Assembly: GCA_027622555.1 (NCBI GenBank)
Contig: JAQBYJ010000037.1
Location: forward strand, 1 to 45,878
DNA: 45,878 nt
DNA from: Verrucomicrobiota bacterium
GTDB lineage: Bacteria > Verrucomicrobiota > Verrucomicrobiia > Opitutales > UBA2995
Reading direction: 5' to 3'
Below are positions 1 to 45,878 of the stretch, in pieces. Below the pieces are notes generated by a model. It was given only the letters and a program-made list of their open reading frames with translations, ran no database searches and had not been told where the DNA came from. How positions within the stretch are numbered: position 1 is the stretch's first letter; every line of letters begins with the position of its first letter. Position numbers and translations under genes: made by a program.

Positions 1-74
1 GTAGCTAGACACTTTCAAGCCCAAAATAAAGGGTTTCAGCGATACGGAAAGAATTTGTCCTGCACCCGATTCTA

Positions 75-2693
75 ATGCCCTCATTTAAGCATCACCCTCT
101 GGGGCTGGATCCTTACCTTGTCGAAGGAACACCTTTTGATGACCAATTGATTGCCCAGGGTCTGCCGGATCGGGCGACGCTGTTGTTGGCCTTATTGGGG
201 GATGTGGGGTCGAGCGAAAATCGCCTTTCCGACTTTACCTGGCTAGGCCACCACGCTTCCGACTTCGAGGAACTGTTTGAGGGAACGGAATTCGAAGGAG
301 CATTCGGCACGGGTCGTTTCCTCCTGGCAGATCATTTCTTCCCTCAGGGCGGCTTTATTGGTGCCTCAACCGTTGCGTTTCCAAAATTCCTGACAAGTGC
401 ACCGCCTGCGGCCGTGGGGACGTTGCTGGATGGCGGCGAGGATTTCGCCAAACTAGCTGCCGCAGCCGCAGAGTTGCTGGACTATTTGTTGACAACCGAA
501 ACCGTGGGACAATTGGCGTTCTACCTTCCCGCGCCGAATCCACCTCTGGCGCAATTTCCGGATGATTTCGAAGGACTGCTGGAATCATTCAATAGTTTCG
601 GTCAACCGGGTGGACCCTTCTATGGAGATTTTTATCCCGTCGACAAAACCTTCATGCGGGGTTGGGTGGATACGCCCTTGTTGGGTGTGCCGACCGGACG
701 TGCGGCGTTTGCCTACAACGGAGATACGGGAGTTATGGAACTAACTGCCGAGATTCCTGAAGACAGTTGGTTCAGTGATCTGGTAGGCGAAGCGAGTATT
801 ACACTCGGGCTTGAAGGAAACCATAAAGCGGTCGAGGACCTGCCGCTAAAATTCTGGAAACTGTCGGCTGAGCTGATCACCTCCATCAAGGAAGGAACGG
901 CAACCGACGAGGAGCGACAGGCGATGAAAGATGATTTTGTGGCGCAAGCCATCACTGATGTCGGTTTTGAGGGCATGATGGAACTGCTTTACGCGATGCC
1001 CAAGATGTCGGCTGTGTTGAATTTCAGTGAATTGACGATACCGGGTGTGTCCCCTGAATTGCCCCTTGCAAAGGTAGAAGGTGCCAGTCTCGAAATCTAT
1101 TCGCCCTATTTCAACCTTGCCGGCGCGGATGGTGATAACCCGCTCGACCGCGTGCGCCGCGAGGGCGGCATCGGTTTCTCAGGGTCCCTTTCATTGGGAG
1201 GAGGGCTTATTAGCATCTCCGAAGCCGAGCTGGCTGTGATAGGTAATTCGGTGAACCCACTCGTTTTCCCGGATGTTATCGGTTCTTTCAAGGCGGATGC
1301 GGTTGATTTTGATGGCATAAACCTGTTGCCCGGCAAGGGAGCACTGGAGGGTAGCTTCATGCTTGAATCCGGCTCGGCGATGCTGAGTATCGGTGCCGAA
1401 ATCGAATTGATTGACTTCGCAGGTCTTCAATTGATCCCGCTTGAGGATGATGCCGATGGGAAAATAGGAGTCAGTCTGGACTTGGAAGCTCCGGCAGGCG
1501 AGTGGGGTAACCTGGGTTTGTCGTTAAACGAAGCAATGATCCTACGCAGTCATTTCCTGGGAGATGCCGTGCAGGTTGTAGTGGACCCCTTTACCTTTTA
1601 TTCCGATGACAGCTGGACCGCTACGGCTCATTTTGATGGATCAGGAGTTCTGGAGTTGAAGGTCGGTGATGTTGTTTGGGCCAGTGTCCAGCCTGCGGGT
1701 GGAGACTGGGGAAAATTTGGTGCCGAGGTGAAAGGGTTTGGATATTCTGTTACAGAATTCAGCTTCGATGAACTGCCTCTTGGGGCTATCGTGCGCTTCC
1801 CCAAGCCGCCGTTTGGCAATTTAAGCCAGCTTGAATTCACGGTGGGGGCAGGTGGATCCGCCAGTCTTACCCTATCGTCGGAAGGATTTTCACTGGTGGC
1901 CCAAGTGAACAAGGCCTTTGGCTTCGATCCCCTGGGGGGCGGTGTGCTCGCTGAAGGATTCATGTTGGAGTTGACTCACGAGAGTCTTGAAGTTGTGGGT
2001 TCGTCCGACAAGTTTGTACTGGCCCCTGGAGTAATCCTGACCGCTAAGCTCGATGAAAATATTGAGTTTTCCCTGGATTATACTCTTGAGGATGGCTGGG
2101 ACGTGCTCATGGATCCAGCCTTTCTCCTGTTGAGTAATGTTGGGGTAGCCCAGCTTTTCACGATCGATGGCGGAGTTAAGGAAAAGGCCCCCGGATTATT
2201 GTCACCGTTTACTTTTTCTCAGAATGACGATTGGACCGCACGAATTACCCTGACGGAGCTCACTCTGGATGCCGATGGCGGCGGCGCATTGCCATCCATC
2301 GTCACAATAGCTCCATCGACCGGATCAGAAAGCCTGCTCTCGGCGACACTGAATGGGGTGGGCACAAGTTCCCTTTCCTTTGAAGCAGTTCGCAGTGGAA
2401 AAATCGACCTGACCTGGTTCCCGGAATCCGCGCTGGAAACCTCTATGGATGCGATTGATCCGGGCACCCTGACCATGCGCCTGGACATCAAGGATGGTTT
2501 TTCCATTAGCGTGTCCAAGCCGGACGAACTGATTCAGTTTCCCGGTTTCCCTTCCATTTCAGGTGGGGCCAACCTCGAAATCAATGAGGATGGTTTTGAA
2601 CTCCGGGGTATCAGCACGAGTAGCATACAGTTTCCTGCGACAGGCCTGAACCCACCCTTGTTTAAAATCGGAAGCATCCAACTCTGGAAATAG
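75..2693 (+). CDS. Large beta-rich repetitive protein, 5' part of a broken gene
   Basis: I do not recognise a family. The 872 residues are rich in Gly, Ser, Leu, Phe and acidic residues, with repeated short beta-strand-like blocks. Phrases such as FxFSxDDxWTA recur (near residues 508 and 716), suggesting a repetitive beta-solenoid or beta-sandwich surface protein. There is no signal peptide at this start, and no convincing ribosome binding site upstream. Another frame upstream (positions 5-85) also reads like protein, so the true N-terminus probably lies outside the window or behind a second frameshift. The frame closes at a TAG directly after a short A run, while the next frame carries on in the same compositional style. 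The protein is therefore probably the first part of one gene continuing to 3948. Function unknown; an adhesin-like role is only a guess. Confidence 0.6.
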   Translation: MPSFKHHPLGLDPYLVEGTPFDDQLIAQGLPDRATLLLALLGDVGSSENRLSDFTWLGHHASDFEELFEGTEFEGAFGTGRFLLADHFFPQGGFIGASTVAFPKFLTSAPPAAVGTLLDGGEDFAKLAAAAAELLDYLLTTETVGQLAFYLPAPNPPLAQFPDDFEGLLESFNSFGQPGGPFYGDFYPVDKTFMRGWVDTPLLGVPTGRAAFAYNGDTGVMELTAEIPEDSWFSDLVGEASITLGLEGNHKAVEDLPLKFWKLSAELITSIKEGTATDEERQAMKDDFVAQAITDVGFEGMMELLYAMPKMSAVLNFSELTIPGVSPELPLAKVEGASLEIYSPYFNLAGADGDNPLDRVRREGGIGFSGSLSLGGGLISISEAELAVIGNSVNPLVFPDVIGSFKADAVDFDGINLLPGKGALEGSFMLESGSAMLSIGAEIELIDFAGLQLIPLEDDADGKIGVSLDLEAPAGEWGNLGLSLNEAMILRSHFLGDAVQVVVDPFTFYSDDSWTATAHFDGSGVLELKVGDVVWASVQPAGGDWGKFGAEVKGFGYSVTEFSFDELPLGAIVRFPKPPFGNLSQLEFTVGAGGSASLTLSSEGFSLVAQVNKAFGFDPLGGGVLAEGFMLELTHESLEVVGSSDKFVLAPGVILTAKLDENIEFSLDYTLEDGWDVLMDPAFLLLSNVGVAQLFTIDGGVKEKAPGLLSPFTFSQNDDWTARITLTELTLDADGGGALPSIVTIAPSTGSESLLSATLNGVGTSSLSFEAVRSGKIDLTWFPESALETSMDAIDPGTLTMRLDIKDGFSISVSKPDELIQFPGFPSISGGANLEINEDGFELRGISTSSIQFPATGLNPPLFKIGSIQLWK

Positions 2694-2763
2694 CCTGAGC
2701 TTCGGTGGAGGTGCGTTAACCCTGTCCCTGGGCGTTCCCAAGGGAAGCTTTGTTGGAGTAAGT

Positions 2764-3948
2764 TTGCCTTCCAATAAGATTAAGAAAGTTGAACTCCGGT
2801 CCTTTATCGGCTCAGGAAGTTTTATAGCCGCTTTGGAAACGAGTGACGATATTTCGCTGTTTGGAAATGGGCTGATTGAATTGAGGTCGGGGACCCATAC
2901 CTTCTTCGGTGATTTCGGAGATCCTCTGCTCCGTGTGGGCCTGTCTGCCTTGGGCATGCTAAACCTGGTTTACCCGAACCCAGCCAATCCTGCCACGACG
3001 TTGAGTAAGTCGTTTAATATCAACCTCGAGTTTGACAGCGATGGAGTATTCAGTCCGGTGGAAATTACGAACTCCTTGCCGTCCGTAGACCTGGAGTGGC
3101 TGGCGCTCGTCCCTAACGGTGGTGGTAGTGAAGGCAAATTTACCGTCGGTTATAGTGCAGGTGTGTTCAATCTGGCGGTGAGCGGCTACGATCTGGATCT
3201 ATTTAATCAGGGTTACACGGATCTGGGCATGAGTGCTTCCAGTAACGGCGTTGTTTCCGTGACTGGAGGCGGACTGGGAGCGAAGACCTTCCAGTTTGGA
3301 AGCGGGCAGGGCCTGATGCAGCTTGTGGCTGGGTCGCGTCTGCCCTTTAGCTGGAATGTGCAGACCGGAAGCTTTTCGTTGACCATGCCAAATAACCTGG
3401 AGCTGTCTTTCCTGGGTAATCCCGTATCTTCCGGAACATTATTGGATGGGTTCGATTTGGATGGATTTACCATCGACCAGACCGGCGCATTTGAGAAATC
3501 GTTCAGTCATAATCTGACGGTGAATGGAGCATCCCTTGGCAACTTTGGTATGGCCTTCAAAAGGGATTCAGCAAGTGATCCGATCGAACTCCTCATCGAC
3601 AATGAATCACTGAGTTACACAGGTGGGAACGGACTTCTGCTATCGATGCGGGCCGCCAGCACCGGATCCTTTGTTATCGGAATCTCGGGCTCGTTGTCCA
3701 TCAACGTCCAGAATACCGCCTTCGGAATTTTTGATGAACTGGATGGTAAGGCGGATGGAGTCTTGAAACTTTTGAACCTGGATCTCGATATTGTAAATCC
3801 GACCCAACCAGGGCTGAAATTCTCAGGCGAGGTTTCCTTCGTGGGCACGAAATTCATTCTCACCCTTGGTAGAACCGGATCAAATCTGACGGTCGTATTC
3901 ACGAACCTTGGTTCTCTTCCAACTCCATTCGTTCTGCCAAACCTGTAA
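2764..3948 (+). CDS. Large beta-rich repetitive protein, 3' part of the same broken gene
   Basis: The 394 residues have the same Gly/Ser/Leu/Phe-rich beta-strand style as the preceding reading frame. The formal start is a TTG, but the frame is open and protein-like from about 2650; the residues before the TTG include LSFGGGALTLSLGVPKGSF. Removing one A from the AAA at 2687-2689 would join the two frames as ...SIQLWNSLSFGGGAL..., which reads naturally. I therefore treat this as the C-terminal part of one gene with an authentic or sequencing frameshift. It ends in LPTPFVLPNL, with no autotransporter barrel, LPxTG or visible sorting domain. The next gene starts 118 bases downstream on the same strand and could belong to the same transcript. 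Confidence 0.55.
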   Translation: MPSNKIKKVELRSFIGSGSFIAALETSDDISLFGNGLIELRSGTHTFFGDFGDPLLRVGLSALGMLNLVYPNPANPATTLSKSFNINLEFDSDGVFSPVEITNSLPSVDLEWLALVPNGGGSEGKFTVGYSAGVFNLAVSGYDLDLFNQGYTDLGMSASSNGVVSVTGGGLGAKTFQFGSGQGLMQLVAGSRLPFSWNVQTGSFSLTMPNNLELSFLGNPVSSGTLLDGFDLDGFTIDQTGAFEKSFSHNLTVNGASLGNFGMAFKRDSASDPIELLIDNESLSYTGGNGLLLSMRAASTGSFVIGISGSLSINVQNTAFGIFDELDGKADGVLKLLNLDLDIVNPTQPGLKFSGEVSFVGTKFILTLGRTGSNLTVVFTNLGSLPTPFVLPNL

Positions 3949-4066
3949 CGCCAGCCCCGACTTTGGCCTTTCGACTCGCGGCTTACGCCTTTAATTGGAT
4001 CAATTCCCTCGTTGAGATTACTAAAAGACCTGTCCACTGTATTGGAGATCCTCATTTACCGCCTAT

Positions 4067-5722
4067 ATGTTTCGACCGTTTATCTTCCTGATCCTGTCCC
4101 TTATCCTGGGAATCCTGGGTTGGTCTGTACCTGTTTACTGGCAGTTGGTTAATAGCCAGTTGCTGGAAGCGGTAGGAATAGGAACCCCGAGCCTCGTCGA
4201 TTCGGCCACAAGCCAGGTGCAGCTGGATCATCTTGGCGTCGCAGCTATTTTTCTCGATGCTGCTGAATCGCTTGAAGTGGAAGGTGTGACCCCGGTCAGG
4301 CAGAGTATTGCCAGGACAATTGAGCTCTTTCCGGAGTACGCCATTTCTGGTGGACCCGATATTTATTTTGATCAAATCCTGCGCCTGGATCCGCAGCTAC
4401 GAGTGGCGACTCGCACCGAACTGATCTTCAATCTGATTCCTTCTCAGACTCGAACAACGCTTTTATCATTTTTAGAAAACTCCCGGAGTACGTCCGTTCA
4501 AGCCGTTATCGCAACGCGCGACATGGCTGGAACCCGTCAATTTATGCCCGTCTACTCCGCGGCTGGCCAACCCTTGGAAGCGACCATTCTGCTCACCGCT
4601 TTGTTGATGCAAGGTAACCATTTGTCCCCGGAAGTAGCTGCCAATATTCGTACCTTGGCTGACAACAAAGCCGACGCCTACGCCGTCTCTGATTTGGAAC
4701 GGATCTACTTCGCACTCTTTTCTTTGGGCAAACGCATGAATTGGAATCAGTTGGTTCAACTACTGCCCTTTTTGGAAGATACAGAGTTGCTGGAAAATGT
4801 AGCAGCTTACGCCCGAAACCATGACGAAACGTTTGGCTGGATCTATGCGGCGATTATTCAACAGCAGAGCTCTCGTTCAGTTATTCAATATCTGGAGACC
4901 TACCCCAAGGAAGGTTTAGACAATCTGGGAATGTCTCTTAGCTTTGGGAAGGGGGCATTGGACTACTTACTCTTACAGATGAAGAAAGTGGAGGAACCTC
5001 GACTCCGCATGCAATTGGCTGAGCGGGTGCCTTGGTTGTTGGGTAATCCTGCTTTCCTTCTTCCCGCTGCCAGAAATCCTGGCGCGTTTCTCATTTTCAA
5101 AGGTCTCTTTACAGCTCTGTCAGCGTTTTGTTTGACCTCCTTCGCGATGCAGGCGTTTCCCTTACTATTTCATACATTCAAGCGAACTCGCAAACCACCA
5201 ATCCTTGTAAACGCTTTAAGAACGCTCACTCTAACCTTGATTCTTGCCTTTTTAATTATCCTGATAACGGAACCTGGCGTGCTTCGGCAAAGTCAAACAC
5301 CTCAACCTGAGGTTCGACTTGAGTGGGCGTTTCAAGATACCGTAGAATCCTTATTCACTCCAACAGAACGAAAAGATACCATGGACCAGATCACAATCAT
5401 CACACTCTCGATCTTCTTCCTTATGCAAACGGCCCTTTACATGGCTGGGCTCATTAAGCTTACCGAAATCAGAAAGATGGACGCTTCACCGACTCTCAAA
5501 CTCCAGCTCATTGAAAATGAGGATCAACTCTTTGATAGTGGACTCTATTTGGGACTCACAGGAACCGTTCTTTCTTTGATCTTTCTTGCGGTGGGCGTTG
5601 TCCAGGCCAGCTTGATGGCCGCGTATTCGTCTACCCTTTTTGGCATCATCTTTGTCGCCATTCTCAAGGTGTTACATGTGCGACCTTTTCGTAAGACCCT
5701 TCTTTTACTCGTGCACAAGTAG
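4067..5722 (+). CDS. Multi-pass membrane protein with C-terminal MotA/TolQ/ExbB-like module
   Basis: The 551-residue protein is not a close match to any family I know. Visible topology: an N-terminal signal anchor (about 4-25), a 310-residue mostly helical, presumably periplasmic domain, then hydrophobic segments at about 339-368, 383-401, 441-463, 492-513 and 518-536. The last three segments repeat the layout of MotA/TolQ/ExbB: a helix, a charged cytoplasmic loop (464-490), then two adjacent helices opening with GLYLGLTGTVLSLIFLAVG. That stretch resembles the G-x-x-G-T-V signature of ExbB/TolQ helices. The next gene starts two bases after the stop and encodes a protein with a single membrane helix containing an Asp, as ExbD/MotB partners do. 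Inference: an ion-channel stator subunit with an unusual added periplasmic domain. The stator assignment is moderate; membrane location is firm. Confidence 0.7.
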   Translation: MFRPFIFLILSLILGILGWSVPVYWQLVNSQLLEAVGIGTPSLVDSATSQVQLDHLGVAAIFLDAAESLEVEGVTPVRQSIARTIELFPEYAISGGPDIYFDQILRLDPQLRVATRTELIFNLIPSQTRTTLLSFLENSRSTSVQAVIATRDMAGTRQFMPVYSAAGQPLEATILLTALLMQGNHLSPEVAANIRTLADNKADAYAVSDLERIYFALFSLGKRMNWNQLVQLLPFLEDTELLENVAAYARNHDETFGWIYAAIIQQQSSRSVIQYLETYPKEGLDNLGMSLSFGKGALDYLLLQMKKVEEPRLRMQLAERVPWLLGNPAFLLPAARNPGAFLIFKGLFTALSAFCLTSFAMQAFPLLFHTFKRTRKPPILVNALRTLTLTLILAFLIILITEPGVLRQSQTPQPEVRLEWAFQDTVESLFTPTERKDTMDQITIITLSIFFLMQTALYMAGLIKLTEIRKMDASPTLKLQLIENEDQLFDSGLYLGLTGTVLSLIFLAVGVVQASLMAAYSSTLFGIIFVAILKVLHVRPFRKTLLLLVHK

Positions 5723-5724
5723 TC

Positions 5725-7176
5725 ATGAATAAAACACTGCTTCTCATCATCTGTGACTTTCTGCTGCTAAGCCTTTTGGCTCTAGCCCGGTTTGACGCGC
5801 CGGAAGAGGAGCAGTCCGAGCAACAAGTACTTCCGGAGGATCCCATCCAGGCACAGGAAGACATTATTGAAGTGCTGAAGCTTTCACTGGAGCTCGAGGA
5901 AGCATCGAATCAGAATATTGTTGCTTCCCTTCAAGATACGCAAAAAGAGTTGGAAACGACCTCCAGTACACTGGAAAACCGTGAAAAAGAATTGCAGCTA
6001 ACTCAGGAAGAACGGGAAACCCTGGCTCTGGCAAAAAAAGAATTGGAGAAAAACCTACAGGAACGCATTGCTGTTTTGGAAAGAACCGAAGCGGATGTTA
6101 AGCAATTGAGTACCGTTCTGGAGGAAGAGCGACGGGAGGCCGATAGAAAGCTTCGTCAGATGGAAACGCTCCAAAAAGAACTTCAAGATAAACAAGCTGC
6201 AATCGCCCAAGCAGAAACACGTCAGAAAGAACTGGAAGAGGGCCAGCGCCAAGCAGAACGGAAGGCGCAAACCCTGGACACGCAACTTCAGCTTGCGGAG
6301 GCAGAAAGTCGTTTGGTTCGTGAAAACCTGGAACAGGTTCGTGTGGAAGCGGCCACCGTTCGCGACGATAACGTTCGTTTGCAGGAACACGCTTCTCAAC
6401 TCGCTACTCAACTTACTGCGGGCGTAAATGCCCAGAGTGACCGTCTTTCTGAAATCGCCGAGGAAGTTCGCAAGTCCCAACCCAGAAACCCGAATCAGAT
6501 ATTTACGGACTTTGTTGGAAGTGGTGTGACCGTCGATCTTCGCTATCAGAAATCGACTCGAGGCGGCGACGAAAGAAGAGTAACGATTCGCCCCGTCATG
6601 GTCTCCGATGGCCAAGAACTTAAAGCTCTTATCACCTGGGAGGACACAGGCTTGTCAGAAAACGATTTACGCAACATGAGTCTGAATTTGCGCGGGGACA
6701 TTCGGCTTGGACGTTACACCTACCCCTTAACGACAATCAGTTTTCTTTCCACCGATACGCGCATTTTGGTTGTTCCCCTGGAATCTACTTGGGCGAGCCT
6801 TTTGGAAACAGAACCTTTTTACATTGCTACCGATCCCTTAAAATTTGAATATGCTGTTCTAATCGATTCTGAAACTGGAACCTCAGGAGAAGCCAAATTC
6901 AAAGTGGATATCAGCACACCCGACCACTTTAGGATCGATAGCCGCTTCTTAAATAGGCTCATGGGCGAATTTTCACCCAAGGAATCAGATATTATGTTCA
7001 GTAAAACTGGCGATTTCCTCGGAGTATTGGTGAACAAAGAATACGCCGTTCACATCGATAATTTTGTACCCGCCGAAACAGTCACGCTTGGTCAAGCCGA
7101 TACCATATTGCAGCTCCAAACAGGTTATACGCGTATGGTGAATCAAGTGAGGAGACTCCCTTCGGATGTTAGGTGA
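5725..7176 (+). CDS. Single-pass membrane protein with long periplasmic coiled coil; possible MotB/ExbD-like partner
   Basis: The 483-residue protein begins with one membrane helix (about 4-22, MNKTLLLIICDFLLLSLLAL) bearing Asp11 near its cytoplasmic side. ExbD and MotB carry their proton-binding Asp in a comparable short N-terminal helix. A long, strongly heptad-like coiled coil rich in Glu, Gln, Lys and Arg follows at about 50-250. A globular C-terminal domain (about 255-483) with beta-strand character follows that. I see no OmpA-type peptidoglycan-binding motif. The ATG lies two bases after the upstream stop, so the pair is almost certainly co-translated. Inference: the coiled coil spans the periplasm and passes force from the channel module to a target. 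Alternative: a structural coiled-coil protein of unrelated function. Confidence 0.7.
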   Translation: MNKTLLLIICDFLLLSLLALARFDAPEEEQSEQQVLPEDPIQAQEDIIEVLKLSLELEEASNQNIVASLQDTQKELETTSSTLENREKELQLTQEERETLALAKKELEKNLQERIAVLERTEADVKQLSTVLEEERREADRKLRQMETLQKELQDKQAAIAQAETRQKELEEGQRQAERKAQTLDTQLQLAEAESRLVRENLEQVRVEAATVRDDNVRLQEHASQLATQLTAGVNAQSDRLSEIAEEVRKSQPRNPNQIFTDFVGSGVTVDLRYQKSTRGGDERRVTIRPVMVSDGQELKALITWEDTGLSENDLRNMSLNLRGDIRLGRYTYPLTTISFLSTDTRILVVPLESTWASLLETEPFYIATDPLKFEYAVLIDSETGTSGEAKFKVDISTPDHFRIDSRFLNRLMGEFSPKESDIMFSKTGDFLGVLVNKEYAVHIDNFVPAETVTLGQADTILQLQTGYTRMVNQVRRLPSDVR

Positions 7177-7290
7177 GACCTGTTAATAATCCTTATATAT
7201 CCCGCTATTTTGATTCTTGTCTTGAATAAAGCTGCTTTTTTAATCCTCTTCCCTTAATACAAGGCCTAAAATTTAAACCAGAAAACGATT

Positions 7291-7638
7291 ATGAAAATTA
7301 ATGCTTACTTAAAACCACAATGTGGATGGAGCATGGGCGTGCGCGCTATCATGCAAAAGCACGGTCTCGAATACCAAGATATTGATATTATCAATTCTGC
7401 TGAAAACTACGCCGAAATGGTCCGCAAATCAGGTCAACCGCTGTCTCCCTGTGTAGAAGTCGACGGCATCATGCTTGCTGATGTGAGCGGGGAAGAAGTC
7501 GAAGCTTATTTGCTTTCCAACAAGCTGGTCGGTCAAAACGACGCTGAGGTTGGAGTTCCAACCGACCGCGGATGTTCTGACGAAGAACACGTGAAAATGC
7601 GCGAAGAGCAGGAAGCCAAACCGATTCGCTTCTTTTAG
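7291..7638 (+). CDS. Glutaredoxin family protein, CGWS active site
   Basis: This 115-residue protein has a glutaredoxin/thioredoxin fold: the N-terminal strand MKINAYLKPQ, then a C11-G-W-S14 active site, the cis-Pro region LSPCVEVDG (P53) and a C-terminal VSGEEVEAYL helix. Glutaredoxins reduce disulfides or handle glutathione adducts in the cytoplasm. The single active-site Cys followed by Ser suggests a monothiol mechanism. Additional Cys54, next to the cis-Pro, and Cys95, in an extra charged tail, could act as resolving residues. The gene stands alone, with a 114-base gap upstream and a strong terminator directly downstream. Family assignment is good; the physiological partner is unknown. 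Confidence 0.85.
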   Translation: MKINAYLKPQCGWSMGVRAIMQKHGLEYQDIDIINSAENYAEMVRKSGQPLSPCVEVDGIMLADVSGEEVEAYLLSNKLVGQNDAEVGVPTDRGCSDEEHVKMREEQEAKPIRFF

Positions 7639-7661
7639 TTCGCAGAAATAACATTTATTTC

Positions 7662-7690
7662 AGGCCGAATCCGCAAGGGTTCGGCCTTTT
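7662..7690 (+). terminator. Rho-independent terminator after the glutaredoxin gene
   Basis: The arm AGGCCGAA (7662-7669) pairs perfectly with TTCGGCCT (7680-7687). The stem extends inward by three more pairs (one G-U) to a GCAA tetraloop at 7673-7676. A T-rich tract (TTTTTGTTT) follows. It lies 24 bases after the glutaredoxin stop and insulates that gene from the toxin-antitoxin operon. Confidence 0.9.
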
Positions 7691-7719
7691 TGTTTGGGAC
7701 ACTGATTCAAAACGGGAAC

Positions 7720-7747
7720 TTGACAATATATATTAAAAGTCTATACG
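7720..7747 (+). promoter_or_regulatory. Promoter of the vapBC operon
   Basis: There is a consensus TTGACA -35 hexamer at 7720-7725, a 16-base spacer and TATACG at 7742-7747 as -10. Expected initiation near 7753-7755 is within a few bases of the antitoxin ATG at 7756, so the mRNA would be almost leaderless. The AT-rich spacer is a plausible site for autorepression by the VapB DNA-binding domain. Confidence 0.6.
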
Positions 7748-7755
7748 TGTTGAGA

Positions 7756-7989
7756 ATGGATACAGCTAAACTGTTTAAAAATGGGAGTAGTCAGGCGGTC
7801 CGTTTACCGAAAAATTATCGGCTTCCAGGTAAGCAGGTTTTCATCCGTCGGCTAGGAAAGGGTATCGTGCTTATGCCTGAAGTGGGATCATGGGATACCC
7901 TTATTGAGAGCATTCACCAATTTACCGATGATTTTTCATCGGCTCGGGAGCAAGGTGAAGTCGATGAAAGGGAATCGTTGTTTGAATGA
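7756..7989 (+). CDS. vapB: VapB-type antitoxin (AbrB/MazE-like)
   Basis: From the ATG at 7756 the product is 77 residues. It starts MDTAKLFKNGSSQAVRLPK, the classic swapped-hairpin AbrB/VapB N-terminus, followed by the strand-rich VFIRRLGKGIVLMPE and an acidic C-terminal tail that would bind and block the toxin. The reading frame is open further upstream to 7690, but that stretch overlaps the promoter and does not resemble the family, so I reject the longer start. The stop overlaps the vapC start (ATGA), as in translationally coupled toxin-antitoxin pairs. VapB neutralises VapC and represses its own promoter with the toxin as corepressor (family knowledge). Confidence 0.9.
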   Translation: MDTAKLFKNGSSQAVRLPKNYRLPGKQVFIRRLGKGIVLMPEVGSWDTLIESIHQFTDDFSSAREQGEVDERESLFE

Positions 7990-8384
7990 AGTACCTGCTC
8001 GATACCGACATTTGCATCTATATTATCAAAAAGAGACCTGAATCTGTGTTTGCTCGATTTAGAAAATGTGCGATTGGTGATATCGGAATTTCTTCCATCA
8101 CCTATGCAGAATTATGCTTTGGTGTCTATAAGAGCCAAAATGTCGAAAAAAATCTGGAAGCCTTAGGGGGATTTGTAGCACCTCTGGAAATTATTCCTTA
8201 CGAGCAACCTGCTTGCCTTGCCTATGGCAAAGTAAGGAGTGAGTTGGAAAATGCAGGTCAACCTATTGGTCCGCTAGATACTTTAATTGCATCTCATGCG
8301 GTGAGCTTAGGTGTTACCTTGGTCACTAACAATATCAAAGAATTCAATCGAATTGAAAGTCTCAAGGTTGAGACTTGGACGTAA
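7986..8384 (+). CDS. vapC: VapC-type PIN-domain ribonuclease toxin
   Basis: The 132-residue protein is a full-length PIN domain. The acidic metal-binding residues are in their usual places: Asp6 in MKYLLDTDICIYI, Glu42 in ITYAEL, Asp98 in GPLDTLIASHA, and the NN pair (115-116) in TNNIKEF. VapC toxins cut specific RNAs, commonly initiator tRNA or the sarcin-ricin loop, when freed from VapB; the target here cannot be read from sequence. The ATG overlaps the antitoxin stop by four bases. All catalytic positions appear intact, so the toxin should be active. Confidence 0.92.
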   Translation: MKYLLDTDICIYIIKKRPESVFARFRKCAIGDIGISSITYAELCFGVYKSQNVEKNLEALGGFVAPLEIIPYEQPACLAYGKVRSELENAGQPIGPLDTLIASHAVSLGVTLVTNNIKEFNRIESLKVETWT

Positions 8385-8406
8385 CAGAGGCGTATGTGGA
8401 ATTTGA

Positions 8407-10308
8407 TTACCTCCGCGCAATCGGCCTAAAGCGGTACTTCGACAGATCGATAAAGTAAACCCGGCGTTCGCCTGTATCAGATCCGTTGAAATATATGCCA
8501 TTTCCATCCCGTGACCATACAGGGTGGGGGTGCATCGTATTCGTTGGGTCATTTTTTTCAGCACGCATGCGAACCAGCTCCCGGTAGTCGCCTGACGCCA
8601 CATCATAAAGCAGTACGGCGTGAGCTCCTTTTTCCGGCCAGTCAAAAATGTCGGTCACAAACAAGGTCCCTTCCGGGTTGAGCGATCCGTGAATTCCGAG
8701 TGCATTTTTAATGAGCGGGTAATCGGGGTCACCATGGATCGGATGTATCATGACATCCTGGGCGGCTGGGTTGTTTACCAGATCGAAATCATCCCGGCGA
8801 ATGTAAGAGAGCAGCGTGTCGTTCGATTGCCACATGGCATGCTGTCCAACTTCAGAAACATAACGCATGCCATTCCCATCCTTGTCCGCCAAAAGCGCGG
8901 ACTTCACCAGCTTCTTGTTGGTCCCTTTAACTTCCAACATGTAGACCCAGAAAAACTTCTCGCCATTGGGAGACCATTTCGGGTGTTTGAACGTCCCCAT
9001 ATCTTTCCACTTCGGGTCTTCGATGATTTTCCTGCGAGGGTGCATCGGAATCATTTCCTCTTTGTTTAGTAAAACCTGGACGTCTCCTTTGGCTAAATCC
9101 ATGAGCATGACTTCGGATGGCTTTCGAGCCGCTCCCTTATATTTACTCGCAGGGTAGTTGTTATGGGTGAGTCCTTTGCCATTAATTTCTGAAACCATCC
9201 CGATAGAGCCTTTTACTTTTCTCGTAGAATTATCCTTCACGTTCACGATAATCGACCACTCCTCATCTTCGATCCCGTAGAGCAGGTGGTCGTTGTCCAA
9301 CCATTGCTGGCGTGTCCCGTCGTGGTCGCCTCCACGCACTCGTTCGGAGACATAGCGAGGTTCACTGCCGTCACGGTTGGCAACTACGACCCGTCCCCAA
9401 CCGGGGACTTTGTCATCAAACTCAAAATAAGTAATACGCGTCGCATCCGGACTCTCCGGACAAATATCCATATAAGCGTGCATGGACGGAGCTGTTCCGG
9501 CGGAAACCTGCCTAACCGTGTAGCCCTCCCCATAAGCTCCTAGCCTCATCAATGGAAGTTTTTGATCAACGCCTTCTCCGGGAATGAGCCGGGTTACTTT
9601 AAAGTTATCCACCGTCATGTGATTACTCACTGTGCGGAACGCAAACCAGCCTTCCTGGTAAGGTTGTTCGTCGGCGAAGTCGAAAATCACCTCTCCGTCC
9701 CGAATGTACTGCGTACGATTCCCTAGCGTGATGATCTGAATCTTCATCGTCTGATTCGGAGGAATCATATACTCGGGTCGACTCAGGTCGTGTTGCGGAA
9801 GTAGAGGCTTTTCACCGAGACCGTTGTATTTCCGAAAACGCGTCTGCGTGTTTTTGTGACCACCATAACCTACATAATACAAACGCAGATAGTCGTAAGT
9901 CCGAAATTGTCCGGTTCGCTCAGTGTTCTTGAAAATGTCCGTTGGGTAATTTGCATCCAAAGCCATCCAAAAACAGTTCAGGTCACGCGTGTTGTCATTG
10001 GCCCCTCCCGCTTTAATCATCTTCACCTCATACTCGATCAGGACTGGCGATTCCATTTTATGTTTAAACCAAACCGTGCACCCATTGGCATCGTTGATCT
10101 CCAACTTGCCGTCATTGATTTGAGTCGTTCCACCCGGCTGCTGCTCTGTAACCCAATTGGAGAGGCCTTCGAACTTATCCTCAAACAACACATCTCCTAG
10201 TTGATAGGAAAGCGATGGTGTGCCGTTTGTTGAGAGGGAGGTTACCGCATAGAAAAGTCCTATCCAAAAAATAATTAGTCTAGGGTCATGCTTCATATCG
10301 AGTCGCAT
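8407..10308 (-). CDS. Secreted DUF6250/DUF1961-like domain plus TolB-like beta-propeller protein
   Basis: The 633-residue protein has an N-terminal hydrophobic signal sequence (about 10-28; a second ATG at codon 5 is an equally good start). Residues 35-240 form a concanavalin-like beta-sandwich: FEDKFEGLSNWV, a DGKLEI strand, TVWFKHKME and WFAFRTVSNHMTVDNFKV. This resembles DUF1961/DUF6250 domains found with polysaccharide-active enzymes. Residues about 255-630 show TolB/WD40-like propeller motifs with repeated WSPNGEKF and PVWSRDGNGIYF blades. Probable role: an exported or cell-surface carbohydrate-binding or -processing protein; no catalytic residues can be assigned. It converges on vapC with only 22 bases between the stops. 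Domain names are my recognition, not a profile search. Confidence 0.75.
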   Translation of the reverse strand: MRLDMKHDPRLIIFWIGLFYAVTSLSTNGTPSLSYQLGDVLFEDKFEGLSNWVTEQQPGGTTQINDGKLEINDANGCTVWFKHKMESPVLIEYEVKMIKAGGANDNTRDLNCFWMALDANYPTDIFKNTERTGQFRTYDYLRLYYVGYGGHKNTQTRFRKYNGLGEKPLLPQHDLSRPEYMIPPNQTMKIQIITLGNRTQYIRDGEVIFDFADEQPYQEGWFAFRTVSNHMTVDNFKVTRLIPGEGVDQKLPLMRLGAYGEGYTVRQVSAGTAPSMHAYMDICPESPDATRITYFEFDDKVPGWGRVVVANRDGSEPRYVSERVRGGDHDGTRQQWLDNDHLLYGIEDEEWSIIVNVKDNSTRKVKGSIGMVSEINGKGLTHNNYPASKYKGAARKPSEVMLMDLAKGDVQVLLNKEEMIPMHPRRKIIEDPKWKDMGTFKHPKWSPNGEKFFWVYMLEVKGTNKKLVKSALLADKDGNGMRYVSEVGQHAMWQSNDTLLSYIRRDDFDLVNNPAAQDVMIHPIHGDPDYPLIKNALGIHGSLNPEGTLFVTDIFDWPEKGAHAVLLYDVASGDYRELVRMRAEKNDPTNTMHPHPVWSRDGNGIYFNGSDTGERRVYFIDLSKYRFRPIARR

Positions 10309-10589
10309 TGATGGTATTTAATTCAATTACGGACTCATTCAGCAAGAAGCATTTTAGTTTTCCGATACCATATTTCACCGAACATACAGCCTACTGAGAT
10401 TTATGGGAGACTCAAGCTATGTTCACCACAAAACACATACTAAAGCCAGTCTTGGAAGGAGTGGTTTTGGTGATTGAGGTCACACAACCCATACGCGCCT
10501 TAATCTAATTCTTGAAGCGCGTCTCTAACCTTATAATAGTCCAAATAAACCATTAGCTTATTGTACCAATAAAAGGAAAATAGTCTCTT
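10309..10589. other. 281-base intergenic region between divergent genes
   Basis: This AT-rich stretch separates the divergent secreted-protein gene (minus) and the methyltransferase gene (plus). No open frame, RNA structure or repeat stands out. It contains the candidate methyltransferase promoter at 10509-10537; I could not identify a convincing minus-strand promoter by eye. Confidence 0.5.
10509..10537 (+). promoter_or_regulatory. Candidate promoter of the TPMT-type methyltransferase gene
   Basis: TTCTTG (10509-10514) is separated by 17 bases from a perfect TATAAT (10532-10537). A transcript from about 10544 would have a 46-base leader with a purine-rich AAGGAAA at 10572-10578, about 11 bases before the ATG. 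Confidence 0.5.
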
Positions 10590-11171
10590 ATGAACTGGGA
10601 AGAATTATACCAAAATAAAGAAGTGTTCTGGAATAAAGGTGCGCCGTCGCCACCGATGAAACAGTATCTCGAGCGTCATGCGGTGCAGGGTCGCGCGCTC
10701 GTGCCGGGCTGTGGCCACGGGCATGAAGTGGCGCTGGCCGTTCAACTTGGATTGGATGCAACAGGGCTGGATATCGCACCAACAGGGGTGGCTGAAGCAC
10801 GCACGTTGTATCCGGAGCTGGCAGAGCGCTTCGTCGCGGGGGACTTGTTTGAACCGCCAGAAAATTTACGCGGCATATTCGATGTCGTGCTGGAACACAC
10901 ATGTATGAGCGGTTTGCATCCGACACTGCGTGCAGACTACCGACGTGGCATCGACCTGACACTTCGACCTGGCGGGCTATTGATCGGTGTGTGGTTCATT
11001 AACCCGGACCTGGATCCAGGTGAAGAGGGACCTCCGTTCCCTTTCAGCGTGACTGACTTGACGGCGCTCTTTGCGGATGGTTACGAAATCGTGGAGGATT
11101 ATGAACCGGACACGGCTTTTGAAGGTCGCGCAGGTCGAGAGCGGATGCGCGTTCTGCGACGATTAGGGTAA
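10590..11171 (+). CDS. Thiopurine S-methyltransferase-like SAM-dependent methyltransferase
   Basis: The 193-residue protein has the TPMT layout: an N-terminal W-E-E-L-Y...FWNKGAPSPPMKQYLE segment that caps the active site, SAM motif I ALVPGCGHGHEVA (about 36-48), acidic motif II GLDIAPTG, and motif IV DVVLEHTCMSGLHP. The family transfers methyl groups from S-adenosylmethionine to thiols or to selenium and tellurium compounds; the natural substrate in these bacteria is unknown. It is soluble, with no signal peptide. It has its own candidate promoter and is followed by a VOC gene 105 bases downstream, so joint transcription is possible. Confidence 0.85.
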   Translation: MNWEELYQNKEVFWNKGAPSPPMKQYLERHAVQGRALVPGCGHGHEVALAVQLGLDATGLDIAPTGVAEARTLYPELAERFVAGDLFEPPENLRGIFDVVLEHTCMSGLHPTLRADYRRGIDLTLRPGGLLIGVWFINPDLDPGEEGPPFPFSVTDLTALFADGYEIVEDYEPDTAFEGRAGRERMRVLRRLG

Positions 11172-11276
11172 TGAAATGATCCCCTGCGAAGGGATCTGGT
11201 CCGAAGCATTAAACAGTTTTTCAATGTGGCCTGCTCGAATTGAGTCAGGCCATCTAATTACACCATAGAAAATCCA

Positions 11277-11657
11277 ATGACCATGAATGATTTAAATTTT
11301 GTCCAAGTTAAAGCCGTAGCCTTAGCCGTATCCGACGTGGAGCGGGCAAAGCGGTTTTATAGAGAAACGCTCGGCCTTCCGCCCGATACCGCCCGCAATA
11401 TAGACGGAGCCGTGTTGATTGGTAACGTAATCATCCTTCTTAAGCCTGTGGAAGAATGGTATGGGAAACCAACTGAAGAGTTGAACGCCCGCATCACGCT
11501 CGAGGTGAAGGATGCCTATGCAACCGAAAAGGCATTACGTGAGCGAGGTGTCACTGTTTCCGATCCGGTCACCGTTTACACTGACAATCCCATTGGCAGT
11601 TTCCTCGACAGCGAAGGAAACAAGCTTTGGTTTTGTTCCGATTCGGGGAACAGCTAG
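11277..11657 (+). CDS. VOC (glyoxalase/bleomycin-resistance) superfamily protein
   Basis: The 126-residue single-domain protein has the paired beta-alpha-beta-beta-beta modules of the vicinal-oxygen-chelate fold. The first opens VKAVALAVSDVERAKRFYRETLGLP, the second includes ITLEVKDAYATEKALRERGV and ends DSEGNKLWFCSD. Family members include glyoxalases, dioxygenases and resistance proteins that bind a metal or sequester ligands. The usual N-terminal metal-ligand His is replaced (AVSD), so it may be non-catalytic or use other ligands. No function can be assigned beyond the superfamily. The ATG at 11277 is followed by a second ATG at codon 3. Confidence 0.8.
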   Translation: MTMNDLNFVQVKAVALAVSDVERAKRFYRETLGLPPDTARNIDGAVLIGNVIILLKPVEEWYGKPTEELNARITLEVKDAYATEKALRERGVTVSDPVTVYTDNPIGSFLDSEGNKLWFCSDSGNS

Positions 11658-11716
11658 ACAGATAATTATAATGAGCTGTCCTGGCTAAACGGACTCCATC
11701 GAAGAGGGTAGAGTTT

Positions 11717-14700
11717 TTATTCTAAACTATCCAAGTAAGCAACGAGATCGATGAGTTCTTCTTGCGTCATGGTTTGATCCAGACCTTGCGGCATCAGAGA
11801 TACGACTCCCGGTTGAATCGTTTTGATGGAAGATCGCGGAATGGGTTTAGCCACGGCGGTGGCATCCAACAAGAAAATGGTATCCGCGGTTTCTCGTTGA
11901 ACCACGCCGAGCAGAGATTGGCCATCTGTAGTTTCGATTACATACGATTCAAAATCCCGGGCAAGATTGATACTGGGAAACAAAATCGATTCAAGGAGAT
12001 CCTGCTTCGTTCGTATCTGTCCTATCTGACTTAAATTCGGGCCGACTTCGTGACCCTCGTTACCGATCTGATGACAGGTTATACAGGCACCTTTGCCGGA
12101 AATAAAAGCTGCTTTGCCACGCGTTGGGTCGCCTGTTTCCAATTTCGAGCTCACCTCAGCCAGATGTTTTTCGCGTTGTTCCTCTTGAGCGAAGAGCTGT
12201 TTCACTAACGGCTTGCCGCGATCATAAACGTCGGGAGGAAAGGAGGCGAGCATCCGCTGCAGTTCGGATGGGGAAAGAACATTGGCGGCGGCAGAGCTTT
12301 CCAGTGCATTCACCAAAGCAATGCCGGAAGGGGCGTCCCTGTGTTTTTCAAAAATGCTTACCAGCAATGGAATTTCTAAGGGGCCTACAGTTTTCATTAA
12401 TTCGGTCACCTCTCGAACTTGTTCCTTTGTGAAGGTCGCTTTGGATAAGATCTGTGCCGCATCCAGACGTTGCAAAGACCCGCTCGTTGGAGCCAGCAAT
12501 TGGCTTAGCATTGAAAACGCGGACGGGCTCATCGGCCCCTTTGCCTGAGAGATAGCCCCAAGTGCTTTGATCCGGATCAAAGGGGGGTGAGAGGTGTTGT
12601 CGCCGATCCTGGTGAGTTCATTATCGAAATGATCGGTGTCTATTTTCGCGAGGGCATCGATCGCCAGAGACATGGTCTCGACATGGGCACTCCACAAAGC
12701 AGATTCGAATTCGCGTTCCCAACGCTCGTTGAGTTTTACCGGCTTTAGACTTTCGGAGATGAGCCGAAACGCATGAACTGATTCTTCCCCATCTTTCGCC
12801 TCGAAGATGCGGTTCACGAAATTCTGTATATCCGCGTTTGTGAGATAGAAGGGGACGAGCGCGTTTACCGCAGTCTTCTGTTGCCCGGTTAAATCGCCGT
12901 TATTTTTCCATTGATGAAACGCGGTCGCGATGTCGCTCGCCCATTCGGGATGAAGTTTGGAGATAGTGATTGCCGTTTCCTGCAGTGGGATTGAAACCGA
13001 ATTTAAAAAGGGTACGACTTGATTGGCGCCTAACTGGGAATCCTGCATCCCGTCCAAAGCCCAGAGAGATCGGCGTTGAACGTCAGCCAAGTTTTTCCCC
13101 AACGCCTTTTTCGTCTGACCGAAATCGTTGATTTCAATCAAAGCATAAATCGCCGCGTGCTCCCTGGTTCGATCCATGGGTCGTTCTATAAATTTCAGCA
13201 ACGCTTCGATCGCTTTTGAATCGCCGATTCTTCCCAAGGCACGTGCTGCTGCCATTTGAACAGCCGCTTGCTGATTGTGGAGTAAAAGGTGAGCGAGGTC
13301 CTTAATCGCATGTGTATCTCTGGTTTTCCAGATGCTGTTACAGGCGGTGTGTCGGATGGTTGTCTCTTCGTCCTTCAATGCGTCTCTGACTAGTTCCATG
13401 GCCTCAGACGATCCAATTCGAGTGAGCGCCCATATGGCGTTGCGTCGTGCTTCCACGGTTCCGTTTGTTAAAACGGATTTCAGGTCGCCGACTCCACCAT
13501 TTCCTAATTCTGCCATCGATGCGATTGCGCGATCTCGAACCGCGAATCGTGGGTCGTCCAGGAATGCAGCAAGCTCTGTGGGAGAAGCGTTTGACCAATC
13601 AATATCCAAGCCCCGAAAATCGGTTTTTTGGTCAACGACTCCTGCGTTTCGAATTCGGTAGATCGCTCCGGCAATCTCTGGTTTCGCAATCTGGGAAATC
13701 GGACATCCATCGCGAAACCAGCCGCCCGTATCGATCACCAGCAAGCTGCCATCGGCGCCTTCAATGATGTCTGTTAAATGCACATCGGGATCATCGATGA
13801 CCAAAAAGTCTTCTTCCTTCACATGACCAAAGGTAGCTTCGTTTTTCTCGATTACCGAGCGTGTTACCTTTTGCGTATTGAAATGAGTGGTAAAAAGATT
13901 TCCGGCATAGTCGCCCAAAATGGTGCCCGATCTATAGAGATTGATTCCGGATACGGCGACATGACCAAAGTTGTGAAACTCTTTGAGAAGGTCACCGGTC
14001 CGTGTAAACTCCTCGAGAACGGTTTCCTGGTCGTAGCGCGGATAGGCTCCTCCATACTGCCAGTGGACCAGCGTGTCTCCACGCGGTCGCCCATACATGA
14101 GGTTTATATCGCCAATAATTTCGCCTTCCGGAGTGAACACAATTTCCACCGGGTTATCCATTCCACCACCTGCGTAAATCTGCACGTCACTGCCGTCCGG
14201 TTCGCAGGACCAGATGCGGGCACCTTTACCTTTGTGGATCAGGTTTCCGTTCTTGTCGTGCACATCCAAATCCTTGCGCCCGTGGCACCAGAATATACGG
14301 CCATTGGGATGCAGAAAAGGCCCGTGCAAATCGGCGGCATTTCCGGTGTACCCAAAACCGTTGACGATCTCTTCCCGTTTGTCGGCAACGCCATCATCGT
14401 CCGTGTCCTCCAGTCGCCAGATGGATGGAGCTGCGGTGACCCAAAGAGCGCCGTCGTGCCACAAGGTGCCCGATGGGAAAGTCAGGTCTTTGGCAAATAC
14501 AGTGGAGTGGTCGAATAGACCATCCTGGTTGTTATCAACCAACATTCGAATGAAGTTCGGTTTCTCCACATCAAGCACACTCGCTTTCAGATTCAACCCG
14601 GCGGCTTCGGCCACAAACAGTCTTCCACGATCGTCAAAGTTTCCCATCATCGGATGTCGGGTGAGTGGGGGAGCGGCGGCCACCTCTGCGATCAGGCCTT

Positions 14701-16258
14701 CCGGCAAAGTCATTTCAGGGACGGTCACCGATAGATCTACTGCTGGCAGAACTTGGACCGTTGAAGGGTGATTGCCGGTTTGCCCCCTAACTGTTTCTTT
14801 GCCCCAAACATGGTAGCGGGTCTGGGAAGCACCTCCGTTCCATAAGTCATATTCCGGAGAAGCGTTGTCACTGAAGAACTGGTTCAATCGCGATTGCAGT
14901 TCCTGTTTTATCGCAGCAACGGAATCCTGGTATATCAAGTTCTGTTGTTCTCCGGGGTCCTCAGCCAGATGATAGAGTTCATCGTAACCGTCTTCGAAAC
15001 GTTCGATATATTTCCAATCCCTGGTCCGGATGCAGCGCAAGCTTTCGTATTCGTAGAAAACCGTGTCATCCCAATCGGACATCGTTTCTCCTCGAAGGAT
15101 TCCTGAATAGTCCCTGCCGGGCGACTGCGGGGAATCCGGTGTTTTTTCTTTCAACCCCAGATAGCTGAGAATCGATGGCATAAAATCATAATTGCTAACC
15201 ATGTGATCGCTTACCCTTCCGCCGGGAATCTTTTGCCTGGTACTATCCTTTCCGGAGGGATGTCTCAGGATTAGTGGTATCTGCATCGAATGTTCGAAGG
15301 CGTTTACCGGCCTTGTATGATCTCCCATTCCCCAGAGTCCGTGTTGTCCACCAGCCCAGCCCTGATCCGCCGCGAATACGACCAGTGTATTTTCATCCAG
15401 ACCCAGCTCCTTTAGTTTTTGCAAAACAGCACCGACTCCATCGTCGATGGCACTCAGTTCTTCCGCGTAACGGCGGATGCTCACCGGGTTTCCGAAGTAT
15501 TGACGATTTGAAAACTGCCACGGATGAATTACCCCGCCGGGAAATGAGCTCAACGATTTATCAGCGTAGTAATTGGCATGCTGGTTGCCCGACGATTCCA
15601 ATTGATAACCGCTGAGTCCGTAGGGTCCGTTGTAAGCCAGGTAGAGAAAGAATGGATCATCCTTATTCGTTTCGATGAAATTACAGGCGTTGTCCGTCCA
15701 TAACTGAGTCAGGTAAGTCGGCTCGTTACGCGTCTCTCCGTTTTCGATGACCTGTGCATTGTGAAATGTGTTGGTCCCGCCGTGGGGCATGGTGATCCAG
15801 TAATCCTCGAGTCCTTCCTGGGGATGAAGATTATCGCCCAGGTGCCATTTACCAACCAGCCCACACTTGTAGCCTTCTGCTTTCAGGATCTCGGGAAGCG
15901 ACGTAAAGTGCTCCAAAGTGTTGCGCGCGTCCGGACCGACCTGGAGCCGACCAGCGGTCAGGAAGTTGTGTACCCCATGTTGCGACGGCATCAGCCCGGT
16001 AAGGTAGGTCGCACGGGTCGGCGAGCAAACCGCATTGTTTGCAAAGGCATGAGAAAACCGAATCCCTTCAGCCGCCATCCGATCGATATGGGGTGTTCTA
16101 ATATCCGGGTTGCCGTAACAACCAAGCGTCCAGGCACCGTGGTTGTCCGTTAGAATGAAGACCACGTTGGTCTTTTCGGCTGCATAGGTTGCGGCTAATC
16201 CCAAAAGGGTGAAGAACAAGCAAGTGACTCGGAGCACAATAGGGGCGCGCTTTCTCAT
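11717..16258 (-). CDS. Sulfatase / PVC beta-propeller / HEAT / CxxCH haem fusion protein
   Basis: I place the start at the ATG at 16258, because the product then begins MRKRAPIVLRVTCLFFTLLG, a good signal peptide; the frame extends 44 codons further upstream without family-like sequence. The product is 1513 residues. Residues about 29-470 form a type I sulfatase with the formylglycine signature C78-S-P-T-R and GKWHLGD. Residues about 515-900 form a PVC-type membrane-bound dehydrogenase beta-propeller (FDDRGRLFVAEAAG, WRLEDTDDDGVAD). Residues about 910-1340 look like HEAT/ARM repeats (VQMAAARALGRIGDSKAIEALL). The C-terminus is a cytochrome c-like haem domain with C1392-I-T-C-H1396. Expected role: periplasmic sulfate-ester hydrolysis coupled physically to a haem-dependent oxidation. 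The fusion is continuous and in frame. Separate homologous parts are neighbours at 29341-34447. Confidence 0.85.
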   Translation of the reverse strand: MRKRAPIVLRVTCLFFTLLGLAATYAAEKTNVVFILTDNHGAWTLGCYGNPDIRTPHIDRMAAEGIRFSHAFANNAVCSPTRATYLTGLMPSQHGVHNFLTAGRLQVGPDARNTLEHFTSLPEILKAEGYKCGLVGKWHLGDNLHPQEGLEDYWITMPHGGTNTFHNAQVIENGETRNEPTYLTQLWTDNACNFIETNKDDPFFLYLAYNGPYGLSGYQLESSGNQHANYYADKSLSSFPGGVIHPWQFSNRQYFGNPVSIRRYAEELSAIDDGVGAVLQKLKELGLDENTLVVFAADQGWAGGQHGLWGMGDHTRPVNAFEHSMQIPLILRHPSGKDSTRQKIPGGRVSDHMVSNYDFMPSILSYLGLKEKTPDSPQSPGRDYSGILRGETMSDWDDTVFYEYESLRCIRTRDWKYIERFEDGYDELYHLAEDPGEQQNLIYQDSVAAIKQELQSRLNQFFSDNASPEYDLWNGGASQTRYHVWGKETVRGQTGNHPSTVQVLPAVDLSVTVPEMTLPEGLIAEVAAAPPLTRHPMMGNFDDRGRLFVAEAAGLNLKASVLDVEKPNFIRMLVDNNQDGLFDHSTVFAKDLTFPSGTLWHDGALWVTAAPSIWRLEDTDDDGVADKREEIVNGFGYTGNAADLHGPFLHPNGRIFWCHGRKDLDVHDKNGNLIHKGKGARIWSCEPDGSDVQIYAGGGMDNPVEIVFTPEGEIIGDINLMYGRPRGDTLVHWQYGGAYPRYDQETVLEEFTRTGDLLKEFHNFGHVAVSGINLYRSGTILGDYAGNLFTTHFNTQKVTRSVIEKNEATFGHVKEEDFLVIDDPDVHLTDIIEGADGSLLVIDTGGWFRDGCPISQIAKPEIAGAIYRIRNAGVVDQKTDFRGLDIDWSNASPTELAAFLDDPRFAVRDRAIASMAELGNGGVGDLKSVLTNGTVEARRNAIWALTRIGSSEAMELVRDALKDEETTIRHTACNSIWKTRDTHAIKDLAHLLLHNQQAAVQMAAARALGRIGDSKAIEALLKFIERPMDRTREHAAIYALIEINDFGQTKKALGKNLADVQRRSLWALDGMQDSQLGANQVVPFLNSVSIPLQETAITISKLHPEWASDIATAFHQWKNNGDLTGQQKTAVNALVPFYLTNADIQNFVNRIFEAKDGEESVHAFRLISESLKPVKLNERWEREFESALWSAHVETMSLAIDALAKIDTDHFDNELTRIGDNTSHPPLIRIKALGAISQAKGPMSPSAFSMLSQLLAPTSGSLQRLDAAQILSKATFTKEQVREVTELMKTVGPLEIPLLVSIFEKHRDAPSGIALVNALESSAAANVLSPSELQRMLASFPPDVYDRGKPLVKQLFAQEEQREKHLAEVSSKLETGDPTRGKAAFISGKGACITCHQIGNEGHEVGPNLSQIGQIRTKQDLLESILFPSINLARDFESYVIETTDGQSLLGVVQRETADTIFLLDATAVAKPIPRSSIKTIQPGVVSLMPQGLDQTMTQEELIDLVAYLDSLE

Positions 16259-16401
16259 TTCCAAAGTGTGGGTATTGGAATCCGTCGGTGCAATATTGAA
16301 GAATGACCTTGTTCTAATCGTGCTGGTAAAAAGTCTAGTTGGATTCTGATCTCTTTTCGAGCGACTTACTTGGCGAAAGATCCCCTGCAACCAGCGTGGG
16401 T

Positions 16402-16473
16402 AGGGCTACTGCGTCCCCGCAGTGCCGTGTATTTTCTGAGCATTCGGCGGCATAGCGGGGACGCTCTAGCCCT
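16402..16473. repeat. REP-like inverted repeat
   Basis: The left arm AGGGCTACTGCGTCCCCGC starts at 16402. It is matched by the right arm GCGGGGACGCTCTAGCCCT ending at 16473, with three mismatches centred on AGT/TCT. Inner TGCCG and CGGCA also pair. It lies in the gap between the hydrolase stop and the fusion-gene start, typical of extragenic palindromes; it lacks a T tract on either strand. Confidence 0.65.
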
Positions 16474-16501
16474 CCTTTACCAAACTTCAAGGGCCGACCC
16501 T

Positions 16502-17344
16502 CTAGGTTTCCCCCCATTTTCCCTGAAGAAACGGCAGTATGGTCTCCATAAAGCCGGGTCGCCTGAAAGGATTACCATGACCGCCGTAGGGGACCACCCA
16601 AAGATAAGCGTTTGGCATTGACTGATACATTTCTACAGCAATTGAAACGGGAAAAAAGCGGTCTCGATCTCCATGAATGATTAGGGTTTTTGCTCTAATA
16701 GTACTGAGGTAGGGAGGAGTGAAATTCATATCATCATAGCTGAATTGGAAATCTGAGAAGTATTGTCTAATTGCTCTCATTTGTTCGGCTCCGCGAATAT
16801 GCCCTCCTTCTTCTGCCATTTGCGCGAGTTCCTCGACAGACATTTCATTTGGGTCTTTTGCATTGCGGTAAACTTCCCGGGCCGTTTCCGGATAATAAGT
16901 CGTCCCAGATATAAGGACAATCGACTGTGTTCGGTCTACCTCTATCACTGCCATGTGGAGCAGTATCATTGCACCGGCACTGGTTCCCAGTCCGGAATAT
17001 TTGTCGATGTCTAAATGATCCAGCAGCGCTACGATATCTAATGCCGCCTGACGGTTTGTCCAATCTTCTCTCATATTAGTGGAACGACCGTGACCTCGCA
17101 AATCTGGAACAATAAGCCGAAACTGTTGAGCGAGCTCCGGTATTATCGTTTCAAAAGTCTTTCCTGTTCCGCCGAAGCCATGGAGCAGCACCAGGGGCTC
17201 TCCAGATCCGTGTTCCTCGAAATAGATGTCAGCTCCGTCAACCGACACCGTCTTTCCAGATGTTTGAGCCGTGGCGATAGCAACCGAAAAAATACTAAGT
17301 ACAAACGGAAAAACTGCAATGTATGTTTGCTTTTTCATGCTCAT
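16502..17344 (-). CDS. Exported alpha/beta hydrolase
   Basis: From the ATG at 17344 (or 17338) the product starts MSMKKQTYIAVFPFVLSIFS, a clear signal peptide; the 31 codons upstream contain a palindromic repeat and are unlikely to be translated. The 280-residue enzyme shows the oxyanion region LVLLHGFGGTGKTF, PDLRGHGRS, the nucleophile elbow GLGTSAGAM (Ser), the acid in HGDRDRFFP and the base in PYGGHGNPF. All triad residues are present, so an active esterase, lactonase or haloperoxidase-like hydrolase is expected in the periplasm. Substrate unknown. It lies upstream of the sulfatase fusion on the same strand but is separated from it by 243 bases and a palindrome. Confidence 0.85.
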   Translation of the reverse strand: MSMKKQTYIAVFPFVLSIFSVAIATAQTSGKTVSVDGADIYFEEHGSGEPLVLLHGFGGTGKTFETIIPELAQQFRLIVPDLRGHGRSTNMREDWTNRQAALDIVALLDHLDIDKYSGLGTSAGAMILLHMAVIEVDRTQSIVLISGTTYYPETAREVYRNAKDPNEMSVEELAQMAEEGGHIRGAEQMRAIRQYFSDFQFSYDDMNFTPPYLSTIRAKTLIIHGDRDRFFPVSIAVEMYQSMPNAYLWVVPYGGHGNPFRRPGFMETILPFLQGKWGET

Positions 17345-17380
17345 TATTGGCACTTCGTTACTTTCTCCGAACGCTAAGAG

Positions 17381-17406
17381 GAGGCACGGCCGCAGGCCGT
17401 TGCCTC
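17381..17406. repeat. REP-like palindrome upstream of the hydrolase start
   Basis: GAGGCACGGCC (17381-17391) is mirrored by GGCCGTTGCCTC (17395-17406) with one extra T, around a GCA loop. It sits 37 bases upstream of the chosen start of the alpha/beta hydrolase. No T tract follows, so I read it as an extragenic palindrome rather than a terminator. Confidence 0.55.
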
Positions 17407-17509
17407 GCTCGTCATGTTCGGGTTTGTTTTCATTCAATGTTCGTCTAGGGAAATAGCTTTGGTTACGTTGCCGTGTTGCATGAAGGCCATGTGAAGAATT
17501 AATGGATCC

Positions 17510-18430
17510 TCATTCAACGGAGAATGCCAATAACACATTGCCCGGCATCGCACCTCCGATTGAATAACCGCTGTTGAAGAAAACCATTCCGTTGGCGACT
17601 ACAGGACCAGGACCATCAATGGAGCCTCCCTTAGCCTCTACGTTATTAATTGTATCAAATTTCCGGCTAGTATCGAAATCCCATAAGACCTGACCATCTC
17701 TACTATCGTAAGCCCTTGCATGACCATCAAGGCTTCCGGCGAAAACTACTCCTGGAATAACTGTCGGAGCCGATGAGTTGGCATTGTAGCAACCAGGCCT
17801 GCCTTCGCAAATTTCAGGATCTGATGTCGTTTTCCATATGACCTCTCCCGAGATCAAGTCTAGGGCATAGATTCCTGGGCTCGCCGGAAAAGTCGAATCG
17901 TCGCTGGCTTCGAAAATGTCGGAGTTTGGCGCATACACATATTCTCCATCCGATGCGATACCCCAATGGACCCCCCCCATGGTTCCGCCACGGCCAATCC
18001 TTTTCTTCCAGATAAGTCGACCATCAAAAGGATCTAAACAATGAACGACTCCTGATTTTTGGCCGGAAATCAAAACCTCAACTCCGTCCTTCTGACTCAC
18101 AAGGATAGGGGCGATGCCGAAATCGAAATCCGGACCTGACGCATCTTCGCAATTTGGATTATCTGGATTTGGGCATCCGCGCACGTAAATATCACCTGCT
18201 GTCCCTTGGTAACTCCAAATCAGTTTTCCGGTCTTAAGATCCAATGCCTGAAGGGCGTCTGAACTCTCGGTAGGCGGATTAGAGTAATTCTGGCCCGTGC
18301 CAACGTAAAGCGTTCCTCGTTTTGCATCGACAGTCGGGCTACACCATATGGCTCCTCCCGAAGGACCGTATTTCTTTGTCCCCGCTGAATTGAAGCCTCT
18401 CTCCGTGGCCTTTCCTTGTATGACGCGATG
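17510..18430 (-). pseudogene. 5'-truncated PQQ-type quinoprotein (beta-propeller) fragment
   Basis: About 305 residues match the C-terminal half of a pyrrolo-quinoline-quinone alcohol dehydrogenase-type propeller. The blade motifs are GTLYVGTGQNYSNPP, LQALDLKTGKLIWSYQG, GIYALDLISGEVIW, GVVFAGSLDGHARAYDSRDG and VLWDFDT. A full enzyme would have another 200-300 residues with a signal peptide at the N-terminus. Here the homologous sequence stops at about 18430, exactly where an IS3-like terminal repeat begins. The residues upstream of that point up to the formal ATG at 18499 are translated insertion-sequence DNA. The fragment is therefore very probably inactive. It reads toward the hydrolase gene on the same strand. 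Confidence 0.75.
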
Positions 18431-18431
18431 T

Positions 18432-18566
18432 TGAGCCTGCCCCGAAAAATGGGAGACATGTTGTGCTAAACAATGCATAAAATGAGAACAATGAGTCAAA
18501 GACGAAAGTATACGAAAGAATTCAAGGACAACGCCGTATCGCTGGTGTTATCGGGACGAGCAGCAT
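18432..18566 (+). mobile_element. IS3-family insertion sequence remnant (left end)
   Basis: A terminal-repeat-like TGAGCCTGCCCCGAAAAATG starts at 18432. Fifty bases further is a short open frame (18482-18568) reading MRTMSQRRKYTKEFKDNAVS and LVLSGRA. This is the helix-turn-helix start of an IS3-family OrfA. The frame ends after 28 residues and neither OrfB nor a right end is present, so only about 135 bases remain. The remnant truncates the quinoprotein gene on its left and abuts the start of the DUF3347-like gene on its right. Confidence 0.7.
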
Positions 18567-18568
18567 AA
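18482..18568 (+). pseudogene. IS3 OrfA N-terminal fragment
   Basis: This 28-codon frame (ATG at 18482, second ATG at 18491, TAA at 18566) encodes RRKYTKEFKDNAVSLVLSG. That matches the opening helix of IS3-family OrfA proteins, which normally run about 90-100 residues. The remaining helix-turn-helix and leucine zipper are missing. It is not expected to be functional. Confidence 0.7.
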
Positions 18569-18623
18569 GAAAACCAAAAACTATCTATCACCCGCAATCA
18601 TCTTCACCATACTTACACTGGGA

Positions 18624-19040
18624 ATGGTGAATCTTTCAGCCGAAACTGCGAACTCGGGCTCTCGATTGGATAAGCATGTAAAAACCTTGGACGCTACCAT
18701 TATCGACCAGTACGAGGCTGTCACCGAAGGGTTGGTTCAAGACAATCTGGACACAGCGAAAAACGCATCGTCTAAACTGGCTGCATCAGCAAGAGACGCG
18801 GGAAACCCAAGTATTGCCAATACCGCTTCTAAGGTTGCTGTAGCAAAATCGCTGGAGGATGCTCGCGGGGCTTTTAGAAATCTGAGCAGCCAAGTTATAA
18901 AACTGTCCCAGGGAAACTCGGACTATACGGTTATGACCTGTCCCATGGTGGAGAATGGCCGCTGGCTGCAAAGTGACGATAAAGTCTCTAATCCCTACAT
19001 GGGCCAAAAGATGCCGGGATGCGGCATGCCCGAGTCTTAG
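18624..19040 (+). CDS. DUF3347-like small protein with metal-binding-type C-terminus; start damaged
   Basis: The 138-residue product has a helical domain (residues 15-95: LDATIIDQYEAVTEGLVQDN, LAASARDAG, then ARGAFRNLSSQVIKL) typical of DUF3347 domains found beside CusB-like metal-efflux adaptors. A C-terminal CPMVENGRWLQ...NPYMGQKMPGCG motif resembles heavy-metal-binding segments with Cys and Met ligands. The frame continues upstream of this ATG to 18567 as KKTKNYLSPAIIFTILTLGM, an obvious signal peptide, but the codon where an ATG belongs is CAT, at the edge of the IS3 remnant. The original start was probably lost. Translation from 18624 would give a non-exported protein, so function is doubtful. 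Confidence 0.6.
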   Translation: MVNLSAETANSGSRLDKHVKTLDATIIDQYEAVTEGLVQDNLDTAKNASSKLAASARDAGNPSIANTASKVAVAKSLEDARGAFRNLSSQVIKLSQGNSDYTVMTCPMVENGRWLQSDDKVSNPYMGQKMPGCGMPES

Positions 19041-19111
19041 AAATGTAAAATGATGAAAGGGATGCAAAAGGACCACGGACCGAAGAAGTTCAATTAACTC
19101 CATCTCACTAT

Positions 19112-19150
19112 TGAAAGCGTCGCCGTTGTTCTTCGACGGCGCTTTTTTCT
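19112..19150 (+). terminator. Terminator after the DUF3347-like gene
   Basis: AAGCGTCGCCG pairs with CGACGGCGCTT (one wobble, one mismatch) around a TTGTTCTT loop, followed by a run of T (19143-19148). It is about 75 bases beyond the stop codon. Confidence 0.65.
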
Positions 19151-19320
19151 AGGAATAATCTTGCATGCCGTTTTTTGGCCTCCTTATCGGAGACGGTGCG
19201 ATCTCGGTGTATGTGCTGATGATCTGAATCCGCTCCCTTATTGTGATCTTGTTCGGATACTTCCTCGTGAGCTAATCAACGTGACAATCCGTGGAAATTA
19301 ATTTTTGCCACTAAGCATCG

Positions 19321-20586
19321 CTACACAATATCCACAATCGACCCGAACCCGGGATCGAACAAACGTCGGTAGGTCTTGATGGCAAAGCTATCTGTCATGC
19401 CGGCCAGGTAGTCGCAAAGAAGCCGGGCTTTTTCAGTTTCTGTTTCGGCTGCTTTTAAGCGGCCCTCGAGTTTTGGGGAAACCAGGCGAGGTGGGTTTTT
19501 CTCCTTCGAAGTGTAATTGTTTAGAAGCGCTTCGAAAAGGCGTTCGAGCATGCCATCTCCTTTATATTCAAGCTGCTTGACTCGAGTGCTTAAGAAAACG
19601 ATCTCGAACGCTATGCGTTTGTAGAGCTCGCTCTCCCTTTGTTTTGCAGGCTCCACCTTGAGCTCGAAACGGTAGCGGTTCGTGAGGTCGCTCATGAAAT
19701 TTTCGCGTTTAACCAGAGAACTTGCCTGAATGAACTGACCGATCTTGATTCCCAGCATAGCGTCCACGTTCCCTTTTTGGATAATACTGATAATAGTCTC
19801 CACATGGCTGGCATCCTCCTCACTCAGATCCACATTGGAAGCCCACCTTTGAATTTTATCAATGGTGATGAATTCAGCCCGGATGCCATCAGCAATATCG
19901 TGAATACTGTAGGCGGTGTCGTCCGCCCAATCCATGATCTGGCATTCCAGGCTCTTAAAACTATTCTTGGCCTTGAAGGTTGGAAGCTCCTGGTGGAGAT
20001 CTTTTCCTTCGAACACAAAATCCAGATAGTGCTTCTGGTCATCAAAAAGAAAATGGTTTTCCGGTTTGTCTCTTTCCGAAAACAGGGATTTGTATTTCAG
20101 AATCCCGTCTAGCAGTGCCCTTGTCGGACGCATGCCGGAGCGTTTCTTTAGATCAGAGTAGATCGTTTCAGTCAAAAGCCGAAGGGTTTGGGCGTTTCCT
20201 TCAAACCCACCGTAGGGTCGCATCAGACGATTGAGCGTCTTTTCCCCATTGTGGCCAAAGGGTGGGTGCCCCAGGTCGTGGGAGAGGCAAACCGCTTCCA
20301 CCAGATTTGGATCTACATAAAAGTCTTCTCCCAAGTGCTCACTCGATTTTTTAAGAAAACTGCAAATGGAGCGACCGATTTGACCCACCTCAATTGAGTG
20401 AGTGAGACGTGTCCGGTAAAAATCGTATTCTCCCGATTGAAACACCTGGGTTTTTGCCTGTAGTCGACGAAAGGCCGAGGTGTGGATAATCCTGTCGCGG
20501 TCCACTTCAAAACAGTTCCGATAATCGTCCGGCTGTCTCTCCGGTATGCTAGCCTCATCGAACGGCGTATAGAAAGAATTCTCCAT
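19321..20586 (-). CDS. dgt: Deoxyguanosinetriphosphate triphosphohydrolase-like protein (HD domain)
   Basis: The 421-residue cytoplasmic protein belongs to the dGTPase family, which splits dNTPs to a nucleoside and tripolyphosphate and so controls nucleotide pools. It shows the family opening RDRIIHTSAFRRLQAKTQVF, the metal-binding His in TRLTHSIEVGQIGR, and the HD pair in CLSHDLGHPPFGHNGE. The WADDTAYSIHDIADGI segment carries the later Asp ligand. Length matches the shorter dGTPase class. The gene diverges from a FAD oxidase gene with 87 bases between the two starts. Family assignment is firm; substrate preference among dNTPs is not readable. Confidence 0.93.
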   Translation of the reverse strand: MENSFYTPFDEASIPERQPDDYRNCFEVDRDRIIHTSAFRRLQAKTQVFQSGEYDFYRTRLTHSIEVGQIGRSICSFLKKSSEHLGEDFYVDPNLVEAVCLSHDLGHPPFGHNGEKTLNRLMRPYGGFEGNAQTLRLLTETIYSDLKKRSGMRPTRALLDGILKYKSLFSERDKPENHFLFDDQKHYLDFVFEGKDLHQELPTFKAKNSFKSLECQIMDWADDTAYSIHDIADGIRAEFITIDKIQRWASNVDLSEEDASHVETIISIIQKGNVDAMLGIKIGQFIQASSLVKRENFMSDLTNRYRFELKVEPAKQRESELYKRIAFEIVFLSTRVKQLEYKGDGMLERLFEALLNNYTSKEKNPPRLVSPKLEGRLKAAETETEKARLLCDYLAGMTDSFAIKTYRRLFDPGFGSIVDIV

Positions 20587-20673
20587 GTTCGTTCACTAAG
20601 GCGACCTACTGTCCTAGGATCAATCGGGAAAATCTATCTTGTGGACCAAAGTTTAACTGCTAATTCATTGAGT

Positions 20674-22104
20674 ATGCCAAAAAAGTCGGCCCTACAGGAA
20701 TTGAAGAAAAGACTGGGTGCTTCCGTAAAGACGGATGCCGACAGTTTATATTGGAAATCGTTTGATAGCAGTAAGCTGTCGTTTCCCATTGAGGCGGTGA
20801 TCCAACCCAAGAACGATAAGCAAATCGGAGTCCTTCTAAAATTGGCCAATCAATACAAGGTTCCGGTGACGACCCGCGGGTCTGGAACTTGCCTGACTGG
20901 TGCTGCGTCTCCGGTACAAGGTGGATGGGTCCTCGACCTGTCCGGGTGGAAGAAGGTCAGGATCGATAGCGAGAGTGGCATGGCTTACGTGGAAACGGGC
21001 GCTGTTCTGGAAACGATTAAGAAAAAGGCCGAACGGGTGGGTTGGTATTACCCGCCGGATCCTTCTTCCAAACGATTTTGTTCCATTGGTGGAACCATCG
21101 CCTGCAATGCCGGTGGCATGACCGGCGCAAAGTATGGAGTTACGCGGGATTATGTTTACGCCTTGGAGGGATTTTTACCCAATGGCGAATTTGTTCGTTG
21201 GGGAGCCGACGTGCGGAAGTATGTTTCCGGTTATAATATGAAGGACCTTTGGATCGGCAGTGAAGGTACTCTGGGCGTAATCACCCGCGCAGTTATGCGA
21301 CTGATTCCCAAACCGCCTTTGAAATGGACCCTGCTTACTGCCTTTAAAAATGACAGCCGTGCATTGGCCGCCGTCAAGGCATTGATGAAAGCCCGGCTTA
21401 TCCCTTCCATTCTGGAATTTCTGGACGACGAAACCGTGCTCTGCGCAGAACGTAGGACGGGTAAAGCATTTTTCCCCGGCGTTGGGCAGGCACCGATGGT
21501 GCTTCTCGAATTGGATGGCTATAAGGAATCGGTTGAGCGCGATCGAGAGAAAGTATTGGCCTGGGCAAAAGAACGCGGTCTCAAGTATTCAGAAACTTAT
21601 GACTTCGATGAAGCGGAACAGCTTTGGCAGGTTCGTCGGCAATCATCCCCTGCCATGTATGAAATGGGAAACACCAAGCTGAATGAAGATATCGTGGTTC
21701 CTCTCAGAAACCAGGCGGTCTTTATGCGGTTCATCAAACAATTGAAGCGGGAAACCGGCCTGGCTATTCCTACTTTCGGTCATGCTGCGGATGGGAACTT
21801 TCACGTGAACATCATGTTCAACCGGGGAGATAAAGTTCAGGAGCGAATTGCCAAGAAGGCCGTAATAAAACTGATGAAGACGGTTGTCGAAATGGGGGGT
21901 GCCATCACCGGCGAACATGGAGTAGGGCTTGCCAAATCTCCCTTCCTTAAGTTTCAACACAACAAAGCGGAAATTGCTGCCATGCGTGCCATCAAAGAAG
22001 TGCTCGATCCGAACAACATTATGAATCCTGGAAAGATTTTCGAGCCCTATGTTGTATGGGATAAAATCCCAGAGAAGGTTCAACTTCCCTGGGATCATAA
22101 GTAG
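20674..22104 (+). CDS. FAD-linked oxidase, GlcD/D-lactate dehydrogenase type
   Basis: I choose the ATG at 20674 (MPKKSALQELKKRLG, 476 residues). The open frame upstream overlaps the start of dgt and lacks family sequence. Residues about 40-215 are a FAD-binding PCMH domain (VTTRGSGTCLTGAASPVQGG, CSIGGTIACNAGGMTGAKYG). The C-terminal FAD-oxidase domain carries FGHAADGNFHVNIM and the signature ITGEHGVGLAKS. Such enzymes oxidise glycolate, D-lactate or other 2-hydroxyacids and hand electrons to the quinone pool or to partner iron-sulfur subunits. No GlcE or GlcF gene is adjacent, so a stand-alone D-lactate or glycolate dehydrogenase is likely. It converges with tonB, 12 bases apart. Confidence 0.92.
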   Translation: MPKKSALQELKKRLGASVKTDADSLYWKSFDSSKLSFPIEAVIQPKNDKQIGVLLKLANQYKVPVTTRGSGTCLTGAASPVQGGWVLDLSGWKKVRIDSESGMAYVETGAVLETIKKKAERVGWYYPPDPSSKRFCSIGGTIACNAGGMTGAKYGVTRDYVYALEGFLPNGEFVRWGADVRKYVSGYNMKDLWIGSEGTLGVITRAVMRLIPKPPLKWTLLTAFKNDSRALAAVKALMKARLIPSILEFLDDETVLCAERRTGKAFFPGVGQAPMVLLELDGYKESVERDREKVLAWAKERGLKYSETYDFDEAEQLWQVRRQSSPAMYEMGNTKLNEDIVVPLRNQAVFMRFIKQLKRETGLAIPTFGHAADGNFHVNIMFNRGDKVQERIAKKAVIKLMKTVVEMGGAITGEHGVGLAKSPFLKFQHNKAEIAAMRAIKEVLDPNNIMNPGKIFEPYVVWDKIPEKVQLPWDHK

Positions 22105-22116
22105 GATCTTCTTCGA

Positions 22117-22773
22117 TTATTTGAGGGTAAAATGAAAGGTTTGTCGCACACGTGTCGCGACGGCTTTGTTGTTTAGTTTTCCAGGTTCGAAACTCCATTG
22201 CCTGACTGAATCGCGCACACTCTCGGCGAATTCTCTATGGCTGGCTTTACTTATTCTGATATTCCTGACCTTGCCATCGGCAGTCACCACAAAGACAACT
22301 TCAACAAATCCTTCGATGCGTCCGCGTTTTAATGCGGATGGGAAAGCAGGGGCTGATTGCACAAGAGCTTGGGGATGTGAATCAAGATCCTCAGGTTCGT
22401 AGATCAGGTCTTTTATATCGATATCGGGGACCCGGAAATTCTTCATTACACCTCCATCGCCCGTTCCTCTGACTCCGCTGTAAAAATCAGTGACATCACG
22501 AATACTGGGTTTTTCTTTAGGAGCATTCAATTCGATTTCATCGTCTGGCTTATCCTCAGGTTTATCAGGTACGGGCGGATCTGGTGGCTTTGGAGGTACG
22601 TTAATCAAAAAGGGCTTTCTCTCCTCTTCATCCTTGGGAACCGTTGGTTCAGACGATAGTTGTGATAGGGGAAGAATAATAAACAGTCCGCCTGTTATCA
22701 GAATTGTGAATACCAGGCTGAGAGTTGTTCTTCCGGACTTACTTTCATAGATGGGGCTAGGTGGGTGTCTCAT
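22117..22773 (-). CDS. TonB family energy-transducing protein
   Basis: The preferred start is the ATG at 22773 (218 residues), which places a membrane anchor (about 20-40, TTLSLVFTILITGGLFIILP) at the expected distance. The upstream extension lacks family features. Next comes a Pro/Lys/Glu-rich periplasm-spanning linker (PPKPPDPPVPDKPEDKPDDE), then a TonB C-terminal domain (about 125-218) with FPSALKRGRIEGFVEVVFVV and VRQWSFEPGKLNN. TonB passes energy from ExbB-ExbD to outer-membrane receptors. No exbB or exbD gene adjoins it here. It follows leuA on the same strand but is insulated by the terminator at 22851-22884. Confidence 0.88.
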   Translation of the reverse strand: MRHPPSPIYESKSGRTTLSLVFTILITGGLFIILPLSQLSSEPTVPKDEEERKPFLINVPPKPPDPPVPDKPEDKPDDEIELNAPKEKPSIRDVTDFYSGVRGTGDGGVMKNFRVPDIDIKDLIYEPEDLDSHPQALVQSAPAFPSALKRGRIEGFVEVVFVVTADGKVRNIRISKASHREFAESVRDSVRQWSFEPGKLNNKAVATRVRQTFHFTLK

Positions 22774-22850
22774 GATCTGTTGAATGTTCGGGTTAAATGA
22801 TTGTTTCCTTATTAACGCCCTAACCCCTTGGTTTCTTAATCGTTCATACA

Positions 22851-22884
22851 AAAAAAGACCGGCCCTTTTGAGACCGGTCTTTTT
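22851..22884 (-). terminator. Rho-independent terminator downstream of leuA
   Basis: AAAAAGACCGG (22851-22861) and CCGGTCTTTTT (22873-22883) form an 11-pair stem with an 11-base loop. On the minus strand the stem is followed by a T tract, terminating leuA before tonB. The structure is symmetric and could also stop plus-strand transcripts. Confidence 0.85.
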
Positions 22885-22906
22885 TATGAGTAGAGTTGTT
22901 TCGATT

Positions 22907-24580
22907 TCAGGAAGTTTCTGAGCGATTGATTGCTGAAACGAGTGCTTTTAAACTCGCCAGCTCAATGTCGTTGTCGACACCGATCCCCCAGAAAAGGCCT
23001 GCATTATATTTTTGAATCTGCACATAGGCCGCCGCTTTCGTTCCAGAACCCAACCCGATTGAATGTTCAGAAAATGATACGAGATGGAAGTGCTTCAATT
23101 CATTTGCCCCAAGACCATTACAAAACGCATTGATCGGTCCGTTGCCTCGACCCTGGATTTTCTTGTCTTGTCCATTCCAGGATAGATCTGCAACCAATTC
23201 AATTTCTCTGGTTTCCGCAAAACGGGCTACCTCATTGAATGCTTTCACATTCAAAGGCGTTTCTTGCTTGGTGTATTCATTCAAAAACGATTCCAGGATT
23301 TCGCCGGGAGTAAGTTCCCGTGATAATTTATCCGCCAAATTCGAAACCAGATTCCCTAATTCAGGCCCCATCGATTTCGGTATCAGGTAGCCGAATTCAT
23401 TCTCCAAGACAAATGATACGCCGCCTTTTCCCGACTGACTATTGATGCGGATGATAGCCTCGTAGTCTCTCCCGATATCCTTGGGGTCGATCAGCAGGTA
23501 AGGGACTTGCCACAATGCGCCATCGGCAGGGTCCATTTGTTCCATCCCTTTTTTAATCGCATCCTGGTGTGAGCCGGAAAAGGCAGTGAAGACGAGGTCA
23601 CCACTGTAGGGATGCCTATCATGAACATCCATGCGTGTACATCTTTCGTAGATGTTGCGAATGGTCGTCAGATTAGTAAAATCAAGTCCCGAATCGATGC
23701 CCTGGGAATATAGGTTCAGCGCTACTATTACGATATCCAGATTACCGGTGCGCTCACCATTGCCAAACAGGGTCCCTTCCACGCGATCCGCACCAGCCAT
23801 CAACCCCAGCTCGGTCGCAGCGACCCCGGTCCCACGATCATTATGGGTATGTAAGCTTACGATAATCTGGTCCCGTTTTGAAAAATTGCGGCAGAACCAT
23901 TCTATCTGGTCAGCGTGTATGTTCGGCGTGGCCAACTCAACCGTGGCTGGCAGATTAAGAATAATGGATTCATCTGCCGCTGGATTCCACGTAGCGAACA
24001 CGGCTTCGCACACTTCCAGAGCGAACTCCATTTCAGTGTCCGAAAAACTTTCAGGTGAATACTGGAACAACACTTCAGTTTCCGGAACCGTACCTACCAA
24101 CTCACGAACCAAAGCTGTGCCCGTAACCGCGATGTCCTTGATCTCCTCTTTTGACAAACCGAAAGTTACCCGTCTTTGCAGAGGGTTGGTGGAATTGTAG
24201 AGATGGACTATCACCCTGGGCGCACCCTTGATGGCTTCAAAAGTTCGGCGAATCAGATGTTCACGAGCTTGAACAAGAACCTGAAGAGTAACGTCCTCCG
24301 GTATTAATTTGTCCTCAATCAGGCGGCGCAAGAAATTGTATTCCGTGTCGCTGGCTGAGGGAAACCCTACTTCGATTTGCTTGAATCCTACAGACACGAG
24401 CAAGTTGAACATCTCAAGCTTTTCTTCGATATTCATCGGGATGGCCAGGGCTTGGTTGCCATCGCGTAAATCGACGCTGCACCAAATGGGTGCTTTATCG
24501 ATAGTTTTTTCGGGCCATTGGCGATCTGGCAATGCCACGCCTTTAAATGGCTGATACTTTGTAATGGGTGCTTTTTGCAT
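22907..24580 (-). CDS. leuA: 2-isopropylmalate synthase
   Basis: The 557-residue enzyme condenses acetyl-CoA with 2-oxoisovalerate, the committed step of leucine biosynthesis, in the cytoplasm. It belongs to the longer LeuA type. The catalytic HMGL-like TIM barrel carries the metal-binding opening WCSVDLRDGNQALAIPM, a VGFPSASDTEYNF segment, LHTHNDRGTG and ADRVEGTLFGNGERTGN. A linker (about 400-435) leads to a C-terminal regulatory domain (about 440-557) that normally binds leucine for feedback inhibition. The start codon is followed by QKAPITKYQPFKGVALPDR, typical of the type. A leucine-rich leader peptide and alternative hairpins upstream indicate attenuation control. Confidence 0.96.
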   Translation of the reverse strand: MQKAPITKYQPFKGVALPDRQWPEKTIDKAPIWCSVDLRDGNQALAIPMNIEEKLEMFNLLVSVGFKQIEVGFPSASDTEYNFLRRLIEDKLIPEDVTLQVLVQAREHLIRRTFEAIKGAPRVIVHLYNSTNPLQRRVTFGLSKEEIKDIAVTGTALVRELVGTVPETEVLFQYSPESFSDTEMEFALEVCEAVFATWNPAADESIILNLPATVELATPNIHADQIEWFCRNFSKRDQIIVSLHTHNDRGTGVAATELGLMAGADRVEGTLFGNGERTGNLDIVIVALNLYSQGIDSGLDFTNLTTIRNIYERCTRMDVHDRHPYSGDLVFTAFSGSHQDAIKKGMEQMDPADGALWQVPYLLIDPKDIGRDYEAIIRINSQSGKGGVSFVLENEFGYLIPKSMGPELGNLVSNLADKLSRELTPGEILESFLNEYTKQETPLNVKAFNEVARFAETREIELVADLSWNGQDKKIQGRGNGPINAFCNGLGANELKHFHLVSFSEHSIGLGSGTKAAAYVQIQKYNAGLFWGIGVDNDIELASLKALVSAINRSETS

Positions 24581-24645
24581 TGGGCCTAAATTTTAAAATA
24601 ATTCTTCTGCTGTTTGTTTCTAAGAATAAATTCTCAGGTCTCTTT

Positions 24646-24684
24646 TAGTTTACCTTACGAAGCCCGGTAAACTATGGGCATAGT
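24646..24684 (-). promoter_or_regulatory. Mutually exclusive hairpins of a putative leu attenuator
   Basis: Read on the minus strand after the leader peptide, hairpin A is AACTAT-GCCC-ATAGTT (24684-24669). Hairpin B is TAGTTTACC (24674-24666) paired with GGTAAACTA (24654-24646). They share bases 24669-24674, so only one can form. No T tract follows hairpin B, so the switch may act through another structure or on translation rather than as a simple intrinsic terminator. Confidence 0.55.
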
Positions 24685-24697
24685 TAATTAGCTCCCC

Positions 24698-24760
24698 CTA
24701 AGGGAGTAGCAGCAGTAGGCCGTTTAGGAATAGTCCTAATGATGGGCAAATAATATTCAT
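24698..24760 (-). CDS. Leucine-rich leader peptide of leuA
   Basis: The 21-codon frame (ATG at 24760, TAG at 24698) encodes MNIICPSLGLFLNGLLLLLP. Eight of twenty residues are Leu, including five consecutive codons (CTA CTG CTG CTA CTC) near the end; two Ile codons also occur. It lies 117 bases upstream of leuA on the same strand. This is the classical arrangement in which ribosome stalling at Leu codons under leucine starvation changes RNA folding downstream. The composition is far from chance for such a short frame in this position. No strong Shine-Dalgarno is properly spaced; a GGAGG lies about 24 bases upstream. Confidence 0.75.
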   Translation of the reverse strand: MNIICPSLGLFLNGLLLLLP

Positions 24761-24834
24761 TGCTCGAAAAGAGATACGACTTTTCCTCCAAAAGGGCGGT
24801 GTGAGTCAAGCCAACTTTGTGAGCAATTGGTGGG

Positions 24835-26136
24835 TCATTCATCACCTTTACTTTCTTTTTCCATCTGAACCTTCAACGGTTCTCCTCCACGTATGTGAAT
24901 ATCTCTTTGTGGGTACGGTATCTCAATATTGTGTTCATGGAAGAGATCCCAGATCTCTAAATATATTTCACTTTTGATATTTGTAATACCATTTGCTGGA
25001 TCTTGAATCCAAAATCTCAGCTCAAGGTCCACCGAATTATCCCCAAATCCTTTGACCGGGCATTGGGGTGGTGGAGTCTTTAGAACACGATCGACATTGA
25101 GGGCGGCTTGCTTGCAAAGTTCGATCGCTTTTCTTACATCGGAATTATAAGATATCCCGATAGGAGACCTGAGACGAACCTTGGTGTCCGAGAAGGACCA
25201 GTTCTCCACTTGATTGGTGATCAGGTTTTCGTTGGGTATCAGGGTTTCCCGGCCATCCCGTGTGATCACGGAAACGTAACGAGCGCTCAATTTATTGATC
25301 CAACCATACGTATCGTCTATAGAAATGACATCACCCGGTTTTATCGACTTATCCAACAGAAGGATGACTCCGCTAATGAGATTTGAAATGACCTTTTGAA
25401 GACCAAAACCAAGACCGAGGCCAATGGCACCTCCCAGGACGGTCAATGAGGAGAGCTGAATCCCAAACGAGCTCAGCCCCACCAGGATTGAAAGAGTAAT
25501 AAGGGTTACCTTGAGGATTTTGGAAAACAACACCTCCATGGAAGGAGTAATGTTGGGCATTTTGTGCATCTGGGACTCCGCAGCACCCGAAAGCCAAATG
25601 CTCATCCAAATGAGGAAAAGGAGCATGAGAATCCCTTTTATGATTCCCAGCAGTGTGATTTGAATACTTCCAAGCCCAAAGCCGATTTGTTCGAGGCCAG
25701 CAAGGGTTGGTTCGAGAAGTCCTGAAATTTCGAGTAAGGTAACGGCAACGATCAGAGTTCCCAGTATCCGCTGCCAAAACCGTTCCTGCGTCATTCGGTT
25801 TACCATCACTACCAGGAACCAACCCACCGCCAGGTTGGTAAAAGGGGTCAACAGGACGTCATCAATTCCCTTTTGGATTATCCCTCCCTGCACCATTGAG
25901 CAGATCAGGATATAGGCTGCTGGCATCGTAAGGGGAACAAACGCGGGCACCAGTGTCTTCGATATCCATGGCGAGGGCAAATTACCTAGTTTTTTGTAAA
26001 GAGTCCTCTTTAAAAAGGATGCCAAAAGGAAGCTTACAAGCAACACTGTGAGAATGATGCCGCTTTCCCACTGGAAACCTGGAGTTTCGAAGTAGTTTAG
26101 AGCGGATTGGTACCTGCGGGTTATTTCTTCCAACAT
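24835..26136 (-). CDS. MscS-type mechanosensitive channel
   Basis: The 433-residue inner-membrane protein has an N-terminal helix (about 22-42), further hydrophobic segments at about 70-85, 105-125, 130-150 and 160-185, and then the conserved MscS core. The pore helix TM3 is LGGAIGLGLGFGLQKVISNL with the typical Gly/Ala packing. It is followed by the beta domain (DKSIKPGDVISID, GWINKLSARYVSVITRDGRE, IPNENLITNQVENWS) and a mixed C-terminal cage domain ending near PYPQRDIHIR. Such channels open under membrane tension to release solutes in hypo-osmotic shock. It is longer than E. coli MscS because of extra N-terminal helices. It stands alone, upstream of the leu leader. Confidence 0.93.
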   Translation of the reverse strand: MLEEITRRYQSALNYFETPGFQWESGIILTVLLVSFLLASFLKRTLYKKLGNLPSPWISKTLVPAFVPLTMPAAYILICSMVQGGIIQKGIDDVLLTPFTNLAVGWFLVVMVNRMTQERFWQRILGTLIVAVTLLEISGLLEPTLAGLEQIGFGLGSIQITLLGIIKGILMLLFLIWMSIWLSGAAESQMHKMPNITPSMEVLFSKILKVTLITLSILVGLSSFGIQLSSLTVLGGAIGLGLGFGLQKVISNLISGVILLLDKSIKPGDVISIDDTYGWINKLSARYVSVITRDGRETLIPNENLITNQVENWSFSDTKVRLRSPIGISYNSDVRKAIELCKQAALNVDRVLKTPPPQCPVKGFGDNSVDLELRFWIQDPANGITNIKSEIYLEIWDLFHEHNIEIPYPQRDIHIRGGEPLKVQMEKESKGDE

Positions 26137-26242
26137 TTAATTAGTTTCAGTGAACTCCAGGTTACAATCCAGTCTGAAAACGCCCGGACAAATATTTTTA
26201 AAAAGGGAGTTGAAATAGGGGGCCGTGTTTCCCACCTTGATC

Positions 26243-26347
26243 CTTGGCCGGGTCCCATGGGTGCTCGACAGACGAACTCCGCCAGGACCGGAAGGTAGCA
26301 ACGGTAGTCATGATCGTGCTAGCCGTGGGTAACCTGGTCACTTTTTT
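26243..26347 (+). ncRNA. ffs: Signal recognition particle RNA (small, 4.5S type)
   Basis: The conserved SRP domain IV is readable: CCGCCAGGACC-GGAA-GGTAGCAACGG with the GGAA tetraloop at 26290-26293 and the asymmetric AGCA bulge bound by Ffh. Outer arms pair as TGGCCGGG/CCTGGTCA and CCCATGG/CCGTGGG, giving a rod of about 100 nucleotides. A run of six T (26342-26347) ends it. Its place directly upstream of dnaX matches many bacteria. Exact ends are estimated from base pairing. Confidence 0.88.
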
Positions 26348-26371
26348 AATTTCTTTGGATTCAATCACTTT

Positions 26372-27517
26372 ATGGCAGACGGATATCAGGTCATTGCTCG
26401 CCGCTGGCGGCCCCAACAATTTGATGAAATTGTAGGGCAAGACCATATCACGAGGACTCTTAAGAACGCCATCACGTCCAACCGTATTGCGCACGCCTAC
26501 TTATTTGTAGGTCCTCGTGGCACTGGAAAAACGACCACAGCGCGTATGTTTGCCAAAGCTCTCAATTGCGAGGGCGGTCCATCCATAACACCCGATGATA
26601 GTTCCGATATCTGCAAATCCATCATGGATGGCAGCTGTATGGATGTGATAGAAATTGATGGTGCGTCCAACAATTCGGTGGAGCAAATCCGCCAGCTTCG
26701 AGAGGATTGCCAGTATTCGCCGGCTCAGTGCCCTTTCAAAATTTACATCATCGATGAGGTACACATGCTTTCGACCGGTGCATTCAATGCATTGTTGAAA
26801 ACCCTGGAAGAGCCACCATCCCACGTTAAGTTCCTCTTTGCGACCACGGAGGCTCACAAGATATTGCCGACCATCGTTAGTCGCTGCCAGCGCTTTGAGT
26901 TTAGACCGATTAGCGACCAGGTGATTTGCGATAAGTTGCAAATGATCGCCAAGGCTGAAAAAATCACGATCGACGACGCTGCGCTGAAATCCGTTGCCCG
27001 TTTGGCTAATGGGGGAATGCGCGATGCGCAATCGACCTTGGATCAGCTCATCTCCTTTTGTGGCGAAAGTATAAATGAAGCCGATGTGCTGGAAGTGTAT
27101 GGGCTCGCTTCCCAGGATCAGATTCATAGGCTCGCAACTTTGCTTGCCCAGGCCAACTTCCCGGCGATCCTATCCACCGTAGAAGAATTTGCCTCGGGCG
27201 GAAAAGACCTCTATCGAATTCTGGTTGATTTGCAGACCTACCTTCGGGAAGTGCTCATTGATGGTATCCGCAATGGAGGAAAGACATCCCTTTTAGGCCC
27301 TCCCATTCTCGTTGAATGCATCATGCGAATGAATGATGCCCTACACCGGGGTGAAGGCGGTGTAAAGATGGGCTTATCTCAAACGGTTAATTTTGAAGTG
27401 ACATTGCTTCGTGCTGTCGAGGAGAGCCGAACGAGGGCCATTGACTCCTTGATCAAGGAACTCTCGGGAATCGCCAAGGCCGCTCCGGAAGCGTCCGATC
27501 AAAAAAAAAATAGCTGA
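26372..27517 (+). CDS. dnaX: DNA polymerase III clamp-loader subunit gamma/tau
   Basis: The 381-residue product covers the AAA+ ATPase and collar domains of DnaX, which loads the sliding clamp and couples the replisome. The N-terminus [25 protein letters not shown] is diagnostic. Walker A is [10 protein letters not shown], with Cys residues of the zinc module in NCEGG...[11 protein letters not shown]. Walker B is [10 protein letters not shown], and sensor motifs include [20 protein letters not shown]. The frame ends six codons after Asp in GATCAAAAAAAAAATAGCTGA, at a run of ten A (27501-27510). The protein-like sequence continues in another frame to 27824, so this frame gives the short gamma form. 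It starts 25 bases after the SRP RNA terminator. Confidence 0.95.
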
Positions 27518-27824
27518 ACCGGCTCCGGCTATTGAAGCGATTGAGGATTCGCCTCAATCAAACGAAAAGAACGAATTGCCTCAATCCCTGGAGGCCAGTC
27601 TTGACGCTCAAGCGGAAACCCTGGCTGCATCATTTCCGGGCGAGGACATTGCCGCTGAGGCGAAAGTGCCCAAAAAATCGGAACATGCCGAACTTCGTGC
27701 GCATCAGGAAGAGATCGACAAATTGGTTGCAAAGCTGCCGACGGGTGTAAGAGACCAAATGCTGGAAGAGTTCAGGGCTAACTTCACGTGTATTCAGAGC
27801 CTGGATATTGAAAAATTCCTCTGA
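27501..27824 (+). CDS. dnaX: dnaX C-terminal extension (tau form), reached by slippage at A10
   Basis: From the A run this frame reads [20 protein letters not shown], a Pro/Ala/Glu-rich linker. It continues to a helical acidic-basic domain ([29 protein letters not shown]) ending IEKFL. The linker-plus-tail character fits the tau-specific part of DnaX, although at about 107 residues it is shorter than in E. coli. Loss of one A or gain of two A, by RNA polymerase slippage or ribosomal shifting, would fuse it to the 26372 frame. It has no start of its own at the junction; the first ATG is at 27576. Confidence 0.7.
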
Positions 27825-28302
27825 GACCTCTGGTCGTTTCAATCGGGAATGAAAACAGCCTGGGGGATTCCCTTAGTGCTTAATCATGGTGCGTATACAA
27901 GCAATTTGTTTGTGTTACCAAAGCAGATATTCGATCCTTTTCCCAATGCCGCTGATTACTGGTTTGTTCATCAATCAATATTCTTGGATGTCTGTTTTTT
28001 CCAGACTCCTTGGTCCCTTGCCTGTGTTTGAATTTTTGTCATGGACCGCACAAAGTATTATCCGTCGCAAAATCTATTTTATTATCGGATTTATAATGGG
28101 AGGTTGTTTAGTTTTTGGACTATCAGCCTCGGGTATCCCCTGAGTTCCCCTGCATAATTGCTCCAGGTAAATCACTTTGGCTCTGAGCTCCTTTTTTTGC
28201 CAAAGTCGATTTCCTGGATAAAAGAGGATCGGAATCGCCGACTTACCAATGTGCGTGGGCGGCGGCTTTAGGGGCAGTTTGGAAAATTTCCTTTTTGCCT
28301 TC
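27825..28302. other. 478-base stretch without a recognised gene
   Basis: This AT-rich region lies between the dnaX extension and a minus-strand isochorismatase-family gene. Two overlapping plus-strand frames exist. One (27886-28143) could encode an 85-residue protein with a C-terminal hydrophobic segment (KIYFIIGFIMGGCLVFGLSA); the other (27849-28031) is soluble-looking. Neither resembles a known family and neither has a ribosome binding site. I see no RNA gene, repeat or clear terminator. Confidence 0.4.
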
Positions 28303-29205
28303 TTAATTCTGCTGGAATTTGAAAGGAGGCGTATTGGTAATATCCGATGACAGCATGGTTGGAGCGACTGATGCCTCAATGTGTTTTACGATTAGCTCAT
28401 TCCCTGCGATGTGATCCAGATCGGAATCAACAGGTTGAAAAAGGCCATCCGTCAAATCTCGAACAAGCACTACGTTCTTCCCGTGGTAAGTCATCTGGCG
28501 TAAGCCAAAGGGACGGCCACTGACACATATATTGGTGTGGACGCCTAAGAGGATCACATTATCGATGCCTCGTTGCTGCAACAGATTATAAATCTCCTCG
28601 CCTTTATCACTGATCGCATCTTCTGGATGGATTTCGATCGTATCTATTTGCCGGGTCCAGGGGAGCTCTGGGCCACGTTTCCAATGCCGGAATCCGCTTT
28701 CGTCTACCTCGAAATTGTAACAGGGCTCCGCACAGGCGCATCCACCTTCAAATATTTCTTCCATCGGCGGTCCCTCCCGGTCGGGGTCCCAATTGTTCCA
28801 CTGGATCGGCACGGAGGCCTTCATCTCGGGCGCGTTGACTGCTCGTTGTCGTTGGGGAGTGTCCTGATAATAATCCATGCGACCACTCGGTGCGTGAACC
28901 ACGAACACGCCGCGATCACGGGCGGTTTTTGCGAAATGGTTAATTGAAGGTGCCATTTCAGCAACCCGCGCTGCAGCACCTTTGCACGTGTGATCGTCCC
29001 ACATGTCGCAAATGATCATAGCTGTCTTTTCAGGTGCCCAATTGGCGGCGTTGATTTCCTGGTTTTCGGACGCTCGCCCATCTGGACTTTTCGCACGTGT
29101 TCTCAATTGCAGTTTTAGCGTGTCAGAATTCTCCCCCAAAAGAGGTACTTCGACCACAGGTAAAGCCACAATCGCGAAAACTAAGCTGAAAAGAGTGAAC
29201 TTCAT
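28303..29205 (-). CDS. Exported isochorismatase-like cysteine hydrolase
   Basis: The chosen start is the ATG at 29205, giving MKFTLFSLVFAIVALPVVEV, a signal peptide; ten more codons lie upstream to 29235. The 300-residue protein has the isochorismatase-like fold: TAMIICDMWDDHTCK (catalytic Asp in the first strand), a long insert with Cys-rich GGCACAEPC, and VILLGVHTNICVSGRPFGLR with the nucleophilic Cys. Relatives hydrolyse amides, carbamates or isochorismate; an exported form suggests amidase-type action on an extracellular compound. The extra CACAEPC motif may form disulfides in the periplasm. It is divergent from the sulfatase operon that starts at 29341. Confidence 0.82.
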   Translation of the reverse strand: MKFTLFSLVFAIVALPVVEVPLLGENSDTLKLQLRTRAKSPDGRASENQEINAANWAPEKTAMIICDMWDDHTCKGAAARVAEMAPSINHFAKTARDRGVFVVHAPSGRMDYYQDTPQRQRAVNAPEMKASVPIQWNNWDPDREGPPMEEIFEGGCACAEPCYNFEVDESGFRHWKRGPELPWTRQIDTIEIHPEDAISDKGEEIYNLLQQRGIDNVILLGVHTNICVSGRPFGLRQMTYHGKNVVLVRDLTDGLFQPVDSDLDHIAGNELIVKHIEASVAPTMLSSDITNTPPFKFQQN

Positions 29206-29340
29206 GAAATTCGGTACAGTACCTTTTTTGGCCAAAATTGAAAGACCAGAAATCGCCGCGGATATAGGTTAAACATTTTGCCTTTTTAAGAAATGGTCTC
29301 GCCCACTGCTACTTGTTCGCTTTGAATAAAGGCTCAAACC

Positions 29341-30849
29341 ATGGCACCTTTCCTAAAAACAAATTCCACAAGGATAATACTATCGATTTTCTTTTTTGTC
29401 GTGTTGGGTCTTCTGACTATTTCATGTCAAAAGCAAGAAGCTCTTTCCGTTGTTTCTGAAAACGAAAATCCTCCCAATATCATTTTTGTGTATGTCGACA
29501 ACCTGGGATACGGAGACATCGAACCGTTTGGAGCCACAACAATAAAGACACCGAACCTGAATCGTATGGCGGCGGAAGGTAGGAAGTTTACACACTTCTG
29601 TGTGACTGCTGGTGTTTGCACCCCTTCCCGCGCTTCCGCCATGACTGGCTGTTATGCTCAAAGAGTTGGAATGCACCAGAATGAACGGGACGTGCATGTG
29701 CTTCGCCCCATTTCTCCTTATGGACTAAATCCCGAGGAGATTACGGTAGCCGAGATTCTCAAGGGTCAAGGTTATGCCACAACCTGCATTGGCAAATGGC
29801 ATCTGGGAGATCAGCCACCGTTTTTGCCAACAAGACAAGGGTTTGATTCCTATTTTGGAATTCCCTATTCCGACGACATGACCGCCCGAACTTGGGAGCC
29901 CGACGGTTCGGTGTGGCCGCCACTTCCTCTCATGGAAAACGAGCACGTTATCGAAGCGCCAGTCGACCGTGATTATCTCACCAAGCGCTACACGGAACGC
30001 GCGCTCGATTTCATCGAATCGAATCAGAATCAGCCTTTTTTTATCTACATGCCGCAGGCGATGCCGGGATCCACTCGTGCGCCTTATGCGTCGCCTGAGT
30101 TTCGCGGCAAATCCGAAGCAGGTCCTTGGGGTGATGCCGTGGAAGAGTTGGATTGGTCTCTTGGACAAATACTCGATAAGCTCGTCGAGCTTGGCATTGA
30201 TAAAAATACTCTGGTTCTATGGACCTCCGATAACGGCTCTCCGATGACCACCACACCCAACGGGCCTTATCGAGGGACTAACGCTCCTTTATTTGGGCGG
30301 GGCTATACCACTGCCGAGGGTGCTTTCCGGGTCCCGACTATTTTTTGGTGGCCTGGCAAAATTCCGGCCAACACCGTTTGCGAGGAACTCTCCACCACCA
30401 TGGATCTTCTTCCAACCTTCGCTCGTTTAGCCGGATCGAATCCTCCGACGGATCGAACTATCGACGGTCATAATATACGTTCCTTGATTCTCGGTGAGCA
30501 AAATAGTGAAACGCCTTATGAGGCATTTTATTACTACCAACGTGATCAACTTCAAGCCGTCCGTTCAGGTCCTTGGAAGCTTTTTGTCTCCATTGATAAT
30601 TCGTTGGGCCATCCGCACTTTCCCAGATCTGACACCGGTCCTACCAAACCTCTATTGTTTAATGTGGTAGAAGACATAAGCAGTAAAAACAATAAGGCCG
30701 ATCAACATCCGGATATTGTCGCACGACTCGAATTACTTGCAGAGAAAGGTCGCAACGATTTGGGCGATCTCAATCGACCTGGTAGTGGTCAACGAACGCG
30801 TGGTCATGTGCCCAATCCCAAACCTCAGGTTCTAAAATCATTGGAGTGA
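29341..30849 (+). CDS. Sulfatase, lipoprotein
   Basis: This 502-residue type I sulfatase starts with a lipoprotein signal: a hydrophobic stretch 12-25 and the lipobox LTISC (Cys29). The metal-binding start is IIFVYVDNLGYGDI and the formylglycine signature is C93-T-P-S-R in AGVCTPSRASAMTG. It also has IGKWHLGD and a later metal site LVLWTSDNGSP. It should hydrolyse sulfate esters at the membrane surface after Cys maturation by a formylglycine-generating enzyme not in this window. It leads a four-gene plus-strand operon, with 43 bases to the next start. Arylsulfatase-type; natural substrate unknown. Confidence 0.93.
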   Translation: MAPFLKTNSTRIILSIFFFVVLGLLTISCQKQEALSVVSENENPPNIIFVYVDNLGYGDIEPFGATTIKTPNLNRMAAEGRKFTHFCVTAGVCTPSRASAMTGCYAQRVGMHQNERDVHVLRPISPYGLNPEEITVAEILKGQGYATTCIGKWHLGDQPPFLPTRQGFDSYFGIPYSDDMTARTWEPDGSVWPPLPLMENEHVIEAPVDRDYLTKRYTERALDFIESNQNQPFFIYMPQAMPGSTRAPYASPEFRGKSEAGPWGDAVEELDWSLGQILDKLVELGIDKNTLVLWTSDNGSPMTTTPNGPYRGTNAPLFGRGYTTAEGAFRVPTIFWWPGKIPANTVCEELSTTMDLLPTFARLAGSNPPTDRTIDGHNIRSLILGEQNSETPYEAFYYYQRDQLQAVRSGPWKLFVSIDNSLGHPHFPRSDTGPTKPLLFNVVEDISSKNNKADQHPDIVARLELLAEKGRNDLGDLNRPGSGQRTRGHVPNPKPQVLKSLE

Positions 30850-30892
30850 CATCCCCGCTTCGATGCCTCAATGATAACTTTCAGCAGCCCTG

Positions 30893-33800
30893 ATGAAATA
30901 TTTACCCCTGATTTTAAGTTTCCTTCCTTTTCTTTCTTGCGACGTACTCGCACAAAAATCGACCGTTCCAACAAAACCGATTGATTTACTGGGTGAATCG
31001 GCAATCGAAGGTTTTGCTTTCTACATCGATTCTGAACTCTCCCTGAGTAATCAACAGGAGGAAGTGTGGTCCTTCCATGATGGTTTGCTGCATGTCAGCG
31101 GGAAAGGATGGGGGTCTCTTTCGACACACAAGAGCTACCAGGACTTCCATCTGGTCGTTGAATTTAAATGGGGTGAGCACAGCTATGGCAAACGGGCAGA
31201 CAAAGCACGGTCCAGCGGACTGTTGATTCACGCTCAACCCGCAAACGAGGGTGTCGCTATTCTTCTCAAAGAAGGTACCACTGGAGTTTTCGGAAAGAAC
31301 CGTAAGCCAACAAAATGGAAAGATGAACGGGGATTTCTAAAAGAGAACGATCTTGAGAATCCGGTGGGGGAATGGAATCGTCTGGAAGTCATCTGTCGGG
31401 GCGAACAAATAAGTACCCTGCTCAACGGCCACCCTGTCGAGCAATGGACGGATACCGGGAGAAGGCAAGGTGCAGTAGCTCTCCAAACACAGGGAGCGGA
31501 GTATTTCATCCGACGTTTTGAACTTTGGCCGCTCGATAGTTTCAAGCAATTCTGGGTTCCCGAGGTTCCGTCCACAGATACTGGAATCTCTGAAACGGGT
31601 GAGAGCCTTCTTCCAAGGCGCTTTCCTTTTTCACCGGAACAGTCTCAGGCAGCCTGGCAAATTGATGGTGATTACGATATTGAGCTCGTCGCGGCGGAAC
31701 CGATTGTGCGGGATCCAGTCGACGTGGTCTGGGATGAGAAGGGGCAAATGTTCGTTGCCGAAATGGGTGACTATCCCTTACCAACTGAAACAGGTCCTTT
31801 GATGTCCCGTATTCGTTTACTGTCAGACGAAGACGGCGATGGGCGTATGGACAAGGCGACAACTTGGGCGGATAACCTGGATCATGTGCAGGGTATGCTT
31901 CCTATGAATGGAGGTCTTTTAATCACAACACGGACGGCTATTTTGTTTTTGAAGGATAACGATGGAGATGGGATGGCTGATGAACAACAATCACTGTTTA
32001 CCTCCAATGAACCTCGACATAATCAATTGCAGGTTTCCTCGCCCCGATGGGGATTGGACAACACCGTTTATTTAAACAACGGACTCGAAGGAACCGAGAT
32101 CTACCCGAGCGCTTCACCGGCCGAAGCAATGCAGTTTCGTGGCCGCGATTTGCGGTACGATCCTCGTAAAAACGAAATCGGTGTCACCACGGGTCGAGGG
32201 CAATTTGGAGGTTCATTGGATGATTGGGGCAGACGGTTTTTTACAACCAATCGCAATCCGATCATTCATCCTGTCATGCCAATAGAAGCTCTGGAACGCA
32301 ATCCGGCTGCTGGCATAACTCTTGGATATGAGGACATTCAGCCTCAGGCTTCGCCGATATATCCCATACATATCAGCCACACGACGTCCTCTGCGCATTT
32401 GGGTACCCATACCGCTGCTTGTGGTCTCGGAGTTTACCGGGGTCACTTGATGCCGGAGCTAAGCGGGAACATATTTGTATGCGACCCGACTGGGCAATTG
32501 GTGACCCGCAACCAATTACTTCCCAATGGCGCCAGCTTCGTTGCGAAGCGGGTAGGGGATAAACGGGATTTTCTGGCCTCGTCCGATGAATGGACCCGAC
32601 CGGTTCAAATTCGTAACGGCCCGGATGGTGCGCTTTACATTTGTGATATGTACCGGCGTTTCATCGATCATTCCAAATTTTTCCCGGAGGACTTCAAGGA
32701 AACGAATTATTTGCGAGCCGGGCTCGATCATGGTCGAATTTGGCGTCTGGTTTCCAAAGGAGGAGTCTCCCCTGCAATTGAACCACTGCCAACGAAGAGT
32801 TCCGAGCTGGTCAAACTCTTGGAAAGCCCGATTGGCTGGCAACGCATTCATGCTCAAAGGCTACTTGTTGAAAGAGACGCGAACGAAATGGTTCCGAAAA
32901 TCAAAGACGTCTTTGAACATTCCTCCTCAGCTCAAGGACGTCTCCATGCTTTATGGACCTTGCATGGCTTGGGTGCTCTTTCAAATGAACAGATCGCTGC
33001 TGCACTCAACGACCCCGAACCCGGTGTCGTTGAAAATGCCATCCGGTTGGCCGATCCACTTGTTCATTCCAATCGCTTGTCGGGGTTGGCAGGATCGCGA
33101 CCGTCACGGGTTAGTTTTCTCGCAATCCTGGCTTTGGGATCTACCGAGGCAAAGGGTTCAACCTTTTCAGAGGCGTCGCTGAAGTCGCTCATGACCGGCG
33201 GCCTATCTGATCCGTGGCTTCGAAAAGCAATTCTGTCCGCAGCCAATCCACCGACAGCAGAAATGGTGGTCTCAATCCTTAAAGCGCTTGATGGACAAAG
33301 CAGTTTTGCTGAAAAATCCACAAATGAGGTGGCGGAATTTTTGAGAGAATTTTCTGCCGAAATGGGGGCGCGGGGTGATTTGGAGGGCATACGCCAAGTA
33401 GCAGCTCAAGTGGTGAAAGGAAACCCTCGCCCCACTGACGCTCCCATCGTCGAAGGTCTTTCTCAAGGTCTCAAACGCAGTTCACTCCGCACCAAGTCTA
33501 TGGCTGCCTTGTTGAAGGAGCCACCAGCTCCGTTAACTCAAAATAACCTGTCTGGCATTCAGGCTACGATTGATTCCGCTTCTGTTGTGGCTATGGATCG
33601 AAGTTTGCCAACTGAGGAACGTTTGGGGGCTCTTTCATTGGTTCAGGAGCTGGGAAAGGAAATCATTTTCGAGGTCGCACGGAAGTTGATTGTTCAATCG
33701 GAGCCTCCTGAAATTCAATCCCTGGCATGCAGGCTATTATCCCGACTCAATCGAAAGGAGGTTGCCCAATTTTACTTCGACGAATGGAAGTCACTCGGGC

Positions 33801-34447
33801 CGATCCCTCGCCGCGAAGCTTTGGAGTTGATGTCCACCAACGATGAAACAGCACTCGAGCTCATGAAGCGTATGCAACAAGGTGAGATTAATCCTGCCAT
33901 TATGCCTGCGTTCCACCGGTGGCGAATGCATCGCCGTGAAAACAAAGAAATCGTAGCACTCGCCTACAAGTTATTCGGTGCGATGGATCAAGACCGATCC
34001 AAAGTGATCGCAGATTATTCGTCTGCAGTGAATCAACACGCAGGAGATCCAATACGTGGTCGGGCGGTATTCGAAAAGGCTGCCTGCAGCACTTGTCACC
34101 GCATCGGTGATGTAGGTGTCGATGTGGGCCCCACTCTCGATGACGTTCGATTTAAACTCACTGATGCGTTGCTCTCAGATATTCTGGATCCAAATCGTGC
34201 CGTCGAAGAACGTTGGGCTCTTTACTCAGTTCAAACCAGGGACGGCCAGAGCTACTCAGGTTTAATCTCGTCGGAAACTTCAACGGCTATGGAATTTAAA
34301 ATCGCAGGAGGTCATTCGGAAATCATTTCACGTGATCAATTGGTCAAACTGGAAACCCAAGGTCTTTCCTTAATGCCGGTGGGTCTTGAAGGCATCATCA
34401 GCAAAACGGATATGGCGGATCTCATAGCTTTTCTAACAACCCGATGA
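30893..34447 (+). CDS. DUF1080 / PVC beta-propeller / HEAT / CxxCH haem protein
   Basis: The 1184-residue exported protein starts with a signal peptide MKYLPLILSFLPFLSCDVLA. Residues about 45-215 form a DUF1080 (3-keto-disaccharide hydrolase) domain: WSFHDGLLHVSGKGWG, FHLVVEFKWGEHS, RSSGLLIHAQ and WNRLEVICRG. Residues about 255-645 are a PVC-type membrane-bound dehydrogenase propeller (DVVWDEKGQMFVAEMGDYP, DEDGDGRMD, DGALYICDMYRRFIDH). Residues about 655-1010 look like HEAT repeats. The C-terminus has a haem-attachment motif C1065-S-T-C-H1069 and the conserved tail (RDGQSYSGLI, LMPVGL, DLIAFL). Expected role: periplasmic glycan-linked redox chemistry. Its stop overlaps the next start by four bases. 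Confidence 0.9.
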   Translation: MKYLPLILSFLPFLSCDVLAQKSTVPTKPIDLLGESAIEGFAFYIDSELSLSNQQEEVWSFHDGLLHVSGKGWGSLSTHKSYQDFHLVVEFKWGEHSYGKRADKARSSGLLIHAQPANEGVAILLKEGTTGVFGKNRKPTKWKDERGFLKENDLENPVGEWNRLEVICRGEQISTLLNGHPVEQWTDTGRRQGAVALQTQGAEYFIRRFELWPLDSFKQFWVPEVPSTDTGISETGESLLPRRFPFSPEQSQAAWQIDGDYDIELVAAEPIVRDPVDVVWDEKGQMFVAEMGDYPLPTETGPLMSRIRLLSDEDGDGRMDKATTWADNLDHVQGMLPMNGGLLITTRTAILFLKDNDGDGMADEQQSLFTSNEPRHNQLQVSSPRWGLDNTVYLNNGLEGTEIYPSASPAEAMQFRGRDLRYDPRKNEIGVTTGRGQFGGSLDDWGRRFFTTNRNPIIHPVMPIEALERNPAAGITLGYEDIQPQASPIYPIHISHTTSSAHLGTHTAACGLGVYRGHLMPELSGNIFVCDPTGQLVTRNQLLPNGASFVAKRVGDKRDFLASSDEWTRPVQIRNGPDGALYICDMYRRFIDHSKFFPEDFKETNYLRAGLDHGRIWRLVSKGGVSPAIEPLPTKSSELVKLLESPIGWQRIHAQRLLVERDANEMVPKIKDVFEHSSSAQGRLHALWTLHGLGALSNEQIAAALNDPEPGVVENAIRLADPLVHSNRLSGLAGSRPSRVSFLAILALGSTEAKGSTFSEASLKSLMTGGLSDPWLRKAILSAANPPTAEMVVSILKALDGQSSFAEKSTNEVAEFLREFSAEMGARGDLEGIRQVAAQVVKGNPRPTDAPIVEGLSQGLKRSSLRTKSMAALLKEPPAPLTQNNLSGIQATIDSASVVAMDRSLPTEERLGALSLVQELGKEIIFEVARKLIVQSEPPEIQSLACRLLSRLNRKEVAQFYFDEWKSLGPIPRREALELMSTNDETALELMKRMQQGEINPAIMPAFHRWRMHRRENKEIVALAYKLFGAMDQDRSKVIADYSSAVNQHAGDPIRGRAVFEKAACSTCHRIGDVGVDVGPTLDDVRFKLTDALLSDILDPNRAVEERWALYSVQTRDGQSYSGLISSETSTAMEFKIAGGHSEIISRDQLVKLETQGLSLMPVGLEGIISKTDMADLIAFLTTR

Positions 34448-35889
34448 AGATACTTCTTAAAATTATTTTTCTAGGATGCCTGGTTTGCGTACCTATCGAC
34501 CAGATACATGCAGCGCTTCGTGCAGGCGCGGCAACCAGTAACATTACCCCGCATCTGGGGATCGCATTGGATGGAACCATTTCGATAAATGGGCCAGCCG
34601 TTGAAGTACACGATGAATTGCACGCTCGTTGTATTGTGTTTGACGATGGGGAGGAACGTCTGGCGATTATCGTTTGTGATAACACCATGATCGATCGATC
34701 TATCCTGGATCAGGCGAAACAACTGGTTGAGAAGCGGTGTGGACTTCCTTCAAGCAGAGTTCTCATATCAGCCACCCACTCGCATGCCGCTCCGCGCGTG
34801 ATGCCTGGGCTCCACAGCAACCCACTCAACCATGATTACGAGACTTTTCTGATTCGTCGTATCGCCGATGCGGTGCAGCAAGCCATTGCTAACCTGGCAC
34901 CGGCGCAAGTTGGCTGGACGCAGTTCAATAAGCCAGAGTTTGTGCACAACCGACGTTGGTTCATGAAAGAAGGGAGTAATATGGGAAATCCCTTTGGGAA
35001 GTCCGGGGATCAGGTGAAAATGAACGCCCGTGGCGACGGACTCGTTAAACCGGCGGGGCCAGTAGATCCTGAAGTGTTTGTTGTGTCGGTTCAGCACCTG
35101 GACGGGCGTCCTCTGGCGTTACTTGCCAATTATGGGACGCATTATGTCGGCGGTTACGAGCGCGGGCACATCAGCGCTGACTATTTTGGACAATTCTCAA
35201 AACGTATGGAAGCGTTGCTGGGGTCGGATGACCCCAAAGGCGGTGTTCCGTCCTTTGTTGCCATGATGTCAAATGGAACCAGTGGAGACGTTCGTTCCAG
35301 TGATTTAAGAGAAAGCAATCCAGTGGCACCCTGGGAACAAATGAACATAGTGGCAGAGAGTCTGGCTGAGGATGTGATGAGCGCGTACCCCGATATCAAA
35401 TACCATGTGAATGCCACGTTGGATATGAAAGAGACAGAGCTTTCACTGGGTGTAAGAAAGCCATCGCCGAATCAGATAGCCTGGGCTCGAAAAGTGTGGG
35501 ACGATTATGAAAAGAACCCGGATCAGAAGTTTGGTGGTAGCACGAATCCACAAGTGTATGCTCGAGAGACTCTGGCTCTGGCGAAATATCCGGATAAAAA
35601 AGAAATCATTCTTCAGGCCATAAGAATTGGCGATTTGTCTATCGTGTCTTCTCCCTGTGAAACCTTTGCTGAGACGGGATTGGCTATTAAGCGACGTAGC
35701 CCTTTCAAAGATACCTTTACCATTGAATTGGCAAATGGTTCTGACGGGTACCTGCCAACCATTGAGCAGCACGGCTTCGGCGGATATGAGACTTGGACAG
35801 CCCGTTCAAGTCTACTCGAAGTTACAGCCGAAAGAAAAATTCGAAACACGTTGCTGGAAATGTTGAAAGAACTGAAGGATGAACAATGA
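34444..35889 (+). CDS. Neutral ceramidase-like exported amidohydrolase
   Basis: The 481-residue protein begins MKILLKIIFLGCLVCVPIDQ, a signal peptide, then LRAGAATSNITPHLG, the start of the neutral/alkaline ceramidase N-terminal fold. Zinc-ligand motifs are visible: SATHSHAAPRVMPG and LLANYGTHYVGGY. SNGTSGDVR and a C-terminal FTIELANGSDGYLPTIEQH follow. Ceramidases split N-acyl sphingosine; the broad bacterial family is abundant in PVC bacteria and its substrates there are not established. The ATG overlaps the upstream stop (ATGA), so translation is coupled to the haem protein. It overlaps the next, decayed paralogue in the same way. Confidence 0.88.
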   Translation: MKILLKIIFLGCLVCVPIDQIHAALRAGAATSNITPHLGIALDGTISINGPAVEVHDELHARCIVFDDGEERLAIIVCDNTMIDRSILDQAKQLVEKRCGLPSSRVLISATHSHAAPRVMPGLHSNPLNHDYETFLIRRIADAVQQAIANLAPAQVGWTQFNKPEFVHNRRWFMKEGSNMGNPFGKSGDQVKMNARGDGLVKPAGPVDPEVFVVSVQHLDGRPLALLANYGTHYVGGYERGHISADYFGQFSKRMEALLGSDDPKGGVPSFVAMMSNGTSGDVRSSDLRESNPVAPWEQMNIVAESLAEDVMSAYPDIKYHVNATLDMKETELSLGVRKPSPNQIAWARKVWDDYEKNPDQKFGGSTNPQVYARETLALAKYPDKKEIILQAIRIGDLSIVSSPCETFAETGLAIKRRSPFKDTFTIELANGSDGYLPTIEQHGFGGYETWTARSSLLEVTAERKIRNTLLEMLKELKDEQ

Positions 35890-36476
35890 ATTATTTCTTG
35901 GTAATGATTAGTATTATAGCAGCCCCAATGAGATCGCGGCGTAAAGCCGCTCTTACAGTTCGAGTGAGTAATTGTAGGAGGGGCTTTACGCCCCGATTGC
36001 TCGTGAAGGTTTCGTTCCTCATATTCACTTTCCAACTTGCCGCCGATGCTGAAGACAGCTTCCGGGCTGGTGCCTATGCCATCGATATTACGCCTTCGAA
36101 ATTTCCGGTGCCGATGGTGGGGAGCATGACCCCAAAAATGGCTACATCAGCTCACGATCCTTTGCACGCTCGTTGTCTGGTACTCGATGACGGGAAAACT
36201 CAAATTGCTTTCGCCATTGTAGACAGCTGCCTGATCCCGCGGGAAATTTGGGATGCTGCAAAAACTATAGCTTCCACAAAGACCGGCATTCCTGTTTCCC
36301 ACATGCTCGGCGCGGCCACCCATACGCATACTGCGGTTTGCGTTTATCCGGGGTTTCAAGGTATTCCGGACAAAGACTATCAGGAATTTCTAACACAACG
36401 TATTGGACAGGGAATCGCTGAAGCATACATGCGTCTGGAACCCGCCCGATATGCTTTCGGCAGATTACTTTGGTGA
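35886..36476 (+). pseudogene. Second ceramidase-like gene, 5' fragment
   Basis: This paralogue of the gene before it is broken. Translation would start at the ATG overlapping the upstream stop (ATGA at 35886), or at GTG 36003, which gives the signal peptide MKVSFLIFTFQLAADA. A REP-type inverted repeat occupies 35933-35997, inside the signal-peptide-coding part. The mature sequence FRAGAYAIDITPSKFPVPM and GAATHTHTAV match the family, but the frame collapses after MRLEPARYAFGRLLW. Compared with the intact neighbour, about 85-90 residues are missing at this point, including the NYGTH-type zinc-ligand segment. Very probably non-functional. Confidence 0.8.
35933..35997. repeat. REP/BIME-type element inside a 5' coding region
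   Basis: There are two short hairpins in opposite orientation: GCGGC-GTAAA-GCCGC (35936-35950) and GGGGC-TTTAC-GCCCC (35980-35994). The whole unit, ATCGCGGCGTAAAGCCGC...TGTAGGAGGGGCTTTACG, forms a larger inverted repeat. The frame of the ceramidase-like pseudogene stays open through it. Confidence 0.8.
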
Positions 36477-37143
36477 GTTTGCCAACCAGATGGGGTTGTT
36501 ACTGGGAGCTGACAAGGGGTCGGGCTTTGTAGGGATCATGTCCAACGGAACGAGTGGGGACATTAATAACATCAATTTTTTTGAACCCCGCGACAGGAAG
36601 CCATCCTTTGAGCAAATAAAGTTGGTCGCAGCCGCTGTTGCCGAGTCAGCCAAGTACGCTTACGATCGCATCGATTTTGTTGATTGGGTACCTCTTAAAA
36701 TGATGGAGCAGGAAATCGAACTGGGAGTTCGCAAACCAACTCGAGCCGAACTCGATATCGCCGAGACACGATTGGTCGAAGCTGGGAAAGGGCCTTATAC
36801 GGATCAAGTGCTGATCTACGCGAATGAAACAGTGGCTCTCGCAACATTTCCGAATACCGTGAGTGTTAAGTTGCAGGTGCTTCGTATTGGAGATCTGGGT
36901 ATCGCAGCAACGCCAACCGAAACATTCGTTGAAACCGGTCTTGCCATAAAGAAGATCAGCCCTCTAAAGCCCACCTTCACGATCGAGTTGGCTAATGGCT
37001 ACAATGGCTATCTTCCCACCGTCGAACAGCACCTTCTGGGCGGCTATGAAACCTGGCGTGCTAAATCAAGTTACCTCGCTGTGGATGCTGAACCAAAAGT
37101 CAGGCGGGCTCTTTTGAAAATGCTCAGGGAGGTCGCTGAATAA
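36403..37143 (+). pseudogene. Second ceramidase-like gene, 3' fragment
   Basis: This frame rejoins the ceramidase family at LSADYFGEFANQMGLLLG (from about 36448). It continues IMSNGTSGDINNINFFEP, KMMEQEIELGVRKPTRAELD, GDLGIAATPTETFVETGLAI and FTIELANGYNGYLPTVEQH to the family's C-terminus. It aligns throughout with the intact paralogue at 34444-35889. The residues before SADYFG are out-of-frame sequence from the 5' fragment. Together with the 36003-36476 fragment it forms one gene with an internal deletion plus frameshift. It converges on the TauD-type gene, 32 bases away. Confidence 0.8.
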
Positions 37144-37175
37144 ACGGCACTTCGAGAATTACAATTTCGATAGCC

Positions 37176-38084
37176 TTAACCCACTTTAAATCCACCTCGA
37201 ACTTCACCTGCACCGGTGGCACCAAAGTTGTCTGCGAATCGTGGATCCAGCGGTCTACTGTTGGGCATGCTTAACCAGGCACGAAACAGACAACGTTTTT
37301 CTGCGGGTTCTTCATGGTCCTCAAATGCCGAGCGTCGATGCAGAGTCACCCAGTTGTTTAGCAGTAATACATCTCCTGGCTCCTGACGAAAATGGTAAGC
37401 CAATTCGCGTTCCTCCGCTACAGCTTCCAGAAAATCCATGGCTTCGATTTGTTTGGGTGTCAGGTTCGGTAGCTCCGGATCCGCATGCGCGCGATTGATG
37501 AGCACACGAAGAAAGCTGCAGGCAAAGTGACCGTCCTGAAAAGAGAAGATCGGTTGCTCAACGTAGGGAAGTTTGTTTCCCAGATCTACCGTATGGCGTT
37601 TATTAACGAACGATCGCATCAATTCCTCCAGCAAGTCGGGCCGTCGTTGAGCTATCTGATTGTACAGCTGCATTGAACTAATCAGTTCATTCTCCCCGCC
37701 TACCTTAGCCTGTTTCCAACAAAGAAAAGCGATCACATCGCAGCGATCCGTATGAAAGGAGAGTTTCTTGTTGGTATTGGGGCCACGTGTCCGAGGGTCA
37801 TCCTTCCCGAGACCGGCATCCGCCACGTCGAACAGGGTGTCGCCTGTTTCGTTCTGAGAGAGCAGGGTTCCAAGTCCGGCGCACCATTCTCGAAAGGCTT
37901 CTCCCGCGTTGTCCTTTGTCTTGTCCTTTACTGGAAAGCCACGCAAGAGCACCGCACCGCCCCCAGTTTCCAATTGATCTCGAATGTGTTCGATGGAGGC
38001 AGAGGACACATCTCCAAGCCAATCGTTTCTTTCTGAGAGCTCGTTTCCTTTCCAGACGGCTGGATGCTTAAGTGAATTGACCAT
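37176..38084 (-). CDS. TauD/TfdA-family 2-oxoglutarate dioxygenase
   Basis: The 302-residue cytoplasmic protein has the TauD/CAS-like double-stranded beta-helix. Iron ligands are H111 and D113 in LSFHTDRCD and H249 in NNWVTLHRRSAF; R268 in CLFRAWL is placed to bind 2-oxoglutarate. VLLRGFPV near the N-terminus is typical. The family hydroxylates taurine, alkylsulfates, other sulfonates, or amino-acid derivatives using O2 and Fe(II). Its gene lies three bases downstream of a sulfatase stop-start junction on the same strand, suggesting joint use on a sulfur-containing substrate, but this is inference. Confidence 0.88.
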   Translation of the reverse strand: MVNSLKHPAVWKGNELSERNDWLGDVSSASIEHIRDQLETGGGAVLLRGFPVKDKTKDNAGEAFREWCAGLGTLLSQNETGDTLFDVADAGLGKDDPRTRGPNTNKKLSFHTDRCDVIAFLCWKQAKVGGENELISSMQLYNQIAQRRPDLLEELMRSFVNKRHTVDLGNKLPYVEQPIFSFQDGHFACSFLRVLINRAHADPELPNLTPKQIEAMDFLEAVAEERELAYHFRQEPGDVLLLNNWVTLHRRSAFEDHEEPAEKRCLFRAWLSMPNSRPLDPRFADNFGATGAGEVRGGFKVG

Positions 38085-38087
38085 TGC

Positions 38088-39437
38088 TTAGTTTGAGGCG
38101 TCTCGTGCTGCTTTATTTTTTAGAGCCTGTGCGCGTTGATCATAGAGCGGAGGATCTATCTCAGATTCCCACTGATCAAGCAGATCTTGCATTTCCAAAG
38201 CACGGGAAGCGTGTTGGTCGATCAGGTCTTGCGTTTCTGCCATATCGTTTTCGAGATCGAATAACTGACGTCCGCCATCGGGCTCATCTATATACTTCCA
38301 TTGTCCGACCCGCACTGCGCGTTGAGAATTCACTCGACTTCGATGAGGATCCAGCGCCCGCCTGAAAAATAGCGGGCTGCCTTTGATTTGATTGTTTTCG
38401 GTTAAAAGCGGTGTCAGATCTACGCCGTCCAAAGGTCGATTTTTGGGAGGCACTGCCGATGCAAGTCCAAGTAGAGTAGCTGACCAATCAATGGTTTGAA
38501 TCGGGTGGTCGCTTACCCTGCCTTTGGTAATGTGATGGGTCCAACGGGCAATGGCAGGCACGCGAATGCCACCTTCCCAAAGGGAGCCTTTACTTCCCCG
38601 AAGTGGATAGTTGCGTGCGAGCTTTTCACCACCGTTGTCACTCGTAAACACAACCAAAGTATTTTCAGCGAGACCCGCAGAATCAATCGCATCCACGATG
38701 CGGCCGACCGCGGTATCGAGGCTTTCTACCATAGGGATGTAATTCCTCTCTCTTGTCCCTTCACTCCAACTGAATTCCGTTTTTTTATCCTCAGGCCCTT
38801 GAAAGGGGAAGTGAGGTGCATTGAACGACGCGAATAGAAAGAACGGCTGCTCCTTCATTGTTTCTATAAACTGGACCGCATATTCTGCCGTCAGATCTGT
38901 CATGTAACCTTCGATCTGGAGCGTCTCGTCATTCAGGAATAAATCATGAGTCCCTGTTTTGTCGTAATATTCGAAGTAGTTTACATTCCCACCCAGGCAG
39001 CCGAAAAAATGATCAAAGCCGTGTTGATTCGGTCGCCAACCATCTTCGTAACCAAGGTGCCACTTCCCGGCAAGGGCCGTGCTATAACCGGCAGCTTTCA
39101 GCATGGTTGCGAGCGAAGTTTCTGTTGGTGGCAGCCCTTCGCCCGGAGCCTGATACCACACCGCCCACTCCAGGCCGATGCGCTGGAAGTACCGACCGGT
39201 CATAAAAGCCGCCCGAGTCGGTGAGCAAATGGCACTGTTCGAGTAATTCGAGGTGAACCGGATGCCTTCTTCTGCCAATCGATCCAGGTTGGGTGTATTA
39301 ATGTCTGGCGCGCCAAAGCAACCCACATCCCCATACCCCAAATCATCGGCCAGGATAAAAACAAGATTCGGTTTTCCCGCCACCAGATTCAGGAGAATTA
39401 CGCTGCTCAGAATACTTGAAAAGATGGCTGATCTCAT
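38088..39437 (-). CDS. Exported sulfatase
   Basis: This 449-residue type I sulfatase has a signal peptide MRSAIFSSILSSVILLNLVAG, then PNLVFILADDLGYGDVGC (metal-binding Asp pair). The formylglycine signature is C71-S-P-T-R in SAICSPTRAAFMTGRY, followed by LAGKWHLG and VVFTSDNGGEK. All core catalytic motifs are intact. It lies in a tight minus-strand operon: seven bases after the dehydrogenase and three before the dioxygenase gene. It should act in the periplasm on a sulfate ester. Specificity is not readable. Confidence 0.94.
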   Translation of the reverse strand: MRSAIFSSILSSVILLNLVAGKPNLVFILADDLGYGDVGCFGAPDINTPNLDRLAEEGIRFTSNYSNSAICSPTRAAFMTGRYFQRIGLEWAVWYQAPGEGLPPTETSLATMLKAAGYSTALAGKWHLGYEDGWRPNQHGFDHFFGCLGGNVNYFEYYDKTGTHDLFLNDETLQIEGYMTDLTAEYAVQFIETMKEQPFFLFASFNAPHFPFQGPEDKKTEFSWSEGTRERNYIPMVESLDTAVGRIVDAIDSAGLAENTLVVFTSDNGGEKLARNYPLRGSKGSLWEGGIRVPAIARWTHHITKGRVSDHPIQTIDWSATLLGLASAVPPKNRPLDGVDLTPLLTENNQIKGSPLFFRRALDPHRSRVNSQRAVRVGQWKYIDEPDGGRQLFDLENDMAETQDLIDQHASRALEMQDLLDQWESEIDPPLYDQRAQALKNKAARDASN

Positions 39438-39444
39438 GGGATTT

Positions 39445-40476
39445 CTAAAACTCTATTACTACTTTGAGAGCCTGTTGTTCACCTTTGGCCAGGCGTGTGA
39501 TTACCTCAGGCGTTTCTTCCAGGCTGCAGCGCCCTTCAATCAGAGTCGCCAATGGCTGCACCCTGTTTGGAACCATTTGCAGGGCCTCCTCGAAAGCGGA
39601 TTTATCAAACCCGTAAGTGCCAATTAAAGTAGTTTCATTACTCACCGTTGTTTGCAGTGGCAACGTAACTTCTTTGGAAAGGTTTCCTATAAGTAAAATG
39701 GTTCCCCCTTTTGCGACGGTTGCCAGGCACCAGGAAAATGACTCTTCGCTTCCGACGGCATCCACTACCACGTCCGGCTTGGTACCAATAACTTCCTGGA
39801 CTTTGTCACTCACCATCTGGGGAGGATCTGCTTTAGTCAGCAGAATTGGACGACCACCAAAATCAGGGACTCTTCTCAGCTTGTCTGCCACTATATCCAG
39901 AATCGCCACAGCATTTGCGCCGTTGGCGTTCGCCACCAGCAATGCCGACAATCCAATCGTTCCGGCACCTATGATTGCGACGGACGACAGTTGGACCGCT
40001 TTGGCCTTCAGGCGATTGAACCCGTGAGTAGCTACTGCAATGGGTTCGGCAAGTATGGCGACGTCAGGCGCAAGATTTCCCGGAACCGGAATGGCATTGC
40101 TGGCGGGAATCGCGAGAAATTCTGCCATGGCACCACGCCTACCCAGGTTGACTCCCACCACCTGTTTGTTCAAGAAACTGGGATCACCTTCTTCCGGAGT
40201 GGGTGGGTCATCAGACAAAATATTGTAAACTATCACCCGGCGTCCCAATTCAGGACTAGTCACCCCAGTTCCATGAGCCACAACTTTTCCGACGGCCTCA
40301 TGGCCCATGACCATGCCTGGTGTTCGCCGTCCGCTTTCTCCAGTAAAACCGTGCACATCGCTTCCGCAAATCCCCACTACTTCCATTTGTATAAGAACTT
40401 CACCCGCTCGGGGTTCTGGCTTCGGGAGTTCCTCCAGGGACATATCCCAGGGACCGTTATAGACGAGTGCTTTCAT
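39445..40476 (-). CDS. Zinc-type medium-chain dehydrogenase lacking the structural zinc lobe
   Basis: I start at the ATG at 40476 (MKALVYNGPWDMSLEELPKP, 343 residues); a further nine codons exist upstream. It is a medium-chain alcohol/polyol/threonine dehydrogenase. The catalytic zinc site is GICGSDVHGF and GMVMGHEAVG, and the NAD(P)-binding Rossmann fold reads SVAIIGAGTIGLSALLVANA with an acidic ILDIVADK strand end (Asp, favouring NAD). The four-Cys structural zinc loop of the family is absent; an acidic linker (DDPPTPEEGDPSF) occupies that region. Cytoplasmic oxidation of an alcohol or polyol released by the exported enzymes is plausible. Confidence 0.88.
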   Translation of the reverse strand: MKALVYNGPWDMSLEELPKPEPRAGEVLIQMEVVGICGSDVHGFTGESGRRTPGMVMGHEAVGKVVAHGTGVTSPELGRRVIVYNILSDDPPTPEEGDPSFLNKQVVGVNLGRRGAMAEFLAIPASNAIPVPGNLAPDVAILAEPIAVATHGFNRLKAKAVQLSSVAIIGAGTIGLSALLVANANGANAVAILDIVADKLRRVPDFGGRPILLTKADPPQMVSDKVQEVIGTKPDVVVDAVGSEESFSWCLATVAKGGTILLIGNLSKEVTLPLQTTVSNETTLIGTYGFDKSAFEEALQMVPNRVQPLATLIEGRCSLEETPEVITRLAKGEQQALKVVIEF

Positions 40477-40535
40477 CGGATTATTGGGAATAGTTTGGTT
40501 CAATTGACAGCCGGAACCACCATGTATTTTTTTAA

Positions 40536-41060
40536 TTACTCAGTTTCAGGATTAATTCGCTTGGTCTTATTCCCCTGACGATCGCGGATCAACTCCGCCT
40601 CTTCTCGGAGATTATAGAGGGAAAGCCGGGTTGCTGCCAAGAGATTCATGCTTCCATAGACTAAACCACCTACTCCAACAGTGCCCAATGCGATTCCTGC
40701 GAATGCGGAAATTTGATTCCAGACTGTGCTGTGGAATATTGCCAAACCGGCGCCTACGAGTGTTACCAGGGTTGCACCGGCAAATGCGCCAAGTGCAATA
40801 TAGATGGAGTGGAGTGCTCGGAGGAGTTGTATCGCTTGTTTTTCCACTCGATTGGCCTGGCCGATCAAACGGGCCGCTTCCTCCTCCGATTGCCCATCCG
40901 CCTCGGAAAGCGCAAAGAGTTCCTGCATCCTGTCGCGCGTTCTAAGCATGCGCGTGATGGTACTCATCGCCAATACACTTGATGCGTTGGTCAGCAACGC
41001 CGGTGCGTCAATGAAGGTCAAAGCCCCGAAAGGATTTTCTGTCATTACTGTTGGATCCAT
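40536..41060 (-). CDS. DUF2721 membrane protein
   Basis: The 174-residue protein matches DUF2721: an N-terminal APALLTNASSVLAMSTITRMLRTRDRMQ segment, a charged helix (SEADGQSEEEAARLIG), and two membrane helices (about 88-110, YIALGAFAGATLVTLVGAGL, and about 117-140, with AGIALGTVGVGGLVYGSMNLL). It ends with a basic tail. The family has no known function. It is upstream of the dehydrogenase on the same strand, with about 59 bases between, so it may lead this operon or be independent. Confidence 0.75.
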   Translation of the reverse strand: MDPTVMTENPFGALTFIDAPALLTNASSVLAMSTITRMLRTRDRMQELFALSEADGQSEEEAARLIGQANRVEKQAIQLLRALHSIYIALGAFAGATLVTLVGAGLAIFHSTVWNQISAFAGIALGTVGVGGLVYGSMNLLAATRLSLYNLREEAELIRDRQGNKTKRINPETE

Positions 41061-41171
41061 AATTTGCTAATCAACTAGTGCGTTTTCTCTTTCAGTCGCG
41101 ATGCGAAAATACCGCCTGACAATTTTCTCGAGATTGGAACCTTTTGAACCCTCGGTGCTTTCAACCTCAGC

Positions 41172-42452
41172 TTACACCTTCGGTTGCCAACCTTTGCGGT
41201 AGCTCCGTTTCCAAAACTTTTGTGCTTCCGGATTGTTTTTGATGCGACCGGTTTTAGGATGAACTTCCACAACCGAGTTTGTCCGGTATGCCATGTTTCC
41301 CAGATGGCACCAGTGGGTACTTTTCTGGCCTTCCTCAATGTCCTGGTTTAAAGGAACATCGTCACGGATTGCATCGCAAAAGTTTTGAAAGTGAGGAACG
41401 TCGCCCGGTGTACCCGCACGGTCGTCGATCATTTTGCCTTTGGAATCATAGATTTTAAAACCCGCCGTATCGAATGCCATTGATCCGGTTTCCCCATAAA
41501 AGGTGCAAAAGGCCAGGTTCTCTTCGGAGCGTCGTTGGCAACTGCTTCCTTCCCAGGTTGCCCCCACCTCGCCGCAATCAAATTGCGCCACTCCGGTGTC
41601 CGGTGTTTCCTGATCGTCATCAAAGTTGTAGCGACTGCCGAGATAAGTTACCTTGGTGGGGTAGTCCACTTGCAACCCCCAGCGTGCGATATCCAGGGCG
41701 TGCACCCCGTTGTTCGCCAGCTCACCTCCCCCATAGTTCCAATGCCAATGCCAGTTGTAGTGGACGAGGTTGTCTTTATATGGACTGACCGGAACAGGTC
41801 CTTGCCATAGATCATAATCCAAATAATCCGGGACGGTCGCTGGCTTTCCATGCCCGATGGATTCACGGGTATTTGCATACCAGGTCCTTGCATAACGAAC
41901 CTTGCCGATCGCGCCTCCATGAAGTTTTTCCATACCGTCAATCATCGACTCATAACTGCGGCGCTGAGTACCTTGTTGGACCTTGCGGTTGTACTTTCGA
42001 GCAGCCTTGACCATCAATTCACCTTCTTCTGCGCTGTAGCTGCCGGGTTTTTCAACATACACGTGTTTTCCGGCTGCACAGGCCAGAATCGTTGCCGGTG
42101 CATGCCAAAAGTTGGGAGCAGCAATCGATAAAATATCCACGGCATTGTCTTCAAGAATATGTCGAAAGTCTCCAACCATTTTGGTCGAGTTCTTTTGTCC
42201 TTTGTTTGCCAAAGCGGCTCCTTCTGCGGCGCGATGTTTATCTACGTCGCAAACGTAGGCGATCTCCACATTGGGAACTGCCTGAAATCCGGTGATATGA
42301 GCGGATCCCCGTTTCAGTCCCATGACTCCCACGCGCAATTTTCGGGAGGGAGCCTGTTGGCCGTGAATTGCCGGAAGTATGGCAAAGGTCGCGGCACTCG
42401 CGACTCCGGCGGTTTTAACAAAATTTCTTCGAGATAGGGTATGATTATTCAT
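41172..42452 (-). CDS. Tat-exported Gfo/Idh/MocA-family oxidoreductase
   Basis: The chosen start is the ATG at 42452; the frame extends 80 codons upstream into the divergent neighbour without family sequence. The 426-residue protein begins MNNHTLSRRNFVKTAGVASA, a twin-arginine signal, so it is exported folded, presumably with NAD(P) bound. The Rossmann fold is LRVGVMGLKRGSAHITGF with YVCDVDKHRAAEG, and the EKP motif is in VYVEKPGSYSAEEG. A C-terminal substrate domain includes YNWHWHWNYGGGELANNGVH. Relatives oxidise sugars or act as glycosidases by an NAD-dependent mechanism. It is divergent from the SGNH/Gfo-Idh fusion, with 133 bases between starts. Confidence 0.9.
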   Translation of the reverse strand: MNNHTLSRRNFVKTAGVASAATFAILPAIHGQQAPSRKLRVGVMGLKRGSAHITGFQAVPNVEIAYVCDVDKHRAAEGAALANKGQKNSTKMVGDFRHILEDNAVDILSIAAPNFWHAPATILACAAGKHVYVEKPGSYSAEEGELMVKAARKYNRKVQQGTQRRSYESMIDGMEKLHGGAIGKVRYARTWYANTRESIGHGKPATVPDYLDYDLWQGPVPVSPYKDNLVHYNWHWHWNYGGGELANNGVHALDIARWGLQVDYPTKVTYLGSRYNFDDDQETPDTGVAQFDCGEVGATWEGSSCQRRSEENLAFCTFYGETGSMAFDTAGFKIYDSKGKMIDDRAGTPGDVPHFQNFCDAIRDDVPLNQDIEEGQKSTHWCHLGNMAYRTNSVVEVHPKTGRIKNNPEAQKFWKRSYRKGWQPKV

Positions 42453-42585
42453 GGGGATATAAGGTTGGATGATTCCAGTGAAGTATGAAATTTGCTCCTT
42501 GAAATCAAAGCTCACAAGGGAAAACAAATGTGATTTCTCCAATCTTGTCATTCTCGCTATTCTTGAGCACGCTCTTCGAAACCCT

Positions 42586-44172
42586 ATGAAACACATTCGC
42601 CTTCTTCTCTTCGTCTTTTGCTGGTATGGATTTTGCATGTCATTGTCGGCTGCAGAAACTTTGCCCCGCATTTTTATAATCGGGGACTCCATTTCGATTG
42701 GCTACACGCCCTATGTGGTGGAAATGTTCCAGGGAAGGGCGGAGGTGGTTCACAACAAAGGCAATGCCGGACCAACAGGAAATGGTCTGGAGAAGATCGA
42801 TGAATGGTTGGGGGATGGCGACTGGGATGTGATTCATTTTAACTGGGGCTTGCACGACCTCTGTTACCGGCACCCGGAAAGTAAAAATCAAGGGCGACGT
42901 GATAAGGTCCGGGGAACCATTTCGACCACGCTTGACGTCTACGAATCCAATTTGGAGAAACTGGTAGCCCGGCTGAAAAAAACCAGAGCCAAGCTCATTT
43001 GGGCAAATACCTCTTACGTTCCGGACGATGAGTTGGGTCGCATCAAAGGAGACGAACTCAAGTACAACCGTGTCGCCGCGAAAGTCATGTCCCGTCACAA
43101 TATCCCCATGAACGATCTCCGCTCACTTACCGCAGCTTTCGATCCCGCCCTGTTCAAAGCAACAGGTGATGTTCATTTTGTCCCGGCGGGATACCAGCTC
43201 CTCGGTACCCAGGTTGTAAATACGCTTGAACAAGCGCTGCCCGAACTGGTTTTTCGAGTTGGAATAATCGGCTTGGACACTTCGCATGTCATAGCCTTTA
43301 CCAAATCTTTCAACGAACCCGGGAACGAAGACCACGTGTCCGGTGCCAAAGTGGTTGCGGCATTCAAGGGAGGTAGTCCCGATATTCCCAGTAGCGCCGA
43401 CCGCATTGATGGCTTTACCAAAACTCTGGTGGAAGAGTACGGGGTTCAATTGTACGACAGCATTGAAGAGATGTGCAAACATGTGGATGCTGTTTTGCTG
43501 GAAAGCGTGGATGGGCGACCACATTTAAAGCAGGTCATTCCTGTGTTCGAGGCGGGACTGCCCGTGTTCATCGACAAACCCATTGCGGGATCTTTAAAAG
43601 ACGCCATTGAGATTTATCGCTTGGCCAAGAAGCATGGCGTTCCCTGCTGGAGCTCGTCTTCTCTGCGGTTTGATCCGGGAATTGTCCGACTTGCCACAAC
43701 CGACATTGGCGAAATTAAAGGAGCTATTTCCTATGGTCCGGCGACTTTGGAAGAACATCACCCCGATCTGTTTTGGTATGGCATTCATCCCACCGAAGCG
43801 CTCTTCACCGTCATGGGTCCAGGAGTGGAAACGGTTAGCCGCAGCTACACCCCGGACAATGATGCAATAACGGGTAAATGGAAATCGGGTGCCGTGGGCG
43901 TGCTTTATGGAATCCGGAATTCCAAAGCCGACTACCGGGTAATCGCTTTCGGCACCAAGCAGATTGCTGAGGCAGGGCGTGAAGGAAAATACGTCCCCAT
44001 GCTTCAAGAGATTGTCCAATTTTTCCGAACCGGCAAATCGCCCGTCCCCCTCGAAAACACCATCGAAATCCACGCCTTCATGGAAGCCGCCGACGAAAGC
44101 AAGCGTCGCGGTGGCGCGCCGGTGTCGATAGAGGAAGTGCTTAAGGCCAATGGGTGGCGTAAAAATCTTTGA
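42586..44172 (+). CDS. SGNH hydrolase - Gfo/Idh/MocA oxidoreductase fusion, exported
   Basis: From the ATG at 42586 the 528-residue product begins MKHIRLLLFVFCWYGFCMSL, a signal peptide; the earlier frame is not family-like. Residues about 26-212 form an SGNH/GDSL esterase: block I IFIIGDSISIGY (Ser35), VIHFNWGLHDL in the N position of block III, and GDVHFVPAGY with the Asp-x-x-His pair. Residues about 214-528 form a Gfo/Idh/MocA-like domain: VGIIGLDTSHVIAF (a degenerate Rossmann loop), DAVLLESVDGRPHL, and FIDKPIAGSLKDA in place of the EKP motif. Expected: periplasmic removal of an acyl group from a sugar-like molecule, with a linked sugar-binding or redox domain. No frameshift separates the two parts. 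Confidence 0.88.
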   Translation: MKHIRLLLFVFCWYGFCMSLSAAETLPRIFIIGDSISIGYTPYVVEMFQGRAEVVHNKGNAGPTGNGLEKIDEWLGDGDWDVIHFNWGLHDLCYRHPESKNQGRRDKVRGTISTTLDVYESNLEKLVARLKKTRAKLIWANTSYVPDDELGRIKGDELKYNRVAAKVMSRHNIPMNDLRSLTAAFDPALFKATGDVHFVPAGYQLLGTQVVNTLEQALPELVFRVGIIGLDTSHVIAFTKSFNEPGNEDHVSGAKVVAAFKGGSPDIPSSADRIDGFTKTLVEEYGVQLYDSIEEMCKHVDAVLLESVDGRPHLKQVIPVFEAGLPVFIDKPIAGSLKDAIEIYRLAKKHGVPCWSSSSLRFDPGIVRLATTDIGEIKGAISYGPATLEEHHPDLFWYGIHPTEALFTVMGPGVETVSRSYTPDNDAITGKWKSGAVGVLYGIRNSKADYRVIAFGTKQIAEAGREGKYVPMLQEIVQFFRTGKSPVPLENTIEIHAFMEAADESKRRGGAPVSIEEVLKANGWRKNL

Positions 44173-44226
44173 GGTCCCTGTGTCGTTGCCTGGGAAATTA
44201 CACTCCCCTGGCTTCCAACGCATGGC

Positions 44227-45345
44227 TTAAAACTTCCGTTTTAACCAGAGAGCAAAAAAGGGATTGGAAATGCGAGGCAGGCCTTTGAAACGAAAGAGGA
44301 TGCGGAGGTCCTCTAGGCGCTGGACGGCTTTGCTGATGGTCTGGTTGTTGATGACCCCGGATTGCTGTTTAAAATCCGCGGTGTAAAGCCCGGTAAACTC
44401 GTGGGAGGCCAGGGCGTTTAGAATACGGAGTTGAGACGGTGCGAGAATGGCCACCGTGTCTTCGAAGTTGCGCGACTCCATGGCGAAAAGCTGGTCCAGA
44501 GCCTCGTCGATTTTGTCTGTTCCGATAGTCTCTCCGGTCGAGCTGCAGATCCAGAGCGCCCAGCACATCTGCTGGATGTCGCCGGTGACGTGGATACCGA
44601 GATCATGAATTTCATCGAACACGGGCGGATCGACCTTCCGATTCGTGTCGGCAAATCGTTTAGCCAGGTAAGCGTCGAATCGCTTCCTGTCGATGGCCTC
44701 GATCTCCAGAGGTAACGCCGACTTGTAGAATGGGCTTTTATAATCGCTGAAGATCTTTTGCATGTCTTCCCGGATGCTTCCCGAAAAAACATAGGGGAGG
44801 GTGGCGTGCATTTGTATACGGCTGCGCATACGGGCCAGGATCCGGTCTCCGCCTGGGATGCCAAGGACTTGTTGAAACTCGTCGAAGACGGCGATCAACG
44901 GCTTTTCCTTGTGCAGTGTGTAGAGCCGATCTAGAGCCGTTTCCAATGTCCCGATGGCTTCCGAGCCGGAACTGGGGTGTGCTGCCATGGAAACCGAAGG
45001 CGCACCCGATTGCGGATCAATGGTAACGGTGAGTTTGAGAGAGGAAAATACTTTCAACGCCAGGTTGAAGAAACTGCGGTTGGGCGTTTCCAAAACACCC
45101 CGGGCGATACGTTCGGTCAGGTCCTCGGCGGTATGGCAGGCCAGAAAATCGAAATAGACCACCCGGCTTTTTTTGATCCGTTTGGCCACATGCAGGATGA
45201 GGGAGGTTTTCCCGATGCGGCGTTCCCCGAAGAGAACCGCGTTCTGCCCCGCTTCCATCATGGACTTCAAGGCCTTCTCAACCTGGGGGCGGGCGCAATA
45301 TTGGGCGGCATCCACCACGCGGCCATAAGCAAAAGGGTTGTTCAT
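44227..45345 (-). CDS. AAA ATPase with C-terminal winged helix (archaeal-type ATPase/ORC-like)
   Basis: This 372-residue cytoplasmic protein has Walker A LFGERRIGKTSL (38-49) and Walker B LIAVFDEFQQV (150-160). A sensor region YVFSGSIRED (185-194) and a lid follow, then a winged-helix-like C-terminus (about 300-372, with LRILNALASHEF, NNQTISKAVQRLEDLRIL and NPFFALWLKRKF). The layout matches ATPases of the archaeal ATPase/STAND-like group, whose roles are mostly unknown; some are linked to mobile elements or stress responses. It stands alone at the window edge, with tandem repeats in its upstream region. ATP binding is near certain; function is not known. Confidence 0.82.
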   Translation of the reverse strand: MNNPFAYGRVVDAAQYCARPQVEKALKSMMEAGQNAVLFGERRIGKTSLILHVAKRIKKSRVVYFDFLACHTAEDLTERIARGVLETPNRSFFNLALKVFSSLKLTVTIDPQSGAPSVSMAAHPSSGSEAIGTLETALDRLYTLHKEKPLIAVFDEFQQVLGIPGGDRILARMRSRIQMHATLPYVFSGSIREDMQKIFSDYKSPFYKSALPLEIEAIDRKRFDAYLAKRFADTNRKVDPPVFDEIHDLGIHVTGDIQQMCWALWICSSTGETIGTDKIDEALDQLFAMESRNFEDTVAILAPSQLRILNALASHEFTGLYTADFKQQSGVINNQTISKAVQRLEDLRILFRFKGLPRISNPFFALWLKRKF

Positions 45346-45430
45346 GTGGGGCCGACTGTAGAAGGCGTCTTGGAGGGGTCAATAAAAATATACCAAATGG
45401 TGGATCACCAAATGGTAGACTAACGATTGG

Positions 45431-45507
45431 TAGACTAAGCAGGGGTCGGTCCAAGGGTAGACTAAGCAGGGGTCGGTCCAAGTCGACTAAGCAGGGGTCG
45501 GTCCAAG
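45431..45507. repeat. Three tandem copies of a 25-base unit
   Basis: The unit (T)AGACTAAGCAGGGGTCGGTC-CAAG occurs at 45431-45455, 45458-45482 and, with TC for the leading TA, at 45483-45507. Shorter related pieces (AATGGTAGACTAACG, ATTGGTAGACTAAGC) precede it from about 45410. It lies 85 bases upstream of the AAA ATPase start. Confidence 0.85.
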
Positions 45508-45878
45508 AATTCATGATTTTCTCAAACTGGGCCCCATGCAGAAGCGTCATTCCTCAATGCTTTTCAGTCGGTTGAGCTGAACGTAAACCGCAGCTTCCCG
45601 AAATTCACGCCGCAGGGGAAGAGTGAAAAGTTCAACCCTTGAACATTGGTGAAACTGGCAAACGACAGCTAAAGGCCAAGAGATTTTTTTGAGGTACTCA
45701 ATTACAGGATTCGATAGCTCTCATACCAAACATCGATAGCCGACCCCTTCGACGCCCCACTCTCGATTGATACCTTGTCAAGAGTCAAGACCTGACGTCT
45801 TCCTGTCGTCCTGACGTCTTCCTGTCGTCCTTCCCCAATCTGATCAACCAATTCTATACCAGCTCTTTGAGGATTGAG
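45508..45878. other. 371-base end region without a gene
   Basis: No credible coding frame or RNA gene was seen between the tandem repeat and the window end. It contains a perfect 19-base direct repeat at 45791-45828. A gene could begin beyond the window. Confidence 0.45.
45791..45828. repeat. Perfect 19-base tandem duplication
   Basis: CCTGACGTCTTCCTGTCGT occurs twice in direct contact (45791-45809 and 45810-45828). Each unit contains the palindrome GACGTC. No gene overlaps it. Confidence 0.85.

Follow-up and report, generated by a model that had tools for sequence, protein, structure and literature searches.

Genes A and B are a genuine, closely linked gene pair of the phylum Verrucomicrobiota that seems not to have been described before, and their products probably assemble into a stator-like, ion-driven complex of the inner membrane, operating in the manner of ExbBD, TolQR, or MotAB, with a rod ending in a predicted pseudoprotease. 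The pair lies in the window, the whole stretch of 45,878 nucleotides that was analyzed, which comes from a genome assembly of 6.0 Mb in 238 contigs. An earlier note on this DNA had described two genes separated by two bases, and the open reading frame calls agree, with both frames on the + strand:

4067..5722, + strand: gene A, an open reading frame of 551 amino acids (aa) for a membrane protein, the putative ring or channel subunit
5725..7176, + strand: gene B, an open reading frame of 483 aa for a single-pass rod protein, the putative axle subunit

The association is not a product of chance, as confirmed by the joint occurrence of the two genes across the phylum and by the presence of Asp11 of B in all 121 distinct B proteins. 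Among 288 genomes sampled from Verrucomicrobiota, 97 contain A, and all 97 also carry B next to it; the two share a contig and a strand, A precedes B, and the matched ends are 6 to 431 bases apart. Searching with B, 214 of the 288 genomes match at E ≤ 0.001, of which we kept the 98 with E values below 1e-16, a limit chosen after viewing the table; the weaker matches among those listed are to the coiled coil. These 98 genomes match B beyond its coiled coil, and only one of them (G178, with a B frame of 161 aa) lacks A, a count that is not wholly independent because some rows of the B profile were themselves identified next to A.

The A homologues fall into two groups. In 32 of the 97 genomes they are near full length, all within the window's order, and 65 are in other classes, with no rows from the same class outside that order among the 288 genomes. 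Outside the order, 62 of 65 have frames of 171 to 347 aa, most matching only the last ~110 to 120 residues; the other 3 (family f42) have frames of 581 to 604 aa whose upstream part is unmatched by the profile. Closer to the window, B is matched in 32 of 53 relatives, and the window plus the 31 loci around B matches comprise 32 that hold a B match and 28 with A beside it. Two loci (L053 of genome G041 and L055 of G022) have B apart from A, with an intact A frame elsewhere in each genome; at L061 the match is a plain coiled coil with A absent beside it, and L060 of genome G014, which has no A match, keeps a B remnant of 272 aa from which the rod and the Asp helix are missing. The best named matches to the locus are to uncultured Opitutales, with Coraliomargarita and Cerasicoccus lower (best 80 of 143 loci). 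One locus among these best 80 of 143 is titled Rhodospirillaceae, going by its title only. A plasmid search with one short A returned no match.

The traits of the ExbD, TolR, and MotB small subunits, a single N-terminal membrane helix and an invariant Asp, are both present in B, whose parts are as follows:

5734..5784, + strand: N-terminal membrane helix of B, residues 4-20 (4-19 in the AlphaFold model, plus alignment)
5755..5757, + strand: Asp11 of B, the invariant acid within the membrane helix (121/121 distinct B proteins)
5860..6348, + strand: single long helix of B, residues 46-208 (163 residues), a predicted coiled-coil rod (AlphaFold model and weak coiled-coil library matches)
6481..7155, + strand: C-terminal domain of B, residues 253-477, by prediction a chymotrypsin/HtrA fold (Foldseek, VIA, and alignment)

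The acid in the helix is unvarying, as the earlier note's reading of Asp11 would have it: after merging of cut-off copies (128 proteins before, 121 after), Asp11 occurs in all 121, with Cys10 in 105 and Phe12 in 117. The N-terminal match is absent from only 2 of 186 B frames, the L060 remnant and L233. The L233 frame is interrupted by Ns, and the DNA ahead of the break still reads ICDF. The AlphaFold model of B (mean pLDDT, 82.6) places strands between residues 268 and 454 and draws residues 46-208 as one helix, in line with the coiled-coil rod anticipated behind the Asp11 helix. The median length of B is 597 aa at 19 loci of other classes versus 491 aa at 42 further loci, and the rod is probably longer in the former, which speaks against a fixed length with which it would span the periplasm.

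The AlphaFold model of A (mean pLDDT, 81.1), together with homologue alignments, divides the protein into these segments and sites:

4073..4126, + strand: first membrane helix of A, residues 3-20 (AlphaFold model)
4154..5077, + strand: almost all-helical region of A, residues 30-337, predicted periplasmic (AlphaFold model; side from Lys and Arg counts)
5078..5269, + strand: helices 338-363 and 379-401 of A, with a Lys/Arg-rich turn between them (AlphaFold model)
5387..5719, + strand: conserved three-helix module of A, residues 441-551, the 111 C-terminal residues (homologue alignments)
5564..5566, + strand: Thr500 of A, in the GxxGT of the second module helix, aligned to the Thr of the ExbB-type GTV motif
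5630..5635, + strand: Ser522-Thr523 of A, in the third module helix, aligning with the TTxFG of ExbB-type proteins

The module helices in the model (441-470, 491-508, and 515-550) lie close to those first read from the sequence (441-463, 492-513, and 518-536). Across 24 rows, Lys plus Arg per 10 residues is 0.62 (402-440) and 0.4 (509-514) in the loops placed outside and 1.93 (364-378), 1.82 (464-490), and 2.4 (538-551) in the segments placed inside, and because these residues are scarce in the outside loops and abundant in the inside ones, the module is predicted to run out-in, in-out, out-in. The three core helices of ExbB have this same order, and the predicted layout suits a ring protein of the ExbB kind paired with a partner of one membrane helix, much as had been suggested. 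The extra domain of 310 residues attributed to A fares less evenly: the helical region is there, but it is not a core feature, since 62 of 65 homologues outside the order have at most 347 aa and region 30-337 is unmatched in most homologues from other classes.

Conservation within the module is concentrated at polar and small residues. The alignment held 132 rows originally, 133 with the window, and 131 once near-copies were collapsed, and among these 131 position 500 is Thr in 126 and Ser in 5, position 522 is Ser in 129, and position 523 is Thr in 111 and Asn in 20. The motifs GxxGT and S-(T/N)-x-x-G are thus kept, and they align with the ExbB motifs. Also conserved are Gln454, Gly496, Ala519, Tyr520, Gly526, and a Lys or Arg at 534, each in all 131 rows, and Asp490 in 130.

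None of the family models tried assigns A or B to a known motor. In Pfam, each protein has one weak match far below the cutoff, that of B being unrelated. The MotA/TolQ/ExbB model PF01618 does not match the window's A even at an E limit of 10 and exceeds its cutoff at nine other places of the source genome; in 27 A members it is absent from the best 25 of 36 families, the rest being single weak matches. The ExbD/TolR and OmpA-like models are likewise absent from the best 25 of 87 Pfam families in 51 B members, and the MotA_ExbB, ExbD, MotB, and Zorya models match neither window protein. In NCBIfam searches with six proteins, the matches to A were all weak and unrelated and those to B lay in coiled coils, and the PADLOC Zor models, run on four proteins, gave none for A and only JetC/LmuB, within the coiled coil, for B. 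Structure searches were similarly empty for A: Foldseek with the whole model found nothing (best E, 0.6), whole-chain fold searches returned weak helical matches with no ExbB-like entry among the matches listed, and a PDB profile search listed nine sequences, the majority of them designed helical proteins, with FtsX among the remainder and no ExbB-like chain among those listed.

Profile-profile comparison places A at the margin of similarity to ExbB. Aligned by hhalign to ExbB-type proteins of related genomes, the last two helices of A yield probabilities of 20%, 19%, and 25% (the last with 56 sequences); in the 25% run (score, 22.1; 46 columns), 2 of 400 permuted controls are as good, and in other runs 3 of 300 and 4 of 250 segment-permuted controls reach the score, as do 0 of 200 whole shuffles. 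With the ExbB loop cut out, the probability is 40% over three helices (1 of 250 permuted controls as good), and against the uncut ExbB alignment the module gives 2.6% and 1.8%. The best of 35 unrelated gene clusters used as decoys, only 5 of which have two or more membrane helices, scores 20.5 over 13 columns versus 22.1 for A. The alignment pairs GLTGTV of A with GLLGTV of ExbB-type proteins and STLFG with their TTxFG. At L142, the GTV and TT threonines are 33 residues apart, the spacing of ExbB Thr148 and Thr181, which we take to be the GTV and TT motif threonines. ExbB Thr148 and Thr181 with Asp25, and TolQ Thr145 and Thr178 with Asp23, are called essential in the part of the source used here (PMC12905483). 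The proposed homology of A to MotA/ExbB is therefore left with a motif alignment and a marginal 25% hhalign match in its favor and with the failure of the family models against it; because these models are unmatched and the profile similarity is marginal, we liken the working of A to that of an ExbB-type subunit but do not assign it to that family.

The C-terminal domain of B, which had been thought new, is by prediction a degenerate chymotrypsin/HtrA fold. Foldseek searches of the PDB with the head model give 87 matches at E ≤ 0.001, led by HTRA1 (E, 4.5e-6; probability, 1.00), and HtrA/Deg proteins account for 49 among the best 50 of the 87, with fits at root mean square deviations (rmsd) of 5.7 to 10.9 among the matches listed. 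VIA gives Z scores from 12.3 for the best row to 10.5 at rank 50, over 146 to 181 residues, and its best 50 rows all bear the titles of chymotrypsin-like proteases or domains. The double barrel characteristic of these folds is present in the predicted model. No conserved His-Asp-Ser triad appears in an alignment, itself uncertain, of 51 sequences, in which the best His column reaches 43% and the best Ser column 53%; Arg346 (90%), Asp422 (88%), and Asp344 (82%) stand out in that alignment, as columns not mapped onto a protease structure. Because a working triad needs a conserved His and Ser, the head is predicted to be a pseudoprotease. Against 27 HtrA sequences from related genomes, hhalign detects no relation (probability, 0.3), so it is the predicted fold that ties the head to HtrA. 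No Pfam match to a PDZ domain occurs in the window's B.

The surroundings of the pair vary, and no neighboring gene is universal across A-B loci. The idea that the complex acts on the beta-rich protein encoded upstream finds no support, as the upstream proteins of 872 and 394 aa have no BLAST match in the 63 other A-B loci (E, 1e-8; half length; loci only). A gene that reads as peptide deformylase-like occurs in 21 loci, mostly directly upstream and on the opposite strand; a glutaredoxin-like gene occurs in nine, including the window, where B precedes it; and, in other classes, 8 of 21 loci have behind B a gene that reads as Ser/Thr kinase-like.

The complex that we propose would operate as follows. 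Several copies of the three-helix module of A would ring the N-terminal helices of B, and periplasmic ions would bind to and then leave Asp11, aided by Thr500 and by Ser522 and Thr523 of A. Through this cycle the ring of A would rotate or move against the axle of B, and the motion would travel along the helical rod to the periplasmic pseudoprotease head. There the head would bind, without cutting it, a partner that may be peptidoglycan, a protein of the outer membrane, or an unfolded client. Several observations favor such a stator-like complex: Asp11 is fixed while its neighbors Cys10 and Phe12 vary, the module is kept even as the rest of A shrinks in other classes, and the genome without an A match, G014, retains only a B remnant devoid of the Asp helix and rod. 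Against it stand the Asn that replaces Thr523 in 20 of 131 rows, the lack of a match to the motor family models tried for either protein, an hhalign similarity sometimes equaled by permuted controls, the loose head fits and lack of an HtrA relation by hhalign, the short cytoplasmic loop of A (~27 residues), and a rod that probably has no fixed span.

Alternatively, the pair could be a static envelope scaffold, held together by a contact of Asp11 with A, either a buried charge or a hydrogen bond to a residue such as Lys/Arg534 or Gln454, while the rod and head position a partner. Both candidate contacts are present in 131 of 131 module rows and the MotA/ExbB similarity of A is marginal, but a scaffold gives no role to the conserved Thr and Ser positions that align with ExbB-type motifs, and we regard it as unlikely, though the strongest of the alternatives. 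Less credible still is an envelope sensor, with B as an anchored protein of the DegS/HtrA type whose non-cutting head binds peptides and with A relaying the signal across the membrane. The nearest fold matches of the head include DegS and HtrA, and the kinase-like gene behind B in other classes would suit signaling; the window, however, has a glutaredoxin-like gene in that place, its B has neither a PDZ match nor a conserved triad, and the invariant acid in the membrane helix would go unexplained, making a sensor improbable.

Very improbable is that B is a lipoprotein, with Cys10-Asp11 serving as a lipobox whose Asp+2 would retain it in the inner membrane. Cys10 is followed by Asp in 105 of the 121 distinct B proteins, but the 16 without Cys10 all keep Asp11. 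A lipobox needs a small residue directly before its Cys, and position 9 of B is Ile, Val, Met, or Leu in 120 of 121; moreover, Cys10 comes after only about five hydrophobic residues, and the stretch that they begin continues past it. The variation at Cys10, the bulky position 9, and this continued stretch together disfavor a lipoprotein.

Should A and B indeed form a stator-like complex, they may represent a new class of membrane motor powered by ions, known to date from Verrucomicrobiota alone, in which a minimal ring swings or rotates a rod whose pseudoprotease acts on envelope clients in the periplasm, and which is too far from ExbB and MotA in sequence to show common descent; we advance this broader claim tentatively. 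Few families of ion-driven 5:2 motors have been described, and the pair, uncaught by the family models tried, would widen the class. It would provide a small natural ring subunit of ~180 residues, along with a case of a protease fold put to new use at the output end of a motor, and the invariant Asp11 offers a single-residue test point for the motor reading.

In the 5:2 motors, a pentamer encloses a dimer whose mid-membrane Asp is conserved, according to the portion of the source used here (PMC9389320), and GldLM and ZorAB are named with ExbBD and TolQR as such motors in the portion used of another (PMC12905483). A 2025 survey, as excerpted here, describes generic ion transporters with varied extensions on the A subunit and a compact peptidoglycan-binding fold on B, and the excerpt makes no mention of a chymotrypsin-fold head (PMC12505986). 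Our literature search yielded no description that we recognized as the A-B pair. Like ExbBD and TolQR, the pair consists of two adjacent genes, with a three-helix core in A that carries Thr motifs in helix two and, in most rows, helix three and a single-helix partner with an invariant Asp. It differs from them in that A is unmatched by the family model, occurs with a large helical insert or in a bare short form, and has a cytoplasmic loop much shorter than in the ExbB-type sequences compared, and in that B bears a long rod and a predicted chymotrypsin-fold head in place of the ExbD/TolR periplasmic domain.

The short form of A reads by eye as four hydrophobic helices, recalling MotAB and PomAB, and B has an Asp-Phe inside its membrane helix, as does MotB; unlike these systems, B has no match to an OmpA-like domain, A has no large cytoplasmic domain, and no flagellar gene was noticed beside the pair. 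A long extension on one subunit is shared with GldLM and ZorAB, from which A and B differ in having no PADLOC Zorya match and no Pfam match over the cutoff. DegS has an N-terminal membrane helix, and B resembles DegS and HtrA both in this helix and in its predicted chymotrypsin fold. It departs from them in its lack of a conserved His and Ser and of a PDZ match, and in possessing a long helical rod, an Asp within the membrane helix, and a partner gene, A.

Two proteins encoded upstream of A, the putative channel subunit, look beta-rich from the appearance of their sequences; neither matched anything in a Pfam search, and BLAST against the 63 other A/B loci likewise returned no matches for either. 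The gene that follows B, the adjoining partner of A, is glutaredoxin-like in the window and is common to 8 further loci.

Features in and beyond the window
Window 75-2693: beta-rich-looking protein, 872 aa, upstream of A
Window 2764-3948: beta-rich-looking protein, 394 aa, upstream of A
Window 7291-7638: gene following B, glutaredoxin-like by Pfam (E 6.1e-11)
Window 7986-8384: small PIN-domain-like ORF (by reading of the sequence)
Window 11717-16390 (-): 1557 aa ORF (by reading of the sequence)
L060:8718-9536: B head alone, 272 aa, genome G014
L291 (G000:C14:28000-29200): ExbB-type protein, same genome as the window

In genomes of other taxonomic classes, a Ser/Thr protein kinase-like gene, recognized by reading, lies downstream of B at 8 loci (L102, L104, L105, L106, L110, L111, L113, and L121). 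The PIN-domain-like ORF may encode the toxin component of a toxin-antitoxin system, and the 1557 aa ORF reads as a sulfatase fused to a large dehydrogenase/cytochrome-like protein.

The B head in L060 begins with a signal-like start, lacks both the Asp helix and the rod, and adjoins a peptide deformylase-like gene, in the same arrangement as in relatives. Genome G014, which carries this head, contains no match to A; perhaps A and the start of B were lost in a single deletion event.

The ExbB-type protein at L291 has a strongly shortened cytoplasmic loop and is a possible intermediate in layout.
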